In this document: positions 1 through 64,000 of the stretch, piece by piece
Position numbering within the stretch: the stretch's first letter is position 1
Layout: every line of letters begins with the position of its first letter
Source: Natronospira proteinivora
GTDB lineage: Bacteria > Pseudomonadota > Gammaproteobacteria > Natronospirales > Natronospiraceae
Direction: 5' to 3'
DNA: 64,000 bases
Assembly: GCF_024170465.1 (NCBI RefSeq)
Contig: NZ_JALJYF010000001.1
Location: 372,001-436,000 of the forward strand
Translations under genes and position numbers: made by a program
The notes under the pieces: model-generated
Seen by the model: the letters and a program-made list of their open reading frames with translations, nothing else
Told to the model about the DNA's origin: nothing
Database searches by the model: none

Positions 1-24
1 TCTCTCATGGGGCGCTCCGCTACC

Positions 25-54
25 TTGAATTCGCTGTATGGTGCTTTCTATGAC
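25..54 (+). promoter_or_regulatory. possible sigma70 promoter of the TVP38-flavoprotein gene
   Basis: TTGAAT at 25-30 and TATGAC at 49-54 are separated by 18 bases and lie 75 bases upstream of the GTG start. Each hexamer has two mismatches to consensus, so this is suggestive only. Confidence 0.3.
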
Positions 55-128
55 AGGATTCACTGTAACAGTTCCTCGAGAGTGACGTCCCACTCCCCCG
101 TGCAAACGATAATAACCGGGAGTTCAAC

Positions 129-2261
129 GTGCTGAAAAAGACCCTGCTTGCCTTGGCCATACTGGCCCTGTTGATGGTTGTTTACGGTCTGGACTTGCAT
201 CAGTACCTGGATTTGGCTGCCCTGCAGGAACGCCGTGGGGAACTGGATGGCCTGTTGGATGCCCACCCCTTGTGGTTCATGCTGGGCTTCTTCCTGGTGT
301 ATGTGGTGGTAACCGCCCTTTCCATCCCCGGGGCCGCGGTGATGACCCTGGCGGGCGGTTTTCTTTTCGGTTTGCTTTGGGGGGCCTTGCTGGTTTCCCT
401 GGCCTCCACTTTGGGCGCCACCCTGGCCTTTATGATTGCCCGCTTTCTTTTTCATGACGCGGTGCAACAGCGCTACGGGGACAAGCTGCGGACCCTGAAC
501 CGGGGTATTGAGCGGGAAGGGGCCTTCTATCTCTTTGCCCTGCGTCTGGTGCCTATTTTCCCCTTTTTCGTGATCAATATCGCCATGGCCCTGACACCGC
601 TCAAGGCAATGCCCTTCATGTTGGTGAGCTGGGTGGGCATGTTGCCGGCCACGGTGGTGTATGTGAACGCCGGCACGCAACTGGCTCGCATCGACAGTGC
701 CGGGGATGTCCTGTCCCCGGTCTTGATCGGCTCTTTTGTGTTGTTGGGGCTTTTCCCGTTGATCACCAAGCGCATCATGGAGTGGACAAAGCGCCGCCGG
801 GCGCTGAAAGGCTGGAAAAAGCCCTCCACATTTGATCGCAACCTGGTGGTGATCGGCGCCGGTTCGGGTGGTCTGGTGGCGGCTCTGATCGCGGCCACCG
901 TCAAGGCCCGGGTGAGTCTCATCGAACGGGACAAGATGGGGGGGGATTGCCTCAATACCGGCTGTGTGCCTTCCAAGGCTCTGATCCGTTCTGCCGCCTT
1001 CATGGCCCAGGCAAAGAAGGCTGACCAGCTGGGGTTCAGTCAAGTCCAGGCCACCGTCAACCTCAAGGATGTGATGGCGCGGGTGCAACGGGTGATCAAG
1101 ACCATCGAGCCCCATGATTCCGTGGAGCGTTTTGAAAGTCTGGGCGTGGATTGCATTCAGGGCGAGGCCCGGATTATTTCACCCTGGGAAGTGGAAGTAG
1201 AAGGTCGTCGACTGACCACCCGCAACATCATCGTGGCCACCGGATCGGCGCCGTTTGTGCCGCCCATTCCGGGCCTGGATGAAATCGATTACCTCACCAC
1301 CGACAGCCTCTGGTCCCTGGAGACCCAAGCCCGGCGGCTGGTGGTGCTGGGAGGTGGACCCATCGGATGTGAATTATCCCAGGCCTTTGCCCGGCTGGGT
1401 AGCAAGGTAACGCAGGTAGAGATGGCCGGTCAGTTGCTGGGGCGCGAGGACGAGGATGCCGCCGAGTTTACTCGCCAGAACCTGTTGAATGATGGCGTTG
1501 ATGTGCGTCTAAACCACAAGGCTACTCGTGTTGAGGCGCTGGATGAAGGTGGCTTCCGTCTTCATCTTCAGACGCCAGAGGGGGAAATCACGGTTGAAGG
1601 GGATCGATTGCTAGTGGCGGTGGGGCGACGCGCAGTCACCGAGAAGTTGGGCCTGGGGCAGCTCGGTATTACCACCCGGCCCAACGGCACCATTGAAACC
1701 GATGCGTTTCTTCGCACTCGGGTGCCCAATATCTTTGCCTGCGGGGACGTGGCCGGCCCGTTCCAGTTCACCCATGCCGCCTCCCACCAGGCTTGGCATG
1801 CGGCGGTTAACGCTCTGTTCGGCTGGGCCAAGCGATTCCGGGTGGATTATCGTTTTCTGCCCTGGGTGACCTTCACTGAGCCTCAGGTGGCCCGCTTGGG
1901 GCTGAACGAGCGGGATGCCCAAGAGCGGGGCGTGACGGTGGAAGTGACCCGCTATGACTTCGCCGAACTGGACCGGGCCATTGCCGATGAATCGGCCAGC
2001 GGCTTTGTAAAAGTGCTTACCCCCCCGGGCAAGGACCGGATTCTGGGAGCGACCATTGTGGGGCCCCAGGCCGGGGAATTGATCAGCCAGTTTACCTTGG
2101 CCATGAAGAATGGCATTGGCCTGAACAAGCTGTTATCAACCATCTACCCCTATCCCACCCTGGGCGAGGCCAACAAGTTTGCTGCCGGCAACTGGAAGAA
2201 AGCCCATGCACCCCAGGGGGTTCTGCGTCTGATGGAGAGGCTGTTTCGCTGGCAGTGCTAG
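129..2261 (+). CDS. TVP38/TMEM64-family membrane domain fused to a pyridine nucleotide-disulfide oxidoreductase
   Basis: Inner-membrane fusion protein of 710 residues. Residues 1-215 form a multi-helix TVP38/TMEM64 (SNARE-associated/DedA-like) domain with an N-terminal hydrophobic helix. Residues 237-700 are an FAD/NAD(P) oxidoreductase of the mercuric reductase/lipoamide dehydrogenase type: GxGxGG near 243, redox pair CLNTGC (C274, C279), and a second dinucleotide fold (LGGGPIGCE) near 410. The usual catalytic His before the C-terminal Pro-Thr is Tyr (YPYPTLGE), and there is no HMA domain or C-terminal Cys pair, so neither lipoamide nor mercury activity should be assumed. The GTG start has GGGAG upstream. 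This architecture is known in proteobacteria, but the substrate is unknown. Confidence 0.85.
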   Translation: MLKKTLLALAILALLMVVYGLDLHQYLDLAALQERRGELDGLLDAHPLWFMLGFFLVYVVVTALSIPGAAVMTLAGGFLFGLLWGALLVSLASTLGATLAFMIARFLFHDAVQQRYGDKLRTLNRGIEREGAFYLFALRLVPIFPFFVINIAMALTPLKAMPFMLVSWVGMLPATVVYVNAGTQLARIDSAGDVLSPVLIGSFVLLGLFPLITKRIMEWTKRRRALKGWKKPSTFDRNLVVIGAGSGGLVAALIAATVKARVSLIERDKMGGDCLNTGCVPSKALIRSAAFMAQAKKADQLGFSQVQATVNLKDVMARVQRVIKTIEPHDSVERFESLGVDCIQGEARIISPWEVEVEGRRLTTRNIIVATGSAPFVPPIPGLDEIDYLTTDSLWSLETQARRLVVLGGGPIGCELSQAFARLGSKVTQVEMAGQLLGREDEDAAEFTRQNLLNDGVDVRLNHKATRVEALDEGGFRLHLQTPEGEITVEGDRLLVAVGRRAVTEKLGLGQLGITTRPNGTIETDAFLRTRVPNIFACGDVAGPFQFTHAASHQAWHAAVNALFGWAKRFRVDYRFLPWVTFTEPQVARLGLNERDAQERGVTVEVTRYDFAELDRAIADESASGFVKVLTPPGKDRILGATIVGPQAGELISQFTLAMKNGIGLNKLLSTIYPYPTLGEANKFAAGNWKKAHAPQGVLRLMERLFRWQC

Positions 2262-2292
2262 TCGCTTGGCCCTGCAGGTGGGCGGATAGTTA

Positions 2293-2889
2293 CTACCAGT
2301 GGATCTGGGCACCCAGGCGCCATTGACTGTCATCACCGTGATAATCGTAACTGGCGGTGATGGCTATCTGGCCTGATACTGTCAGGCGACCGTGGATGCG
2401 CATCATGGATTCGCCCTGTTCCGGATCGAGGCGGCTACGACTGCCCAGCCTGGGGCCACCACCCAGCTCAAAGCGGGGGCTGATCTGGGTGCGCACCCCG
2501 ACGGCGGCCACAAGGGATCGTTGACTTTCATTGCCACCCACTCGAACAACGGCGGGACCACCTTCCATATACAACATGCCTTCATCGGTAACCCGGTAGC
2601 CCCCACCGAGTAGCAGAGCGGTGTATTCTCGCTGGATCCGCTGCTCATTTTCGAAAGGGTCAGTGGACAGGTCGTCCCGTTCCACGGCCAGCCAGATATC
2701 TTCCTCACCCATGAGGGTGAGACTGATGCGTCCACTGATGCCCGTGGCGGACTCCCCCTCATCCGGGTTCATACGACTGTTTTCCAGCTGTAGATAGCTG
2801 TGGGGAAAGGGACGCTCCTGAGCCTGGCCGACGCCCCAGAGGCTGGCCAGGCCCAGGGCCAATGCGCTGATCAGAAAGCGGTTACTCAT
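2293..2889 (-). CDS. secreted protein, probable outer-membrane beta-barrel, function unknown
   Basis: 198 residues starting at an ATG with GGGAG upstream; a TTG one codon earlier is the alternative. The N-terminus is a signal peptide of about 22 residues ending AQA-like (GVGQAQ). The rest alternates polar and hydrophobic residues with many Gly and short turns, and the chain ends in Trp (GAQIHW), as expected of an outer-membrane beta-barrel with a C-terminal aromatic assembly signal. It converges with the preceding fusion gene, so it is not in its operon. I do not recognise a specific family; YfaZ-like or OmpW-like small barrels are possible comparisons. Confidence 0.6.
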   Translation of the reverse strand: MSNRFLISALALGLASLWGVGQAQERPFPHSYLQLENSRMNPDEGESATGISGRISLTLMGEEDIWLAVERDDLSTDPFENEQRIQREYTALLLGGGYRVTDEGMLYMEGGPAVVRVGGNESQRSLVAAVGVRTQISPRFELGGGPRLGSRSRLDPEQGESMMRIHGRLTVSGQIAITASYDYHGDDSQWRLGAQIHW

Positions 2890-2960
2890 CAAGGCTCTCC
2901 CGGGAGCGAATGCAAGGCAAAGACGAAGCCTACACCAGGCGTCGGACTCGGTGCGAGTGA

Positions 2961-3185
2961 CTATTCGTCTTCTTCCAGATATTCATCCGACAACTCATTT
3001 TGCAGGCGACGCGCCTCCATGTACTCTTCCACCGAGCGCCACTGGCTTTGCCGTTGGCTGTTTTTGGGTGCGGGGCGATTGGCCGGTTCCGTGGCGGCAA
3101 ACAGCTTTTCCAGTTCATCGGCCTCACTCAAGTCCAGGTCGTCATCCAGGTCATGGTTATCAACGTTCTTCTTCTTGGATGCCAT
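2961..3185 (-). CDS. small acidic PA3496-family protein (putative)
   Basis: 74 residues. The chosen ATG has GGAGG about 10 bases upstream; the frame stays open further upstream, but that extension carries no ribosome site and reads as non-coding. The N-terminal third is lysine-rich then very acidic (DLDDDLDLSEADE); the C-terminus has WRSVEEYMEARRLQNELSDE, resembling the short gammaproteobacterial PA3496 family, whose role is poorly defined. No signal peptide or membrane segment. It is read in the same direction as the trmH remnant just upstream. Confidence 0.55.
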   Translation of the reverse strand: MASKKKNVDNHDLDDDLDLSEADELEKLFAATEPANRPAPKNSQRQSQWRSVEEYMEARRLQNELSDEYLEEDE

Positions 3186-3355
3186 CTTCTTGCGATCCTC
3201 CAGAAATGCCAATCCAGGGCCGGCCCCACCATGGGGCACTTTTCGGGCGGAGGACTTTATATAGATTCTTTCCCAAGAAGGAAAGCCCCGGCGGCGAAAA
3301 ATGTTCCGGCCGCTGCTGGTCATAGAGACCGGAATTCTGTCTTTGTCGTTAAACT

Positions 3356-3574
3356 TCATACAGAATCAGTGCGGCCGCTGCCCGAGGTTAGGTGGTAACG
3401 CTGAATGGCGCGTCCAGGCGAGACGCCATGGACCTTCATGATGTCCACCGCATCGGCGGTCCGCAGGCTGGCGGAAAGGTTGTGATCCTTGTGAACATTG
3501 TCCATCAGGACCGTCAGATCGGGTTGGCGACGTGCCAGAGTGGTTTTGAGTTTCTCGAATCGTTCAGGGGACAT
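3356..3574 (-). pseudogene. trmH: N-terminal remnant of tRNA (guanosine-2'-O)-methyltransferase TrmH
   Basis: 72 codons beginning MSPERFEKLKTTLARRQPDL and continuing VHKDHNLSASLRTADAV, which tracks the first third of TrmH (Gm18 methylase of tRNA, normally about 230 residues). Similarity ends after VHGVSPGR, and the frame stops about 15 codons later. None of the downstream frames to 2890 resembles the rest of the enzyme. The SpoU methylase motifs that bind AdoMet and form the knot are C-terminal, so this product could not be an active methylase. Likely a deletion remnant; a functional full-length copy may exist elsewhere. No convincing ribosome site precedes the ATG. Confidence 0.7.
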
Positions 3575-3650
3575 GGTTTTGAACCCAGCGCCTGTCTGAA
3601 AATTCGAAATAGCCTATCATGGGCAAGCGAATTCATCGGGAGGGTTTTTC

Positions 3651-4058
3651 ATGTACAGAGAGACCTTGCAGCTGGACATGCCGGGCCGGGGTACACGGGA
3701 GATTACCGGCGAGGTAGAGGCCGCAGTGGCACGCAGCGGCACACGCACCGGCCTCTGTCATGTTTTCTGTCTGCATACCAGCGCTTCACTGGTGATCTGC
3801 GAGAATGCCGATCCCACCGTGCGGGATGACATGGAACGGTTTCTCAGCCGCCTGGTACCGGACGGTGACCCCCTGTTTCAGCACGATGCAGAAGGGCTGG
3901 ATGACATGCCGGCCCATGTTCGGTCCATGCTGACCCAGACTGCGCTTACCCTGCCCGTGGAGCAGGGAAGATTACTCACGGGCAACTGGCAAGGGCTCTA
4001 CCTTTATGAGCACCGTAGCGGCGCCCATCACCGCAAGGTAGTTGTTTCCGTTTACTGA
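3651..4058 (+). CDS. yjbQ: YjbQ/UPF0047 family protein (secondary thiamine-phosphate synthase family)
   Basis: 135-residue cytoplasmic protein of the UPF0047 family, some members of which show low-level thiamine phosphate synthase activity; the physiological role is unsettled. The family signatures are visible: HTSASLVICENADP in the first half (His and Asn of the putative metal pocket), HDAEGLDDMPAH in the middle, and the C-terminal LYLYEHRSGAHHRKVVVSV block. Length matches the family. The ATG has GGGAGGG upstream. It opens a three-gene rightward run with a thioesterase 10 bases downstream and an acetyltransferase; its promoter region is shared with the divergent trmH remnant. Confidence 0.85.
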   Translation: MYRETLQLDMPGRGTREITGEVEAAVARSGTRTGLCHVFCLHTSASLVICENADPTVRDDMERFLSRLVPDGDPLFQHDAEGLDDMPAHVRSMLTQTALTLPVEQGRLLTGNWQGLYLYEHRSGAHHRKVVVSVY

Positions 4059-4068
4059 GGAGTCTGAT

Positions 4069-4608
4069 TTGAATCTCTGGTTTCGAATGATCCGGGTCAT
4101 TCTGCGGGCCGTTTTGGGGAAGAATCTATCGCCCCTGGAGACCTCCCGGGTGCATTTCCGGGTCTGGCCCCATGACCTGGATATCAATATGCACATGAAT
4201 AATGGGCGTTACCTGACCCTGATGGATTTGGGGCGACTGGATCTGATGATCCGCACGGGCATGGGGCGATTGGTCCTGCGGGAGAAATGGATGCCAGTGG
4301 CCGCTTCGGCCATGGTTCGGTTTCGGCGTCCGCTGCTTCCCTTCCGCTCGTTTCAGCTGGAGTCCCGGCTGCTTTGCTGGGATGATAAGTGGTTCTTTCT
4401 GGAGCAACGCCTGGTGCGGGGCGGGCGGACCATCGCCTTTGCTCTGCTCAAGGGGTGCATCCGCCGTTCGGGCGGACATGTACCACCTGGCGATATTTTT
4501 CAGCAGGTGTTGGATGAGCCCTTGGCTTCTCCGCCCATGCCCGAAGCCGTGCGCCACTGGATCGAGACCGAAGAAGACATTCAAGTACCCGAGGGGGAAC
4601 TGTCATGA
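4069..4608 (+). CDS. acyl-CoA thioesterase-like hotdog-fold protein (4HBT type)
   Basis: 179 residues from a TTG start that has GAGGAG seven bases upstream; an in-frame ATG at 4042 lies inside yjbQ and is less likely. The core FRVWPHDLDINMHMNNGRYL carries the Asp/Asn-rich motif of the thioesterase hotdog superfamily, followed by FRRPLLPF and the central strand region. This group is annotated as acyl-CoA thioesterase or THEM6-like; the substrate cannot be read from sequence. The N-terminal 20 residues are amphipathic/hydrophobic (WFRMIRVILRAVL) and could touch the membrane. The stop overlaps the next start by four bases, implying translational coupling. Confidence 0.75.
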   Translation: MNLWFRMIRVILRAVLGKNLSPLETSRVHFRVWPHDLDINMHMNNGRYLTLMDLGRLDLMIRTGMGRLVLREKWMPVAASAMVRFRRPLLPFRSFQLESRLLCWDDKWFFLEQRLVRGGRTIAFALLKGCIRRSGGHVPPGDIFQQVLDEPLASPPMPEAVRHWIETEEDIQVPEGELS

Positions 4609-5084
4609 GCCAGGACCAGATTAAGATTCGCCCCGCACAGCCCGATGATGCGGCGGTGATTGTGGATTTCAATCGTCAGCTGGCCCAGGAAACTGAAGGC
4701 TTGATACTGGATGAATCCCGGGTCCGTCCGGGGGTGGAGGCGGTACTGGTTAATCCCAGCCTGGGCCGCTATTTCATCTCGGAGCTTGCCGGCGAGGTGG
4801 TGGGCCAGATCGGGTTGACCTATGAGTGGAGTGACTGGCGCAATGGTCATTTCTGGTGGATCCAGAGTGTCTATGTGTTGCCCCAAGCTCGCCGGGCAGG
4901 TGTATTCCGTGCCCTCTATCATCATGTGGAAGCCATGGCCCTGGAAGACCCGGCCTGTACAGGCTTGCGGCTATATGTCGAGCCGGAGAATCAACGCGCC
5001 ATCGATACCTACAAGGCCCTGGGCCTGTCAGATGCCCCCTACCGCATGCTGGAGTTGGATTTCTCCGAGCCCGAACGGGATTGA
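4605..5084 (+). CDS. GNAT-family N-acetyltransferase
   Basis: 159 residues with the complete GNAT fold: beta1 IKIRPAQPDDAAVIVDF, motif A around residues 87-108 (QSVYVLPQARRAGVFRAL, acetyl-CoA pyrophosphate loop R-R-A-G-V), and motif B LYVEPENQRAIDTYKALGL. Acceptor unknown. It overlaps the thioesterase gene by ATGA and ends about 35 bases before the tRNA-Ala -10 element. Length is typical of single-domain GNATs. Confidence 0.85.
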   Translation: MSQDQIKIRPAQPDDAAVIVDFNRQLAQETEGLILDESRVRPGVEAVLVNPSLGRYFISELAGEVVGQIGLTYEWSDWRNGHFWWIQSVYVLPQARRAGVFRALYHHVEAMALEDPACTGLRLYVEPENQRAIDTYKALGLSDAPYRMLELDFSEPERD

Positions 5085-5118
5085 GGCCAGCCGCTGGTAT
5101 TTTCCCGCAGCCGGGTGC

Positions 5119-5124
5119 TAGAAT
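5119..5124 (+). promoter_or_regulatory. -10 element of the tRNA-Ala promoter
   Basis: TAGAAT lies 12 bases before the tRNA 5' end. The same hexamer sits upstream of the tRNA-Arg gene in this window, which supports a promoter role. No clear -35 is visible. Confidence 0.45.
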
Positions 5125-5136
5125 CCTCCGCCTAAT

Positions 5137-5212
5137 GGGGCCGTAGCTCAGTTGGGAGAGCGCAGCAATCGCACTGCTGAGGTCAGGGGTTCGACTCCCC
5201 TCGGCTCCACCA
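5137..5212 (+). tRNA. tRNA-Ala (anticodon CGC)
   Basis: Complete 76-base cloverleaf: acceptor GGGGCCG with CGGCTCC, D arm GCTC/GAGC, anticodon stem CAGCA/TGCTG with loop ATCGCAC, T arm AGGGG-TTCGACT-CCCCT, encoded CCA. The G3-U70 wobble, the alanine identity element, is present, agreeing with the CGC anticodon (reads GCG). Confidence 0.97.
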
Positions 5213-5305
5213 TATTTCAAATAAAATCAGTAAGTAAGGCGGCATGAGGCTGTTAACCCCTTATCCGGGCCCACAAAAAAATTGCGCTTCCAGCCAGCTT
5301 TATCC

Positions 5306-5340
5306 AAGGGCTTGTCCATTCGGGCAGGCCCTTTCTTTTA
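5306..5340 (+). terminator. intrinsic terminator downstream of tRNA-Ala
   Basis: A 12-bp stem (5306-5317 with 5322-5333, two G-T wobbles) closes a four-base loop and is followed by TCTTTTA. It lies about 95 bases after the tRNA. Confidence 0.65.
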
Positions 5341-5444
5341 TATCCCAATGGGCAAAAATGCTTATCCCTATGACACCTCGAACCTCGCCATCATATTCTC
5401 CTCCGATGGATCGCGGTGGTGTTGAGATGAAATAAGGTAGGCGT

Positions 5445-5472
5445 TTGCCAGCCCCTCAGTAGGGGCTGGCAA
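5445..5472 (-). other. hairpin overlapping the chemotaxis transducer stop codon
   Basis: A perfect 12-bp inverted repeat (5445-5456 and 5461-5472) with a four-base loop; the TGA stop (5456-5458) lies in it. The RNA downstream lacks a U tract, so it may act as a 3'-end stabiliser or weak terminator rather than a canonical one. Confidence 0.5.
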
Positions 5473-6853
5473 TGGTGGCGGAAGAATTGTGGGTGTCCTG
5501 GGCTGAACGGCCGTTGAGGGTGCGTCGGAGTTCATTGGTATTCTCGCGAAGTCGATCGACAATGTTGAAGATCTCTTCTGCGCCCCGCGCGTTGGACTGC
5601 GCAGCCCGATCAATTTCCTCTGATGCGGAAGTGAATTCAGCCATATTGGTGGTTTGTCGTCCAAGATCTTCAGCAATGGCCTGGATGCGTTCGGCTACAT
5701 CCAGCACGAAACTGTCGCCCTTTGTGATAGTGCCCGTGGCCTGCTGAACCAAGTATTTTATGTTCTCCGAAGAGTCCTTGGTTTTAGCCGACAAGGCTCG
5801 GACTTCATTGGCTACCACCGCAAACCCCTTGCCATTTTCACCTGCACGAGCTGCCTCAACGGAGGCATTCAGGGACAACAGGTTGGTCTGAAAGGCGATA
5901 TCGTTAATCAGGTCAACGATTTTGGCGATTTCCTGCGAGGCAGCGCCGATGTTTTGCATTGCCGCTGTCAGAGATAAGGTTTCCTCCGTGCTATTTTCCA
6001 CGGTCTCATTATTGCTTCCATTGTTACCAACGGTGATGTCTGCCGTTTCTTTAACCCGTTCGTCATTCTTGGACACAGACTGACGGATATGTAGAAGGGT
6101 TGCGTTCATCTGCTGAATGGAAGCGGCTTCCTGTTGGGCGGAGCTAGACAGGCTCTCGGCCTTCGACCGCAGACGGTCCATAGCCTCCCCGAACTCTTCG
6201 CAGGTCACGGTTACTCTTTCCAGCAGTTCCCGCAGGAAATTCTTCGCGGAATTAACGTGGTCGGACAGGTCTTCTTTCTCATTATGGATTTGGATGATCT
6301 GTTCCAGGTCGCCCAGTTCTCCGAGTAGATCCACCAGGAAGCCATCGGAAACAGCTTGCATATCCAGTAGCATGAGTCGCGTCAGCGCTCTCCGGGCACG
6401 ATTGCGGAACCAGGGGCGAAAGAAGAAATCCCGCCGCAGCTGCTGCTCGATTAGATCCATATAGAGGGCATAGCTGCCCATGTACCATTTCTGGGGTAGG
6501 CCGATCTGATTGTGCAGTTGACCGACTCGAAGGCGGCGTTCGAAATACTTAAGGTCGATGCCTTCTTCTCCCGCCATTCCCCACTGCAGCATGTACTCGG
6601 TTTGGGCAGACTCCAGGTGTTCACGCAGACGTTCCAGGTCCGTGTTATTACGTTCGGCATAGAGTCTGAAGAACTCAAGGCTGGCTTCGTGATCAAACTG
6701 GAAGGCATAAAATGCCTTAGCGATAGAGTTGGCCCGTTTATCCAGCCAGGGCTTGAGGCGTCGAAGGGTGCTCTGTTCTTTCTTGCCCAGTCCTAGAAAG
6801 CTCAGGCGAAGGGACAGATTCACTGGGTTGATCCGCAGCTTTTCACAAAGCAT
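5456..6853 (-). CDS. globin-coupled methyl-accepting chemotaxis transducer (HemAT-like aerotaxis sensor)
   Basis: 465-residue soluble transducer with no membrane segment. Residues 1-175 are a protoglobin sensor: the proximal haem ligand His is H114 in VGQLHNQIGLPQKWYMGSY, matching the HemAT signature. Residues about 200-450 are a coiled-coil MCP signalling domain with the conserved tip around IAFQTNLLSLNASVEAARAG and GFAVVANEVRALS. It should bind O2 through haem and signal to CheA/CheW in the cytoplasm. ATG has GGGAGG upstream. It is a single gene, separated from the upstream two-component pair by 148 bases. No typical C-terminal CheR-binding pentapeptide is seen. Confidence 0.92.
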   Translation of the reverse strand: MLCEKLRINPVNLSLRLSFLGLGKKEQSTLRRLKPWLDKRANSIAKAFYAFQFDHEASLEFFRLYAERNNTDLERLREHLESAQTEYMLQWGMAGEEGIDLKYFERRLRVGQLHNQIGLPQKWYMGSYALYMDLIEQQLRRDFFFRPWFRNRARRALTRLMLLDMQAVSDGFLVDLLGELGDLEQIIQIHNEKEDLSDHVNSAKNFLRELLERVTVTCEEFGEAMDRLRSKAESLSSSAQQEAASIQQMNATLLHIRQSVSKNDERVKETADITVGNNGSNNETVENSTEETLSLTAAMQNIGAASQEIAKIVDLINDIAFQTNLLSLNASVEAARAGENGKGFAVVANEVRALSAKTKDSSENIKYLVQQATGTITKGDSFVLDVAERIQAIAEDLGRQTTNMAEFTSASEEIDRAAQSNARGAEEIFNIVDRLRENTNELRRTLNGRSAQDTHNSSATIASPY

Positions 6854-7001
6854 GGCGCCTCCCTTGCCGCTTTTGCGGTGGTCGTCCCCTGTTTAGCCAG
6901 AAGGGTGGAAAAAGGTGATAACACTATCGTCTAATGTTTGATGAAACAGACGATTTTTCCATGGTGGTTTTCACCATACAGTTTGGGGGCTATTTCGTGG
7001 T

Positions 7002-7664
7002 TCAGTTGTGGGGTAGCTCCAGCTCCATGGCCAGGCGGTAAAGCTCCGAAAGGCGGGTGACGCCAAGCTTTTTCATAATGTTACGTCTGTGGTTTCCTAC
7101 GGTGTTGGTGCTAATGTTGAAACGTTTGGCTAGTCCATTGGCACAAAGCCCTTCGGAAATGGCCCGGATTAAGGCCATTTCACGCTGGGTGAGTTGGTCG
7201 ATCCGGATTGGGGTGGGTAGACTGCCCACCTCATCGAGTGCCTGCCTAGATGTCGGACATAGGTAATGTTCGTGGTGACTGACCGCGTGGAGTCCTTTTC
7301 TTAGTTCCCTAATGCTTGAGCGCTTGTTGATATAGGCGCTGGCACCCAGTTCCAGGGCGCGGTAGATGATGCCTGCATCGCGGTGGCGGCTAAAGACAAC
7401 GATGCCCAATGGAGGTCCGGCCTGCTGATGAAGTGCCTGGATAAGGGATAGGCCGTCTTCATCTGGAAGGGAGAGGTCCACGACGGATATTCCAGGGTTA
7501 TGCTCGCGTAATTTAATACGAGCCTCTGCGGCGTTGGCACATTCCAGGCAGGAAAATTCATCTGCAAGCGCTTGCCGAATGCCCATGCGTACTACTGAAT
7601 GGTCATCTACCAACAGCAACTTGACCTTGGCTCTAGAATCCTCCTTCAGTAGGGTCTTGGTCAT
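7002..7664 (-). CDS. NarL/FixJ-family response regulator
   Basis: 220 residues. Receiver domain 14-130 has the acidic pair D20-D21, phospho-acceptor D63 in VVDLSLPD, and the switch Ser and Lys in the usual order (VFSRHRD, INKRSS). The C-terminus, residues 155-215, is a LuxR-type helix-turn-helix starting LTQREMALIRAISEGL with recognition helix region ISTNTVGNHRRNIMKKLGV. The start overlaps the histidine kinase stop by ATGA, so the two are a cognate pair. Targets unknown; the palindrome upstream of the kinase is a candidate site. Confidence 0.9.
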   Translation of the reverse strand: MTKTLLKEDSRAKVKLLLVDDHSVVRMGIRQALADEFSCLECANAAEARIKLREHNPGISVVDLSLPDEDGLSLIQALHQQAGPPLGIVVFSRHRDAGIIYRALELGASAYINKRSSIRELRKGLHAVSHHEHYLCPTSRQALDEVGSLPTPIRIDQLTQREMALIRAISEGLCANGLAKRFNISTNTVGNHRRNIMKKLGVTRLSELYRLAMELELPHN

Positions 7665-8758
7665 GATAATTCACCCTCAATAGGGAATATGCCACTCACA
7701 CGAAATCCGCCCCAGGGCGATGTGCTGGTGGTGAGATGACCGCCAAGAGCCGTGCACCATTCCCGCATTTGCTGAATGCCAATGCCCGACCGTTTCTCTG
7801 TGTCCGATGGTTGGCAGCCATGACCATCGTCGTCAATCCTTAGAAGCAGACGACTCCTCGATGGCCCGGATTTCTCTATTCGGATTTCAAGGCTCACCTT
7901 CGAAGCGGCAGGTCTAGCATGACGCATGATGTTGGTAAGTGATTCCTGAACGATACGGTAGGCAATGGTTTTTGCGGGGTCCTGAAGTTGTTCCACATCG
8001 GGGTCAATCATTTCCTCGATGATTAGGCCGCTGTCACGGATGCCCAGGCGGCGTATGCAATCAGCTACGGCTTCAGCCAGGGTGAAGCTGTCGAGAAGGG
8101 GGAGCCGAGTTTGATTGATCAGTTGGTCAACTGTGTCATGAACCCTCTGTATTGCGTTATTGATGCGAGTGAATAGCTCTTCCAGTTCACGCTTTTGTTC
8201 AGGGATGTACTGTCGCGCTAGTTCGAGGTTAACGCCAATGCTGACCGCTTCCTGGGATAGGTCGTTATGGATTAATTGGGCCAGTCTGCGGCGATAGTCG
8301 TTTTCCCGTTTGAGCAGCTGGATACCATTGCGACGGTTCTGTTCAAGTAGCCGTCGCAGCTGTTCGTTGCTCTCCCGGCGTTCCGAGGGAGCTACAATTA
8401 CGGCTGTTGCAATGGCCGAGTCGCCGGTGCCAGTGGAGTAGAGGGTGATGAGTACCTCGAATTCCTGACCCTCTGCATTTCTTGCCCGCACGGGGCGTCG
8501 AGGGGCCATGGTCCGGTCCTGTGGGCTGCAGTTGAGGAAGTGGTGAGCCAGTTGACTGTGATGTCGAGCTACCGGGGCTGGCAGCAGACGATCCAGGGAG
8601 GTACCCAGCATTTCCCCGCGGGAATAGCCGAACATCCGTTCCGCGCCTCGGTTAAAGGCCACGATACGTTGATCGCTATTGATGGTCACGATGGCTTCAT
8701 GGGCAATTTCGACAATTTGCTCCAGATGACCAGGGTCTTGCTTATACGGGGTGATCAT
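7661..8758 (-). CDS. soluble PAS-domain histidine kinase (HisKA_3/NarX type)
   Basis: 365 residues, no transmembrane segments. A PAS domain spans about 10-125 (IVEIAHEAIVTINSDQ, FNRGAERMFGYS). Residues 130-170 form a coiled coil leading to the HisKA_3 phospho-acceptor H164 (RRRLAQLIHNDLSQ). The ATPase domain follows with the N-box (ESLTNIMRHA), G1 (DDDGHG) and G2 (GIGIQQM) motifs. It should autophosphorylate and pass phosphate to the adjacent regulator, whose start it overlaps by four bases. The sensed cue is unknown; proximity to a haem-globin transducer makes redox or oxygen plausible, but that is only inference. Confidence 0.9.
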   Translation of the reverse strand: MITPYKQDPGHLEQIVEIAHEAIVTINSDQRIVAFNRGAERMFGYSRGEMLGTSLDRLLPAPVARHHSQLAHHFLNCSPQDRTMAPRRPVRARNAEGQEFEVLITLYSTGTGDSAIATAVIVAPSERRESNEQLRRLLEQNRRNGIQLLKRENDYRRRLAQLIHNDLSQEAVSIGVNLELARQYIPEQKRELEELFTRINNAIQRVHDTVDQLINQTRLPLLDSFTLAEAVADCIRRLGIRDSGLIIEEMIDPDVEQLQDPAKTIAYRIVQESLTNIMRHARPAASKVSLEIRIEKSGPSRSRLLLRIDDDGHGCQPSDTEKRSGIGIQQMREWCTALGGHLTTSTSPWGGFRVSGIFPIEGELS

Positions 8759-8779
8759 TCAATCTTGCTTCCGTTGAAA

Positions 8780-8809
8780 AAACTCTGACACGCCGGCGTG
8801 TCAGAGTTT
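8780..8809. promoter_or_regulatory. perfect 30-bp palindrome upstream of the histidine kinase
   Basis: Positions 8780-8794 are the exact reverse complement of 8795-8809 with no spacer; the centre is CACGCCGGCGTG. It begins 22 bases upstream of the kinase start codon. A spacerless dyad in a 5' region looks like an operator for a dimeric regulator, possibly autoregulation by the NarL-type partner. It is not followed by a T tract on either strand, making a terminator less likely. Confidence 0.6.
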
Positions 8810-8981
8810 ACCCTTGGTGCAGGGTGATTCTGGAAGGTCTCCTCCTCGTGACCAGCTTCTTGCTTTAACCCGAGTGAATTGATGCAATTGTTAATAGTCG
8901 CAGGGGAGTCTGCCTGGCTGAATGGTGAAATTCACTATTGGTTAATAAAAAAGCCTACCTGCGTCGAGGGGGCGTATCATG

Positions 8982-9018
8982 ATAAGGGGCCCGGCCTGCC
9001 AAAGACCGAGCCCCTTAT
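8982..9018. terminator. hairpin at the 3' end of the beta-propeller lipoprotein gene
   Basis: A 13-bp inverted repeat (8982-8994 and 9006-9018, one C-A mismatch) with an 11-base loop, 20 bases past the stop of the leftward gene. There is no clean U tract on the minus strand, so termination is likely but not certain. Confidence 0.5.
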
Positions 9019-9037
9019 TGCCTTTCATCCCTTCTGC

Positions 9038-10936
9038 TTACAGGGTGTAGCGGAACAGTCTTGCCCGATCGCCGACAATGTAGGCGTATTGGCCGTCATC
9101 GGTTACGAATACATCGGACAAGGGGCCGAAGCGCAATCTTTCGGGGAGATCCCAGGCGGCCAGCTGACCCAGGTTTCCGCTGGGCAGATCCAGTGCCACC
9201 ACGCCGGAGGGGACGGAGCTTGTGCTTGAGGTCCGGATGTTGTCTCCGGTGCGGGGGTCCATGGCGCTTGGGCCGTCGTCGCCATTGGCCGGCTCCGCCA
9301 TGGCCATGATCCCGCCGGCACTCACCTTCAACACCAGGCGATCGTCGCGGTGGAAATAGTCCGTGATGTTTTCGGTTTCCACCTGGAAATGCTGTTCGCC
9401 GTTGTTCATGTCGTAGGCGGTGACGCCATCCTGTCCGATGACGATCAACGCCCCGTTATGTTCGGTCAGGCCAACGGTATCGCCCAGTCCCGTATCCGCC
9501 AGGTTGCGTTCCAGGATTTGTTCACCATCTCTGATCCTGAAGCCATAAAGCTCTTCGGGACCGGCGATGAAAACATGTTCCTTGTTGGCGTCATAGACGG
9601 GTTCAACCACCCATTTTGATTGTGATACCAGACCCGGGGTTTCCATTTCTGGACTGTTCCAGAGGACTTCACCCGTTTCGGGATTCAAAGCCGCGATGCC
9701 GCCGCCGTCATGATCACCGAAGAATTCCCCGGCACCCCAGACAATCAGTTGATCATCAATCTTCTGGAGTTCGCCAAAGAAGGTATCCACTTCAGGTGTT
9801 TCCCACCGGGTTTCCCCGGTGTCCATGTCATAGCTGCGGATCCGGTGGGGAAAGCCGGTGCTGACGAAACCGCCGTCTTCCCCATGGGCGCTGGCTGCCT
9901 GATACAGGGCGTTGTCGCTGAGCAAGGGGGCGGGTTGGGGGAGTGCTCTGGGATCGGTGTGGTCATCCATCCTCCAGCGCTCAGGCCCCTGCCACAAGTT
10001 CTCACCCTGATCCAGATCGAAGACTTCAATGGTTTCCCCGTCCACAACGACATGATTGGATGCGAGATGGAGTCCTTGGGTATTGTCACCGCTATGCTCA
10101 TTGAGCCAGCGGAGCTCTCCTTCAGGAGAGATTCGGGCCAGATGGTAGGCGTCGGCAACCTGGAGGCGGCTCAGGTCCTGCCCGGTGGATGCAACGAGAT
10201 AGTCGCCATTGTCCAGTGTTGCTACATCCAGGATTCCGGGGCCACCAAATTCACGGACTTGCCAATGTTGATTGCCGGTTTCAGCGTCCAGTTTGACCAG
10301 TCCCTGGAAGGTCTTGAAGATAATCGCATCTCCATCGTCCACTGACTCCACCAGGGATTGAGCGAACAGGTATTGGCGGGCCCGACGGTTTTCGGCCGAT
10401 TCCCCACTGCCTTCTCCACCCAGTACGGTGCTCAGGGCCTGACCGGCTGCTTCGGTGGCCCGGCGGATATGCTGCTCATATTGCTGCACACTGTAGTTGA
10501 ATTGATCCGTGTGCCATTGGGTATCACCGGAATCAATATCCACGGCGGTGACTTTCTCGGAATGGTGCTGATAGTTGAAAATCAGCAGTTTACCGGCCTC
10601 GGGCAACAGCACAACATTGCTGTTGCGAGCTTCCAGCGGGTAGTCGGGATTACCGGCGACCGGGTTGAAGGCTCTGCGCATCTGATCACTGAAGCTTTCC
10701 TCCAGTTCTCCGATGCCCCCGATCAATTCGCCATCACTGCCGTCCAGCAGGAATACATGCCGGGAGCCTGCCAACACTAGCCGTGAGCCGTCTGCGGTAG
10801 CGGCGGTTTCCGCACCCGCCCAGGCTTCGGATTCCCAGTCCGGGTCGACTTCCGATTCCAGGCTGGCGCAACCCTGGAGTGCCAGCACGGTGACTGCCGC
10901 GCTACTGACTAAAATGCCACTCAAACTTGTATTCAT
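9038..10936 (-). CDS. lipoprotein with PQQ-like beta-propeller repeats
   Basis: 632 residues from an ATG with a strong AAGGAGGA site four bases upstream; in-frame upstream sequence runs into the tRNA-Arg region and is non-coding. The signal peptide ends in lipobox LQGC (C23), so it should be a lipid-anchored envelope protein. The mature chain is built of repeated four-stranded blades with motifs such as LVLAGSRHVFLLDGSDGE, VKLDAETGNQHWQV, IRSYDMDTGETRWE and AALNPETGEVLWNS, typical of the PQQ/BamB-like propeller superfamily. It is longer than BamB (about 390 residues) and lacks its gene context, so BamB is not claimed. Function unknown; scaffolding or ligand binding is plausible. Confidence 0.75.
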   Translation of the reverse strand: MNTSLSGILVSSAAVTVLALQGCASLESEVDPDWESEAWAGAETAATADGSRLVLAGSRHVFLLDGSDGELIGGIGELEESFSDQMRRAFNPVAGNPDYPLEARNSNVVLLPEAGKLLIFNYQHHSEKVTAVDIDSGDTQWHTDQFNYSVQQYEQHIRRATEAAGQALSTVLGGEGSGESAENRRARQYLFAQSLVESVDDGDAIIFKTFQGLVKLDAETGNQHWQVREFGGPGILDVATLDNGDYLVASTGQDLSRLQVADAYHLARISPEGELRWLNEHSGDNTQGLHLASNHVVVDGETIEVFDLDQGENLWQGPERWRMDDHTDPRALPQPAPLLSDNALYQAASAHGEDGGFVSTGFPHRIRSYDMDTGETRWETPEVDTFFGELQKIDDQLIVWGAGEFFGDHDGGGIAALNPETGEVLWNSPEMETPGLVSQSKWVVEPVYDANKEHVFIAGPEELYGFRIRDGEQILERNLADTGLGDTVGLTEHNGALIVIGQDGVTAYDMNNGEQHFQVETENITDYFHRDDRLVLKVSAGGIMAMAEPANGDDGPSAMDPRTGDNIRTSSTSSVPSGVVALDLPSGNLGQLAAWDLPERLRFGPLSDVFVTDDGQYAYIVGDRARLFRYTL

Positions 10937-10980
10937 GGTGTCCTCCTTGAACGTATTGATACATATTCTGGGCAGTGTGA

Positions 10981-11016
10981 CGGTGGCCGAAGCCACCGGG
11001 GGAGTTAAACCCCCCG
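10981..11016 (-). other. two adjacent hairpins in the leader of the propeller lipoprotein gene
   Basis: CGGTGGC/GCCACCG with a CGAA loop (10981-10998) abuts CGGGGG/CCCCCG with an eight-base loop (10997-11016). They lie about 45-80 bases upstream of the start codon. They could shape the 5' leader or terminate transcripts reading in from the right; no U tract follows. Confidence 0.35.
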
Positions 11017-11079
11017 TGTGAGGGTCTCCATGACCGGGATGGGGTGGAGTCAGGGGGTGATGTGGCGGGGTAGAGGCGG

Positions 11080-11085
11080 TAGAAT
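11080..11085 (+). promoter_or_regulatory. -10 element of the tRNA-Arg promoter
   Basis: TAGAAT, 13 bases before the tRNA 5' end, identical in sequence and nearly in spacing to that of tRNA-Ala. No obvious -35. Confidence 0.4.
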
Positions 11086-11098
11086 GGCGTACTTTCCA

Positions 11099-11175
11099 GC
11101 CCCGGTAGCTCAGCAGGATAGAGCAGCCGCCTCCTAAGCGGCAGGTCGCAGGTTCGACTCCTGCCCGGGGCGCCA
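11099..11175 (+). tRNA. tRNA-Arg (anticodon CCT)
   Basis: 77-base cloverleaf: acceptor GCCCCGG/CCGGGGC, D arm GCTC/GAGC, anticodon stem GCCGC/GCGGC with loop CTCCTAA (anticodon CCT, reading AGG), T arm GCAGG-TTCGACT-CCTGC, G73, encoded CCA. All stems pair perfectly. Confidence 0.97.
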
Positions 11176-11556
11176 TCTTGCTTGGTTCCGAGTAGCCAGT
11201 GCTACGTTCTTCCCAAAACTCACTGGAAAGGGCAGTCGTCAAACCTGCGGGTTATTGGATGGTTGCAGGGCGCACTGCGCAGTGCCCTATGTGCCCAACT
11301 CCCCATTTCGGCGGGCATTTTCCCCTGACCACGGTTCCTTCCCGGCGTCAAATCATATACACTATGGCGCCGTTGCAAACCCACTTTGGAGCGGCACCCA
11401 GGATGCGGCGCAATACGCTTCCCGGCTACAAACCGGACGGGCTTTTTAAGCCTGAATCCTTGGCCCGTGCCTGCAACATCCCCACCCATTCTCGTGCCGA
11501 TAGCGCTGGCGCTATCCGGCAAGCCGTCCTTGTACGCGACTCAGTGACCGATACCG
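11176..11556 (+). other. 381-bp intergenic leader between tRNA-Arg and sucA
   Basis: No convincing gene. It holds an imperfect inverted repeat at 11267-11288 (around CACTGCGCAGTG) and a clean dyad at 11499-11516. A weak TATACA near 11356 has no matching -35. The sucA promoter must lie here. Confidence 0.5.
11499..11516. promoter_or_regulatory. inverted repeat upstream of sucA
   Basis: GATAGCGC and GCGCTATC separated by two bases form a perfect dyad 40 bases before the sucA ATG. It could be an operator or a leader hairpin; no known binding consensus is claimed. Confidence 0.4.
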
Positions 11557-14487
11557 ATGAGTGAAACTCTCGAGCAGAAGTACGCAACTTCTCACCTTTT
11601 CGGCGCCAATGCGCCGTTTATCCTGGATATTTACGAAAAGTTCCTGGAAGACCCGGATGCCGTGCCTGACGAGTGGCGCACCTATTTTCGGGGTTTTCTG
11701 GACGCCGCCGGCGGCCAGGGCCAGGGCGCGGACGTGCGCCACGGGCCCATTATTGAAGAGATGGCCGAGCGGGCCCGCGCACCGCGCGCCGCCGGGCCGG
11801 CGGCGGGAGATGGCTTCGATCCCCGACTGGCCGAGAAGCAGGCGGGTGTGGCCCGCATGATCCAGGCCTATCGTGGTCGGGGCCATCGCGTGGCCAATAT
11901 TGATCCCCTGGGGCTTCGGGAAAAGCCGGCCCTGGATGAGCTGCAGCCTGCCTTCCATGGTCTGTCGGATGCCGATATGGACATGGAATTCTCTACCATG
12001 GGGTTGTTCGCCAAGGATTTCATGAAGCTGCGCGACATCATCGCCCAGTTGGAACGCCTCTATACCGATGCCATCGGCTTTGAGTATATGCACGTCACCG
12101 ACCCGGAGGAGCGCCGCTGGTTGCAGGAGCGTTTCGAGCGGGGCCTGTCGGAAGCTTCCTTGAGTGATGAGGAAAAGAAGACCCTGTTGCGCCAGCTGAC
12201 CGGTGCCGAAGGGATTGAGCGTTATCTGCACAAGAAGTATGTGGGTCAGAAGCGCTTCTCACTGGAAGGTGGTGAATCCATGATCCCCATGCTGGAGGAT
12301 CTCATCCAGCAAGGTGGCAAGGAAGGCCTGGAAGAGGTTGTGGTGGGCATGGCTCACCGGGGCCGCATCAATGTCCTGATTAATGTTCTGGGAAAGAGTC
12401 CGGAAGAACTGTTCTCGGAATTCGAGGGCATTTATGACGATGACATGGAAGACCGTTCCGGGGATGTGAAATACCATATGGGCTTCTCCTCGGATCTGGA
12501 GACCCCCGGCGGCAATGTCCATGTGGCACTGGCCTTTAACCCCTCCCACCTGGAGTTCGTCAATCCGGTGGTGGAAGGCTCCGTGCGGGCGCGTCAGGAT
12601 CGGCGCGAGGACGAAGTGGGCAGTACTGTCATGCCCATCTTGATTCACGGTGATGCTTCCTTGGCCGGCCAGGGTATCGTCCAGGAAACCCTGCAGATGT
12701 CCCAGACCCGGGGTTTTTATACCGGTGGGACCTTCCACATCACGGTGAATAACCAGGTGGGCTTTACCACCAGTAATCCCGAGGATGCCCGGTCCACGCC
12801 GTATGCGACTGATGTAGCTAAGATGATCGAGGCGCCCATCCTGCATGTGAATGCCGATCACCCGGAAGCCGTGGTCTTTGCGACCCGCCTGGCCTTTGAA
12901 TACCGCCAGCGCTTCAACAAGGATGTGATGATCGATCTGGTCTGCTATCGCCGCCATGGGCACAACGAGGCGGATGAGCCGGCGGTGACCCAGCCCGATA
13001 TGTATTCGGTTATCCGTTCCCACCCCACCACCCGGGAAATCTATGCCGAGCATCTGGCGGATACTGGTGTGGTGGGTGAGGATGATGCCCAGAAAATGCT
13101 GGATGACTATCGTGACAAGCTGGATGCCGGCCAGATGGTGGCACCCAAAAGCCAGGGTATGATCGGGAACCAGTACACGGTGGACTGGAGCGAGTTCAAT
13201 CTCAATGAATGGGATGAACACGTGGAAACCACCATCGATGTAGACCGTGTCCAGGAGTTGGTGAAGGGGCTCACGGAGATTCCTGATTCCTTCAAGCTGC
13301 ACAGCCGGGTGCAGCGGATCATTGACGATCGCAAGAAGATGGGGAATGGTGATCTGCCCATGGACTGGGGCTTTGCAGAGAATATGGCCCATGCCAGCCT
13401 GCTCACCGAGGATTTCGGTGTTCGCATCGTTGGTCAGGACAGTGGCCGGGGAACTTTCTTCCATCGCCATGCCCGCCTTCTGGATCAGAAGGAAAATAAA
13501 CCCTATATCCCACTGCAGAACCTGAGCGAGGACCAGGCGCCTTGCTATGTCTATGATTCCCTGTTGTCTGAGCAGGGCGTGGTGGGCTTTGAATATGGTT
13601 ATTCCACCACCAATCCGGATACTCTGGTGATCTGGGAAGCCCAGTTTGGTGATTTCGCCAACGGCGCCCAGGTGATCATGGATCAGTTCATCAGCTCGGG
13701 TGAGGCCAAGTGGGGGCGTTACTGTGGGCTGGTCCTGTTCTTGCCCCATGGGTATGAAGGGCAGGGGCCGGAACATTCCTCGGCCCGCCTGGAGCGCTAT
13801 CTGCAGCTCTGTGGCCAGCACAATATGCAGGTTTGTGTGCCATCCACACCGGCACAAATGTTCCACATGCTGCGCCGTCAAATGGTGCGCAAGTATCGCA
13901 AGCCCTTGGTGGTGCTCACCCCCAAGAGCCTGCTGCGCCACAAGCTGTCCACCTCGCCCCTGAGCGATCTTTCGGAGGGCTGCTTCCACACGGTCATCCC
14001 GGAAGTGGACAAGCTGGATGACAAGAAGGTCAAGCGCATTGTCTTCTGCGCCGGCAAGGTTTATTACGATTTGCTGGAGGCCCGCCGCAAGGAAGACATC
14101 CAGGACGTGGCCCTGGTTCGGATTGAACAGCTTTATCCCTTCCCGCAGAAGTCTTATCGGGAAGCCATTAAGCAATACCCCAATGCCACGGAAGTGATTT
14201 GGTGCCAGGAAGAACCCAAGAACCAGGGGGCTTGGTACAACATCCGCCATCGCCTGCATGCGCCACTTACCGACAAGCACAGCTTGCGTTATGTGGGCCG
14301 GGCTACGGCGGCGTCCACCGCCGCCGGTTATTTCAAGCTGCATGTGAAACAGCAGAAGGAAGTAATCGAGTCGGCCCTGAACACCGGCGGCAAGGCGAGT
14401 GGTGGTCAAAGCAAAGCGGCCACGAAAAAAACCAGCAAGAAAAAGACCACTAAGAAAAAAGCATCTGGCAAGAAAACCAGCGCCTGA
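11557..14487 (+). CDS. sucA: 2-oxoglutarate dehydrogenase E1 component (thiamine-diphosphate dependent)
   Basis: 976 residues; decarboxylates 2-oxoglutarate and succinylates the E2 lipoyl group in the TCA cycle. The N-terminal E2-binding segment (FGANAPFILDIYEKFLEDPDAVPDEWRTYF) is followed by the E1 core with HRGRINVL, GDASLAGQGIVQE, and the thiamine-diphosphate/metal region NNQVGFTTS, and the transketolase-like C-terminal half. It is longer than E. coli SucA (933) because of a Gly/Ala/Arg-rich insert near residues 48-85 and a C-terminal tail of about 30 residues dominated by Lys, Thr and Ser. First gene of sucA-sucB-lpd; sucB follows after 52 bases. The ATG has no strong ribosome site. Confidence 0.97.
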   Translation: MSETLEQKYATSHLFGANAPFILDIYEKFLEDPDAVPDEWRTYFRGFLDAAGGQGQGADVRHGPIIEEMAERARAPRAAGPAAGDGFDPRLAEKQAGVARMIQAYRGRGHRVANIDPLGLREKPALDELQPAFHGLSDADMDMEFSTMGLFAKDFMKLRDIIAQLERLYTDAIGFEYMHVTDPEERRWLQERFERGLSEASLSDEEKKTLLRQLTGAEGIERYLHKKYVGQKRFSLEGGESMIPMLEDLIQQGGKEGLEEVVVGMAHRGRINVLINVLGKSPEELFSEFEGIYDDDMEDRSGDVKYHMGFSSDLETPGGNVHVALAFNPSHLEFVNPVVEGSVRARQDRREDEVGSTVMPILIHGDASLAGQGIVQETLQMSQTRGFYTGGTFHITVNNQVGFTTSNPEDARSTPYATDVAKMIEAPILHVNADHPEAVVFATRLAFEYRQRFNKDVMIDLVCYRRHGHNEADEPAVTQPDMYSVIRSHPTTREIYAEHLADTGVVGEDDAQKMLDDYRDKLDAGQMVAPKSQGMIGNQYTVDWSEFNLNEWDEHVETTIDVDRVQELVKGLTEIPDSFKLHSRVQRIIDDRKKMGNGDLPMDWGFAENMAHASLLTEDFGVRIVGQDSGRGTFFHRHARLLDQKENKPYIPLQNLSEDQAPCYVYDSLLSEQGVVGFEYGYSTTNPDTLVIWEAQFGDFANGAQVIMDQFISSGEAKWGRYCGLVLFLPHGYEGQGPEHSSARLERYLQLCGQHNMQVCVPSTPAQMFHMLRRQMVRKYRKPLVVLTPKSLLRHKLSTSPLSDLSEGCFHTVIPEVDKLDDKKVKRIVFCAGKVYYDLLEARRKEDIQDVALVRIEQLYPFPQKSYREAIKQYPNATEVIWCQEEPKNQGAWYNIRHRLHAPLTDKHSLRYVGRATAASTAAGYFKLHVKQQKEVIESALNTGGKASGGQSKAATKKTSKKKTTKKKASGKKTSA

Positions 14488-14539
14488 ATGGCGCGGTGAA
14501 CCGAATCAATAAATCATCCAAGAAATTCTCGGAGACAGC

Positions 14540-15793
14540 ATGAGCACTGAAGTCAAAGTACCGCAACTACCGGAATCCGTTTCCGACGCCACGTTGGTGG
14601 CCTGGCACAAGAGTGCCGGCGATGCCATTAAGCGTGATGAAAACCTGGCCGACCTGGAAACCGACAAGGTGGTGCTGGAAGTACCGGCACCCGCCGATGG
14701 GGTATTGAAAGAGATTAGGGTGGAAGAAGGCACCGTCACCAGCGGTGATGTGATTGCCATTGTCGAAGTGGGTGCCACGGCCGAGGCCTCCGGTGGCGAT
14801 GAGAAGGATGATGGTGGGGAAGAGAAGGCGGAAGCGAAAGCGGATGAAGGCAAGAAAGCCGAGAGCGATGACAAGTCCGCCGCCGACAAGCTGTCTCCCT
14901 CGGTCCGCCGCCTGGTGGAAGAGCATGATCTGGATCCTGCCGATATTGACGGGAGCGGCAAGGGTGGTCGCCTGACCAAGGCCGATGTGATGGCCTTTAT
15001 TGATGAGGGCGGTGCGGACAAGAAGAAAGAGGCCAGCAAGCCCGCCGATTCCGGTACCGCCAAGCCGGCTGCCCAGGGGGTTGTCAGCGGGTCCCGGGAA
15101 GATCGTCGGGTGCCCATGAGCCGGATGCGGGCCCGGATCGCCGAGCGCATGGTGGAATCCCAGTCCAATGCGGCCATGCTCACCTCCTTCAACGAAGTGG
15201 ATTTGACGGAAGTCATGGCGCTGCGCAAGCGCTACAAGGAAACCTTCGAGAAAGAGCACGGCGTGCGCCTGGGCTTCATGTCCTTCTTCGTGAAGGCGGC
15301 GGTGGAGGCCCTCAAGAAGCACCCCATTGTTAACGCCTCCGTGGAAGGCACGGATGTGATCTATCATGACTATTGGGATATCGGCATTGCCGTTTCCAGT
15401 GACAAGGGCCTGGTGGTGCCGGTGGTCCGTGATTGTGATCAGAAGGGCTTCGCCCAGATCGAGGGCGATATCGCCGACTACGCCCAAAAGGCCCGCAAGG
15501 GTGGTCTGGGTATGGATGACCTGACGGGTGGTACTTTCACCATCACCAATGGCGGTGTCTTCGGCTCCCTGATCTCCACGCCCATCATCAATCCGCCTCA
15601 AAGTGCCATTATGGGTATGCACAAGATTCAGGAGCGGCCCATGGTGGTGGATGGGGAGATTAAAGTGCGTAACATGATGTATCTGGCCCTGACCTATGAT
15701 CACCGCATTATCGACGGCAAGGATGCGGTCCAATTCCTGGTCTCCATCAAGGAGTCCCTGGAAGATCCGGCCCGTTTGATGCTTCAGGTCTAA
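14540..15793 (+). CDS. sucB: dihydrolipoyllysine-residue succinyltransferase, E2 of the 2-oxoglutarate dehydrogenase complex
   Basis: 417 residues in the standard E2 order: one lipoyl domain (1-77) with lipoylated K43 in ETDKVVLEV, an acidic/Ala/Lys-rich linker (80-120), a peripheral subunit-binding domain ([29 protein letters not shown], about 123-152, split here by description only), a second linker, and the catalytic acyltransferase core with active-site H388 and D392 ([11 protein letters not shown]). Forms the complex core linking SucA and Lpd. Ribosome site GGAG upstream of the ATG; a 12-bp hairpin lies after the stop. Confidence 0.97.
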
Positions 15794-15801
15794 GCATGCT
15801 C

Positions 15802-15832
15802 ATGTGGCCGGGGTTTTTGGCCCCGGCCACAT
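15802..15832 (+). other. intercistronic hairpin between sucB and lpd
   Basis: Perfect 12-bp stem (15802-15813 with 15821-15832) and seven-base loop, nine bases after the sucB stop. No T tract follows, so it is more likely a processing or mRNA-stability element, or a partial attenuator, than a full terminator. Confidence 0.5.
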
Positions 15833-15886
15833 CGTTTGATTCCGAGATAGAATTTCTTTTTCCAGGTTCTTACCCAAGGGTGATTC

Positions 15887-17317
15887 ATGAGCAAGTCCTT
15901 TGATGTGGTTGTGATTGGTGGCGGTCCCGGTGGCTATGTGGCTGCTATTCGTGCGGCACAGAATGGTCTGACGACCGCCTGTGTGGATAACTGGCAGAAC
16001 CGGGATGATTCCCATGCCTTCGGCGGTACCTGCCTGAATGCGGGCTGTATCCCCTCCAAGGCCATGCTGGAGTCCTCCGAGCTTTACCACCGGGCCGGCC
16101 ATGAGTTTGATCAGCACGGTATCAATGTGGGCAAGCCCAAGTTGGACCTGGCGGCCATGCTTAAGCGCAAGGATGGCATCGCCAAGCAGTTCACCGGCGG
16201 CATTGCCCAGCTGTTCAAGGCCAATAAGGTGGAAGGCATTCCCGGTACCGGCAAGCTGCTCAAGGGCAACAAGGTGGAAGTCACCCCCCTGGGTGGCGGC
16301 AAGAAGCAGACCATCGAAGCCAAGCACGTGATCCTGGCCACCGGTTCTACCCCGGTGGAGCTGCCGTTTGCCAAGTTCGATGGTGAGCGGATTGTGGACT
16401 CCTGGGATGCCCTGGAATTCGAGGAAGTGCCCAAGCGCCTGGGTGTGATCGGCGCGGGTGTTATCGGTCTGGAAATGGGCAGTGTCTGGAGCCGGCTCGG
16501 CTCTGAGGTCACCATGATCGAAGCCCAGGATAAGTTCCTGTTCATGGCGGATCAGCAGATTGCCAAGGATGCCCAGCGCCAGTTCAAGAAGCAGGGCCTG
16601 GACATCAAGCTGGGCGCCAAGCTGGTGGAAGCCAAGGCCGGAAAGAAGGACGTCAAGATCGTCTATGAAGACAAAGACGGCAAGCAGGAGGCCACCTTCG
16701 ACAAGCTACTGATTTCCGTGGGCCGTCGCCCTTACACTGATGATCTGTTTGGCGATGGTGTTAAGGTGGAAACCGATGACCGGGGCTTTATCAAGGTGGA
16801 TAAGCAGAACAAGACCTCGGCCAAGAACGTCTGGGCCGTGGGTGATTGCGCCCCGGGGCCCATGCTGGCCCACAAGGCCTCGGAAGAAGGCGTGGTGGTG
16901 GCGGATCTGATCGCCGGCAAAACCGCCGAGATGAATCACGATACCATTCCCAACATTATTTACACCGCACCGGAAGTGGCCTGGGTCGGCAAGACCGAGG
17001 AAGAGCTGAAGGAAGAGAAGGTACCCTACAAGGTAGGCACCTTCGGCTTCGCCGCCAACGGCCGGGCACAGGCCATGAACCAGGCCAGCGGTATGGTCAA
17101 GATGCTGGCCCATAAGGAAAGCGATGAAGTTCTGGGGGTTCATATTACCGGTCCCATGGCTTCCGAGCTCATTGCTGAGGCCGTGTTGGCCATGGAATTC
17201 CGGGCCAGTGCCGAGGACATTCAGCTGACCATCCACGCCCATCCGGCGCTGGGTGAGGTTATCCACGAGGCTGCCCTGGCCGTGGATAAGAAAGCTCTGC
17301 ATGGCGTCAATCGCTGA
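15887..17317 (+). CDS. lpdA: dihydrolipoamide dehydrogenase (E3)
   Basis: 476-residue flavoprotein that reoxidises dihydrolipoyl E2 with NAD+. FAD-binding GGGPGG at 11-16, redox disulfide C49/C54 in GGTCLNAGCIPSK, NAD-binding GAGVIGLEMGSVW near 189, and the C-terminal catalytic pair in HAHPALGE. Length and motifs match bona fide Lpd, in contrast to the flavoprotein half of the gene at the left end of the window, which lacks the catalytic His. Last gene of the sucAB-lpd cluster, closed by a strong terminator. Confidence 0.96.
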   Translation: MSKSFDVVVIGGGPGGYVAAIRAAQNGLTTACVDNWQNRDDSHAFGGTCLNAGCIPSKAMLESSELYHRAGHEFDQHGINVGKPKLDLAAMLKRKDGIAKQFTGGIAQLFKANKVEGIPGTGKLLKGNKVEVTPLGGGKKQTIEAKHVILATGSTPVELPFAKFDGERIVDSWDALEFEEVPKRLGVIGAGVIGLEMGSVWSRLGSEVTMIEAQDKFLFMADQQIAKDAQRQFKKQGLDIKLGAKLVEAKAGKKDVKIVYEDKDGKQEATFDKLLISVGRRPYTDDLFGDGVKVETDDRGFIKVDKQNKTSAKNVWAVGDCAPGPMLAHKASEEGVVVADLIAGKTAEMNHDTIPNIIYTAPEVAWVGKTEEELKEEKVPYKVGTFGFAANGRAQAMNQASGMVKMLAHKESDEVLGVHITGPMASELIAEAVLAMEFRASAEDIQLTIHAHPALGEVIHEAALAVDKKALHGVNR

Positions 17318-17346
17318 TTCAGGGCTTGTTCAGTGAAGCAATGAGG

Positions 17347-17379
17347 CGGGGTGTCCGGTAACGGGCGCCCCGTTTTTTT
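17347..17379 (+). terminator. intrinsic terminator after lpdA
   Basis: Ten-pair stem (17347-17356 with 17363-17372, two G-T pairs), six-base loop, then seven T residues. Located 30 bases after the lpdA stop. Confidence 0.85.
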
Positions 17380-17409
17380 ATCCGGTTTTCAGCTTAATGA
17401 GGTTTGCCC

Positions 17410-18552
17410 ATGTTCCTACTGCGCTTGATGGTTTTATTGCCTGCCTTGCTCCTGCTTGGCTGTGACGAGAATGGCGGAGAAATGAACACAGATGATGCCG
17501 GGGCCGATACCAGGCAAGCCGACAACTCCGGGGAGTTTGACGGTGCAGCGTCCGGAGAGGATGGTGCCGTGATTTTGATGTACCACCGCTTTGGTGAGGA
17601 TCAATACCCCTCTACCAATATCCGAATGGAGCAGTTTAAAGACCACCTGGATTATCTGGAGTCGGAAGATTTCAACGTCTGGCCGGTGGAAAGGATAGTG
17701 GACTATCTCAAGGAGGGCCGGGAGATTCCGCCTAGAACCGTGGCTATCACCATTGATGATGCCTATGTTTCCATTCATGAGAATGCTTTCCCGTTGCTGA
17801 AAGAGCGGGATTGGCCCTATATGGTTTTCGTGAATACGGACGGGCCTGATGGCCGTGCCGGCGGCAGCTATATGAGTTGGGATCAATTGCGGGAGTTGGC
17901 CGAGAACAGTCGAGCCAGTTTCGCTAACCATTCGGCTAGTCATGCCTATCTGGTGGCTCGGGAGGACGGGGAAAGTGAGTCGGACTGGGAGGCCCGGATA
18001 CGCGGAGAGATCGAGCAGGCTGAAAGCCGTTTAAGGGAAGAGCTGGAGGAGTATGTGCCGGATGATCCGCCCCTGCATGCCTATCCTTATGGGGAATATG
18101 ACACCGCTGTAAAATCGATCATGGAAGATATGGGTTATGTGGCCTTTGGGCAGCACTCAGGGCCGGTGGGGCATCATTCGGACATGCTGGCTCTGCCACG
18201 ATTTGCCATGGCCGAGGCCTATGGGGATCCCGATGATTTCCGCATGCGGGTCAATACCCGACCCTTGCCGGTGACCGCCATTTCACCCGAGGATCCCACG
18301 GCCATTGATCAGCAAAATCCCCCCATGCTGGAATTGACCTTTGCCGAAACCGATATTGCCCTGGATCGAATCAATTGCTTTGCCGGTCCGGGCTCGGCAG
18401 AGCTTGAGTGGATCGGTGAAAACCCGCGGGTATTGGCCGTAACCGCCCAGCAGGCCATGCCGGAGGGGCGGAGTCGTTATAACTGTACGGTGCCCGCCCA
18501 GGGTGGTGGTTTCCACTGGTACAGCTTCCAGTGGATTCACGGCCGAAAATAA
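17410..18552 (+). CDS. lipoprotein polysaccharide deacetylase (NodB/CE4 family)
   Basis: 380 residues from an ATG with GAGG seven bases upstream (a TTG two codons earlier is poorly spaced). Signal peptide with lipobox LLGC (C18), then an acidic linker. The NodB domain starts near residue 55: ILMYHRFG, catalytic Asp pair in TIDDAY, and zinc-binding NHSASH, with the later YPYGEYD motif. A C-terminal domain of about 100 residues (from PVTAISPEDP) looks like a beta-sandwich and contains two Cys. Probably a membrane-anchored deacetylase of poly-N-acetylglucosamine or peptidoglycan; the substrate is not readable. Stands alone between terminators. Confidence 0.85.
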   Translation: MFLLRLMVLLPALLLLGCDENGGEMNTDDAGADTRQADNSGEFDGAASGEDGAVILMYHRFGEDQYPSTNIRMEQFKDHLDYLESEDFNVWPVERIVDYLKEGREIPPRTVAITIDDAYVSIHENAFPLLKERDWPYMVFVNTDGPDGRAGGSYMSWDQLRELAENSRASFANHSASHAYLVAREDGESESDWEARIRGEIEQAESRLREELEEYVPDDPPLHAYPYGEYDTAVKSIMEDMGYVAFGQHSGPVGHHSDMLALPRFAMAEAYGDPDDFRMRVNTRPLPVTAISPEDPTAIDQQNPPMLELTFAETDIALDRINCFAGPGSAELEWIGENPRVLAVTAQQAMPEGRSRYNCTVPAQGGGFHWYSFQWIHGRK

Positions 18553-18576
18553 AGGCAGCGTATCCAGCCTGGATGA

Positions 18577-18611
18577 ACCCCGGGGCAGTAGGGCTTTCCC
18601 AGCCCCGGGGT
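18577..18611. terminator. hairpin between convergent deacetylase and bax genes
   Basis: Perfect 10-bp stem (18577-18586 and 18602-18611) with a 15-base loop, between two convergent stops. It would serve both strands, although neither side has a U tract. Confidence 0.5.
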
Positions 18612-18632
18612 GGCGACGAGATTTACCGCAGT

Positions 18633-19556
18633 TTATTCAGGCTGTTCCAATTCCAGATCCTGCGGCAGGTCTTCCAGCTGGTTTTGCCGAATCATGGACT
18701 GGACTTCCCGAATATAAGCCTGCCCACGCTCCGAATAACGTTCCAGGCCTTCGGCAAGCCGCAAGCCATCCGGTGTCTGACCACCGGCCCGCAACTGGGC
18801 ACGTGTCTGGCGCAGGGCGGTATAGGCATGGCCGGTATTCAGATTGTGAATATAGGAGCGAACCGAACCTCTGAGGTTGGTAAAGATTCGGACAAAGTGA
18901 GTGGCACCCTCCACTCGGCGTTGAGGCATCAAGCCTTGACTCTCATCCCAGGTCCATTCCCCGAACAGATTATTGGCTTCCTGGGTGAAGCGTGAGCTGC
19001 CCCAGCCACTTTCATTGGCCGCCTGGGCCAGCGTCAGAGAGGGCGGTACGATATCCAGGCGGCGGAGTAGCCGCTCCCGCTCGCTGGTATCCCGCAGATC
19101 ACCATCGATGCGATAGCGTTGGCTCAGGTGGTCCAGCAGGATAGCTTCCTCTTCGGAGAGTTCCGCATCCCGGTCCTGGTTGAGGCGGTCATGAATGGGA
19201 AGAAAGGCCCGACGTTTTTCCTCAATGCGTTGATTTTCCGCCAACACCAGGGGCAGCAGACTGCGAAAGAACAGGGACTTGCGCTCGTCCACGCCCAGTT
19301 CGGCCATGCCATCGGGGAAATGGCTGAGGGACAGCGGGGGTACCGTGCCTTCCGGGGGCCACTGGTAGTCCCGTTCGGCAAAGACCATGGCCAGTTCCTG
19401 GGGCGTCTCGGCGGTGATTTCAGTCAGATCCACCGGAGGCGGTACCACTTCGTCCGCAGGTTCAATGAACCACAGAATGATCAGGCCCGCCACCACTAGC
19501 GGCAGCAGGGGGAGTGTTCGAATCAGCCAATCCCGGGGGGTGAGCTCATCATGCAT
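18633..19556 (-). CDS. bax: Bax-type glucosaminidase-domain protein, membrane anchored
   Basis: 307 residues with one N-terminal membrane helix (about 14-30) and a periplasmic C-terminal half. The catalytic region is LAQAANESGWGSSRFTQEANNLFGEW, in which the Glu is the presumed general acid of the glucosaminidase family, followed by FVRIFTNLRGSVRSYIHNLNT and AEGLERYSERGQAYI. This order matches E. coli Bax (about 274 residues), a predicted cell-wall N-acetylglucosaminidase. ATG preceded by AAGAAGG. It follows relA by 19 bases in the same direction and may be cotranscribed. Confidence 0.85.
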   Translation of the reverse strand: MHDELTPRDWLIRTLPLLPLVVAGLIILWFIEPADEVVPPPVDLTEITAETPQELAMVFAERDYQWPPEGTVPPLSLSHFPDGMAELGVDERKSLFFRSLLPLVLAENQRIEEKRRAFLPIHDRLNQDRDAELSEEEAILLDHLSQRYRIDGDLRDTSERERLLRRLDIVPPSLTLAQAANESGWGSSRFTQEANNLFGEWTWDESQGLMPQRRVEGATHFVRIFTNLRGSVRSYIHNLNTGHAYTALRQTRAQLRAGGQTPDGLRLAEGLERYSERGQAYIREVQSMIRQNQLEDLPQDLELEQPE

Positions 19557-19575
19557 GGAGATGCCTTCTTTATGG

Positions 19576-21738
19576 TTATTGTTTGATCCGTTTGGCTTCG
19601 GTGACGTTGGCTAGCTGGGCCAGCCGCTGAAGGGTCTGGCTTAGTTGGTTGCGATTGGCCAGTTCCACGGTCAGCCGAATGCGAGCCGTATGGTTTTTGG
19701 CGTCGGTCTGGGTGGCAATATTGGTGATGTTGACACCGTCATTGCCCAGCAAGGTGGTGATGTCTCGGAGCAGGCCCTGGCGGTCCCAGGCGGTGACCTG
19801 GATGTCGGCGGCATAGCCGCGACCATCATCCCGCTCCCAATCCACCTCGATCAGGCGTTCTTCCTGATCCTCGGCCAAGCGCAGCATATTGCCGCAATCC
19901 CGACGATGGATGCTGACACCGCGACCGCGGGTGATGAACCCCACGATCTCATCCCCGGGCACGGGACGGCAACAGCGAGCCATGGTGGTGGCCAGGTCAC
20001 CAATGCCCAGTACTCTCACGCCGCCCTCGGAGGCCCGACTGGGGCGGGTCCGAATGGTCTCCGGAGTGGGATCTTGGGGTTCCAGCCAGCGACTCAGACG
20101 GTTGCCGATCTGATCCCCGGTGACATCCCCGCGCCCGATGGCGGTGAGTAGTTCTTCAATGGTTTGGTATTTGAATTCCCGGGCCAGGCGTTTCCGGTCG
20201 GGTAATTCCACGCCCAGGCGGCTGGCTTCCCGATCCAGGATTTGGCGGCCCTGTTCCAGGTGGTTTTCCTGATTTTGTTGCCGGAACCAGTGGCGTATTT
20301 TGGCACGGGCCCGACTGCTGGCCACATAGCCCAGTTGCGGGACCAGCCAGTCGCGGCTGGGGCGGGCGTGCTTGCCGGTGAGGATCTCCACCCGATTACC
20401 GTTTTTCAGCTCATGATTCAGGCTGACAATGCGCCCGTCCACCTTGGCGCCCCGGCAACGATGCCCCACCTGGGTGTGGATGCGATAGGCAAAATCCACC
20501 GGCGTGGCCTTGGGCGGCAGGTCCACGATGTCGCCGCTGGGTGTGAGGGCATAGATACGGTCCTCGAAGACCTCGGACTGGAAACGGTCCAGCAGGTCGT
20601 GATCCCCTTCGTCCGGGTCCACTGGTTCCAGTAGCCGGCGAAGCCAGGCGATGCGTTCGTTCAGCGCCGGGTCGCCGCGTTGGCCACCTTCCTTGTAACG
20701 CCAGTGTGCCGCCACCCCCAGCTCGGCATGCTCATGCATGTCCCAGGTACGAATCTGGACTTCTACCGCCTTGTCATCCGGGCCGAATACGGCGGTGTGC
20801 AGCGACTGGTAATTGTTTTCCTTGGGGTTGGCGATGTAGTCGTCGAACTCGTGGGGAATATGTCGCCAGAGGCCGTGAATCAGGCCCAGCACGGCATAGC
20901 ACTGGGGAACGCTTTCCACCAGGATACGGACGGCACGTACATCAAAGAGGTTTTCAAAAGACAGGCCCTTGCGCTGCATCTTTTTCCAGATGCTGTAGAT
21001 ATGCTTGGGCCGACCCTTGACGTCTCCGTTGATGCCGGCCGCTGATAATTCCTGCCTGATGAGTTCCACCAGGTGAGTGATGTAGGCTTCACGTTCGGCT
21101 CGGGTTTCCCGCAACAGCTTGGCGATGCGGTGATAGGTTCTCGGCTCCAGGAAACGGAGGCTTAGATCTTCCAGTTCCCACTTGAGCTGCCAGATACCCA
21201 GCCGGTTGGCCAAGGGAGCGTACAATTCCCGGGTGGCAATGGCGGAGACCCGTTGGGTATGGGGGTCACCGTGGCGCAGGCTGCGCATGGCATGGAGCTG
21301 ATCGGCCAGGCGCAGAACCACCACCCGGATATCCTGGGCCATGGCCAGCAGCATCTGGCGCAAGGCTTCGGATTGGGTGCGGGAGAGGATCTGCCCCGGA
21401 TCCGCCCTGCCCAGGTCATCGAAACGGGGCATGTGGATCATGTCGTCTACCAGGGTGGCGACGGTAGGCGAGAAATGTCCGCTCAGTTTCTCCACGGACA
21501 AAATCCCGGCATCCACTGCCGGGAAGAGCAGGGCAGCGCACTCCAGTTCGGCGGGCATGTCCAGGTCGGATACAATCCTGGCAATCCCCTGAGCCCGCCC
21601 CAGGGCCTCGCTATCCGGCTCGGCCAGGCGCTCGAGTAGGGCCCGGGCGCGGTCGGGATCATCCGGGGCCGGAGTGGAGGATGTGGTGGCTTGCCGGGGG
21701 GCGGCGGCAAGCGCCTTTTTGAGCTCCTTCTGGCTCAT
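19576..21738 (-). CDS. relA: GTP pyrophosphokinase, (p)ppGpp synthetase RelA
   Basis: 720 residues. The N-terminal HD hydrolase region (about 40-190) has lost the HD metal ligands (AALLFPAVDAGI instead of the HD motif), as in RelA. The synthetase domain carries RPKHIYSIWKKM and the EFDD sequence (HEFDDYIANPKENNYQSLHT), which is RelA-type rather than the RxKD of bifunctional SpoT. TGS (YALTPSGDIVDLP) and C-terminal ACT (IQVTAWDRQGLLRDITTLL) domains follow. Makes (p)ppGpp on ribosomes during amino acid starvation. Spaced 19 bases from bax downstream. Confidence 0.95.
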   Translation of the reverse strand: MSQKELKKALAAAPRQATTSSTPAPDDPDRARALLERLAEPDSEALGRAQGIARIVSDLDMPAELECAALLFPAVDAGILSVEKLSGHFSPTVATLVDDMIHMPRFDDLGRADPGQILSRTQSEALRQMLLAMAQDIRVVVLRLADQLHAMRSLRHGDPHTQRVSAIATRELYAPLANRLGIWQLKWELEDLSLRFLEPRTYHRIAKLLRETRAEREAYITHLVELIRQELSAAGINGDVKGRPKHIYSIWKKMQRKGLSFENLFDVRAVRILVESVPQCYAVLGLIHGLWRHIPHEFDDYIANPKENNYQSLHTAVFGPDDKAVEVQIRTWDMHEHAELGVAAHWRYKEGGQRGDPALNERIAWLRRLLEPVDPDEGDHDLLDRFQSEVFEDRIYALTPSGDIVDLPPKATPVDFAYRIHTQVGHRCRGAKVDGRIVSLNHELKNGNRVEILTGKHARPSRDWLVPQLGYVASSRARAKIRHWFRQQNQENHLEQGRQILDREASRLGVELPDRKRLAREFKYQTIEELLTAIGRGDVTGDQIGNRLSRWLEPQDPTPETIRTRPSRASEGGVRVLGIGDLATTMARCCRPVPGDEIVGFITRGRGVSIHRRDCGNMLRLAEDQEERLIEVDWERDDGRGYAADIQVTAWDRQGLLRDITTLLGNDGVNITNIATQTDAKNHTARIRLTVELANRNQLSQTLQRLAQLANVTEAKRIKQ

Positions 21739-21842
21739 AGGCTGCGGAATGGCTCCTCGCCGTGTTTTGTATGGGCTAAAACCGTTATCATACGCGCTTG
21801 TGTTCTCGCGATCCTATAACCCCAGACCAGGAGAGTAAGGGG

Positions 21843-22394
21843 ATGTTCAAGGTACTGAAAATCATAACCATTTCTTTTTTCCTGCTGGGCTCGGGCCCGG
21901 TTGCTGCGCTGACCCTGGATCTCAATCTCAGCGATGAGTCTGCTGAGCTCAAGGTCGCCAATCAGGGTGGCATACTGGAAACCCAGTTCAGCTGGATTCA
22001 CGAACAGGATCACGGTGATGTGCTGGGCTTGGCCTTGCACATGGTGGATGACGCCAATCCGGGTGGCTCCCGCCTCGACATGGGTATCGGTGGCCGCGTG
22101 CTGGCCGTGGATACCCCGGGCCCGGATGGTTTGGCCCTGGCCATCGGCGGCTATTTCCGATACACCATTCCCAACATGAATCGTCTCGGCATTGGGGGTG
22201 ATCTCTACCACGCCCCGTCCATTGTTTCCGGCGGGGATCTGGAGCGCTATACCCAGTGGGCGATCCGGGGTGAGTACCAAATATTGCGCCAGGCCAATGT
22301 CTATCTAGGTTATCGGCAGGTTCGTCCTGACTTCGGGGGCGGCTCCGAGACCTTGGACTCGGGGATTCACGTGGGCTTGCGCCTTAATTTCTAA
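21843..22394 (+). CDS. yfaZ: YfaZ-family outer-membrane protein
   Basis: 183 residues from an ATG preceded by GGAGAG and AAGGGG; in-frame sequence upstream is unlikely to be translated. A signal peptide ends near AAL (residue 21). The mature protein has amphipathic strands, Gly-rich turns (GGYFRYTIPN, RYTQWAIRGEYQI) and a terminal Phe (GLRLNF), as in small barrels of the YfaZ family. Function unknown. It is the first gene rightward from the divergent relA; yebC begins 34 bases downstream. Confidence 0.75.
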   Translation: MFKVLKIITISFFLLGSGPVAALTLDLNLSDESAELKVANQGGILETQFSWIHEQDHGDVLGLALHMVDDANPGGSRLDMGIGGRVLAVDTPGPDGLALAIGGYFRYTIPNMNRLGIGGDLYHAPSIVSGGDLERYTQWAIRGEYQILRQANVYLGYRQVRPDFGGGSETLDSGIHVGLRLNF

Positions 22395-22428
22395 GCCGAT
22401 TTACCATTGACAGCGTTCGGGGAGTTTT

Positions 22429-23181
22429 ATGGCCGGTCATAGTAAATGGTCCAATATCAAGCATCGCAAGGGCGCTCAGGATGCCAAGCGGGCCAAGATT
22501 TTCACGCGCCTGATCCGGGAGATTACCGTTGCCGCCCGTGAAGGGGGCGATCCGGCGTCCAATCCCCGCCTGCGTCTGGCCATCGACAAGGCCTTGGGAA
22601 GCAATATGCCCAAGGACAAGATCGAAAAGGCCGTCGCCAAGGGCACCGGCGAGGATGGCGGTGATGCCTTGGAAGAGGTCCGTTACGAGGGCTATGCCCC
22701 GGGCGGTGTGGCCATCATGGTGGATTGCATGACCGACAACCGTAATCGTACCGTCTCCGAGGTTCGTCATGCCTTTTCCAAGCATGGCGGCAACCTGGGC
22801 GAGGATGGTTCGGTGTCCTATCTTTTCAGTCAGCAGGGCGTGTTGAGCTATCCTGCCGGAACCGGCGAGGACCGGGTCATGGAAGCGGCTTTGGAGGCCG
22901 GTGCGGAGGACATCGTCAATCACGAGGATGGCAGCATTGAGCTGGTTACCACGCCGGAAGATTATTCCGATGTGAAGGCGGCCATGGAAGCCCAGGATCT
23001 GGCGCCCGAGCAGGCGGAGGTTACCATGCGCCCCTCCACCTCCATTGAACTGTCTCTGGAAGAAGGGGAGAAGGTCCTCAAGCTGCTGGATCGTCTGGAA
23101 GACCTGGATGATGTTCAAACCGTCTATTCCAATGCCGACTTCCCCGAGGCCCTGTTTGATGAAGAACAGGAGGCCGGCTGA
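22429..23181 (+). CDS. yebC: YebC/PmpR-family DNA-binding protein
   Basis: 250 residues, beginning with the invariant [21 protein letters not shown] of the family, with the three-domain layout and C-terminal block [20 protein letters not shown]. Members are described as transcriptional regulators (PmpR) and, more recently, as translation factors that relieve stalling at proline runs. ATG has GGGGAG upstream. As in many gammaproteobacteria it precedes ruvCAB, here by 51 bases. Confidence 0.96.
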
Positions 23182-23232
23182 GGGTGGTTGCCGCAATAGC
23201 CGGTTTAGCCGGGATACCCGGAGACAGTGCTG

Positions 23233-23769
23233 ATGGATAACACGGCGCGCCGTATTCTGGGGATTGATCCGGGCTCGGTGAAAACCGGCTGGGCGGTGGT
23301 AGATGCCCAGGGGAATCAGCTCCGACATGTGGACAGTGGTCATATCGAGGCTGGCAAGGGCGATTTTCCGGATCGACTGCGGCTGATTTTCGAAGGGATC
23401 AGGGCGGTGGTGGAGCGGTGCCAGCCGACGGCGGTGGCCGTGGAGCGAGTGTTTGTGGCCCGCAATGCGGATTCGGCCATCAAGCTTGGCCAGGCCCGGG
23501 GGGCTGCCATCTGTGGTGCCCTGCAGGCTCAATTGCCGGTGGCCGAGTACTCCGCCAGTGAAATCAAGCAGGCAGTGGTGGGCAGCGGGCGAGCGGCCAA
23601 GGAACAGGTTCAGCACATGGTGGCCATGCTGCTCGGCATTCGGGAAAAGCTGCAGTCCGACCAGGCCGATGCCTTGGCGGTGGCGGTTTGCCACGCCCAT
23701 ACCGAGGCATCGGCTCTGACCCTGGCCCAGCGCAGTCTGGCCACCGGACGACGAGGAAGAAGGGCATGA
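23233..23769 (+). CDS. ruvC: Holliday junction endonuclease RuvC
   Basis: 178 residues from an ATG with GGAG nine bases upstream; a GTG two codons earlier is spaced too close. RNase H-fold resolvase with first catalytic Asp in LGIDPGSVKTGW, Glu in VAVERVFVARN, and the C-terminal Asp cluster in SDQADALAVAVCHA. Cuts Holliday junctions in concert with RuvAB. Stop overlaps ruvA by ATGA. Confidence 0.96.
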   Translation: MDNTARRILGIDPGSVKTGWAVVDAQGNQLRHVDSGHIEAGKGDFPDRLRLIFEGIRAVVERCQPTAVAVERVFVARNADSAIKLGQARGAAICGALQAQLPVAEYSASEIKQAVVGSGRAAKEQVQHMVAMLLGIREKLQSDQADALAVAVCHAHTEASALTLAQRSLATGRRGRRA

Positions 23770-24362
23770 TCGGTTTTCTCCGAGGGACATTGGCGGCCAA
23801 ACAGCCGCCCCAGTTGCTGATTGACGTCAATGGGGTGGGGTATGAGGTGGAAGCACCCATGTCCACGTTTTATAGTCTGCCGGAGACTGGCAGCCCCGTG
23901 GAGCTTTTGACTCATCTGGTGGTGCGGGATGATGCCCATATCCTGTTCGGTTTTCTCACCCAGGGTGAGCGTCGCCTCTTTCGGGACCTGATCAAGGTCA
24001 GCGGGGTAGGTGCCAAAATGGCCCTGGGGGTTTTGTCCGGCATATCGGCGTCGGAATTTGCCCAGTGCGTCCAGGACCGGGATATTACCAAGCTCACCAA
24101 GCTGCCCGGCATCGGTAAAAAAACCGCCGAGCGATTGGTGGTGGAGATGCGAGACCGGATCAGCCTGTCCGGCATTGAGCGAACGACGGCAGTCCCCGCG
24201 GCCAGCCAGGGCCCCGTCCAGCCGGCCGACGAGGCCTTTGATGCCCTGGTGGCCCTGGGCTATAAACCCCGGGAGGCCTCTCGCATGATCGCCGCAGTAG
24301 ACCATAGAGAACTCAACAGCGAAGAAATTATCCGACAGGCCCTGCGGGGCGCGGCCAAGTGA
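23766..24362 (+). CDS. ruvA: Holliday junction-binding protein RuvA
   Basis: 198 residues: OB fold (MIGFLRGTL, to about 62), a double helix-hairpin-helix domain ([16 protein letters not shown] and [19 protein letters not shown]), and domain III ([16 protein letters not shown], from about 150) that contacts RuvB. Tetramer that binds four-way junctions. Overlaps ruvC and ruvB by four bases each, so the three are translationally coupled. Confidence 0.97.
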
Positions 24363-25423
24363 CCAGCCCCATGAGTGAAGAAGATCGATTGATCAGTCCG
24401 GATATCCGCAGTGACGATGAGCGCTTCGACCGCGCCATCCGGCCTCGTCGTCTGGACGATTATGTCGGCCAGGCAGCCGTGCGCGAGCAGATGGGCATCT
24501 TCATGGAAGCAGCCCGAAAGCGCGGCGACGCCCTGGACCATACCCTGATCTTCGGCCCCCCAGGGCTGGGGAAGACCACCCTGGCCAATATCATTGCCGA
24601 GGAAATGGGCGCCAACCTGCGTCAGACCTCTGGTCCGGTGGTGGAGCGCCCCGGTGATCTGGCGGCTCTACTCACCAATCTGGAGCCCGGAGACGTGCTG
24701 TTCGTGGATGAAATCCACCGTCTCAGCCCAGTGGTGGAAGAAGTGCTGTATCCGGCCATGGAAGACTATCAGCTGGATATTGTCATCGGCGAAGGCCCGG
24801 CGGCTCGCTCCATCAAGCTGGATTTGCCTCCCTTTACCCTGGTAGGGGCGACGACCCGAGCCGGTTTGCTGACTTCGCCGCTTCGCGCCCGCTTTGGCAT
24901 CGTCCAGCGTTTGGAATTCTATGATGAGGCGGAGCTGGCCTTCATTGTGAAACGCTCGGCGGATATTCTGAATTTGCCGGTGGAAGAGGCCGGGGCCCGC
25001 CAGATCGCCAGCCGCTCCCGAGGCACCCCCCGAGTGGCCAACCGCCTGTTGCGGCGGGTGCGCGATTTTGCCGAGGTCAAGGCGGAGGGCCGGGTCACAG
25101 AATCCGTGGCCCAGCAGGCCATGGATATGCTGGAAGTGGACCCCAACGGCTTCGACATCATGGATCGCAAGCTGATGCTTTCCATCATCGAGAAGTTTGA
25201 TGGCGGGCCGGTGGGGGTGGACAGCCTGGCGGCGGCCATCGGGGAAGAGCGGGGCACCATCGAGGATGTGATCGAGCCCTACCTGATTCAGCAGGGTTTT
25301 ATGAAGCGCACCGCGCGGGGACGCATGGCCACATCCTCCGCCTGGCTTCATTTTGGCCTCAAGCCGCCCGGTCATCGTCCCGGTGAGGGTGAACCGGATC
25401 TGTTTGATGATCCGCAGACGTAG
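24359..25423 (+). CDS. ruvB: Holliday junction branch migration ATPase RuvB
   Basis: 354 residues; AAA+ motor that drives branch migration. Walker A GPPGLGKT at 66-73, Walker B LFVDEIHR near 114, sensor region GATTRAGLL with the arginine finger, and the C-terminal winged helix ([18 protein letters not shown]). Start is a GTG in a GTGA overlap with ruvA; an ATG at 24371 aligns better with the E. coli N-terminus and cannot be excluded. Not SOS-boxed as far as I can see. Confidence 0.96.
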
Positions 25424-25539
25424 GATAGAGAAGTTACTTTTCTGTCTTATGTCAGCTTGATGTCTGTCAGGAAAACTTTCTGAATCAATTCCGCTCAACA
25501 CTGTCCATTGACCGTTGAGTGAAGCTGCGGGGGAATATC

Positions 25540-25950
25540 TTGTCTGCGCCATTCGAGTGGCCCGTTCGGGTCTATTACGAAGATACCGATGTGGGTGGAG
25601 TGGTGTATTACGCCAACTACCTGCGATTCATGGAACGGGCGCGTACCGAATGGTTACGCAGCCTGGGTTTTGAACAGGATCGGTTAATCCGGGACGAGGG
25701 TGTGCTGTTTGCCGTGACCTCGGCCCAGATCAATTACCGGGCACCCGCCCGTTTCAATGATCTGCTGCATGTGACCGCCCGGATCAGCGAGCAGCGTCGC
25801 TCCCGTATTGTGTTTGAACAAGCCGTCTACCGGGTGGAAGACGGCCAGCATCTTACTGATGGGGTCATCAAGGTTGCATGCCTGGATGCGGAACGTTTCC
25901 GGCCCCGTCCCCTGCCTGAATCAATGCAAAGGATCTTCTTCGATGAATAA
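25540..25950 (+). CDS. ybgC: Tol-Pal-associated acyl-CoA thioesterase YbgC
   Basis: 136 residues from a TTG start with GGGGGA upstream, giving an N-terminus (SAPFEWPVRVYYEDTD) that matches the family; a GTG at 25519 is the alternative. Hotdog thioesterase with the active-site Asp in YYEDTDVGGVVYYANYLRFMERART. Acts on acyl-CoA and is linked to phospholipid metabolism near the Tol system. Overlaps tolQ by eight bases, the standard ybgC-tolQRAB arrangement. Confidence 0.93.
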   Translation: MSAPFEWPVRVYYEDTDVGGVVYYANYLRFMERARTEWLRSLGFEQDRLIRDEGVLFAVTSAQINYRAPARFNDLLHVTARISEQRRSRIVFEQAVYRVEDGQHLTDGVIKVACLDAERFRPRPLPESMQRIFFDE

Positions 25951-26623
25951 TGGCGATATGTCCATTCTCGCCCTGATTGCCGAAGCCAGTCTGCTGGTTC
26001 AGCTGGTGATGCTGATCCTGGTGTTGGCTTCGGTGGCGTCCTGGGCGGTGATGTTTCGAAAGCATCAGATGCTCAAGGAAGCGGAAGAGGCCGCCGGTCG
26101 CTTTGAAGAGGCCTTTTGGGCCGGCGGTGATCTGAGCGAGCTGTATCGGGAAGTCACCGAACGCCCGGATTACCTGGAGGGAATGGAGGCTATCTTCGAG
26201 GCCGGCTTTGCCGAATTCGCGGCCGGACGGGGCCGACCGGGGCAGACGCCCAGCAATGCGGTAGAGAGTGCTCGGCGGTCCATGCGCATTGTGCATATGC
26301 GCGAGATAGATCGCCTGGAGGACAATCTGGCGTTTCTGGCCACGGTGGGTTCCACCAGCCCCTATATCGGCCTGTTTGGCACGGTCTGGGGCATCATGAA
26401 CTCTTTCCGGGCCCTGGGCCAGGTCCAGCAGGCCACCCTGTCCATGGTGGCTCCCGGCATTGCCGAAGCCTTGATTGCCACCGCCATGGGCTTGTTCGCC
26501 GCGATTCCGGCGGTGATTGGCTACAACCGTTATGCCAATAAGGTGGAGCGCCTGGAAGTGCGCTTCGATACCTTCGTCGAGGAATTCTGCAGCATCCTCG
26601 AACGCAACGCCCACGCCGAGTGA
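25943..26623 (+). CDS. tolQ: Tol-Pal system proton-channel protein TolQ
   Basis: 226 residues, three membrane helices: about 12-36, 135-160 and 170-190. The conserved MotA/TolQ/ExbB core reads FLATVGSTSPYIGLFGTVWGIMNSF with downstream GIAEALIATAMGLFAAIPAVIGYN. With TolR it uses the proton gradient to energise TolA for outer-membrane constriction at division. ATG with AAGGA upstream, inside the ybgC end. Confidence 0.96.
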   Translation: MNNGDMSILALIAEASLLVQLVMLILVLASVASWAVMFRKHQMLKEAEEAAGRFEEAFWAGGDLSELYREVTERPDYLEGMEAIFEAGFAEFAAGRGRPGQTPSNAVESARRSMRIVHMREIDRLEDNLAFLATVGSTSPYIGLFGTVWGIMNSFRALGQVQQATLSMVAPGIAEALIATAMGLFAAIPAVIGYNRYANKVERLEVRFDTFVEEFCSILERNAHAE

Positions 26624-26633
26624 GGAGGCGCTG

Positions 26634-27092
26634 ATGGCATCAGGCAGACGCAACAAGCGGCGCATGATGGGCGAGATCAATGTGGTGCCCTACATTGATG
26701 TGATGCTGGTGTTGCTGATCATCTTCATGGTCACCGCCCCCCTGTTGATCCAGGGGGTGGATGTGGACCTGCCCAGCATGGACGCCGAGCCCATTGATCC
26801 GGATGAGCTGCAGGATACCCAACCCATTACCGTGACGGTGGATCGGGAAGGGGCCTATTTCATTAGTATCGGTCAGGGAGACGACCAGCAAGTGGATGCC
26901 GACCAATTGCTGGATATCGTGGCCGAGGCCCTGGATGAGCGCCCGGACAGTCCCGTCTATGTACGTGGGGACCGTAATGTGAACTATGGCCGGGTGATGG
27001 AGGCCATGACCATGCTGCGCTCCGCGGGCGCTCCCAGTGTAGGGCTGATTACCGAGCCGCCCGGGGAAGTTGCGGGAGGTGAAGGCGCGTGA
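26634..27092 (+). CDS. tolR: Tol-Pal system protein TolR
   Basis: 152 residues with GAGGAGG before the ATG. One membrane helix (about 20-42) with the proton-path Asp in INVVPYIDVMLVLLIIFMV, then a periplasmic domain rich in Asp/Glu ending VMEAMTMLRSAGAPSVGLITEP. Partner of TolQ. Ends in a GTGA overlap with tolA. Confidence 0.96.
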   Translation: MASGRRNKRRMMGEINVVPYIDVMLVLLIIFMVTAPLLIQGVDVDLPSMDAEPIDPDELQDTQPITVTVDREGAYFISIGQGDDQQVDADQLLDIVAEALDERPDSPVYVRGDRNVNYGRVMEAMTMLRSAGAPSVGLITEPPGEVAGGEGA

Positions 27093-27976
27093 CGCCGCAA
27101 GAGCATCAGAGCTGGCGAAAGCCGATTCTGGTATCTGCGCTGCTGCATCTGCTACTGGGCAGCACGCTGCTGTTGTCGCTGGAGCGGGATGAACCCATTC
27201 CCGAAGATGCCGCCGAGGCCCCGGGGGAGGTGATCCAGGCCACCAGTATTGATGCGACAGAGCTGGATGCCGCCCAGGAAACCCTGGCGGTCCGGGAGCG
27301 ACAGCGGGAGGAGGCCGCCCGTGAGGCGGCCCGGGAGGCCGAGCGCCGGGCCGCCGAGGAAGAATCGGCCCGCCAGGCGGCTGCTGAAGAGCAGCGCCGC
27401 CAGGAAGAGGCTGAACAGCAGCGTCAGGAAGAAGAGGCCCGTCGCCAGGCTGAGGCCGAGGAACAACGGCGCCAGGAGGCCGAGGAACAGCGTCGTCAGG
27501 AAGAAGAGGCCGAGCGTCAACGCCAGGAGGAAGAGGCCCGCCGCGAGGCGGAGGAGGAAGAACGCCGCCAGGCTGAGGAAGAAGAACGCCGCCGTCAGGA
27601 GGAGGAAGCCGAACGTCGGCAGCAGGAAGCCGAAGAAGCCATGCGCCGCGCCGCCGAGGAAGAGGCCGAGCGACGGGCGGAGGCGGAACGACAGCGTCGG
27701 GTTCAGAGTCTTACCGCTGAGTATGCGGCAGAGGTGCGCAGTCATGTGGAGCGACACTGGATTCGGCCGGCCGAGGTGCCTTCGGATCTGGAGTGCGTGG
27801 TGACGGCCAACTTGATTCCCGGTGGGGATGTGAGCAATGTGCGGGTAAGCCAGTGCGATGCGCCGGCCTCGGTGGTACGGTCCATTGAAACGGCGGTCTA
27901 TCGGGCCGCCCCCATGCCCACGCCACCGGAAGAGCTTTCCATTCGGGAGTTCCAATTCGTATTTCGGGGAGATTAA
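27089..27976 (+). CDS. tolA: Tol-Pal system protein TolA
   Basis: 295 residues, GTG start overlapping tolR. Membrane anchor at about 12-30, then a long helical rod (about 65-205) made almost only of Glu, Arg, Gln and Ala in repeats like QRRQEEAE, and a C-terminal domain III (from about 207, SLTAEYAAEVRSHVERHW) with two Cys. Spans the periplasm and links TolQR to TolB/Pal. It is shorter than E. coli TolA (421), mostly in the rod. The repeat region is GC-rich and prone to length variation. Confidence 0.94.
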   Translation: MTPQEHQSWRKPILVSALLHLLLGSTLLLSLERDEPIPEDAAEAPGEVIQATSIDATELDAAQETLAVRERQREEAAREAAREAERRAAEEESARQAAAEEQRRQEEAEQQRQEEEARRQAEAEEQRRQEAEEQRRQEEEAERQRQEEEARREAEEEERRQAEEEERRRQEEEAERRQQEAEEAMRRAAEEEAERRAEAERQRRVQSLTAEYAAEVRSHVERHWIRPAEVPSDLECVVTANLIPGGDVSNVRVSQCDAPASVVRSIETAVYRAAPMPTPPEELSIREFQFVFRGD

Positions 27977-27979
27977 TAG

Positions 27980-29317
27980 ATGAATCGCTGTCGATGGATG
28001 TCGATCTACGGATGGTTGGTCCTGTGTCTGCTCAGCCTGCCTGTGTCGGCGGATGTATTGCGGGTGGATATCACCTCCGGTGTGGATGCGGCCGAACCCG
28101 TGGCGGTGGCCCCCTTTCAGTGGACCGGCTCGGGAGAGCTGGACGAGGATGTGGCCGAGATTTTGCGAGACAATCTCCGCCGCAGTGGTCGTTTTGATCC
28201 CCTTGCTGTATCCGACATGCCCGAGCGTCCCGGCTTGGATACCACGCCCAGTTTTTCCCAGTGGCGTGGTGCCGGCGTGGACAACTTGATTGTCGGTGAG
28301 ATCCGAGAGGATGGGGATCGCCTGGATATTCGTTTCCGGGTCTTCGATGTCCATCGCGGGGAGCAACTGCTAGGCTACAGCTTGCCCACCCGTCCGGATC
28401 GACTTCGCCGGGCCGCCCATCAGATCAGTGACATGATCTATGAGCGTCTGACCGGCCAAGCGGGGGCGTTCAATACCCGCTTGGCTTATGTTCAAACAGA
28501 ACATCGGGGTGACCGCGAGCGTTTTCATTTGGTGGTCTCTGATTCCGATGGCTTTAATCCCCGGCGGATCCTCAGTTCACCCCAGCCAATCATGTCGCCC
28601 ACCTGGTCACCCAGCGGTGACCGCTTGGCTTATGTGTCTTTCGAGAACCGGCGTTCGGAAATATTCGTGCAGGAATTAAGTAGTGGCGAGCGCGAATCGG
28701 TCTCGGCCCAGGATGGCATCAATGGGGCCCCAGCCTTCTCACCGGATGGCCGATACCTGGCCATGGCCCTGAGTACCGGCGAGGGGGGGCCGGATTTGCA
28801 CGTGCTGGATCTGGACAACGGCGAGCTGCAGCGACTGACTCGTAGCCGGTCCATCGATACCGAGCCGGTCTGGTTCCCCGATGGGGATCGCCTGGCTTTC
28901 ACCTCGGACCGGGGTGGGGCGCCACAGATTTATTCGGTGAACCGGGACGGCAGCAATGTGCGCCGGATCACTTTTGACGGGAACTATAATGCTCGCCCGA
29001 CTCTCTCTCCCGATGGCCGCTACATGGCCATGATTCATCGCGGAGACCAGCCAGGATTTCGGATCGCCGTGCATGATTTCGAGCGTCGGCGCTTGCGTGT
29101 GGTGGGCGAAGGCCGTAGTGACGAGTCCCCGAGCTTTGCCCCCAACGGGGCCATGATCATCTATGCGGCCCGTGAGAATCGTCAGGGCACCCTGGCGGCG
29201 GTGTCCACCGATGGCCGTGTTCGGCAAAGCCTGGGGGCCAGTGAGGGAAATGTCAGGGAACCGGCCTGGTCACCGCGACTGGATTCGGTGGATCGTGATG
29301 CGATAGAGCGGGATTGA
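27980..29317 (+). CDS. tolB: periplasmic Tol-Pal protein TolB
   Basis: 445 residues; signal peptide to about residue 25 (LPVSADVL). N-terminal alpha/beta domain, then a six-bladed beta-propeller with WD40-like repeats ending in motifs such as SPTWSPSGDRLAYVS, APAFSPDGRYLAMAL and RPTLSPDGRYMAM. Binds Pal and TolA. Three bases after tolA. Confidence 0.96.
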   Translation: MNRCRWMSIYGWLVLCLLSLPVSADVLRVDITSGVDAAEPVAVAPFQWTGSGELDEDVAEILRDNLRRSGRFDPLAVSDMPERPGLDTTPSFSQWRGAGVDNLIVGEIREDGDRLDIRFRVFDVHRGEQLLGYSLPTRPDRLRRAAHQISDMIYERLTGQAGAFNTRLAYVQTEHRGDRERFHLVVSDSDGFNPRRILSSPQPIMSPTWSPSGDRLAYVSFENRRSEIFVQELSSGERESVSAQDGINGAPAFSPDGRYLAMALSTGEGGPDLHVLDLDNGELQRLTRSRSIDTEPVWFPDGDRLAFTSDRGGAPQIYSVNRDGSNVRRITFDGNYNARPTLSPDGRYMAMIHRGDQPGFRIAVHDFERRRLRVVGEGRSDESPSFAPNGAMIIYAARENRQGTLAAVSTDGRVRQSLGASEGNVREPAWSPRLDSVDRDAIERD

Positions 29318-29361
29318 ATGAACCATTGGACGATAGCCTGTTGGACAGAGAGGGTAGAAAG

Positions 29362-29913
29362 ATGATGGCAAATGAACTGAAAAGCGTTTTTCGCAATGGC
29401 CTGGCCATTGCCTGCCTGGCGTTCCTGCTGGGTGCTTGCGGCACGACGGAAGTGACCGAGGATGATGATTGGGAGGACGATGAGCGTCAGACCCGGGACA
29501 CCCGGGATGACGCGGATCTGGACGGTCTGCGGGACGATGAGTGGGGGGAGTTCCGGGAGCTGGATGATCCGGATAGCCCACTCTCCGAGCGCATCGTCTA
29601 TTTCGATTTCGACCAGTACGATGTAAAAGACGATTATCGGGATCTGGTGCGCGAACATGCCCGTTACCTGCGTGATCGTGACGAACTGCGGGTTCGTCTG
29701 GAAGGCCATACGGACGAACGCGGCTCACGGGAGTACAATGTGGGTCTGGGTGATCGTCGGGCCCAGGCGGTCAAGCGCATGCTGGTACTCCATGGTGTCT
29801 CCGAGGACCAGATCCGCACCGTCAGCTATGGTGAAGAACGCCCGGCGGTGGATGAGAGCAACGAAGAGGCCTGGGCGCAGAACCGCCGGGTCGAACTGGA
29901 TTATATGCGGTGA
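29362..29913 (+). CDS. pal: peptidoglycan-associated lipoprotein Pal
   Basis: 183 residues from ATG with GAGGG upstream (a second ATG follows at once). Signal peptide and lipobox LGAC (C26). A strongly acidic linker of about 45 residues (many Asp/Glu) precedes the OmpA-like peptidoglycan-binding domain with IVYFDFDQYDV and GHTDERGSREYNVGLGDRRA. Outer-membrane lipoprotein that binds peptidoglycan and TolB. The linker acidity is above that of E. coli Pal and fits a halophilic lifestyle. Confidence 0.95.
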   Translation: MMANELKSVFRNGLAIACLAFLLGACGTTEVTEDDDWEDDERQTRDTRDDADLDGLRDDEWGEFRELDDPDSPLSERIVYFDFDQYDVKDDYRDLVREHARYLRDRDELRVRLEGHTDERGSREYNVGLGDRRAQAVKRMLVLHGVSEDQIRTVSYGEERPAVDESNEEAWAQNRRVELDYMR

Positions 29914-30695
29914 AGCCAATGCAACTGAAAAATTCCCTGTGGGTGGGCCTGCTGTCCGCCACCCTGGTGTTGACGGGCTGTGCGGCCCTTGCCCCGGAAG
30001 ATGATGAGCAAGCGCAGCGTCTGGATGAGCTGGAAGATCGCCTGTCCCAGCTTGAGCGCCTCGTGGATAGTGACAGTCTGGTGAATCTGGCCAGTCAACT
30101 GGATGAAGTGCAGGCTGAGCTGCGTGGCATGCGGGGCGAGATAGAGAACCTGGATTACCAGCTGGACGGAACCGCTGAACGTCAGCGGGAAATCTATCTG
30201 GATGTGGACCGCCGTTTGCGTCGCCTGGAGGTGGGGGGCGCACCGGAGGCGGATCAGGTGCCCGATGTGCATCTGGGGCAGACACCCACTGATACACCCA
30301 GTGAAGAAGGCGATCCACAGGCGGCTTATGAGGAAGCCTTTGGCCTCTTGCGGGATGGCCGTTATGACGCAGCGGGGGAGGCATTTGAGGCTTTTCTCGA
30401 GGACCATGAGGATTCCGATCTGGGTCCCAACGCCCGTTATTGGCTCGGTGAAGTCCATTATGTGACCCGGGATTACGAGCAGGCCACGGCCGAGTTCCAG
30501 CGAGTGCTGGACGATTATCCCGAATCCAACAAATTGGCCGATTCCAAGCTCAAGCTGGCTTTCTCCTACTATGAGCTGGAGCGCTGGGATGAAGCCCGGG
30601 ACCTGTTGGGGGAAGTGCGGGAGAACTATCCGGACAGCTCCGCCGCTCGCCTGGCCAATAGTCGCCTCAACCGCATGGACGAGGAAGGCCGCTGA
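29910..30695 (+). CDS. cpoB: cell division coordinator CpoB (YbgF), apparently a lipoprotein
   Basis: 261 residues from a GTG overlapping pal by four bases; ATG at 29919 is an alternative. Signal peptide, then a trimeric coiled coil (about 34-105, heptads such as LDELEDRLSQLERLV), then TPR repeats (from about 135: AYEEAFGLLRDGRYDAAGEAF, ARYWLGEVHYVTRDYEQA). Coordinates peptidoglycan synthesis with Tol-Pal constriction. The signal ends LVLTGCAAL, a good lipobox with C24, whereas CpoB is usually described as a soluble periplasmic protein. Followed by queE after 17 bases. Confidence 0.9.
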   Translation: MKPMQLKNSLWVGLLSATLVLTGCAALAPEDDEQAQRLDELEDRLSQLERLVDSDSLVNLASQLDEVQAELRGMRGEIENLDYQLDGTAERQREIYLDVDRRLRRLEVGGAPEADQVPDVHLGQTPTDTPSEEGDPQAAYEEAFGLLRDGRYDAAGEAFEAFLEDHEDSDLGPNARYWLGEVHYVTRDYEQATAEFQRVLDDYPESNKLADSKLKLAFSYYELERWDEARDLLGEVRENYPDSSAARLANSRLNRMDEEGR

Positions 30696-30712
30696 GCCGG
30701 CGGGAGGTTGCT

Positions 30713-31408
30713 GTGACGGCCGTGGTCCAGGATATGAGGAAAACCGGCGCAAACGCCCTGGCGAGGGCCGACCGGGTGCGGATTACCGAGATCTTCCATT
30801 CCCTGCAGGGTGAATCGAGAACCGTGGGCTTGCCTACGGTTTTCGTGCGTCTGACCGGTTGTCCGCTGCGTTGCGTCTATTGTGACACCGAGTACGCCTT
30901 CCACGGCGGAGAATGGCGGGGCATCGATGAGGTTTGTCGAACGGTGGCCAATTACGCAACCCATCACGTCACCGTGACCGGCGGGGAGCCCCTAGCCCAG
31001 TTCAATGCCGATCGCCTGATTCATGCCCTGGCGGATGCAGGCCACGAAGTCTCGGTGGAGACCAGCGGCGCCATGGATATCAGTGTCCTGGATGAGCGCA
31101 TTGTTCGGGTGATGGATATCAAGACGCCGGGTTCAGGGGAGATGGCTCGTAATCGCTGGGAGAATCTGGACCTGCTCCGGCCCCATGATCAGATCAAATT
31201 CGTGATCTGTGACCGGGCCGATTACGAATGGAGCCGGGATCTATTCCGGAGCAAGGTGCTGAACAAGCGGTGCGAGGTGTTGTTCTCGCCCGAGCATGAA
31301 GGGGTGAAACCAGCCGACTTGGCGGACTGGATCCTGGAAGATCGTCTCCCGGTTCGCTTTCAGCTACAACTGCACAAATACCTCTGGGGAGATGAGCCAG
31401 GCCGATGA
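30713..31408 (+). CDS. queE: 7-carboxy-7-deazaguanine synthase QueE
   Basis: 231 residues, GTG start with GGGAGG upstream. Radical SAM enzyme converting CPH4 to 7-carboxy-7-deazaguanine in queuosine synthesis. The iron-sulfur ligands are C50, C54 and C57 in [12 protein letters not shown]; substrate-side motifs [10 protein letters not shown] and VTVTGGEPL are present. Overlaps queC by ATGA, and the pair follows tol-pal-cpoB as in many gammaproteobacteria. Confidence 0.96.
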
Positions 31409-32106
31409 GTGCTGCCTCACCCAAACCGCAGGGGAGGGCGGTGGTCCTGCTCTCCGGTGGGCTGGATTCCGCCACGGTGCTGGCCCAGGCCAAGGCGGAT
31501 GGTTTCGACGCCCATGCCATCAGCTTTCGATATGGCCAGCGCCATGATGCCGAACTGAAAGCGGCCGAGCGGGTGGCTGAACAGCTGGGCGCGGCGAGTC
31601 ACCGTACCGTGGGTCTGGATCTGGGCAGTCTGGGCGGTTCCGCGCTGACCGATGCCAGTCTAGCCGTGCCCGAGCAGCCGGGAACGGGTATTCCCGTGAC
31701 TTACGTGCCGGCCCGCAACACCGTCTTTTTGTCCATTGCCATGGGCTGGGCCGAAATTCTGGATGCCGAGGCGATCTATATCGGGGTGAATGCCGTGGAT
31801 TACAGTGGCTATCCGGATTGTCGCCCGGCCTTCATCGAGGCCTTTCAGAGTCTGGCGCGGGTGGCCACCAAGCAGGGCCTGGAAGGCCGAGCACCGGTCA
31901 TAAAAACCCCGCTGATGGCCCAATCCAAGGCGGAGATTATTCGCCAGGGGATTGATCTGGGGGTGGATTACGGGCTCACTGTGAGCTGCTATCAGGCGGA
32001 TGATTCAGGACGCGCCTGCGGCCGTTGCGATGCCTGCCGCTTCCGCCGCCAGGGTTTCGAGCAGGCCGGGATTCCCGATCCCACGTCCTATCAAACGGCT
32101 TCCTGA
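31405..32106 (+). CDS. queC: 7-cyano-7-deazaguanine synthase QueC
   Basis: 233 residues. ATP-dependent enzyme that converts CDG to preQ0. PP-loop SGGLDSAT at 17-24 and the C-terminal zinc site with four Cys (C195, C205, C208, C211 in [18 protein letters not shown]). Completes a queE-queC couple. Last protein gene before tRNA-Lys, with no terminator visible between. Confidence 0.96.
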
Positions 32107-32171
32107 AGTTACGGCATCAAAACCGCTCTCAAAACCAGCTTAAAGGCCTTCCCCTTTTTTTTGAAACACTT

Positions 32172-32177
32172 TATAAT
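32172..32177 (+). promoter_or_regulatory. -10 element of the tRNA-Lys promoter
   Basis: Consensus TATAAT 12 bases before the tRNA 5' end. No good -35 at the expected distance. Confidence 0.5.
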
Positions 32178-32189
32178 GCCCGGCTTTGC

Positions 32190-32266
32190 GGGCCGTTAGC
32201 TCAGCTCGGTAGAGCATCGGACTTTTAATCCGCTGGTCGCTGGTTCGAATCCAGCACGGCCCACCA
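32190..32266 (+). tRNA. tRNA-Lys (anticodon TTT)
   Basis: 77-base cloverleaf: acceptor GGGCCGT/ACGGCCC, D arm GCTC/GAGC, anticodon loop CTTTTAA, T arm GCTGG-TTCGAAT-CCAGC, A73, encoded CCA. The anticodon stem TCGGA/TCCGC has a T-C mismatch at its outermost pair (27-43); the other four pairs hold. Confidence 0.96.
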
Positions 32267-32269
32267 GAT

Positions 32270-32303
32270 AAAAAAACCGGCAGCAGAAGCTGCCGGTTTT
32301 TTT
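32270..32303 (+). terminator. intrinsic terminator after tRNA-Lys
   Basis: Eight-bp stem CCGGCAGC/GCTGCCGG (32277-32284, 32289-32296) with AGAA loop and seven T residues, preceded by an A run, so it could act on both strands. Confidence 0.9.
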
Positions 32304-32323
32304 ATGCTTGGAAAAAATGAGCC

Positions 32324-32353
32324 AAAAAAGGGCGCCTCAGCGGGCGCCCTTTT
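32324..32353 (-). terminator. intrinsic terminator of the first secreted four-Cys protein gene
   Basis: Stem 32326-32336 with 32343-32353, loop of six. On the minus strand the stem is followed by a run of six U. It lies 23 bases past the leftward stop. Confidence 0.85.
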
Positions 32354-32375
32354 GACTTCATCCGTCTCTATGGAT

Positions 32376-32753
32376 TTACCAAATTCGAGATTCAGAGATG
32401 GAAACACTAAAGTCGGACATGTTGCGGTCAAAATCCATCATGGCGCTGAAGTCGAATTCAACCGATTCGCCGGGTTGGATATTATTGGTGCGTGCAGGCC
32501 AACCGTCCACGGAATCCACGGTTTGGCCCCGGCTGTTCTTGGCTTCGATCTCGACCCGGGCAGCGGCCGGGCTAGCACAGTGATTGACTAGCTCTCCGGT
32601 AATGTTGATTCGCGGGCAGTTCCGCCCGGAGCAGTTATCCACATGGATGTCCAGGTTCTCCACGCCGAAATCGCTGGAGGAGCAGCTGCCCCAGGCAGTG
32701 GAAGCCATTGCCAAGGCGAAGACGGCGAACGCAGTGATCACGACCTTTTTCAT
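32376..32753 (-). CDS. small secreted four-cysteine protein, unknown function (paralog 1)
   Basis: 125 residues counted from the ATG that opens a clear signal peptide (KKVVITAFAVFALAMAS, cleavage near AWGS); an ATG seven codons earlier is possible, and neither start has an ideal ribosome site. The mature part is about 102 residues with four Cys (CSSSDF, DNC, RNC, NHC) likely forming two disulfides, then PAAARVEIEAKN, VDSVDGWPART and MMDFDRNMSDFSVSI. The pattern suggests a single beta-sandwich (FxLYD-like) domain, but I do not recognise the family. A tandem paralog lies just upstream. Closed by its own terminator. Confidence 0.65.
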   Translation of the reverse strand: MKKVVITAFAVFALAMASTAWGSCSSSDFGVENLDIHVDNCSGRNCPRINITGELVNHCASPAAARVEIEAKNSRGQTVDSVDGWPARTNNIQPGESVEFDFSAMMDFDRNMSDFSVSISESRIW

Positions 32754-33090
32754 GTCCAGTTTTACCTCTCTCATTTCAATGTAAATTGGCTAAAGGGTTG
32801 GGGCGATGGTCTCTCGTCCCTGATCTTTTGATGGCCGACAGGATTGGACAGACCGGTGCCTGGGACGCTGGTCTATTTTCGGAAACCGGGGGATTCCGAG
32901 CAGGGTACCCGCCAGGGCGTCAGTCCCATCCTGTTGACCGTTTTGTGCTGCTCCAGCGGAACAGCCCCCGCGTGATGTGGGCTGGGACCCATCTCATCAT
33001 TATGGAAATTGAACAACCCCCGGGGTGGAAACCCCAGGGATCTAGCGTTACCGGTGGGAACGTCTCTCTACCGGCGGGAATGAAGGTGTT
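32754..33090. other. 337-bp gap between the two secreted paralogs
   Basis: No gene seen. Near its right end are two near-identical blocks (TACCGGTGGGAACG at about 33049 and TACCGGCGGGAATG at about 33071) and a GGGGT/ACCCC hairpin (33022-33035) that may end the transcript of the right-hand paralog. Confidence 0.4.
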
Positions 33091-33471
33091 TTACCACTCC
33101 CGGACTTCGACAATGCTGACGGAAAAGTCTTCCATGTTTCGCTCGAAGTCCATCATGCCGGTGAAATCGAAGGACACCGCCTCCCCAGGAGCCAGGTTAC
33201 TGGTTCGGGCGGGCCAGCCGTCCACGGAATCTACCACGCGGCCTGATCCGTTCAGGGCTTCGACCTCGATACGGGCGGCAGCATCACTGCCGCAGTTGTT
33301 GACCAGGTCCCCCTTGATTACCAGTCGTGGGCAGTTGCGCCCCCGGCAATTATCAACACTTAGCTCGAAATTCTGGACGTCGAAGTCGGATGAGGAGCAG
33401 GCGGCCCTCGCTTCGGTGGCGACGAAGGGCAGGACAAGCAAGGCGCTGGCAAGGATAATCAATTGTTTCAT
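33091..33471 (-). CDS. small secreted four-cysteine protein, unknown function (paralog 2)
   Basis: 126 residues from an ATG with GGAG nine bases upstream; the frame is open further, but without signal. Signal peptide KQLIILASALLVLPFVATEARA, then a mature domain sharing the same ordered blocks as the neighbour: CSSSDF, VDNC, GRNCPR, LVN-C, AAARIEVEA, VDSVDGWPART, FDF-GMMDFERNM-DFSVSI, final Trp. All four Cys are conserved between copies, as are the terminal residues, while the signal peptides and linkers have diverged. This points to an old duplication kept under selection. Function unknown. Confidence 0.7.
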   Translation of the reverse strand: MKQLIILASALLVLPFVATEARAACSSSDFDVQNFELSVDNCRGRNCPRLVIKGDLVNNCGSDAAARIEVEALNGSGRVVDSVDGWPARTSNLAPGEAVSFDFTGMMDFERNMEDFSVSIVEVREW

Positions 33472-33746
33472 GGTGTTACTCCGAACCGATGGTTCCATCT
33501 CGCTGCCAATTCCGCTCCCTGTCCCTGGCATCGTGAATCAAAAAAGACGTCTCTGTCTTTACATATAATTGAGCCATAGACGTTTGGCTTGCTCAAGAGT
33601 GTAGTCAATCGACGGCGTATTTACCTGGATGGACGGTACAGAATCCGGGCTATAGTGTGGAATAAATGTGGGACAAATAGCCATAGTGCAAAGGCCTATT
33701 GGATACGATTATCCGATGGTTTGTACATCCAAGTCCGGGGCTTAAT

Positions 33747-34973
33747 TCAGGGTTGTTCTCGCTCAGCCGACTCCAAAGCATCCAGATAGGCTTGTTTGAC
33801 GGCATCGGCCGGATAAGGGCCGGATTCAATGGTTTCCCAGTCGCCTCGCTCATAAGCCTTTACGAAGCCCAATAGCACCCCGTAGGCGCCCTTGCCATCC
33901 ACCAGGGCTCGGTCCACTTCCTCGGACAGGGGGACTCGCTCCAGGATTTGCTCCATGGGCATGTTCATCAAGGCATCCAGTACCGAAAACAGGCCGACGG
34001 TAAAAGCCATTTCCCGAGAAAGGTTGGGTGCATGCTCAGAGAGGACTTCACACATCTTGGCTCGGGTCAGGGCGATGCGAATTAGCTCCGGAGGCCGGTC
34101 CTGCAGACCGGCCAGGACCAGCAGGCGGACCCAGTTGCGCACTGCTGGTAATCCCAGGTATACGATGGCGTGGTGAATGGAACTGACTTCCAGTGAGAGG
34201 CCGTAATAGGCGGAATTCACGCAGCGGAGCAGCTTGTAGGACAGGGTCACGTCCTGTTTGATGATTTGCTCCAGTTCCTTGGGGCCGACATCCGGGTCCT
34301 GCAAGCGGGCCAGCAGGCGCAGAATGCTGAGTTTGTTGTCCGGCAGGCGCTGGCGATGGATGACTTCGGGTTCGCAGAGGAAAAAGCCCTGAAAGTAATC
34401 AAAGCCCAGGTCCATGGCCATGTTGAAGGCTTCCTGGGTCTCCACCCGCTCGGCCACCAACTGTACCGGGTATTGTCGAATCTGGCTGAGCTGCTTGCGC
34501 AGGTCCTCCTCGCTTTTGTCCAACACGTCCAGCTTGACCATATGGGCGTGTGGGAGCAGTTGCTTGGTGCCTTCGTTCATGACGAAATCATCCAGGGCGA
34601 TACGGAAACCCTGCTCCGCCAGCCGTTCCACCGAGTCCAGCAATTTCTCGTCCACCGTCACCGTTTCCAGAATTTCCAGTCCCACGTGGGCGCTGGAGAG
34701 AGGGAATTCGGCGTCGTTGATCAAGAAGTTCCGGGTGAGATTGAAAAAGGCGTACTTTTTTCCCACCAGCTTGTCCAGGCCAATTTCCAGGAAGGTGTCG
34801 GTGATCACCTGAGAGGTGGCCCGGTCACCATCGAATACCGACGCAATATTGCGCTTGCTGTCCCGAAAGAGAATCTCGTAACCGTAGACCTTTTTCTTAT
34901 GGTCAAAAATCGGCTGGCGAGCGATAAAGAGCTGTTTGCCTGGGTCGGTTTGCTGTTCGGAGGTTTCAGCCAT
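33747..34973 (-). CDS. EAL-HDOD domain protein (CdgJ/YuxH type), probably non-catalytic
   Basis: 408 residues: an EAL-like domain (about 14-210) followed by an HDOD domain (about 215-400, EQIIKQDVTLSYKLLRCVNSAYYGL). The EAL signature is changed to YEILFRD, and the catalytic acidic set appears incomplete, although LDDF and AERVET blocks remain. Homologs such as Vibrio CdgJ influence motility through c-di-GMP-related signalling. ATG with AGGA upstream. It is last in the leftward flgA-flgM-flgN-PilZ run, 94 bases after the PilZ gene, which supports a motility role. Confidence 0.88.
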   Translation of the reverse strand: MAETSEQQTDPGKQLFIARQPIFDHKKKVYGYEILFRDSKRNIASVFDGDRATSQVITDTFLEIGLDKLVGKKYAFFNLTRNFLINDAEFPLSSAHVGLEILETVTVDEKLLDSVERLAEQGFRIALDDFVMNEGTKQLLPHAHMVKLDVLDKSEEDLRKQLSQIRQYPVQLVAERVETQEAFNMAMDLGFDYFQGFFLCEPEVIHRQRLPDNKLSILRLLARLQDPDVGPKELEQIIKQDVTLSYKLLRCVNSAYYGLSLEVSSIHHAIVYLGLPAVRNWVRLLVLAGLQDRPPELIRIALTRAKMCEVLSEHAPNLSREMAFTVGLFSVLDALMNMPMEQILERVPLSEEVDRALVDGKGAYGVLLGFVKAYERGDWETIESGPYPADAVKQAYLDALESAEREQP

Positions 34974-35067
34974 GAAAACATTCCTGGTTGCGAGATGGGG
35001 CCATTATCGCCGCAGGTGTCACCCCGTCTCAAGGGCGAGCGCTGAAATAGGGCTCATACGACTCAGG

Positions 35068-35847
35068 CTAGCGGTCCGCTTTCAATTGGCGCCGTTGAAG
35101 CTCAAAGACGAAGCGTTCGATTCGGCGGCGATCAGCGGCCGAGAGTCCGGTGAATTGGCCTCCCAGGCGATTGAAAGGCTTGTCCTGCACGGCCAGGTTG
35201 AAGCGGATTTCCACAGCGGATTGGATGGAACCGGAGGGCAATTCAATTTCGCAATCACAATGGGTCCCGCGAGGCAGGGCCTCGGCCTTCTTCGTTTTCA
35301 TCAGAAAGCCGGCACCGGTGACGGAAAGATCTGCCAGTTGCCCATCGTAGACATCGCCGGAGGTGGTACTGATACTGACTTTGCACTTGGGGCGCACCGG
35401 CGCTTCCACCCGAAAGGCCTTGCGGCGCTGATGGTAGCGCATGGCAGTCGGCAGAGTCGTCCGATAACTGGCCAGGCCTTCCCGTATTTGTCGACTGAGC
35501 ACTTTTACCGGGAATGAGAGCTGGGCGCCGTCAAGCTGCCCCGAGACCTGGAATTGCTGGTGCAGTTTGACCAAGCGGTCGCCATCCGTGGGGGAAAGTT
35601 CGTCAAATTCCAGTTCCCCCTTATCCGGGTCCACATTCAGCAGCAGGGTGCCGAAGGAATCACTCCGGCCTCGGAAATGGGCGCTCAACAGAGAGCGCTG
35701 GTCCCGCAGACGGATCAGCAGCTGTCGGATTCGATTGGGACGATCCTCCCGGGTTGGGTCCTCGCCCGGGGAATTGCCCGCTCGAACTTGTTTGTCGTGT
35801 TCTTTGTCGCTCACGGCATCCGTCATGATCGAAGGCTTGGATCCCAT
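35068..35847 (-). CDS. YcgR-like PilZ-domain c-di-GMP receptor (flagellar brake)
   Basis: 259 residues. After a charged N-terminal segment of about 35 residues comes a YcgR N-terminal domain (about 40-140) and a PilZ domain with the c-di-GMP motifs RRKAFR (RxxxR) near 141 and DLSVTGAG (D-x-S-x-x-G) near 175. Should slow the flagellar motor at high c-di-GMP. Start codon is uncertain: ATG at 35847 or 35826, neither with a clear ribosome site. Next to flgN (89 bases), as in several polar-flagellated gammaproteobacteria. Confidence 0.85.
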   Translation of the reverse strand: MGSKPSIMTDAVSDKEHDKQVRAGNSPGEDPTREDRPNRIRQLLIRLRDQRSLLSAHFRGRSDSFGTLLLNVDPDKGELEFDELSPTDGDRLVKLHQQFQVSGQLDGAQLSFPVKVLSRQIREGLASYRTTLPTAMRYHQRRKAFRVEAPVRPKCKVSISTTSGDVYDGQLADLSVTGAGFLMKTKKAEALPRGTHCDCEIELPSGSIQSAVEIRFNLAVQDKPFNRLGGQFTGLSAADRRRIERFVFELQRRQLKADR

Positions 35848-35936
35848 TCAATTAAAGTAGGAAATTCCAGATAAGCACCCGGTAATGGGACCACCGGGGC
35901 CCATAAACCGATGAACCGGGAAAACGGAGGATATTA

Positions 35937-36398
35937 TCAGACTTTCACGTGACGGCCACCGCGGTTAGCGGAACGGGTTTGGCCGTCCGCACCGTAGGTG
36001 TCGGCCTGGCTGCCCTGTTCGGCACCACGCAGAATGGTCATGGCCTGATCCACCTGTCGGGATTGCAGGTGCAATTGCTGACCATTGTTCTGGTTCTGTT
36101 CTCGGATCTTGCCCAGAAGGGGGCGCAGGGCATGCCATTGGGGGCGCAGCGCTTCCGGCAGATGCTTGTCTGGATCAGTATTGTCAGCTTGGATCGTCGG
36201 CAATGCGGTCAGGAGTCGCTTGAAATGCCTATCCATACCCTCGCTCAGTCGCAGCTTGCTGGCGGCGAGGGATTCCAGGGTTTCATGATCACGGTTGCCC
36301 AGGGCTTCTGATTCTTCCACCAGAAGCCGCTCAAAGGCCGCCGCATGCTCATGCAGGGCAGAGAGATGTTGTTGCAGGTCTTGTGTTGCGCTGGTCAC
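35937..36398 (-). CDS. flgN: flagellar chaperone FlgN
   Basis: 153 residues, GTG start with GGGAGG upstream. Helical, Gln/Leu/Glu-rich protein with the FlgN pattern LHEHAAAFERLLVEESEAL and KLRLSEGMDRHF, and a disordered polar C-terminus. Export chaperone for the hook-associated proteins FlgK and FlgL. 27 bases downstream of flgM, as expected. Confidence 0.88.
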   Translation of the reverse strand: MTSATQDLQQHLSALHEHAAAFERLLVEESEALGNRDHETLESLAASKLRLSEGMDRHFKRLLTALPTIQADNTDPDKHLPEALRPQWHALRPLLGKIREQNQNNGQQLHLQSRQVDQAMTILRGAEQGSQADTYGADGQTRSANRGGRHVKV

Positions 36399-36425
36399 CA
36401 GGGCCTCCCGGGCGATCTCAGGCCT

Positions 36426-36731
36426 TTAAAGCTCCCGGCTGTCGCGAATCAGTGCATCCGCAATTCGGCTGGCGTCAGCTTCATAATCACCGCGTTCAAT
36501 GGCATCCCGCAGGGCGGCGACGCGTTCCTGATCCACACCGGTGGACTCGGCCACCCGTTGCTCCAGGGACTGCATCTGACGTCCGGACTCCGACAGGCTG
36601 ACCTGGTCCGTTTCCGGACGGCCACTTCCCGGGGATTCCTGGGACGCGCGATTGCTGTCCGCCGGGCTGTTGCGGCGGTCATTCTGGAGCTGGTTCTGCC
36701 CCTGAATCAGGTTGTTGACGCGATCAATCAT
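36426..36731 (-). CDS. flgM: anti-sigma28 factor FlgM
   Basis: 101 residues. Disordered polar N-terminus, then the conserved sigma28-binding C-terminal half (DQVSLSESGRQMQSLEQRV, then VAALRDAIERGDYEADASRIADALI). Holds FliA until hook completion, when it is exported. ATG with AGAGGAAG upstream and its own sigma28 promoter 40 bases upstream, giving feedback regulation. Confidence 0.93.
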   Translation of the reverse strand: MIDRVNNLIQGQNQLQNDRRNSPADSNRASQESPGSGRPETDQVSLSESGRQMQSLEQRVAESTGVDQERVAALRDAIERGDYEADASRIADALIRDSREL

Positions 36732-36770
36732 GATCTTCCTCTCCCCCGGAAATGCCTGCTTGCATCCCGG

Positions 36771-36797
36771 GTAACGGCCGAATTTGCCTGGACTTTA
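36771..36797 (-). promoter_or_regulatory. sigma28 (FliA) promoter of flgM
   Basis: On the minus strand: TAAAGTCC, 11 bases, GCCGTTAC. This is the sigma28 consensus spacing with one mismatch in the -10 half. It sits 40 bases upstream of the flgM start, within the flgA-flgM gap. Confidence 0.8.
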
Positions 36798-36882
36798 GGC
36801 CTTTCGTGAAAAAATGTCGCTTTTTCCGCCCGGTTGCGAGTGCATTCGGCCTGATTGAGCCTATTTGCCCATCATCCGGGCT

Positions 36883-37602
36883 TTAAAAGCGGATTTCAAC
36901 TGTACCTTCTCCTGTAATGACACCTTCCAGCTCCTTGCCGGAACTCAAATTCTCCACCCGGATCCGTTGACCCCGGGCGCCGTCCTGCAGGGCCTTGCCT
37001 GCCATGCTGACCGACACGGCCTCACCTTTTGCCAGCAATCGCACCCGTTGGCCTCGCTCCACCAGTCGCCGGATTTCCAGATGCCCCGGTTCCAGCACCG
37101 TTCCTGGTGACAGATTCCGGCGCAGGCGCATGCCCAGCACCTCATCCAGGGATTGGTAAAAATTCCGGCGCAGGGTGCCTGCGTCCCGTTTCTCCAGGGT
37201 GACATGCTCGGGACCGATTACCGAGCCGCGTTGCAGCACGTCCTGGATCACCACCACCGGGGTGATGATTTCCATGGAAACCGGAACGAATATTTGCCAC
37301 TCCACCGGCCCAGTACAACGCACGCCAATGGTGGTGTTACCGCCATCGATCTGCCGTCCGGTGGGCAGCCAGGCCTCCAGGCCTTGCTGGCAGTGACGCA
37401 GACGCATTCGATTGTCAATACGACCGGCCCGGGCCGATACCTGACTGTCGCTGCCGGCTCGGGATTGGACAAAGCTTTCCGCCACCTGCCGGATCTCGGC
37501 ATGGTCCTGCCACTCCGGCTGATCGGCCAGCAGGATGCCCGGCAAGGCTAGGAAGCCAGCCAGAGCGGTCATCTTGTGTCTGAGGCGTCGGTTCATCGTC
37601 AC
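36883..37602 (-). CDS. flgA: flagellar P-ring assembly chaperone FlgA
   Basis: 239 residues from GTG (ATG two codons in is an alternative). Signal peptide (LAGFLALPGILLADQ), then a SAF domain with two-Cys region (LRHCQQGLEAW, VRCTGPVEW) and the C-terminal conserved block LVERGQRVRLLAKGEAVSVSMAGKALQDG. Periplasmic chaperone for FlgI. Divergent from flgB, with a sigma54 promoter 36 bases upstream. Confidence 0.93.
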   Translation of the reverse strand: MTMNRRLRHKMTALAGFLALPGILLADQPEWQDHAEIRQVAESFVQSRAGSDSQVSARAGRIDNRMRLRHCQQGLEAWLPTGRQIDGGNTTIGVRCTGPVEWQIFVPVSMEIITPVVVIQDVLQRGSVIGPEHVTLEKRDAGTLRRNFYQSLDEVLGMRLRRNLSPGTVLEPGHLEIRRLVERGQRVRLLAKGEAVSVSMAGKALQDGARGQRIRVENLSSGKELEGVITGEGTVEIRF

Positions 37603-37637
37603 ATTGCGTCCATTTCATCCCTCTGACGGTATTTGTA

Positions 37638-37652
37638 GCAATTCCCATGCCA
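37638..37652 (-). promoter_or_regulatory. sigma54 promoter of flgA
   Basis: Minus strand TGGCATGGGAATTGC: -24 TGGCA and -12 TTGC with canonical spacing. 36 bases upstream of the flgA start, placing +1 near 37627. Confidence 0.75.
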
Positions 37653-37825
37653 TTGGGAATGAATTTGTTTGGGCCTGACAACGGCCATGGACCGGGGGTG
37701 ACAAGCGGCAAGGGATGGCAATGCGGCAGCGGGGGCGGCAAGGAAGCCGGCAAAAGCGGAAAAGGCATGCCGCCCGAATCAGGCGTTATGTTTGTAAGTG
37801 ATTGAAAATAATTAACAAAAAAGGT

Positions 37826-37841
37826 TGGCACGGCAATTGCG
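37826..37841 (+). promoter_or_regulatory. sigma54 promoter of the flgB operon
   Basis: TGGCACGGCAATTGC followed by G: perfect -24 (TGGCACG) and -12 (TTGC) with four bases between. +1 expected near 37852, 24 bases before flgB. The same 15-mer recurs upstream of fleS. Confidence 0.9.
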
Positions 37842-37875
37842 ATAAGTCCCGTCAAGCAAGCGAGGAGACGCCATC

Positions 37876-38280
37876 ATGCCAATCGGATTCGAACAAGCGC
37901 TCGGCGCCCAGCAGGAAGCCCTGCGGGTCTATCAGCGCCGTCATCAGGTTCTGGCTTCCAATCTGGCCAATGCCGACACTCCGGGATTCAAGGCCCGGGA
38001 CATCGACTTCAAGACGGCCCTGCAGCAAGCCGGCCAGTCGGGCGACACCCAGATGCAGACCACCAATGCCCGTCACATGGGCGGGGATATGGAAGGCCCC
38101 GGTGGCGAGAAGCTCTATCGGGTGCCCAATCAGCCGTCCCTGGACGGCAACACCGTGGACCCGGATCTGGAAATGAGTAGCTGGGCCGAGAATGTGCAGC
38201 GTTACCAGGCCAGTCTGCAGTTCACCAGCGGTCGCTTCTCCTCCATGAAGCACGCCATTACCGGACAAGCGAGAGGGTAA
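37876..38280 (+). CDS. flgB: flagellar basal body rod protein FlgB
   Basis: 134 residues. N-terminal rod motif RRHQVLASNLANADTPGFKARDIDF and C-terminal helix expected of proximal rod proteins; lacks a signal peptide, being exported by the flagellar type III system. ATG with GAGGAG upstream. First gene of the rod/hook operon; flgC follows after five bases. Confidence 0.95.
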   Translation: MPIGFEQALGAQQEALRVYQRRHQVLASNLANADTPGFKARDIDFKTALQQAGQSGDTQMQTTNARHMGGDMEGPGGEKLYRVPNQPSLDGNTVDPDLEMSSWAENVQRYQASLQFTSGRFSSMKHAITGQARG

Positions 38281-38285
38281 TCACC

Positions 38286-38690
38286 ATGTTCAACGTTTTT
38301 GATGTAGCCGGTTCCGGCATGAGTGCGCAGTCGCTCCGGCTCAATACCACCGCCAGTAATCTGGCCAACGCCGACAGCGTGAGCGGGGATATCGAGACCG
38401 CCTATCGCTCCCGGCATCCCCACTTCCAGGCGGTCATGGACGGCTTTGATAACCCGGATTCAGTGAGCGTGCGGGTGGACAACATTGTCCGCAGCGGGGC
38501 ACCGGTGGAGGCGCGTTACCAGCCGGAGCATCCCGAGGCCGATGAGGAGGGGTATGTCTATGCCTCCAATGTGAACCCGGTGGAAGAGATGGTGAACATG
38601 TTGTCGGCCTCCAGGGCATATCAGAACAACATTGAAGTGATTAGTACCACACGGGAAATGATGCAACGCACGCTGCAGATGGGGCAGTAA
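38286..38690 (+). CDS. flgC: flagellar basal body rod protein FlgC
   Basis: 134 residues, identical in length to the Salmonella protein. N-terminal helix SGMSAQSLRLNTTASNLANADS, middle PEADEEGYVYASNVNPVEEMVNM and C-terminal ASRAYQNNIEVISTTREMM are the standard rod family blocks. Proximal rod subunit. Ribosome site GAGAGGG. Confidence 0.96.
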   Translation: MFNVFDVAGSGMSAQSLRLNTTASNLANADSVSGDIETAYRSRHPHFQAVMDGFDNPDSVSVRVDNIVRSGAPVEARYQPEHPEADEEGYVYASNVNPVEEMVNMLSASRAYQNNIEVISTTREMMQRTLQMGQ

Positions 38691-38721
38691 GCCACTTGGG
38701 CCCATCGGGAGGTAGATAACC

Positions 38722-39405
38722 ATGATTTCAGCAAGCGGAACAAACCCCTTCGAGCAATTCGGGATACGAGGTTCCGGGGAGGGAAACAACGGGGGCAAGG
38801 GGAATGATGAGTTGGGTCAGGAACAGTTTCTGACGCTCATGATAGCCCAGTTCCAGAATCAGGACCCCTTTGAGCCCATGGAAAACGGTGAGTTTCTGGG
38901 GCAGTTGGCCCAGTTCAGCACCGTATCCGGGATCACCGAGCTCAAGGATGCCTTTGGGGATCTGTCCGGTGCCATGCAATCCAGTCAGGCCTTGCAGGCT
39001 TCCGATCTTGTGGGACGGAACGTGCTGGCCGAGAGCAGTGAAGGCCTTTTGCCATTGGAAGGCGGTGGTGTTGAGGGCGCGGTCAACCTGGAAGACAGTG
39101 CCAATGACGTGGTGGTGGATGTCCTGGATGCCAATGGTGACCGCGTCCGCCGCATGCACTTGGGTCAGCATTCAGAAGGTATGGCCCGTTTCCATTGGGA
39201 CGGCATGACGGACGAGGGTGAAGCTGCGGAGCCGGGGGCCTATCAATTCGAGGCCGGTGTGGTTCGTGGTGAAAGTACCGAGGCCGGACAGATTCTGGTT
39301 AATCAGCATGTGGAAAGTGTGACGCTGGACCGCTCGGGCAAGGGTGTGACATTGAACACCGCGTTGGGCGAATTGAAGTTGCAGGACGTTTACGAATTCC
39401 TTTAA
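38722..39405 (+). CDS. flgD: flagellar hook capping protein FlgD
   Basis: 227 residues. Conserved N-terminal QEQFLTLMIAQFQNQDPFEPMENGEFLGQLAQFS, then FlgD Ig-like/tudor domains (AEPGAYQFEAGVVRG) and the C-terminal GVTLNTALGELKLQDV. Cap needed for hook polymerisation. Ribosome site GGGAGG. Glycine-rich stretch before the conserved block. Confidence 0.95.
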   Translation: MISASGTNPFEQFGIRGSGEGNNGGKGNDELGQEQFLTLMIAQFQNQDPFEPMENGEFLGQLAQFSTVSGITELKDAFGDLSGAMQSSQALQASDLVGRNVLAESSEGLLPLEGGGVEGAVNLEDSANDVVVDVLDANGDRVRRMHLGQHSEGMARFHWDGMTDEGEAAEPGAYQFEAGVVRGESTEAGQILVNQHVESVTLDRSGKGVTLNTALGELKLQDVYEFL

Positions 39406-39426
39406 TCAGGGCGGGAGGATAGAACC

Positions 39427-40644
39427 ATGCCATTTCGTATTGCATTGAGCGGCTTGAATGCCGCATCCAGTCACCTCAACGTGACTTCCAATAATATTGC
39501 CAACGTGAATTCCACGGGCTTCAAGGGTTCCCGGGCTGAATTCGCCGACCTGTTCGCCGTCAGCACCGGGGATATCTCCGACACGGCTACGGGTAACGGG
39601 ACGCGTTTGCAGCGGGTGGCCCAGCAATTTACCCAGGGCAATATCGACTTCACTGAAAACAATCTGGATCTGGCCATCAGTGGTGAAGGGTTCTTCACAC
39701 TGGAAGGTCAAGAGGGCAGAAGCTATACCCGAGCGGGGAACTTCTCGGTCAATAACGAGGGTTTCGTGGAAAATAATGTGGGCGAGCGCCTGCAGATTTA
39801 TCCGCCGTCCGGCGATGGCAGTTTTAATACCGGTCAGCTGCAGGATCTTCAGCTGGTGACCGGCGAGAACGCCCCCCAGGCCACCTCCGAGATTCGGGCC
39901 GAGCTGAACCTGCCGGCGGATGCCGAAGAGCCGACGGTGGCGCCCTTCGATCCGGAAGACCCGTTGAGCTTCAACAATAGTCGTTCGGTGACCATCTATG
40001 ACTCCCTGGGTAACCGTCATGACGCCACCACCTATTTTGTCAAGACGGATCAGCCCAATGAATGGGAGACCCATCTCTATGTGGGCGATGACGAGATCGG
40101 TGGTCCGGACACCCTGACTTTCAACAGTGATGGGACATTGGATACCCCTGCGGATGGGCAGATCGATTATCCCGCTTTTGATCCGGGCAACGGGGCCGAT
40201 GAGCTGGAAATCTCCCTGGATTATGGGGACTCCACCCAGTTTGGCGGCAATTTCGGTGTCACCCAGCTTTCCCAGGATGGTTTCGCCGTGGGCCGGTTAA
40301 CCGGTTTCGAAGTGGATGACAGTGGGGTGGCCTCTGCCCGCTTCTCCAATGGCCAGTCAGAGCAGATGGGCAAGGTGGCTCTGGCCAACTTCGATAATCC
40401 CCAGGGATTGCAGAAGATCGGCGATACCCGCTGGGGTGAAACCTTTGCCGCCGGTGATGTGCAGCTGGGTGAGGCCGGCGGTTCCGGTTTCGGCGACATT
40501 CAGTCCGGTGCCCTGGAAGGTTCCAATGTGGACTTGACCGAAGAGCTGGTGGAAATGATCACCGCCCAGCGGAATTTCCAGGCCAATGCCCAGATGATTT
40601 CCACGGCCGATACGGTCACCCAGACCATTATCAATATCCGCTAA
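39427..40644 (+). CDS. flgE: flagellar hook protein FlgE
   Basis: 405 residues. N-terminal ALSGLNAASSHLNVTSNNIANVNSTGFK, FlgE D2 domain in the centre (VTIYDSLGNRHDATTYFVK), and C-terminal SGALEGSNVDLTEELVEMITAQRNFQANAQMI. Main hook subunit, close in length to Salmonella FlgE (403). GGGAGG upstream. Confidence 0.96.
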   Translation: MPFRIALSGLNAASSHLNVTSNNIANVNSTGFKGSRAEFADLFAVSTGDISDTATGNGTRLQRVAQQFTQGNIDFTENNLDLAISGEGFFTLEGQEGRSYTRAGNFSVNNEGFVENNVGERLQIYPPSGDGSFNTGQLQDLQLVTGENAPQATSEIRAELNLPADAEEPTVAPFDPEDPLSFNNSRSVTIYDSLGNRHDATTYFVKTDQPNEWETHLYVGDDEIGGPDTLTFNSDGTLDTPADGQIDYPAFDPGNGADELEISLDYGDSTQFGGNFGVTQLSQDGFAVGRLTGFEVDDSGVASARFSNGQSEQMGKVALANFDNPQGLQKIGDTRWGETFAAGDVQLGEAGGSGFGDIQSGALEGSNVDLTEELVEMITAQRNFQANAQMISTADTVTQTIINIR

Positions 40645-40674
40645 TCAAGACCTTGAGCCAGTAGGAGCAGTGAC

Positions 40675-41415
40675 ATGGACCGCATGATCTACACCGGCAT
40701 GACCGGCGCCAAGCAAACCATGCAGGCACAGGCCGCCAACAGCCATAACCTGGCCAATGCCAATACGGCCGGCTTTCGGGCCGATCTGCACGCCTTCCAG
40801 CCGGAGGAGGTCCGGGGGCCGGGGTTTGCCAGCCGTGTGAATGCGGTAAGTGAAGGCCAGGGGGTGGATTTCACCCCCGGGACGATGCAGACCACGGAGC
40901 ATGAACTGGACGTGGCGGTTCAGGGTCAGGGCTGGATTGCGGTTCAGGCCCCGGATGGTGGCGAGGCCTATACCCGGGCCGGAGATCTGCGACTGACGGC
41001 CAACGGCAATCTGGTCAATGGGGCGGGGCAGCCGGTGATGGGGGATGGCGGTCCCATCGCCATCCCGCCTCATGACGACATGATGATTGGCGGTGACGGG
41101 ACCATCAGCATTGTGCCCCAGGGCCAGCCGCCGGAAACCATGGCCGTGGTGGAGCGCATCAAGCTGGTCAATCCGCCGTTGGATGAGATGGAGAAGAGTC
41201 CGGATGGGCTGTTCCGCCTGGCCGATGGCGGTGAGGCGGTGGCCGATGCGGAGGTTGAGTTGGCCAGCGGTGTATTGGAAGGCAGCAATGTGAATATCAC
41301 CACCGCCATGGTGAACATGATTCAGCTGGCGCGTCAGTATGAGACCCAGGTCAAGATGATTCAGAACGCGGATGAGAACGCACAGGCCGCCTCCAACCTG
41401 CTTCGGACCCAGTAG
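40675..41415 (+). CDS. flgF: flagellar basal body rod protein FlgF
   Basis: 246 residues. MDRMIYTGMTGAKQTMQAQAANSHNLANANTAGFR is the FlgF form of the rod N-terminus, and the C-terminus NVNITTAMVNMIQLARQYETQVKMI matches. Rod subunit between FlgC and FlgG. GTAGGAG ribosome site. Followed by 129 bases holding an internal sigma54 promoter. Confidence 0.95.
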   Translation: MDRMIYTGMTGAKQTMQAQAANSHNLANANTAGFRADLHAFQPEEVRGPGFASRVNAVSEGQGVDFTPGTMQTTEHELDVAVQGQGWIAVQAPDGGEAYTRAGDLRLTANGNLVNGAGQPVMGDGGPIAIPPHDDMMIGGDGTISIVPQGQPPETMAVVERIKLVNPPLDEMEKSPDGLFRLADGGEAVADAEVELASGVLEGSNVNITTAMVNMIQLARQYETQVKMIQNADENAQAASNLLRTQ

Positions 41416-41433
41416 GGACGGATAGGGAAGAGT

Positions 41434-41449
41434 TGGCATTGAAATTGCA
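41434..41449 (+). promoter_or_regulatory. sigma54 promoter of the flgG-flgL genes
   Basis: TGGCATTGAAATTGCA: -24 TGGCA and -12 TTGCA at correct spacing, in the flgF-flgG gap, about 95 bases before flgG. It separates the operon into flgBCDEF and flgGHIJKL units. Confidence 0.8.
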
Positions 41450-41544
41450 GTTAATCCCTTGGCGGTAACTGCGGGCAATTACAGCGTCATTTTCGCCCGG
41501 CCAAGTCAGACGGAAAGCCGGCGGAAGACGAAGGAGTCAAAATC

Positions 41545-42330
41545 ATGAACTCGGCACTTTGGGTAGCAAAAACCGGTTTGGATGGCCAGCAGACCCGCAT
41601 GAACACGGTCTCCAATAACCTGGCCAACGCCAATACCACCGCTTTCAAGCGGGGGCGGGCCAACTTTGAAGACCTGATGTATCAGAACGTGCGTCAGGTG
41701 GGCGGGCAGACCACCCAGGAGACCCAGAGCCCCTCCGGGGTCAGCAAGGGTACCGGTGTTCGGGTGGTGTCCACCGAGAAGCTGTTCAGTCAGGGCAATA
41801 TGATCCAGACGGAAAATCCTCTGGACATGGCTATCGAGGGTGACGGTTTCTTTGAAATCCGCATGCCCGATGGCTCCCAGGCCTATACCCGGGATGGCTC
41901 CTTCCAGTTGAACTCGGAAGGGGAAATCGTGACGTCCAGTGGCTATGCCCTGGAACCGGGTATTCAGCTACCCCCGGGGACCGAGGAGATCACCATTGGC
42001 AGTGACGGCACCGTCAGTGCCAAGTTGCCCGGTCAGGCGGAAACGGTCCAGCTGGGGCAAATTCAGCTGACCAACTTCATCAATCCCGGTGGTCTGGAGG
42101 CCCGAGGCAAGAACCTCTACATGGAAACCGCTGCCAGCGGCCCGCCCGAGCCAGGCACCCCCGGTTTTGATGGCTTGGGCGACCTGTCACAGGGCTTTTT
42201 GGAGAGTTCTAATGTCAACGTGGTGGAAGAGCTGGTGAACATGATCGAAACCCAGCGGGCCTATGAAATCAATTCCAAGGCCATTGCCAGCGCCGATCAG
42301 ATGCTTCAGTTCACCAATCAGACGCTTTAA
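41545..42330 (+). CDS. flgG: flagellar distal rod protein FlgG
   Basis: 261 residues. N-terminal ALWVAKTGLDGQQTRMNTVSNNLANANTTAFKRGRANFEDL, central GDGFFEIRMPDG, C-terminal NVVEELVNMIETQRAYEINSKAI. All blocks fit FlgG, length 260 in Salmonella. GAAGGAG upstream of the ATG. Confidence 0.97.
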   Translation: MNSALWVAKTGLDGQQTRMNTVSNNLANANTTAFKRGRANFEDLMYQNVRQVGGQTTQETQSPSGVSKGTGVRVVSTEKLFSQGNMIQTENPLDMAIEGDGFFEIRMPDGSQAYTRDGSFQLNSEGEIVTSSGYALEPGIQLPPGTEEITIGSDGTVSAKLPGQAETVQLGQIQLTNFINPGGLEARGKNLYMETAASGPPEPGTPGFDGLGDLSQGFLESSNVNVVEELVNMIETQRAYEINSKAIASADQMLQFTNQTL

Positions 42331-42356
42331 GGCAAGCAATCATGAGGGATGAGAGC

Positions 42357-43046
42357 ATGAAAAAGCGGCAAATCCTTACCACCGGCGGGCTGATCCTTGC
42401 CGCCCTGCTGCTGACCGCCTGTGCCGGCAAGGCCCCGCGGGACGATGAGCGCAGTTATGAGCCGATAATGCCGGAAGAGCCGGCCGAGAGTGAGCGGGTC
42501 AGCGGCAGTATCTTCCAGCCGGCCTATGCGGGCTCTCTGGTGGAAGATCGCCGCGCCCGCCGGGTGGGGGATATCCTCACCATTCGCTTGGAGGAGCAGA
42601 CGGCGGCGAGCAAGAGCGCCAGCACCAATACCAGCCGGGATACCAATACCAGCATCAATCCCCCCACCATCTTCGGTCGTGGTGTCACTCATGACGGCCG
42701 ACCCATTCTGGAAACGGAGATGGGCAGTAGTCGGGCCTTTGATGGGGAAGGTGCCAGCAGCCAGAGCAACAGCCTGGAGGGTGAGATCACGGTGACGGTG
42801 GCTCGGCGCCTGCCCAATGGCAACCTCATGGTCCAGGGGGAGAAGTGGCTGACCCTGAATCAGGGCGAGGAGATGGTTCGTATCGCCGGCATCATCCGGC
42901 CACAGGATATTGCCTCCGATAATTCCGTGCCTTCCAATCGGGTGGCGGATGCCCGTATTACCTACAGCGGCAAGGGCATGCTGGCCGATGCCAATAACCC
43001 TGGCTGGCTGACCCGTTTCTTCCAGTCTCCACTGAGCCCCTTCTGA
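42357..43046 (+). CDS. flgH: flagellar L-ring lipoprotein FlgH
   Basis: 229 residues; ATG chosen for the GAGGG site and a compact signal peptide with lipobox LTAC (C22), though an ATG at 42342 is in frame. Conserved [36 protein letters not shown] and [16 protein letters not shown]. Outer-membrane ring of the basal body. 13 bases before flgI. Confidence 0.96.
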
Positions 43047-43059
43047 GCGAGGTTATACC

Positions 43060-44214
43060 ATGCAAGCGCAACGCGGCATTGCACTGATTCTTGGGATGGT
43101 TATGGGCCTGAGCCTGTCCACTGTCTCTGCCCAGGAAATGCTGGGCGAGGTGATGGAGCAGCAGCAGGGGGACCGGGTCAAGGATCTGGCCACCGTTTCC
43201 GGCGTGCGTCCCAACCAGTTGACCGGCTATGGCCTGGTGGTGGGGCTGGATGGTACCGGGGATCAGACCTCCCAGACGCCGTTCACGGTACAGAGTGTGA
43301 AGAACATGCTCTCTTCCTACGGGATCGAGATTCCTCCCAATGCCAACCCGCAGTTGCGTAATGTGGCGGCTGTCTCGCTAACGGCTGAACTGCCACCCTT
43401 CGCCAAGCCGGGCCAGGAGATTGATGTGACCGTCTCATCCCTGGGCAATGCCGACAGCTTGCGGGGCGGAACCCTGGTGATGGCCCCCTTGGTGGGTGCG
43501 GATGGCCAAGTTTACGGCATGGCCCAGGGTAATGTAATTGTGAGCGGCTTCGGTGCGGAAGGCCGGGACGGCTCCCGGGTGACGGTCAATGTGCCCAGCT
43601 CTGGCCGGGTGCCCAACGGAGCCACGGTGGAACGGGAAGTTCCCAATGACTTTGCCGAGCAGGAGTTCATCACCCTCAATCTCAATCGTTCGGATTTCAC
43701 CACCGCCCATCGCCTGACCGAGACCATCAACGAGAATTTTGGCGACAATACCGCTCTGCCCCTGGATTCCACCTCGGTACGGATCGAGGCCCCGGCGGAT
43801 CCGCAACAGCGGATTGCCTTTGTTTCCGTGCTGGAGAACCTGCGGGTTGAACCCGGTAGTGGCCCGGCGCGGGTGATCGTCAACTCCCGGACCGGCACGG
43901 TGGTGATTGGTGCCAATGTCAGCGTGGGTCCGGCGGCCGTCAGCCATGGTTCTCTGACCGTACGGATCACTGAGCGACCCTTCGTGGTCCAGCCGTCGCC
44001 CTTTGCTGAAGGGGAGACCATTGTGGTGCCGCGGACCGAGATCGAAATCGAGGAGCCGGAGGATGCCAGCATGTTTCTCTTTGATCCTGGCGTCGGTCTG
44101 GATCAGATCGTGGAAGCCGTCAATGAAGTGGGGGCCGCCCCGGGGGATCTGGTGGCGATTCTGGAGGCCCTGGACCGGGCCGGGGCCCTGCGGGCCCAAC
44201 TGGTAGTCATCTAG
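43060..44214 (+). CDS. flgI: flagellar P-ring protein FlgI
   Basis: 384 residues including a signal peptide ending STVSAQ. Conserved [54 protein letters not shown] and C-terminal [22 protein letters not shown]. Periplasmic peptidoglycan ring, assembled with FlgA. GCGAGG upstream. Confidence 0.97.
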
Positions 44215-44226
44215 GGGCGCGCGGCC

Positions 44227-45249
44227 ATGGTCTCTGGCGAACAGCCGATATTCACCGATCTGCAGGGCCTGGAGAAGCTGCGGGGCATGGCCCGGCGGGA
44301 TGATCCGGAAGCCCTGCAGGCGGTCGCCCAGCAGTTCGAGTCCCTGTTCACCCACATGATGCTGCAGAGCATGCGCTCGGCTGGTTTCGGCGACGATCTG
44401 ACCGGCGGCAATGAAATGGAATTCTATCGTGACATGTTTGATCAGCAGATCGCGGTGGAAATGTCCCAGGGTGAAGGGCTGGGCCTGGCGGACATGATTG
44501 TTCGGGATCTGGGCGGCGACCCAGGGGCCCCGGCGGGCATGCGTCCCGGCGAGAGCAGTGTCGAGGCCCTGCGTCGGCGGGCCATTCCTGTCCGGGAGAC
44601 CGGAGAATCCGTACCCCGGCTGGACGAGTCCACCGGCCCCGGGCAGGGAGCTGCCGCCAATGGCGCCAGTGCCGAGTCGGATGAGGATTTCGAGCCCAAT
44701 GGTCCCCGGGAATTTCTGGAGCGGCTGATGCCCGCCGCCCGTGGTGCCGCCCGCCGTCTGGGTGTCGAGCCACAACTGGTGCTGGCCCAGGCGGCGCTTG
44801 AGACCGGCTGGGGGCAGCACATGATCCGGGACGGCGAAGGCCGCAACAGTTTCAACCTCTTTGGCATCAAGGCCAGCCGTGACTGGGAGGGTCCGGAAGT
44901 CACCGTGCCCACCCTGGAATTCGAGGAGGGCCTGCCGGTGCGCCGGCATGATCAATTCCGTGCCTATCAGTCCCCGGAAGACTCCCTGGAAGACTATGTT
45001 CGTCTGCTGGAGACCTCGCCCCGTTACCAGCAGGCCCTGGGGCAGGGCGATGATGCCGCTGCTTTCGGCCAGGCCCTGCAGGCGGGGGGCTATGCTACCG
45101 ATCCCCAGTACGCGGAGAAGATCCAGCGGGTGGCCGAGAGTGCGCCCATGCAGGACCTGCTGAATGGTTCCCAGGGCAATGATTTCCGGGGACAGCAGGA
45201 TTCCGGGACCGACGGGCTAAAGAATATGCCCTTCCGGCCGTATGAATAA
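44227..45249 (+). CDS. flgJ: flagellar rod assembly protein / peptidoglycan hydrolase FlgJ
   Basis: 340 residues, two domains. N-terminal rod-capping domain (about 15-100: AVAQQFESLFTHMMLQSMR, EFYRDMFDQQIAVEMSQGEGLGLADM), a variable linker, and a C-terminal glucosaminidase domain (about 160-305) with the catalytic Glu in LAQAALETGWGQHM. Opens the cell wall for the rod. Ribosome site is weak, suggesting coupling to flgI 12 bases upstream. Confidence 0.95.
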   Translation: MVSGEQPIFTDLQGLEKLRGMARRDDPEALQAVAQQFESLFTHMMLQSMRSAGFGDDLTGGNEMEFYRDMFDQQIAVEMSQGEGLGLADMIVRDLGGDPGAPAGMRPGESSVEALRRRAIPVRETGESVPRLDESTGPGQGAAANGASAESDEDFEPNGPREFLERLMPAARGAARRLGVEPQLVLAQAALETGWGQHMIRDGEGRNSFNLFGIKASRDWEGPEVTVPTLEFEEGLPVRRHDQFRAYQSPEDSLEDYVRLLETSPRYQQALGQGDDAAAFGQALQAGGYATDPQYAEKIQRVAESAPMQDLLNGSQGNDFRGQQDSGTDGLKNMPFRPYE

Positions 45250-45286
45250 GTATGCGTTGCGCCGCAATGCGCCGAGGTGATCGCCC

Positions 45287-47170
45287 ATGAGTCTGCTCAA
45301 TAACAGTGTGTCCGGTCTGCTGGCTGCCCAGCGGCAATTGACCACCACCGGCCATAACATCAACAACGTCAATACCGAGGGCTATAGCCGCCAACGGGTT
45401 GATCAGAGTACCCGGCCTCCCATGGGATTCGGGGATGGCTTTGTGGGCCAGGGCACCCAGGTTTCGGGTATCAACCGCCTGTATGACCAGTTCCTGGGAG
45501 ACCAGCTCCAGAACGCCACCTCCGCCCATGCCGAGCTGGAGTCCTTCACCAATCTGGCCCAGCGGGTGGATAACCTTCTGGCCGACGCCGACGCCGGTCT
45601 GACGCCCAGCCTGCAGAACTTTTTCAATGCGGTTCAGGATGTGGCTGATGATCCCTCATCCATCTCCGCCCGGCAGGTTCTTTTGAGCGAGGCCGAAGCG
45701 CTGGTCAACCGATTCGACACCATCGATCAGCGCATGAGCGACCTGGAAAGCGAGATCAATAGCGAGATCCGCAATTCCGTGGAAGAGATCAACGGCCTGA
45801 CCGATTCCATCGCCCGCCTAAATCAGCAGATCGGTGATGCGGTGGGCCAGGGGCGTGGGCAACCCAATGACCTGCTGGATCAGCGGGACCAGAAGCTCCA
45901 GGAATTGAGCGAGCTGATCAAGATCGAGAAAGTGAGCCAGGACGATGGTTCGGTGAATGTCTTTGTGGGCAACGGGACCAATCTGGTGATCGGCAATGAG
46001 CCCTATCAGCTGGAAGCCCGGCGGAATGACTTTGACCCTTCCCGCCTGGAAGTGGCGCGGGCAGGCCAGCCGGAGCCGGGCAATCTAAGTACCACGCTGG
46101 AAGGCGGCTCCCTGGGCGGGATTATGGGGTTCCGCGAGGATGTACTTGATCCCACCCTCAACCAGCTGGGCAAGATTGCCCATGGACTCACCGAGTCCTT
46201 CAATGAAGTGCATGCCGAGGGCATTGACCTGAGAGGGGAGTTTGGCGAAGCATTCTTCTCGGTGCCGGATCCCCAAGCCCGCCCCCGCCGTGGCAATGAA
46301 GGTGATGCCGAGATTCAGGCGACCGTTAGCAGTGCCCAGGAGCTGAGTGGCGGTGATTACCGGCTGCGCTTTGTGGGCGGTGATTGGCAGATCAACCGGG
46401 CCGATACCGGCGAGGAAGTGGACTTTGATGGCGACGGCAGCCCTGGTGATCCCTTCACCTTTGACGGGCTGGAAGTGGTGGTGGACGGCACCCCTGAAGA
46501 CGGGGACGCCTTTGAGATTCAACCTACTCGTGCTGCTGGCGGCGGTCTGGAGCGGGTGATTGATGATCCCCGTTCCGTGGCTGCGGCTGCCCCCATTATT
46601 GGCGGCGCCGATGGGGATAATCTGGGCAGCGGCACCATTACCCTCGGGGAAGTGGTGGATGTGGATGACCCGGATCTCATGGAGACCGTGGAAATCGAGT
46701 TCCTCGATGAGGACACCTTTGAAATCAATGGCGATACCTTCACCTATGAAGCCGGCGAGCCCATCGAATACAACGGCTGGCAAGTGAGCATTTCCGGTCA
46801 GCCCGAGGCCGGGGATACCTTTACTGTCCAGGCCAACAGCGGCGGCAGCGGTGATAACCGCAATGCCAACCGCCTGGCGGATTTGGTGGATGAAGGGGTG
46901 ATGGATGGTGGTCAGACCTCGCTTCAGGATGGGGTGGGGGAATTGGTGGCGGATGTGGCCACCAAGACGTCCCAGGCCCAGACCAACCGGGATGCCCAGT
47001 CCACCCTGAAGAGCCAGGCCCGGGAATCCCTGGAGTCCGTCTCCGGCGTGAATCTGGACGAAGAGGCAGCCAATCTCATGAAATTCCAGCAGGCCTATCA
47101 GGCCTCGGCGCAATCCATTCGGGTGGCTGACACCATCTTCCAGTCATTGATCAACGCGGTGGGGAGGTAA
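45287..47170 (+). CDS. flgK: flagellar hook-associated protein 1, FlgK
   Basis: 627 residues, longer than Salmonella FlgK (553). N-terminal VSGLLAAQRQLTTTGHNINNVNTEGYSRQRV and C-terminal VNLDEEAANLMKFQQAYQASAQSIRVADTIFQ are canonical. The extra length lies in the surface-exposed middle (about 345-520), which contains two related modules ending G-x-P-x-x-G-D-x-F. A similar module occurs once in FlgL. First hook-filament junction protein. GAGGTGA ribosome site. Confidence 0.94.
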   Translation: MSLLNNSVSGLLAAQRQLTTTGHNINNVNTEGYSRQRVDQSTRPPMGFGDGFVGQGTQVSGINRLYDQFLGDQLQNATSAHAELESFTNLAQRVDNLLADADAGLTPSLQNFFNAVQDVADDPSSISARQVLLSEAEALVNRFDTIDQRMSDLESEINSEIRNSVEEINGLTDSIARLNQQIGDAVGQGRGQPNDLLDQRDQKLQELSELIKIEKVSQDDGSVNVFVGNGTNLVIGNEPYQLEARRNDFDPSRLEVARAGQPEPGNLSTTLEGGSLGGIMGFREDVLDPTLNQLGKIAHGLTESFNEVHAEGIDLRGEFGEAFFSVPDPQARPRRGNEGDAEIQATVSSAQELSGGDYRLRFVGGDWQINRADTGEEVDFDGDGSPGDPFTFDGLEVVVDGTPEDGDAFEIQPTRAAGGGLERVIDDPRSVAAAAPIIGGADGDNLGSGTITLGEVVDVDDPDLMETVEIEFLDEDTFEINGDTFTYEAGEPIEYNGWQVSISGQPEAGDTFTVQANSGGSGDNRNANRLADLVDEGVMDGGQTSLQDGVGELVADVATKTSQAQTNRDAQSTLKSQARESLESVSGVNLDEEAANLMKFQQAYQASAQSIRVADTIFQSLINAVGR

Positions 47171-47176
47171 AAGCCC

Positions 47177-48370
47177 ATGAGAGTCTCCACCACCTGGTTT
47201 AATCTCAATGCCACCCAGCAGATGCAGAATCAGCAGGGGCAGCTGGCCAAGACCCAGGAACAGGCCGCCAGTGGCAAGCGCATCGTGCGGCCTTCGGATG
47301 ACCCCATTGGTTCGGTCCAGGCGCTGGAGCTGGGACGTGCTCTGCAGAAAACCGATCAATATGATCGCAATGCGACCATGGCCCAGAACCGCCTTCAGAC
47401 CCAGGAAAGTATTCTGGACGAGGCCGGCAATATCATGCAGCGTGTCCGCGAGCTGACCGTGCAGGGTGCCAATGGCTCCCAAGATAATGACAGCCGCAGT
47501 TTCATTGCAGCCGAGCTCAAGGAGCTGCGCTCGGCCCTGGTGGACATGGCCAATACCAAAGATGCCAGCGACAACTTTATCTTTGCCGGTTTCCAGGGCG
47601 ATACTCAACCCTTCTCACCCACCAGTGACGGTGTGGTGTACAACGGCGACTCGGGCCAGCGCACCCTGCAGATCGGGCCCAACCGGACCGTGACCGACGG
47701 CAATCCCGGCGCCGAGGTCTTCATGAACATCCGTGAAGGCAATGGCACCTTCAAGGCCGAGGCGGGCGCGGCCAATGAAGGTAGCGGGGTGATCAAGAAC
47801 ACCAGCGTGCGGGATCTCCAGCAGTGGACAGGTGATACCTACGAGATCGAAATCCTGGCCGATGGCGAGTACGAGGTCCGCGATTCCGACGGTACGGTGG
47901 TGGAGAGCGGCGAGTTTCAGCCCGGCGAGACCATCCAGTTTTCCGGTATTGAGTTGACCATCGACGGGACACCGGAGGAAGGCGACCAGTTCGAGGTTTC
48001 TCCCAGCCAAAACAGCAGTGTCTTCAATACCCTGGATCGCCTGATCGATGCCTTTGATAGCCCGGTTAGCAATTCCCGGGATCGGACGCAGCAGCTGAAC
48101 GAGGTTAATCGCTCACTGGATGATATTGATCAGGGTGTGGCCCAAATGCTGGAAGTCCGCGCCGAGACCGGTGCACGCTTGAAGGCCATCGATGACCAGG
48201 TGGCGGTGAATGACGGCAGCCGCCTGGACCTTGAGACCACCAAATCCGGCATTGAAGACCTGGATTATGCCGAGGCCATCACCCGTCTCAATCAACAGCA
48301 GGTGGGACTGCAGGCGGCTCAGCAAGCCTATGTGAGAACCCAGGGGCTGAGTCTCTTTAACTTTATGTAG
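47177..48370 (+). CDS. flgL: flagellar hook-associated protein 3, FlgL
   Basis: 397 residues (Salmonella 317). N-terminal MRVSTTWFNLNATQQMQNQQGQLAKTQEQAASGKRIVRPSDDP-type start, flagellin-like D0/D1 helices at both ends, and C-terminal YAEAITRLNQQQVGLQAAQQAYVRTQGLSLFNFM. Middle insert carries one G-x-P-x-x-G-D-x-F module. Second junction protein. GGGGAGG upstream, six bases after flgK. Confidence 0.93.
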   Translation: MRVSTTWFNLNATQQMQNQQGQLAKTQEQAASGKRIVRPSDDPIGSVQALELGRALQKTDQYDRNATMAQNRLQTQESILDEAGNIMQRVRELTVQGANGSQDNDSRSFIAAELKELRSALVDMANTKDASDNFIFAGFQGDTQPFSPTSDGVVYNGDSGQRTLQIGPNRTVTDGNPGAEVFMNIREGNGTFKAEAGAANEGSGVIKNTSVRDLQQWTGDTYEIEILADGEYEVRDSDGTVVESGEFQPGETIQFSGIELTIDGTPEEGDQFEVSPSQNSSVFNTLDRLIDAFDSPVSNSRDRTQQLNEVNRSLDDIDQGVAQMLEVRAETGARLKAIDDQVAVNDGSRLDLETTKSGIEDLDYAEAITRLNQQQVGLQAAQQAYVRTQGLSLFNFM

Positions 48371-48404
48371 GGATCCGCAGTTGGACCGGTGAGCATCGGT
48401 CAGA

Positions 48405-48569
48405 CGCCGTCTCTGGCGCTGCTCCGGCGTTACTTCGGCCATCCCTGGCCTTCGCCCTTCGGGCCTGCAAGCGGAGCTTGCAGTTCAAATGCGTTCCAGA
48501 CGCATTTGTACCGCTCTTGCCCGTAGCGCTGCTACTGTGCGGCGGGCGGTGCCTTGGATCAGGCCAAGG
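48405..48569. repeat. array of at least six consecutive short inverted repeats
   Basis: Seen in order: CGCC/GGCG (48405-48418), GGCCA/TGGCC (48437-48450), GCCC/GGGC (48454-48464), CTGCAAGC/GCTTGCAG (48465-48483), CAAATGCGT/ACGCATTTG (48486-48508), GTAGC/GCTAC (48523-48535), CCTTGG/CCAAGG (48552-48569). The last strong ones are perfect with loops of three to six bases and almost no spacer between neighbours. Could be a structured RNA, a REP-type repeat or a stability element. Confidence 0.6.
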
Positions 48570-48631
48570 GCAGCCTCTGACCATCACCTCCCGGCCCGAC
48601 TGCGGAGGACCAGTTCCGCCGAGAATAGGCT

Positions 48632-48656
48632 GTGGGAGGGGCATTCCTGCCCCGAC
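48632..48656 (+). repeat. REP-like palindrome (GTGG head)
   Basis: A GTGG tetranucleotide, GA, then GGGGCA-TTCC-TGCCCC. This head-plus-palindrome layout is that of REP elements mobilised by RAYT transposases in gammaproteobacteria. Only one copy is seen here and no RAYT gene. Confidence 0.45.
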
Positions 48657-48737
48657 TGGATGTTTTATCTACTCCTGACCGTTAATCGGGGTCGATTCAC
48701 CGTTCGTCGGTGCTGACCAAAAAAATCGCCCGATCCC

Positions 48738-48764
48738 TAAAGTCTCCCCCTGAAGCGCCGTTAA
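48738..48764 (+). promoter_or_regulatory. sigma28 (FliA) promoter of flagellin
   Basis: TAAAGTCT, 11 bases, GCCGTTAA: an essentially perfect sigma28 promoter. +1 near 48773 would leave a leader of about 105 bases before the flagellin ATG. Confidence 0.92.
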
Positions 48765-48878
48765 GCCTCCTGACAGCGCCGCGAATGTCCGCTTCACCCA
48801 GGGGACCCGGCGTTGGGCATGAAGCCCGGGATGGACCCGGAGCACTTCAGACAACGGTAAATATCAGGAGAGTGCATC

Positions 48879-50288
48879 ATGAGCATGGGTACGGTGATCA
48901 ACACCAACATCATGTCGCTCAACGCCCAGCGGAACCTGGGGTCTTCTCAGGGACAGCTGGCGACTTCGCTTGAGCGTCTTTCTTCCGGCCTGCGCATTAA
49001 CAGCGCGCGGGACGATGCGGCCGGTCTGGCCATTTCCGAGCGTTTTACGGCACAGATCAACGGCCAGAACCAGGCGGTTCGTAACGCCAATGACGGCATT
49101 TCCTTCTCCCAGACCGCCGAAGGCGCCCTGGATGAAGTCTCCAACCTGCTGCAGCGGGTGCGTGAGCTGGCCGTGCAGTCGGCCAACGACACCAACTCCG
49201 CATCCGATCGCCGGGCCCTGAACGAAGAGGTCCAGCAGGCCGTGCAGGAAGTGCAGCGGATTGCCACCTCCACCCAGTTCAACGACCAGAATGTGCTGGA
49301 TGGTTCACTGGAAGACCTGGTGTTCCAGGTGGGTGCCAACCGGGGCCAGACCATCAGCGTGGCGGGTGTGGATGCCCGTAGTTCCGAGCTGGGTGCCACA
49401 GTTGGTGATGGTTTCGCAATCACTGCCAGTGAGTTTGCCACGGGTGGCGCCCTTGCCGGTCTGGACGGGGATTCTCTCGCCATTAACGGTGAGGAGATCG
49501 ATCTCAGCGGCATTGACAGCATTGGTGGCGTGATCACCGAGATCAACAACGCCTTTGCCGATACCAATGTGCAGGCCGCGCGCGCCGAACAGGCTGTGGT
49601 GGAAGTGGATGACTTTGCCGCGGGGAGTGGCGGTACGCTGACCCTCAATGGTGCTAATATCGATATCGATGCCGGTATGTCAACTGGCGATTTTGTCAAC
49701 GCGATCAATGACGAGCGTGGGCAAAGTGGGGTCGCTGCGGTGGAAAACACCGCCGGTAATATTGTCCTGACTGCCTCCGAAGACATTGCCTTCTCCATCG
49801 AATCGGATGGCACTGGTGATGTTGAATTTGGTGGTCTGACTGACGAAGGTAGTGACAGCTTCCTGCGCGGTATCGAGCTTTCCACCGATGTGGGCGAGTC
49901 CATCACTGTAACGGGTGATGAGATTGCAGAGCTGGGCATTGATTTCGAAAACAACCCGGATCAGCTGGGTGACTTCGCGGCGGCCGATGCCTCCGTGCTG
50001 ACTCGCGCGGATGCCGATTCAGCCATTCGGACCATGGACTTTGCTATCCAGCAGGTCTCCGGTCTGCGTTCCGAGCTGGGTGCGGTCCAGAACCGTTTCG
50101 AGGCTACCATCGCCAACCTGCAGGTGGGTTCGGAGAATCTCTCCGCTGCCCGCTCCCGGATCCAGGACACGGACTTTGCTCAGGAAACCGCTGAGCTGAC
50201 CCGTGCCCAGATCCTGCAGCAGGCCGGTACCTCGATTCTGTCGCAGGCCAATGCCGTCCCGCAGACGGTGCTGGGTCTGCTGCAGTAA
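48879..50288 (+). CDS. fliC: flagellin
   Basis: 469 residues. Highly conserved N-terminal D0/D1 (TVINTNIMSLNAQRNLGSSQ, LERLSSGLRINSARDDAAGLAISERF) and C-terminal D1/D0 (AVQNRFEATIANLQVGSENLSAARSRIQDTDFAQETAELTRAQILQQAGTSILSQAN). Residues about 180-370 form variable outer domains with flagellin-IN type motifs (SLAINGEEIDLSGI, LTLNGANIDIDAGMS), very acidic. GGAGAG ribosome site and sigma28 promoter. Single flagellin in this window. Codons are strongly biased, as for abundant proteins. Confidence 0.96.
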   Translation: MSMGTVINTNIMSLNAQRNLGSSQGQLATSLERLSSGLRINSARDDAAGLAISERFTAQINGQNQAVRNANDGISFSQTAEGALDEVSNLLQRVRELAVQSANDTNSASDRRALNEEVQQAVQEVQRIATSTQFNDQNVLDGSLEDLVFQVGANRGQTISVAGVDARSSELGATVGDGFAITASEFATGGALAGLDGDSLAINGEEIDLSGIDSIGGVITEINNAFADTNVQAARAEQAVVEVDDFAAGSGGTLTLNGANIDIDAGMSTGDFVNAINDERGQSGVAAVENTAGNIVLTASEDIAFSIESDGTGDVEFGGLTDEGSDSFLRGIELSTDVGESITVTGDEIAELGIDFENNPDQLGDFAAADASVLTRADADSAIRTMDFAIQQVSGLRSELGAVQNRFEATIANLQVGSENLSAARSRIQDTDFAQETAELTRAQILQQAGTSILSQANAVPQTVLGLLQ

Positions 50289-50339
50289 GCGGCAACCGGA
50301 AAGCTGCATGACAGGCCCGAATAATCGGGGTCTGGTGGA

Positions 50340-50371
50340 AGCGGGCAGGGCCCTGAAGCCCTGTCCGCTTT
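50340..50371 (+). terminator. probable flagellin terminator
   Basis: Eleven-pair stem (50340-50350 with 50359-50369, including wobble) and eight-base loop, about 50 bases after the flagellin stop; only two T residues follow. Confidence 0.5.
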
Positions 50372-50468
50372 CGCGCGTTCTGGAGACAGGACGGCAACAA
50401 TAAAGAGGGGAGGGGCCGCTCCGGCCCGCATCGGGCCCACGGGGTGGGCCAAATGGAGGAAAATCGCC

Positions 50469-50897
50469 ATGTCTTACGAAATCAGTGGCATGAGTTTGGG
50501 CGTTGAGAGCGGCAAGGCCTTGCCGCGGAACGAGGCAAGATCGGGCCGGTCGGAAGCAGAAGGGACTGCTCGCCCGGAGCCCCAGCGGCTTGAAGCCCAG
50601 TCTTTGAAAGTTGCAGATCCGGCCGTTGATGGGCGAGCGCTGGAAGCCCTGGCTGAGCGGGCGGCTGAAGAGCTGAGCGATGCCATGGAGTCTGCCCAGC
50701 CCTATTTTCGGCCCGACCTGGAATTCAAAGTGGATGAAACCTCGGGCAGAACCGTGATTACGGTCTATCATCCAGAGACGGAAGAAGTGATTCGCCAGAT
50801 CCCCCCGGAAGAGGCTATGCGCTTGGCACAGATATTGCGAGAATCCGGGGAAAATGGCGATTTCAGCGAATTGAGTCTGATTCAGGCCAAGGCCTGA
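50469..50897 (+). CDS. flaG: FlaG-family protein
   Basis: 142 residues. A variable polar N-terminal half and the FlaG core in the C-terminal half (LEFKVDETSGRTVITVYHPETEEVIRQIPPEEAMRLAQ). FlaG homologs affect filament length in polar flagella. GGAGGAAAA upstream. Sits between flagellin and fliD, its usual place; 180 bases after fliC without a clear promoter of its own. Confidence 0.92.
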   Translation: MSYEISGMSLGVESGKALPRNEARSGRSEAEGTARPEPQRLEAQSLKVADPAVDGRALEALAERAAEELSDAMESAQPYFRPDLEFKVDETSGRTVITVYHPETEEVIRQIPPEEAMRLAQILRESGENGDFSELSLIQAKA

Positions 50898-50950
50898 GGG
50901 GCCGGCATTCCGGCCAGGCAGTTTAAGCCCTGAGTGGCGAGGAGGACAGC

Positions 50951-52354
50951 ATGTCCATTATTAGTGCGCAAGGGATCGGTTCCGGTCTGGATATCAATGA
51001 CATCGTCAGCCAGCTGGTGGAGGCCGAGCGTGCCCCCGCCCAGCGCCGGATCGATCGCGGTGTGGAACGCGCCGAAGAACAGATTTCGGCCATCGGACAG
51101 CTCAAGAATGTGATGTCCGAGTTGCGGGACGGCATGTCTTCCCTGCGGGATGCCTCCGCCTTTCGCAACCGGGAAGCCACATCCACCAATGAGGAGGTGT
51201 TTTCCGCCTCCGCGACCCGCCAGGCCTCGGAGGGTAATTACTCCGTGCAGGTAGAGCAGCTGGCCCGGGCCCAGAGTCTGGCCAGTGATGCCTTTGACGA
51301 TGCTGATACCCATGTAGGTACCGGTACCCTCAGTATCACGGCGGGTAATAGCAGCTTCGATGTAGATATCGATGAGAACAACAATAGCCTTGCCCAGGTT
51401 CGTGATGCCATTAATGAAGCTGCCAATGGCGAGGGACTGTCGGCCAGCATCATCAATACCAGTGAAGGGGCTCGCCTGGTGCTCAATAGCCGGGACACCG
51501 GTGAGGAAAACGCAATCACCATTGAAGCCTCTGGTGGAGATGGTGGCCTGGAAGCGCTGGCTTTCGATCCCGAAGACCTGGATGAGGAGGGCAATAACAC
51601 CGCGGGTGGCTTAAACCAGACTCAGGCCGCTCAGGATGCCGAAGTCTTTATCAATGGGTTTGCCCACAGCAGTGCCAACAATCAGATTGACGGGGTGATT
51701 GATGGGGTGACCATTGATCTCAACAGCGCCAACCCGGGCCAACTGGAAACCCTGGAGGTTAGCCAGGACCGGGAATCGGCCCGGGAGGCGGTCAATGAAT
51801 TCGTGGAACGCTTCAATGGCTTTATCGGGGCAGTCAATCAACTGACGGCTTATGATTCCGAGACCGGTGAAGCCGGGCCGCTTCAGGGGGATTCGTCCAC
51901 CCGCCGGATCGTCAGCCAGCTTCGTAATGAATTGAATACCCAGGTGGATGGGGTCGATGGCCCGTTCTCCACCTTGGCCGAGATCGGCATCATTACCCGC
52001 AGCGATGGCACATTGGAAGTGGACAATGAACGCCTGGATTCGGCCATGAATGACAATTTCGATGCCGTGGGCCGCTTATTCGGTGGGGAGGACGGCCTGG
52101 CCCGGCGCATGGATAACCTGGCCGGTGAATACACCCGCTTCGGTGGACTGCTGGATGGCCGGCAGGATGGCCTGCAGGATCGCCTGGATAATCTGGGCAG
52201 CCAGCAGGAGCGCCTGGAGCGCCGCATGGAGAGTGTGGAGGCTCGGTACACTTCCCAGTTTGCTGCCATGGATTCCCTGGTGGCCAATCTGCGCAGCCAG
52301 GGGGATTTCCTCACCGAGCAGCTGGCCAATGTGCCCACGCCGGGACAAAACTGA
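50951..52354 (+). CDS. fliD: flagellar filament capping protein FliD (HAP2)
   Basis: 467 residues. N-terminal SAQGIGSGLDINDIVSQLVEAERAPAQRRI, central flagellin-IN like part (GTLSITAGNSSFDVDIDENNNSLAQVRDAIN), and C-terminal coiled coil LDNLGSQQERLERRMESVEARYTSQFAAMDSLVANL. Caps the filament. GAGGAGGACAGC precedes the ATG. 53 bases after flaG. Confidence 0.95.
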   Translation: MSIISAQGIGSGLDINDIVSQLVEAERAPAQRRIDRGVERAEEQISAIGQLKNVMSELRDGMSSLRDASAFRNREATSTNEEVFSASATRQASEGNYSVQVEQLARAQSLASDAFDDADTHVGTGTLSITAGNSSFDVDIDENNNSLAQVRDAINEAANGEGLSASIINTSEGARLVLNSRDTGEENAITIEASGGDGGLEALAFDPEDLDEEGNNTAGGLNQTQAAQDAEVFINGFAHSSANNQIDGVIDGVTIDLNSANPGQLETLEVSQDRESAREAVNEFVERFNGFIGAVNQLTAYDSETGEAGPLQGDSSTRRIVSQLRNELNTQVDGVDGPFSTLAEIGIITRSDGTLEVDNERLDSAMNDNFDAVGRLFGGEDGLARRMDNLAGEYTRFGGLLDGRQDGLQDRLDNLGSQQERLERRMESVEARYTSQFAAMDSLVANLRSQGDFLTEQLANVPTPGQN

Positions 52355-52388
52355 ATCGAGAACAGGACCCTGTCCTGGGAGTGAATGA

Positions 52389-52832
52389 ATGTATAAGCCA
52401 AATCGGACTGCCGCCCTCAATGCCTACCAGGAAGTGGGGGTTCGCTCCGGCCTGGATGAGGCCAATCCTCATCGACTGATCCAGATGCTGATGGAAGGTG
52501 CCCTGGATCGCATTGCCCAGGCCCGGGGACATATGGAACGCAAGGAGATTGGCCCCAAAGGTGAGCAGGTTAGCCGGGCCATCAATATCATTGAGGGACT
52601 GCGGGTCTGTCTCGATCCGAGCCAATCCCAGGAACTGGCCGAGCGGCTGGAACAGCTCTACGACTACATGGGGCGGCGGCTGGTGGAAGCCAATCTGCAC
52701 AACGATCCGGAAATCCTGGAGGAGGTCAGCCGCCTGCTCAAGGAAATCAAGTCCGGTTGGGATGCCATTCCGGCGGAAGCCGTTCAGCAGGCGGTGGAAC
52801 AGACCCAGACGAACGAATCGGTGTCCACCTGA
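52389..52832 (+). CDS. fliS: flagellar export chaperone FliS
   Basis: 147 residues, all helical, with the family blocks ALNAYQEVGVRSGLDEANPHRLIQMLMEGALDRIAQARGHM and KGEQVSRAINIIEGLRVCLD. Binds the flagellin C-terminus. GGGAG upstream. Its stop shares one base with the FliT-like gene's start (TGATG). Confidence 0.95.
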   Translation: MYKPNRTAALNAYQEVGVRSGLDEANPHRLIQMLMEGALDRIAQARGHMERKEIGPKGEQVSRAINIIEGLRVCLDPSQSQELAERLEQLYDYMGRRLVEANLHNDPEILEEVSRLLKEIKSGWDAIPAEAVQQAVEQTQTNESVST

Positions 52833-53194
52833 TGTTTCCGGCAATGGACCCTCACTGGATTGATGCCCTGCCGGCCGATAAACGGGAAGTGCTGTCCCGG
52901 ATTGAGTCTCTTCATACTGCGTTAATGGAGGCGGCGGAAAGCGGGGATTGGGTTCGCACGGCGGAGCTGGAACGGGAACGGGCTACCTGTTTGCAGGCCC
53001 TTTATGCGAATGTGCAGGATCTGGACCCTGATACCGGTGAATGTCTGGCACGAATCACGGAACAACTGATTCGTGGAGACCGGGCACTGATGAACAAGGT
53101 TGAACGGGAGCGCAGCCGCCTGGGGGATGAGCTCGGCCATTTGCGACGGGGACAGAAGGCCGTGAATGCCTATACGGATCATGCCAGACGCTGA
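52832..53194 (+). CDS. fliT: FliT-like flagellar chaperone
   Basis: 120 residues, helical and charged, starting at the ATG overlapping the fliS stop. The pattern of two long helices (REVLSRIESLHTALMEAAESGDWVRTAELERERATCLQALY) and the position directly after fliS fit FliT, the FliD chaperone, although sequence identity to enteric FliT is weak. Translation is probably coupled to fliS. Confidence 0.7.
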   Translation: MFPAMDPHWIDALPADKREVLSRIESLHTALMEAAESGDWVRTAELERERATCLQALYANVQDLDPDTGECLARITEQLIRGDRALMNKVERERSRLGDELGHLRRGQKAVNAYTDHARR

Positions 53195-53226
53195 AATCAT
53201 CAGCCATTGACAGGCGGGAGAGCCCA

Positions 53227-53793
53227 TTGAATATCGCCACGTTTTTCTCGGACCGGGTCAACTTCAGAACGGAGTTGCCGCTGCAATGGCGACCCAGCCA
53301 GGCGCCTCTGGATGAAGGGCAGTTGGCTTCCCTCAATGAGCAGAATCTGGCCCTCCTGCGTGCCGTTAGTGCCCTGGAAGAGCGTCACAGCGATTCCCCT
53401 GAAAGCCATCAACTACCCCTGCCGGAAGTCCAGCGCCTGGAAGCCAAGCTGGATCTCATTCTGACCCTGGTGGGTCAGATTCGCGCCGCCTCGGACATTA
53501 TTCCTCCCAGTGTCACCGCGGAACTGTCCGCTGCGGGCCTTGCCTGGTGGCCCCGTGAAGATAAAACGCCGGCGGTGAACGAAACCGGAGTGGTGGAGGT
53601 GTCGCTGGCCACATATGCCGCCCAGCCCCTGGTATTGCCAGGAAAGGTGTCTGCGCATGCGGACTGGGATGGCGGTCCCGCTGTCCTGGTGATCTTTGAG
53701 GGAATCAATGAAGTGGTGGCGGATGCCCTTGAGAAGTTTGTTTTCCGGCACCATCGCCGGGCCATTGCCGGTAGCCGCGGACAGACAGGATAA
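53227..53793 (+). CDS. flagellar-cluster protein with an atypical PilZ-like domain
   Basis: 188 residues from a TTG start with GGGAG upstream. The N-terminal part is helical (LNEQNLALLRAVSALEERH, then VQRLEAKLDLILTLVGQIRAA). The C-terminal 85 residues resemble a PilZ barrel with the usual final helix (VADALEKFVFRHHRR), but no RxxxR or D/NxSxxG c-di-GMP signature is visible, as in atypical PilZ proteins found after fliS/fliT in pseudomonad-type clusters. Function unknown. Last gene rightward before the convergent sulfotransferase. Confidence 0.6.
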   Translation: MNIATFFSDRVNFRTELPLQWRPSQAPLDEGQLASLNEQNLALLRAVSALEERHSDSPESHQLPLPEVQRLEAKLDLILTLVGQIRAASDIIPPSVTAELSAAGLAWWPREDKTPAVNETGVVEVSLATYAAQPLVLPGKVSAHADWDGGPAVLVIFEGINEVVADALEKFVFRHHRRAIAGSRGQTG

Positions 53794-53842
53794 TATCTAG
53801 AGGTCCATTCGTCTGGTTCGGCCATGGAATGGTAATAGGCGC

Positions 53843-55357
53843 TTATGGATCCATCTCGGTTTCTGACAGAACCTGCCGCATGCTTTCCTGCATGGGCGTC
53901 AGCCATTCGCGATAGGGCTTGGCAATGCCGATAAACCGGTCATCCGGCCGGTGACCGGCCATGGCATCACCGGCGACGGTGGTGCGAGTGGGGGCCTGGT
54001 TTGCCAAGGCACAGTCGGGATGCCAGTCCAAACCGAGAAACGCCAGGCATGCCTGGATGACGGATTCGGCCTCGTCGCCGGTGATCGCCTCGTAACTTAC
54101 CCGCATGGCCCGGTCCCCGAAAGCTTTCTGCCAGAAAGCACTTAGACGCTGGACCTCTCCAAGGTATATTCCCAAATCCTCCAGGCCCAATTGTCCCGTG
54201 CCGATGTGGGGCATGTGGGTGGCATAGTTGGAGAAACCCAGGTCCAGCGGGTCCCGGTCCACGAAGATGAAGCGACTTTCCGGGATGCTGGCCCACATAT
54301 AACCCAGGGCAGCCAGGTTGGCCGGGTTGGTGTCGGTGACAAAGTGTACACCCGCCCCCTGCTGCTGCAGGGTGCGTTGATAGGGGCCGGCGGATTTCAA
54401 TCGTGTCTCCAGCGGTAGTGTCGCCAGCAAGTGGTTGCGGTCCTGGCCCGTCTGCTGCTCGACTTGTCCGAGAAGGGTCTCGAAAGGAATCTGTTCCCGG
54501 CCGGCGCGGATCTCCGGGTGACAGGTCAGGAGTGATTCCAGCAGTGTCTTGCCGCTTCTGGGGGCGCCTATAATCATGAGTAAGCGACTCATGGACGCTC
54601 TGGGCGTGATTGACGGGTCCTGCTGGAGGACCTTGAGCGGGAAATTCTTGGTAATGGAATGGACCCGCTTCCGATAGCTGTCGGGATTGAAAGGCGTCCG
54701 GTGGGAGGCGCTGCGTGCCAGACGGTTGCCATCGCCGAAGGCGTGAAAAGCCGCGGCATGTTCGCCTTGCTGGTGCAGGATATCCCCGATACAGAACTTG
54801 AGCTTTGCGGTCAGGCTCGGACTATTCTCCTTCAGCTCAAGTAGCGGGCTGAGCCGCGACACAAGGTTCGGGTAGTCCAGTGCGAGACCGTAACCGGCCA
54901 CGGCCACCAGCAGGGAGGGGGATTCACGTCTCTCATCCAGGGTCTTAATCGTCAATGTTTCGGCTTCTTCACGTCTCCCGGATCCGGCCAGGGCCTCAAT
55001 GCGCAAGGCTCGTGACGTGGCTGTATCCGGCTCGTGCATCGTCGCCAGTACCGACAGTGCCTCTTGGTGATCGCCAATCTCCACCAGTCCCCGGGCAAGG
55101 AGGCGACGACTGGCGTCGCTTGGGTCAAGCTCAAGGGCACGCCGAAAGCAGGCATTGGCGGCCTCTTTCTTTCCGAACTCCAGCAGCGTTGCCCCGAGCA
55201 GGCGGTGACAGGCCCCGAACCCGGGGTAGGCTTGAATAATCCGGTGGGCCTCGTCCAACGCGGTGTGCAGTTTGCCGTCGGTGAGCAGCTGGTTGGTCTG
55301 GCTGATTTCCTTGTTGATGGCATTGATTCTGCTATCTGACACCTGCTTATTGCTCAT
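53843..55357 (-). CDS. TPR-containing sulfotransferase
   Basis: 504 residues. Residues 1-210 are TPR repeats (ALDEAHRIIQAYPGFGACHRLLGATLLEFGKKEAANACFRRAL). Residues 255-500 are a PAPS-dependent sulfotransferase fold: 5'-phosphosulfate loop IIGAPRSGKTLLESLL near 262-277 and 3'-phosphate motif FIFVDRDPLDLGFSNY near 363-378. The intermediate motif usually written DKxPxN reads TDTNPANL here. No membrane segment. It is wedged between fliDST-PilZ and fleQ, facing left, with a sigma54-like element upstream, so the acceptor may be flagellin or a flagellar glycan; this is inference. Confidence 0.82.
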   Translation of the reverse strand: MSNKQVSDSRINAINKEISQTNQLLTDGKLHTALDEAHRIIQAYPGFGACHRLLGATLLEFGKKEAANACFRRALELDPSDASRRLLARGLVEIGDHQEALSVLATMHEPDTATSRALRIEALAGSGRREEAETLTIKTLDERRESPSLLVAVAGYGLALDYPNLVSRLSPLLELKENSPSLTAKLKFCIGDILHQQGEHAAAFHAFGDGNRLARSASHRTPFNPDSYRKRVHSITKNFPLKVLQQDPSITPRASMSRLLMIIGAPRSGKTLLESLLTCHPEIRAGREQIPFETLLGQVEQQTGQDRNHLLATLPLETRLKSAGPYQRTLQQQGAGVHFVTDTNPANLAALGYMWASIPESRFIFVDRDPLDLGFSNYATHMPHIGTGQLGLEDLGIYLGEVQRLSAFWQKAFGDRAMRVSYEAITGDEAESVIQACLAFLGLDWHPDCALANQAPTRTTVAGDAMAGHRPDDRFIGIAKPYREWLTPMQESMRQVLSETEMDP

Positions 55358-55415
55358 GGCTGCTTCCCAGGCCGAATGCGTTGTTGACGGATTTGTACGT
55401 GGGCCATTTCAAAAT

Positions 55416-55430
55416 GCAATTTCTGGACCA
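55416..55430 (-). promoter_or_regulatory. sigma54-like element upstream of the sulfotransferase
   Basis: Minus strand TGGTCCAGAAATTGC: the invariant GG (-24) and GC (-12) have exact spacing, but the rest of the -24 box departs from TGGCACG. It lies 58 bases before the start codon. Confidence 0.5.
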
Positions 55431-55662
55431 GCTATATGATACGGCAATCGGTTCGCCGGGCTTGCCACCTGAGCGATTTCTGTCGTCTTTAGGCCCAGTG
55501 TCAGGGGCAAAACAGCCCGATGTTGGGTCAGTGGTGTCAAAACCCCGGCTGGTGGTCGCCTTTTTTGCAGCGTTATGTCATCTCATATGGCAAAATCCCA
55601 TCATGTGACATATTCTCGACGTGTACCGCGTTAATAATAAAGCATTGAGGGGAGCCCGCCCG

Positions 55663-57045
55663 ATGATCGAATCCCGGATTCTGGTCCTTGAGAAGAACCG
55701 TGATCGTGCCCGTGCCCTGGAAGCGGTACTGGGGGCCCTGGATCTGCCGCCCCAAGTCCTGAGTGAAGACCTGTCCGCCAAGCTGGACCCCGATGGTCGC
55801 TGGCATGCGGTGGTGGTGGGGGAGCTACCCGCTGACACGGGCGTGGAGTCGCTTCATCGACTGGGTAAGCGGGTGCCGCTGGTGGCGCTAACCGAGGAAG
55901 CAGGCGGGGTATATACTGATGGGCTGAGTGATCATGTCTGCTGTGAGCTGAATTACCCGGTCAAGCATGCCGAGCTGACTGAAGCCCTGCGGCGGGTGGA
56001 GGAGTTTCAGGATGCCCTGTCCCGGCGGAAAGCCCGTCGCCCGGCCGGGCATTCCGAGCCGATTCGTCGGGTACGCGGCCTGATCGAGCAGGTGGCCCCC
56101 TTTGACACCAATGTGATGATTCTGGGTGAATCCGGCACCGGCAAGGAAGTGGTGGCCCGGGAGATCCATGCCGCGTCCACGCGTGCCGATGCCCCCTTTG
56201 TTCCGGTCAATTGCGGTGCCATTCCCGCCGAATTGCTGGAAAGCGAGCTGTTCGGTCATGAAAAGGGGGCCTTTACCGGCGCCATCACCAGCCGTAAGGG
56301 CCGATTTGAGATTGCCGAAGGCGGCACCTTGTTTCTCGATGAGATCGGCGACATGCCCCAGCCCATGCAGGTGAAGCTGCTACGGGTGCTGCAGGAGCGG
56401 ACCTTTGAACGGGTGGGCAGCAATCGCTCCATCGAGTGCGATGTGCGCATCGTGGCCGCCACCCATCAGAACCTGGAAGCCATGATTCGGGACGGTGAGT
56501 TCCGTGAGGATCTCTTCTATCGCCTCAATGTCTTTCCCATCCAAATGCCCCCCTTGCGGGAGCGAAGCCAGGACCTGCCGGAATTGGTACGCCTCATGAG
56601 CGCCAATATGCGAGACCGGGACCGACCGGGGGTTCGCCTGACTCGCCGGGCCATGGCCGCGCTGTGTGCCTATGAATGGCCAGGCAACGTGCGGGAGTTG
56701 GGCAACCTGATGGAACGGCTGGCGATTGTAAAGCCTGGCGGGGCGGTGGATTTACCCGACTTGCCGGAGCGCTATGCTGCCAATCCGGGGGATCCAGACA
56801 GTATTGACTGGGAGGATCCGGAGCCCGAGTCGGCGTCCGAGGGGGCGGGCGCCGCGGTTGACCCCATGCAGCTTCCCCACAGCGGTCTCGACCTGCGTGA
56901 ACACATGGCGGAGGTGGAGCAGGGCCTGATTCGCCAGGCCCTGGAGCGTACCGAGGGGGTGGTGGCCCAGGCGGCCCGTCTACTCAAGATGCGCCGCACC
57001 ACCCTGGTGGAAAAACTCCGAAAATACGGCCTACAGCCTGAGTAG
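55663..57045 (+). CDS. fleQ: sigma54-dependent flagellar master regulator FleQ
   Basis: 460 residues from an ATG with GAGGGG upstream; the open frame begins earlier at a GTG without support. The N-terminal receiver-like FleQ domain lacks a phospho-acceptor (VVVGELP in place of the Asp). AAA+ domain: Walker A GESGTGKE 155-162, sigma54-contact loop GAFTGA 202-207, Walker B LFLDEIGD near 223. The C-terminal Fis-type helix-turn-helix ends [20 protein letters not shown]. In pseudomonads FleQ binds c-di-GMP and controls flagellar and biofilm genes. Directly upstream of fleSR, 324 bases away. Confidence 0.95.
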
Positions 57046-57078
57046 ATCGCCACCCGTTTAATTTGAATCTGGATGTTC

Positions 57079-57168
57079 AACACGGAGGACACGGAGTGTG
57101 AAATGTCCACTGGCTTATCCCGAAAAGCATTCTCCGTGCTCTCCGTGCCCCTCCGTGGTCTCCGTGTT
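57079..57168. repeat. CACGGAG/CTCCGTG iterated inverted repeat
   Basis: Two direct CACGGAG units on the left arm and four CTCCGTG units on the right, spaced 9-10 bases. They could fold as a long stem or be a dispersed intergenic repeat; a helical-phase spacing could also suit a multimeric DNA-binding protein. Confidence 0.55.
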
Positions 57169-57305
57169 AACTCCCCAAACGGCTGCCGCCGCATCGCCCG
57201 AAATAGCCCCCGCTGTTAAGTCAAAAAGCCGACGCGTGTCTCTTTTATCTCGGAAGTGCGCTTTTGTTTTTTGTTAAACATCTGAATTAAATAGAAAAAT
57301 AACGC

Positions 57306-57321
57306 TGGCACGGCAATTGCT
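57306..57321 (+). promoter_or_regulatory. sigma54 promoter of fleSR
   Basis: TGGCACGGCAATTGC followed by T: perfect -24/-12 element, identical in 15 bases to that of flgB. About 48 bases before the fleS start. Confidence 0.9.
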
Positions 57322-57369
57322 ATTTCTCCGTCACAGACCCTATGTCAAAGACTCGACGGAGCAAAGCGC

Positions 57370-58578
57370 GTGTCGGATTCCTCTTTTGAAAGCCGGGACA
57401 AGGCGCGGATGCAGGAGCTGGAGAAGGCCTTTGAGGTCTTTACTCGCACCTCCCGCCAGTTGTCCGATTCCTATGCCGAGCTGGAAGCCCAGGTCAGTTC
57501 CCTCAGTCAGGAACTGGCCTCGGCTCGTGATGCCCGGCTACAGGAACTGGCCGAGAAGGAGCGGATCGGACGACGCCTGGAGCAGTTGTTGGAAACCCTG
57601 CCCGGTGGGGTGATCGTAATTGACGGGGAAGGGCGGGTTCGGGACGCCAATCCGGCGGCTGAATCCCTGCTGGGAAAGCCTCTGACAGAGCAGAGCTGGG
57701 AAGCGATTCGGCGCCGCGCCTTCACCGAGCAAACCCGTAGTACCGGCGAGGTGAGCCTGAGGACGGGGCGGCGGGTCTCCATTTCCCAGCGTAGCCTGGA
57801 AGCGGAGCAGGGCCGGATCGTTCTGCTCACGGATGTCTCTGAAACCCGGGCCCTGCAGGAGCTGGTGGACCGTCATCAGCGCCTGTCCGCCATGGGGGAG
57901 ATGGCCGCTCGCCTGGCCCACCAGATTCGCACTCCTCTGTCGGCGGCCCTGTTGTACGCCGGGCAATTGGAGACGGGCCATCTGGGCCAGGATGCCTTGC
58001 CCCGGATCGGCGGCAAGCTGGCCGGTCGTCTCCGTCAGATAGAGGGCATGGTGGGGGACATGCTCATGTTCGCCAGCGGAGGACGTCGTGACGACGAGCG
58101 TCTGGGTGTGGATGAGCTCTTTGCCGAGGCCGGCGGGCAGGTCATGGCCCGCTGGCGTCATCAACTCAAGCTTCAGGTTCAGGGCGGACGGGGGCTGGCC
58201 ATTCGCGGTAGCCGGGCGGCCGTGCTGGGGGCGCTGACCAATCTGCTTAACAATGCCGTCGAGGCGGTCCAGGGCAGTGAGTCGGAAATTGCTCATATTC
58301 GCCTTCGGGGTGAGCGTGGGGACGGGCGGAAGGTCATCATCCGCGTCCGAGATAACGGGCCGGGGGTGCCCGCCGGGATTCGAGAACAGATCTTTGAACC
58401 CTTTTATACCACCCGCCCCCAGGGCACGGGGCTAGGTCTGGCCGTGGTTCGTTCCGTGGCCGAGGCCCATAACGGCGAGCTGATGTTGGGCACCCCCCGA
58501 CAGGGTGGTGCCGAATTCATTCTGGTTCTGCCTGATGCAGAAGCCGGGCGGTCGGATATCCAGGAGCAGCAATCATGA
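57370..58578 (+). CDS. fleS: flagellar two-component sensor kinase FleS
   Basis: 402 residues, GTG start with GGAG nine bases upstream. N-terminal coiled coil (residues 12-75), PAS domain (about 75-160), HisKA with H184 in RLAHQIRTPLSAALLYAGQL, and ATPase motifs N-box NLLNNAVEAVQG, G1 RVRDNGPGVP, G2 GTGLGLAVVRS. No membrane helices. Phosphorylates FleR to switch on later sigma54 flagellar genes. Overlaps fleR by ATGA. Confidence 0.95.
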   Translation: MSDSSFESRDKARMQELEKAFEVFTRTSRQLSDSYAELEAQVSSLSQELASARDARLQELAEKERIGRRLEQLLETLPGGVIVIDGEGRVRDANPAAESLLGKPLTEQSWEAIRRRAFTEQTRSTGEVSLRTGRRVSISQRSLEAEQGRIVLLTDVSETRALQELVDRHQRLSAMGEMAARLAHQIRTPLSAALLYAGQLETGHLGQDALPRIGGKLAGRLRQIEGMVGDMLMFASGGRRDDERLGVDELFAEAGGQVMARWRHQLKLQVQGGRGLAIRGSRAAVLGALTNLLNNAVEAVQGSESEIAHIRLRGERGDGRKVIIRVRDNGPGVPAGIREQIFEPFYTTRPQGTGLGLAVVRSVAEAHNGELMLGTPRQGGAEFILVLPDAEAGRSDIQEQQS

Positions 58579-59975
58579 GTGATCTTCCGGTATTGGTTGT
58601 GGAGGATGATAGCGATCTACGCGAGGCCATCGTTGATACCCTGATGGCCCGCGGGCTGGAGGTGCTGGAGGCGGCCGATGGCGAGGTGGCCATCGAGGCC
58701 ATGGGTCGTCAGCCCGTGGGCATGGTGGTTACCGATGTGCAAATGTCGCCTATGGATGGCCGGGCCCTGCTGGCTCATATTCGCAGTCACCACCCGGAGC
58801 TGCCGGTGGTGATGATGACGGCATACGGCACCGTGGAGCGAGCGGTGGAAGCCATGCGGGGCGGGGCCACCGACTACTTGATGAAACCTTTCGAGGCGGA
58901 AAACCTGGTGGACATGGTGGACAAGCACCGCCTCAAGCCCAGTGCAATGGGCGGGCCGGTGGCCGAGGATCCGGCCAGCCTGCGGATGCTGGAGTTGGCC
59001 GCCCGGGTGGCGGACAGCGAAGCGACCGTGCTGCTGTGCGGGGAATCGGGTACCGGCAAGGAAGTCTATGCTCGCTTTATTCACGAGCATTCCCCCCGTG
59101 CCAAGGGCCCGTTTGTGGCGATCAACTGCGCCGCTATTCCGGAAAATATGCTGGAAGCGGTGTTGTTCGGCTATGAGAAAGGCGCCTTTACCGGGGCCCA
59201 GGCGGCGCATCCGGGTAAATTCGAACAGGCCCAGGGTGGCACTCTGTTGTTGGACGAGATCTCCGAGATGGATCTGGCCCTGCAGGCGAAGCTGCTGCGG
59301 GTATTGCAGGAGCGGGAAGTGGAGCGGTTGGGTGGTCGCAAAACCATCTCCCTGGATGTCCGGGTAGTGGCCACCACCAACCGCGATCTGCTGGCCAGTG
59401 TCCGGGCCGGTGAGTTCCGTGAAGACCTCTACTATCGCCTGAATGTTTTCCCCGTACGGCTTCCCCCCTTGCGGGAACGGCCCGGGGATATTGTGCCCCT
59501 GGCCAAGCATCTGATGGAGCATCACTGTCGGGGCAAGCGGCCCTTGCCCCGCTTGAGCGAGGATTCGACACGCGCCTTACAAGCCCATACCTGGCCCGGC
59601 AATATCCGGGAGCTGGACAATGTGGTCCAACGAGCCTTGATTCTGGCCCCCGGTGACGAGATTCAGGCACAGGCACTGCATTTCGAGGCCGCCACTGACG
59701 GGCTTTCGTCAACGCCGGGTGGCAACGGGGGTGGTGTCGATGCCGCCCAGCTGCCATCGGCCGGTGGTGATATCCCGGATGGACATGCTCTGGATGATGC
59801 CCTCAAGGATCGGGAATACCGCTTGATTGTGGAGGCCCTGCGCTCGGAAGGGGGTTCTCGCAAGCACGCTGCGGCCCGCCTGGGTATCAGCCCGCGCACC
59901 CTGCGTTACAAAATGGCGCGCTTGCGGGATGCGGGCGTGGAACTGCCACGGGATCTTGGCGCAAAACTTGCTTAG
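58575..59975 (+). CDS. fleR: sigma54-dependent response regulator FleR
   Basis: 466 residues: receiver (5-120) with E10/D11/D12 acidic cluster and phospho-acceptor D54 in VVTDVQMS, K in LMKPFEAE; AAA+ domain with GESGTGKE and GAFTGAQA; Fis-type helix-turn-helix ending RKHAAARLGISPRTLRYKMARLRDAG. Activates basal body and hook genes. Its stop overlaps the region of the fliE sigma54 promoter. Confidence 0.96.
   Translation: MSDLPVLVVEDDSDLREAIVDTLMARGLEVLEAADGEVAIEAMGRQPVGMVVTDVQMSPMDGRALLAHIRSHHPELPVVMMTAYGTVERAVEAMRGGATDYLMKPFEAENLVDMVDKHRLKPSAMGGPVAEDPASLRMLELAARVADSEATVLLCGESGTGKEVYARFIHEHSPRAKGPFVAINCAAIPENMLEAVLFGYEKGAFTGAQAAHPGKFEQAQGGTLLLDEISEMDLALQAKLLRVLQEREVERLGGRKTISLDVRVVATTNRDLLASVRAGEFREDLYYRLNVFPVRLPPLRERPGDIVPLAKHLMEHHCRGKRPLPRLSEDSTRALQAHTWPGNIRELDNVVQRALILAPGDEIQAQALHFEAATDGLSSTPGGNGGGVDAAQLPSAGGDIPDGHALDDALKDREYRLIVEALRSEGGSRKHAAARLGISPRTLRYKMARLRDAGVELPRDLGAKLA
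59957..59971 (+). promoter_or_regulatory. sigma54 promoter of the fliE operon
   Basis: TGGCGCAAAACTTGC: -24 TGGC and -12 TTGC with exact spacing, inside the last codons of fleR. +1 near 59983, about 20 bases before fliE. Confidence 0.75.
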
Positions 59976-60003
59976 CTCTACGGGGTAAAGCGGAGGTGCT
60001 TCC

Positions 60004-60330
60004 ATGAATAACGATGTCCAGATCCAGAACGTACTGCAGCAGATGCGTCAACTGTCGGCCGAGGCCGGTCAGCCGGCTGGCCCCGTGGGTCAGGCCGAGG
60101 GCGAGGGTCCGAACTTCGGCGACATGCTCAAGGCCTCGGTGGACAAGGTCAACGAGACCCAGCAGGCGGCCGGCAATCTGGCGGATGCCTTCTCCCGGGG
60201 AGAGGATGGTGTGGAACTGACGGAAGTCATGTTGGCACTGCAGAAAGCCGATGTGAGCTTTCAGGCCATGAGCGAAGTTCGAAACCGTTTGGTTGAAGCC
60301 TATCAAGAGATCATGCGGATGCAGATCTAA
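60004..60330 (+). CDS. fliE: flagellar hook-basal body complex protein FliE
   Basis: 108 residues. C-terminal conserved block LTEVMLALQKADVSFQAMSEVRNRLVEAYQEIMRMQI and FGDMLKASVDKVNETQQAAG. Joins MS ring to rod. GCGGAGG ribosome site. First gene of the fliEFGHI operon. Confidence 0.95.
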   Translation: MNNDVQIQNVLQQMRQLSAEAGQPAGPVGQAEGEGPNFGDMLKASVDKVNETQQAAGNLADAFSRGEDGVELTEVMLALQKADVSFQAMSEVRNRLVEAYQEIMRMQI

Positions 60331-60389
60331 GCCCGACGGCGCAAGCGGGGCAGGGACAGGTTTATGGATTCTGAGTTGAGGATGGCTTA

Positions 60390-62075
60390 ATGGCAGCGCA
60401 GGCAGCGGACACCACAGGCAGTAATCTTCCCGCCGAGCGGGCACCGGAGCCGGCTTCCGGCGGGGCCGGTGGCAGCAATATGCAGTTGGCGGATGTCTTG
60501 CAAGGGAAATCCGGCAGGCAGCTGGGGATGGGCCTGCTGCTGGCGGCTGTGCTGGCGGTGGCGGTGGTCGTGTTTCTGTGGTCTCAGAGCCCGGATTACC
60601 GCACCCTGTACGGGGATTTGGAGCAGCGGGACAGTGCCCAGGTTGCCCAATCCCTGGATGAGGCCGGCATCAACTACCGCCTGAATCCGGCCACCGGTGC
60701 CATCGAAGTGCCCCATGACACGGTCCACCAGGCCCGTCTACATCTGGCCGCCGAAGGCCTGCCCCGGGGGGCGGGCACGGGCTTTGAGATGATGGAGGAT
60801 GAGTCCGGTTTCGGGGTCAGCCAGTTCATGGAGCGGGCCCGTTATCACAGCGCCCTGCAGACTGAACTGGCGCGGACCATCAACAGCCTGGACTCGGTAC
60901 AAAGTGCCCGGGTCCATCTGGCCATTCCCGAAGACAGTGTCTTCGTGCGTGATCGCCGGGAACCGTCCGCGTCGGTCTTTCTGAACCTCTATCGTGGCCG
61001 TAGCCTGAGTGAGCAGCAGGTCTCGGCCATTGTCCATATGGTGGCCTCCAGCATCACCGATATGCCCGAGCAACGGGTCACGGTGGTGGATCAGCGCGGG
61101 CGTTTGCTGTCTGACCGGGGCGATGGCCGTCGCGGCGCAGACAGCGACGAGCAGTTTGACCATGCCCGTCGACTGGAACGGGCCTATGTGGAACGGATCG
61201 AGGATATCCTTGGCCCTGTCGTGGGCAATGATCGGGTGCGCGCCCGGGTCACCGCGGATCTGGATTTCACCCGATTCGAGGAAAGCCGGGAGACCTATGA
61301 TCCGGATACGATTGCCGTTCGAAGTGAGCAAGAAAGTGAAGATCCCCGGCCCGGTGCCGGCCCCCGGGGTATCCCTGGGGCCCTGACCAATCAGCCACCG
61401 GGGCTGGTCGATGAGGAGGACTTGGAGGCGGAGGCACAGGAAGCTGGGGTGCCGGCCGCCATTGCCCGTCGCATGGTTCGGAACTACGAGGTGGATCGCA
61501 GTGTCTCCCACACCGTTCAGGCTCTGGGGCAAATCCAGCGCTTGTCCGTTGCCGTGGTGGTGGATGACTGGGCGACTGAGGATGAAGAGGGTCAGCCGGT
61601 TCGCGATGCTCTGACCGAAGAGGAAATGGAGCGTCTGGAGACCTTGGTACAGGAAGCGGTGGGTTTCAATGCTGAGCGTGGTGATACCGTTAGCGTGGTG
61701 AACCAGAGCTTCATTGAACGAGATGTGACCGAGGTTGAGGAGCCGGCTTTCTGGGAACAGGGTTGGTTCCGTGAATTGATGCGGCAGTTGCTGGGGGCGG
61801 TACTGATTCTGGCCCTGATTTTCGGCGTCCTTCGCCCGGGCATGCGCAGCCTGATGGGTGGGCGCAAGCGTCAGGCCAGTCCTTCCATGGCCGATGAGCG
61901 GCAGCGCCTGGCACATTCAGAGGGAGAGGATGACCGTCAATCGGATGAATCCGAACCGGCATTCCAACTGTCCAAGCCCAAGGCCTATGATGAGAAGGTG
62001 GCCGCCGCAAAGGGCATGGTCAGCGAGGATCCCAAGCGCGTGGCGCAGGTGATCAGAAACTGGGTGAAGGAATGA
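60390..62075 (+). CDS. fliF: flagellar MS-ring protein FliF
   Basis: 561 residues, like Salmonella FliF (560). Membrane helices at about 46-64 and 457-477. Periplasmic ring-building motifs YRTLYGDLEQRDSAQVAQSLDEAGINYRL and SARVHLAIPEDSVFVRDRREPSASVFLNL; the cytoplasmic C-terminal tail ends AQVIRNWVKE, the FliG-binding helix. GAGGA upstream of the ATG. Confidence 0.96.
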   Translation: MAAQAADTTGSNLPAERAPEPASGGAGGSNMQLADVLQGKSGRQLGMGLLLAAVLAVAVVVFLWSQSPDYRTLYGDLEQRDSAQVAQSLDEAGINYRLNPATGAIEVPHDTVHQARLHLAAEGLPRGAGTGFEMMEDESGFGVSQFMERARYHSALQTELARTINSLDSVQSARVHLAIPEDSVFVRDRREPSASVFLNLYRGRSLSEQQVSAIVHMVASSITDMPEQRVTVVDQRGRLLSDRGDGRRGADSDEQFDHARRLERAYVERIEDILGPVVGNDRVRARVTADLDFTRFEESRETYDPDTIAVRSEQESEDPRPGAGPRGIPGALTNQPPGLVDEEDLEAEAQEAGVPAAIARRMVRNYEVDRSVSHTVQALGQIQRLSVAVVVDDWATEDEEGQPVRDALTEEEMERLETLVQEAVGFNAERGDTVSVVNQSFIERDVTEVEEPAFWEQGWFRELMRQLLGAVLILALIFGVLRPGMRSLMGGRKRQASPSMADERQRLAHSEGEDDRQSDESEPAFQLSKPKAYDEKVAAAKGMVSEDPKRVAQVIRNWVKE

Positions 62076-62093
62076 TGGGGCGAGGTGACGTCA

Positions 62094-63080
62094 ATGGAAG
62101 GTGCTGAACGCGCTGCGGTATTGCTCATGAGCCTGGGCGAGAATGAGGCCGCCCAGGTGATGAAGCACATGAATGCCCGGGAGGTGCAGAAGGTGGGTGC
62201 GGCCATGGCCACGCTCAGCAACATCAGCACCGAACAGGCCAGCAGTGTGCTGGATGATTTCATCGAGGAGGCCGGTGAACAGACCTCCCTGGGCGTGGGG
62301 GCGGATGAATATCTGCGCAAGACCCTGATCAGCGCTCTGGGTGAGGACAAGGCCAACAGCCTCATGGACCGCATCGTGGTGGGGGGCAGCACCAAGGGCC
62401 TGGATGCCCTGAAATGGATGGATGCACGGGCCGTGGCTGAAGTGATCCGCCTGGAACATCCCCAGATCATTGCCATTGTCCTGTCCCATCTGGACAGTGA
62501 TCAAGCGGCAGAAGTCCTGGGCCAGCTTTCCGACCGGATTCGTCCCGATGTAATCATGCGGATTGCCACCCTGGACGGTATTCAGCCGTCAGCCATAAAG
62601 GAACTGGACGCCATCATGGAGAAGCAGTTCTCCGGCAATTCCAATATCAAATCCTCCGAGGTGGGCGGCGCCAAGGTGGCCGCCGACATGCTTAACTATC
62701 TGGACAGCAGTGATGAGGAAACCATCATGGAAATGGTCCGTGAGCATGATGAAGTGCTCGGCGATCGAATCCAGGAGTTGATGTTCGTGTTCGACAACCT
62801 GTCCGATATTGACGACCGGGGGATTCAGCAACTGCTGCGGGAAGTGGCCTCCGATCAGCTCAGCACGGCCATGAAAGGGGCCTCGCCGGAGGTTCAGGAC
62901 AAGATCTATCGCAATATGTCCCGCCGGGCCTCCGAGATGCTCAAGGAAGACATCGAGGCCATGGGCCCGGTGAAACTGAGTGATGTGGAATCCGCCCAGA
63001 AGGAGATTCTCGCCACCGCCCGGGCCATGGCCGATTCCGGCCGCATCAGCCTGGGTGGCAAGGGAGACGAATATGTCTGA
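62094..63080 (+). CDS. fliG: flagellar motor switch protein FliG
   Basis: 328 residues from ATG with GAGG ten bases upstream; a GTG at 62085 is too close to that site. N-terminal FliF-binding domain (AERAAVLLMSLGENEAAQVMKHM), middle EHPQIIAIVLSHLDSDQAAEVL domain and C-terminal torque domain with the charged helix (MFVFDNLSDIDDRGIQQLLREVASDQLSTAMKGA). 18 bases after fliF. Confidence 0.96.
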   Translation: MEGAERAAVLLMSLGENEAAQVMKHMNAREVQKVGAAMATLSNISTEQASSVLDDFIEEAGEQTSLGVGADEYLRKTLISALGEDKANSLMDRIVVGGSTKGLDALKWMDARAVAEVIRLEHPQIIAIVLSHLDSDQAAEVLGQLSDRIRPDVIMRIATLDGIQPSAIKELDAIMEKQFSGNSNIKSSEVGGAKVAADMLNYLDSSDEETIMEMVREHDEVLGDRIQELMFVFDNLSDIDDRGIQQLLREVASDQLSTAMKGASPEVQDKIYRNMSRRASEMLKEDIEAMGPVKLSDVESAQKEILATARAMADSGRISLGGKGDEYV

Positions 63081-63891
63081 GGGCGAGCAATGGCGGCGCT
63101 GGGAGGCCCCAACGGTGGGCGAGCGGCGCTCGCCTCGTCCAAGCCCGCGCAAGCCCACCTCCGGCAAGGGTGACTCCGCCAAGCCGGCCTCCCGCTCAGG
63201 GGATGACAAGCAGCCGGTCACGGCGGCGGAAATCGAGACTATTCAGGAGGCGGCCTATCGGGAAGCCTATGAGAAGGGCTATCAGGAAGGTTATGACAGT
63301 GGTGAAGCCGAGGTCCGGCGCCGCGCCGAAGAAGTCAGCGCCATACTCAATGCCCTCACCGAGCCACTGGACGCCGTGGATCGGGAAGTGGAGCAGGAAC
63401 TCAGCGACTTGGTCTGCGTTGTCGCCCGGCAGCTGATCCGTCGTGAGTTGCGTACTGACCCCGGCCAGATCGTGGCAGTGGTACGGGAAGCCGTCAAGGC
63501 CCTGCCCAGCGGTGACCGTCAGGTTCGGGTTCAGCTGAATCCGGAGGATGCGGCACTGATTCGGGAGCTTACCGGCCCCAGCAAGGATACTCGCTGGGAA
63601 CTGGCGGAAGATCCCAGCCTGAGTCGCGGGGGTTGCATTGTCTCGGACCGTAATTCCCGCGTGGATGTTCGCCTTGAACACCAGGTGGGTCGTGTATTGG
63701 CGGCCATGCTGGGTGAAGAACGCGAGGCCCCGGAGGAGCTGGGTGAATTGGCCCAGGCTGATACCTCGCCCGAGCGCCGCGAACCGGGACCTGAAGCGGA
63801 TGACAGGCCCCATGACCTGGAGGATGATGGGGGCAAGGCCGGATCACCGTCGGCAGTCGCCGGGGAGGACCGGGATGAGCCTGAGCAGTGA
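63073..63891 (+). CDS. fliH: flagellar assembly protein FliH
   Basis: 272 residues from an ATG overlapping the fliG end by eight bases. Charged, disordered N-terminus, the Gly-spaced helix AYREAYEKGYQEGYDSGEAEVRRR (GxxxG repeats) and the C-terminal domain (VCVVARQLIRRELRTDPGQIVAVVREAVKAL, GGCIVSDRNSRVDVRLEHQ). Acidic C-terminal tail of about 50 residues is longer than usual. Regulates the FliI ATPase. Confidence 0.93.
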   Translation: MSEGEQWRRWEAPTVGERRSPRPSPRKPTSGKGDSAKPASRSGDDKQPVTAAEIETIQEAAYREAYEKGYQEGYDSGEAEVRRRAEEVSAILNALTEPLDAVDREVEQELSDLVCVVARQLIRRELRTDPGQIVAVVREAVKALPSGDRQVRVQLNPEDAALIRELTGPSKDTRWELAEDPSLSRGGCIVSDRNSRVDVRLEHQVGRVLAAMLGEEREAPEELGELAQADTSPERREPGPEADDRPHDLEDDGGKAGSPSAVAGEDRDEPEQ

Positions 63892-64000
63892 ATCCATACA
63901 AGCCGGCCGGCGCTCCCGCTGGTTGGGACGGTTGGCCCGCTATCAGGAACGGCTTTCCCGGCATGACAACGGCCCCATGGTGGAAGGGCTGCTGCGGCGG
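63875..64000 (+). CDS. fliI: flagellum-specific ATPase FliI, N-terminal fragment cut by the window
   Basis: Only the first 42 codons are present: an Arg-rich N-terminal helix (SRWLGRLARYQERLSRHDN) that in the family contacts FliH. The ATG lies 17 bases inside fliH. Assignment rests on position after fliH and the N-terminal character; the Walker motifs lie beyond the edge. Confidence 0.75.
   Translation, partial: MSLSSESIQAGRRSRWLGRLARYQERLSRHDNGPMVEGLLRR

Follow-up and report, generated by a model that had tools for sequence, protein, structure and literature searches.

A hairpin array between putative flgL and flagellin genes of Natronospira proteinivora as a likely nested insertion of a non-autonomous mobile element

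Introduction

The hairpin array found between the putative flgL and flagellin genes of Natronospira proteinivora is very likely a nested insertion, in which a non-autonomous mobile element (called B here) entered one arm of a palindromic repeat (called A here). B is best read as a widespread non-autonomous mobile element that is moved in trans. It forms a dispersed, structurally conserved family present across the class in unrelated sites, and it was precisely gained or lost at one orthologous site. All positions are those of the window, i.e., the whole stretch of 64,000 nucleotides that was analysed.

Results

Hairpins in the flgL-flagellin gap are denser than expected by chance

The initial annotation described at least six inverted repeats at 48405-48569, placed back to back, several of them perfect with 8-9 bp stems, at a density far above that of neighbouring intergenic DNA. 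Perfect Watson-Crick hairpins with a stem of 5 bp or more occur five times in this region without overlapping (48437-48450, 48465-48483, 48486-48508, 48523-48535 and 48552-48569), and a sixth one with a 4-bp stem (48454-48464) was recognised by eye, which bears out the count of six. Perfect stems of 8-9 bp are present as well, only two of them rather than several. A repeat finder, run with its own thresholds, reported just two inverted pairs in the same region. Hairpins of 6 bp or more contribute 23 stem bases; the mean of 500 dinucleotide shuffles is 2.3, and none of them reached 23. In a ranking of 1161 segments of 165 bp stepped along the 64 kb, one that starts at 48456 and overlaps the array came second. 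The claimed density thus holds, and the hairpins at 48405-48569 are real and far beyond chance. Folding of the 310-nt region 48371-48680 gave z = -5.2 for the plus strand as RNA and z = -6.8 for the minus strand as DNA. Two minus-strand open reading frames of at least 80 aa overlap the hairpin stretch (48363-48644 and 48113-48442), and both cover repeats.

The gap contains two nested repeats and a separate REP

The gap lies between two plus-strand genes whose names are putative and come from the initial annotation, flgL (47177-48370) and flagellin (48879-50288), and three repeats are found in it: A, B and a REP. A DNA search of the own genome with the array returned one full match, the array itself, and many short partial matches; when these were sorted by the part of the query that they covered, three separate families emerged, namely the core of A, B, and the REP. 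The hairpins of the proposed back-to-back array are confirmed, while the single array is replaced by two nested repeats plus a REP; among the origins that had been suggested, a mobile repeat was the right one.

Element A is an imperfect palindrome on the plus strand, at about 48371-48611, which is split by B and whose outer arms pair in the predicted fold. Its left arm (48371-48431, boundary approximate), an imperfect palindrome in the fold, begins right after the flgL stop codon, and its right part and right arm (48510-48611, end approximate) contain the conserved core CTTGCCCGTAGCGCTGCTACTGTGC at 48516-48540. This core recurs at other loci of the own genome and of two other genomes of the genus (G001 and G002). 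At four loci (L005, L040, L045 and L047) element A stands beside a second palindrome with the core CTCATGTAGC...GCTACACTACGCTC, in bigger composite palindromes; in L005, L040 and L047 the ends of the composites are GGAACCTCTGATTAAT / ATTAATCAGAGGTTCC or similar. The third repeat of the gap, GCTGTGGGAGGGGCATTCCTGCCCCGACTGG, is a separate plus-strand dispersed repeat of the REP type (48629-48660) with many partial matches in the genome, some of which are inverted pairs.

Element B is a 78-bp four-hairpin insertion element at 48432-48509 on the plus strand. In the window its left flank is GCGTT^ and its right end TTTGT^ (the caret marks the junction), and its sequence is ACTTCGGCCATCCCTGGCC TTCGCCCTTCGGGCC TGCAAGCGGAGCTTGCA GTTCAAATGCGTTCCAGACGCATTTGT, with the hairpins following one another. 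Hairpin 1 (48437-48450) has an ATCC-type loop which is kept across most of the B family; hairpin 2 (48454-48464) reads GCCC TTC GGGC; hairpin 3 (48465-48483) is free in sequence, its arms varying across the family while staying complementary; hairpin 4, the terminal one (48486-48508), has a 9-bp perfect stem and TTCC in its loop. B carries no gene. Its matches are 62-103 nt long, and 66-91 nt in 234 of the 237 copies at distinct sites.

B was gained or lost precisely at one orthologous site

The strongest single piece of evidence comes from G001 and G002, where a gene that by eye looks like lexA lies next to a site that is filled in one genome and empty in the other. At this locus G001 has A alone and G002 has A together with a 78-bp B that is nearly identical to the copy in the window. 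In the alignment of the two, which spans 700 bp of G001, the 78-bp B accounts for the only gap longer than 9 nt, the flanks to either side are homologous, and no target duplication is seen at the junction beyond one ambiguous shared T. It is the one pair resolved for B alone, and loss instead of gain is possible there.

The flgL orthologues of G001 and G002 likewise precede a flagellin-like gene, and the orthologous gap contains neither A nor B in either of these two genomes, the ones compared. This speaks against the suggestion that the array is a transcript-end module for flgL, and a terminator scan gave a single terminator-like match, which lies inside flgL. We expect no dedicated role of this array for flgL or flagellin, and it is probably without function locally.

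Nesting is not limited to the insertion of B into A. In a second case, recognised by eye, a B lies inside hairpin 4 of another B, which is itself in a REP-like loop, and tandems of B with zero spacer exist too. At L097 (G001, C9:42012-42272) three B copies of 87 bp each follow head to tail without a spacer, and similar zero-spacer runs occur at L318, L327, L192 and L240.

The E. coli argP-rpiA region was considered as a further polymorphism of B only and rejected, as there the whole palindrome with its two B-like parts seems to vary instead. In strain E2348/69 (L382:451-730) this is an enterobacterial palindrome, the second B-like part of which was identified by eye. At least 80% of the query is covered in 6 of the 5375 E. 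coli genomes with any match, and the coverage among the listed E. coli matches is mostly 59-62%. At this site the palindrome seems to be present in few E. coli genomes and absent from most of the matches listed. As the variation seems to involve the whole palindrome, this locus is no demonstration of B moving alone.

B is dispersed across the class

A covariance model, R1, was built from nine B copies in three genomes. The copy in the window is one of these nine seed sequences and scores 88.0 bits. Within the order, R1 has 75 matches (E<=0.01) in 12 of 19 genomes, of which 28 are in G001 and 8 in the own genome, the one in the window included. In a class sample of genomes at least 90% complete, to which the own genome belongs and which the named relatives suggest to be Gammaproteobacteria, 117 of 370 genomes match at E<=1e-5; stricter filters were applied in this search and about 11 candidates were scored per genome, so the copy numbers are lower bounds. 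The initial annotation would have been refuted by a lack of other copies and of covariation; instead, B has copies in the own genome and across the class, and its stems covary (see below).

A degenerate B pattern found at least 119 stretches in a named collection, and the 80 of them that were listed belong mostly to enterobacteria, Rhodanobacter/Dyella and relatives, Chromatiales, and other Gammaproteobacteria. R1 matches all 11 genomes reached from such pattern loci, which means genomes selected for having B, with 1-53 copies each: 53 in Brenneria alni, 35 in Dickeya oryzae, 22 in Pantoea septica, and one each in two others. Of 5426 complete E. coli genomes, 633 contain sequence resembling one B copy (L241). 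An E. coli B copy matches 179 records of a plasmid collection, 166 of them from Salmonella, and the hairpin stretch of the window has no plasmid match; a Dickeya B copy with its flanks matches two records of a phage collection at 75%. Six B matches were also seen in L210, a record titled as a Verrucomicrobia bacterium MAG, which may be a mislabelled or mixed assembly, or may reflect spread beyond the class.

For counting, one incomplete match was removed from each of three match sets. Removal of exact duplicates and of copies with less than 25 nt of flank reduced 281 rows to 259, and keeping one row per 10+10-nt site left 237 distinct sites. Forty regions were hand-picked from the match list of the 11 genomes, mostly from the better-scoring rows. 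The loci taken from the order and class searches are the best-scoring ones, and weak or decayed copies are thus under-represented.

B is preferentially found 3' of TT, often before C

The target was studied on copies found by the model (162 copies at 146 distinct sites), leaving out the loci fetched with a pattern that starts with TT. As R1 contains no flank, the TT rule is an independent check of the B boundaries. B directly follows TT at 113 of 146 sites, against a background of 5.1% in the flanks, and does not do so at 33; TT^C is found at 80 of 146, the background of TTC being 1.8%. The sites are diverse: copies of the tRNA T-arm (GGATT^CGAACC), element A (GCGTT^GCAGC), REP loops (CATT^CC), (GTCGTT)n arrays in G001, enterobacterial palindromes, hairpin 4 of another B, and zero-spacer tandems. 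In G001, B lies beside or inside (GTCGTT)n arrays, after GTT, at L079, L083, L085, L086 and L090, and the arrays themselves occur at several loci.

The T-arm, REP and nested sites first suggested that B might target hairpin loops. This idea was rejected after a fold test on joined flanks, in which 30 of 146 B sites fell in loops compared with 284 of 1331 control TT sites, taken from the same loci and unmatched for GC. For loops closed by at least 4 pairs, strictly T-arm-like sites gave 6/35 against 77/324 in controls, and the other B sites 24/111 against 207/1007.

In search of an enzyme that would move B

One competitor of the proposed reading has B moved, as a REP-like or palindrome-associated element, by a Y1 (HUH) transposase that is either IS200/IS605-like or RAYT-like, which we consider unlikely. 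Elements of the IS200/IS605 family have hairpins near both ends and insert 3' of a short T-rich motif with no target duplication, and the element end resembles the target. B shares the end hairpins, the T-rich target motif, the lack of duplication and the target-like end, and in particular it inserts 3' of a short fixed motif and, in the one resolved pair, without duplication beyond one ambiguous T, as an IS200/IS605 or RAYT-REP element should. Within the order, Y1 is also found in 8 of 12 genomes with B (undetected in 4), and in a second set in 8 of 12 B carriers. On the other hand, the remaining four of that second set are enterobacterial genomes with 15-53 B copies, and Y1_Tnp was undetected in all of them. 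No B lies near any of the 28 Y1 loci of the order. The own genome has a single Y1 match, which is RAYT-like (L048), and it is flanked by GTAGGAGCG-type REPs, which differ from the GTGGGAG REP at 48629-48660. Among 58 Y1 loci scanned by script, none showed an end resembling hairpin 4, and six had matches resembling hairpin 1; the most B-like of these (L149:1320-1345) is a hairpin that adjoins an IS200-like gene and has the loop ATCCCT, as in B hairpin 1, but R1 gives it only 6.5 bits and it comes from a genome of the order in which B has no matches. A Y1 gene is thus not regularly found in the genomes that carry B or beside the element itself.

Other known movers were searched for as well. RVT_1 was undetected in 7 of 10 genomes, which does not fit retro-insertion by an RT in copy-rich genomes. 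An IS110-type DEDD transposase, expected if B were an IS110 passenger, was undetected in the one genome searched, the own one. The Y2_Tnp search, aimed at an IS91-type passenger, gave nothing in 10 genomes and was equally silent in the control genomes, which makes it uninformative. A classical MITE was rejected, as the ends of B are separate hairpins and not mutual inverted repeats (by eye), and the one resolved pair shows no duplication. Integron cassettes insert at G^TTRRRY of attC and begin with TT. This possibility was rejected too, since the B junction is after TT, or within TT by one ambiguous T, and the nucleotide before TT is A at 100 of 237 B sites (pattern-fetched loci included), against the G of attC.

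No mobilising enzyme was found among those searched for. In the proposed reading B is non-autonomous and moved in trans, and the mover could be a host enzyme, a member of some other enzyme family, or an enzyme since lost. The two end-proximal hairpins of B, with drifting stems and mostly kept TCC loops, may serve as handles by which one enzyme, acting in trans, would hold both ends. The substrate would probably be a folded strand of DNA, with one cut following TT in the host and another following the TTTGT-like end of the element. This mobility is read from past insertions, and nothing in the data shows that B is currently active.

Stems of B covary, and a role as RNA is doubtful

The initial annotation had proposed covariance analysis, and the stems of B do covary. 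The seed alignment was made by sequence, with the structure predicted on it. In it, both sides change in 12 of 25 pairs, which none of 500 shuffles reaches, and 97.3% of cells pair, compared with 25-45% when the partners are slid. On four of five covariation measures none of the 500 shuffles comes up to the alignment; the remaining measure, further pair types, is unexceptional and is reached by 70 of 500. Among 61 distinct members from the order and class, both sides change in 22 of 25 pairs, in an alignment that leans towards the model because it was fitted to R1.

The 126 cluster representatives gave too gappy a MAFFT alignment to yield a useful consensus fold, so complementarity of the arms was counted copy by copy. 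The terminal stem is perfect over at least 6 bp in 95 of 126 representatives, and hairpin 1 reaches 4 bp or more in 94 of them; when arms were re-paired, they were complementary in 8% and 14%, respectively. This strict check fails in 31 of the 126 copies for the terminal stem and in 32 for hairpin 1. The loop of hairpin 1 is ATCCNT in at least 68 of 94 calls, and that of hairpin 4 is TCCNG in 75 of 95.

Such strong covariation is what one would expect if B were a functional structured RNA, either an sRNA or a 3' stabiliser, which at this locus would protect or end the flgL mRNA. Further points in favor of this explanation come from Rfam. All four B-like copies in the E. coli K-12 tyrT repeats lie in matches to RtT (RF00391, 133-138 bits), one of them being annotated as RttR, and AaHKsRNA22 (RF02902) hits one B copy and its flanks, at L127, in antisense orientation with 45 bits, above the cut-off of 39.8; RF02902 matches in L122, L222 and L241 are below this cut-off. 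Nevertheless, we regard an RNA function as rather improbable. Relative to B, the RtT matches lie on the opposite strand, as does the RF02902 match that exceeds its cut-off, and a search of the region 48360-48680 returned nothing from Rfam at E<=10, with one irrelevant sub-threshold match nearby. The position of B is not conserved, as the orthologous flgL-flagellin gaps lack it, and its insertion contexts are unrelated. Moreover, one-sided changes of pairs are few: cells with one-sided and two-sided changes number 5 and 26 in the seed alignment, and 21 and 300 in the order and class alignment. Such scarcity suits selection on DNA or on both strands, and palindrome repair could be another source of the scarcity of G-U pairs.

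B interrupts partial copies of tRNA 3' ends

Many B copies interrupt partial copies of tRNA 3' ends, and in several of the loci checked these are beside tRNA genes. In L122, L127, L132, L110, L003 and L035, tRNA genes are near partial tRNA 3' ends consisting of the T-arm and the acceptor half. At several loci the 3'-end copies form tandem units of about 176-217 nt, with B at the position of the T-loop. E. coli K-12 tyrT has four such copies of the tRNA-Tyr 3' end in repeat units of 178 nt, each with a B-like sequence (by eye) right after GGATT. With filters off, R1 matches three of them weakly, at 20.8, 19.2 and 17.4 bits, and the fourth, at 11.5, barely clears the best background match at 9.6. 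Four copies at L127, in one class genome, are matched in the same places by R1 (35-65 bits) and by RtT (34-38 bits).

It might be argued that B is a passive tail of tRNA 3'-end duplications which homologous recombination has spread, with no transposition of its own. The tandem units near tRNA genes, including those of tyrT, would agree with this, as would the 35 of 146 sites that are T-arm-like under a strict rule and the 57 of 146 with (T)CGA on the right. We find it very improbable, however, because 89 of 146 sites have no (T)CGA flank, among them element A, REPs, (GTCGTT)n arrays and enterobacterial palindromes, and because the precise filled and empty pair is outside tRNA sequence. Of those 89 sites, 67 still have TT before B and 38 show TT^C, and after a further, rough removal of hexamer arrays, tandems and one palindrome type the counts are 41/56 and 27/56. 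The TT rule also holds outside tRNA-like sites.

Finally, chance palindromes of GC-rich DNA are already refuted as an explanation by the shuffles, none of which reached the observed stem count, by matches in 117 of 370 genomes, and by the covariation of the stems.

Discussion

For the window, a mobile B inserted into A means a lineage-specific nested insertion and not a conserved flagellar control element, and the interest lies in the class-wide B family with its defined target more than in the local array. As a tentative extension, which we hold with somewhat less than even confidence, B may be the trace of an undescribed transposition system of Gammaproteobacteria. Such a system would recognise the pair of TCC-loop hairpins and join folded DNA 3' of TT, usually before C and without target duplication, thereby seeding palindromes, REPs and tRNA 3'-end copies, and tyrT/RttR would be a domesticated or decayed copy. 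If true, the B family would tie together an E. coli sRNA, an Aggregatibacter sRNA family, tandem repeats at the side of tRNA genes, and intergenic hairpin clusters. It would also point to a DNA-moving enzyme that probably reads shape and follows a simple TT^C rule, and genomes of Brenneria and Dickeya, with their dozens of B copies, would offer a direct route to finding it.

Comparison with known repeats and RNAs

No description of B was found among the matches listed in the open-access literature searched, most subscription journals being outside its scope, and several known systems are similar to it in part. The toRNAdo repeats have tRNA-like ends and would resemble the tRNA-linked units described here; this is a lead, with no relevant paper in the open-access full text searched. 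RAYT transposases mobilise REP/BIME. Like B, REP/BIME elements are short, gene-less, palindromic and intergenic, as described in PMC2817692; B differs in its four hairpins, two end-proximal TCC loops and TT^C target, and no link to Y1 was found for it. Among E. coli repeats, PMC2267715 names Box C (56 bp), ERIC (127 bp) and PU-BIME. ERIC, Box C and other enterobacterial stem-loop repeats, compared with B by description, are similarly dispersed, structured and found in similar places, and B might be identical with one of them. AaHKsRNA22, which matches B and its flanks at L127, is by name an Aggregatibacter sRNA, and no relevant paper on it was among the matches listed in open-access full text.

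A further likeness is to RtT RNA/RttR, as the K-12 repeats are interrupted at GGATT, the very position that B uses elsewhere. RtT is defined as an RNA with tRNA-Tyr flanks, on the strand opposite to that of B; its matches in L127 are under its cut-off of 45, hairpin 4 is degenerate in K-12, and the copy in the window has no match. Judging by the sequences compared, the E. coli tyrT repeats probably descend from a B-like copy.
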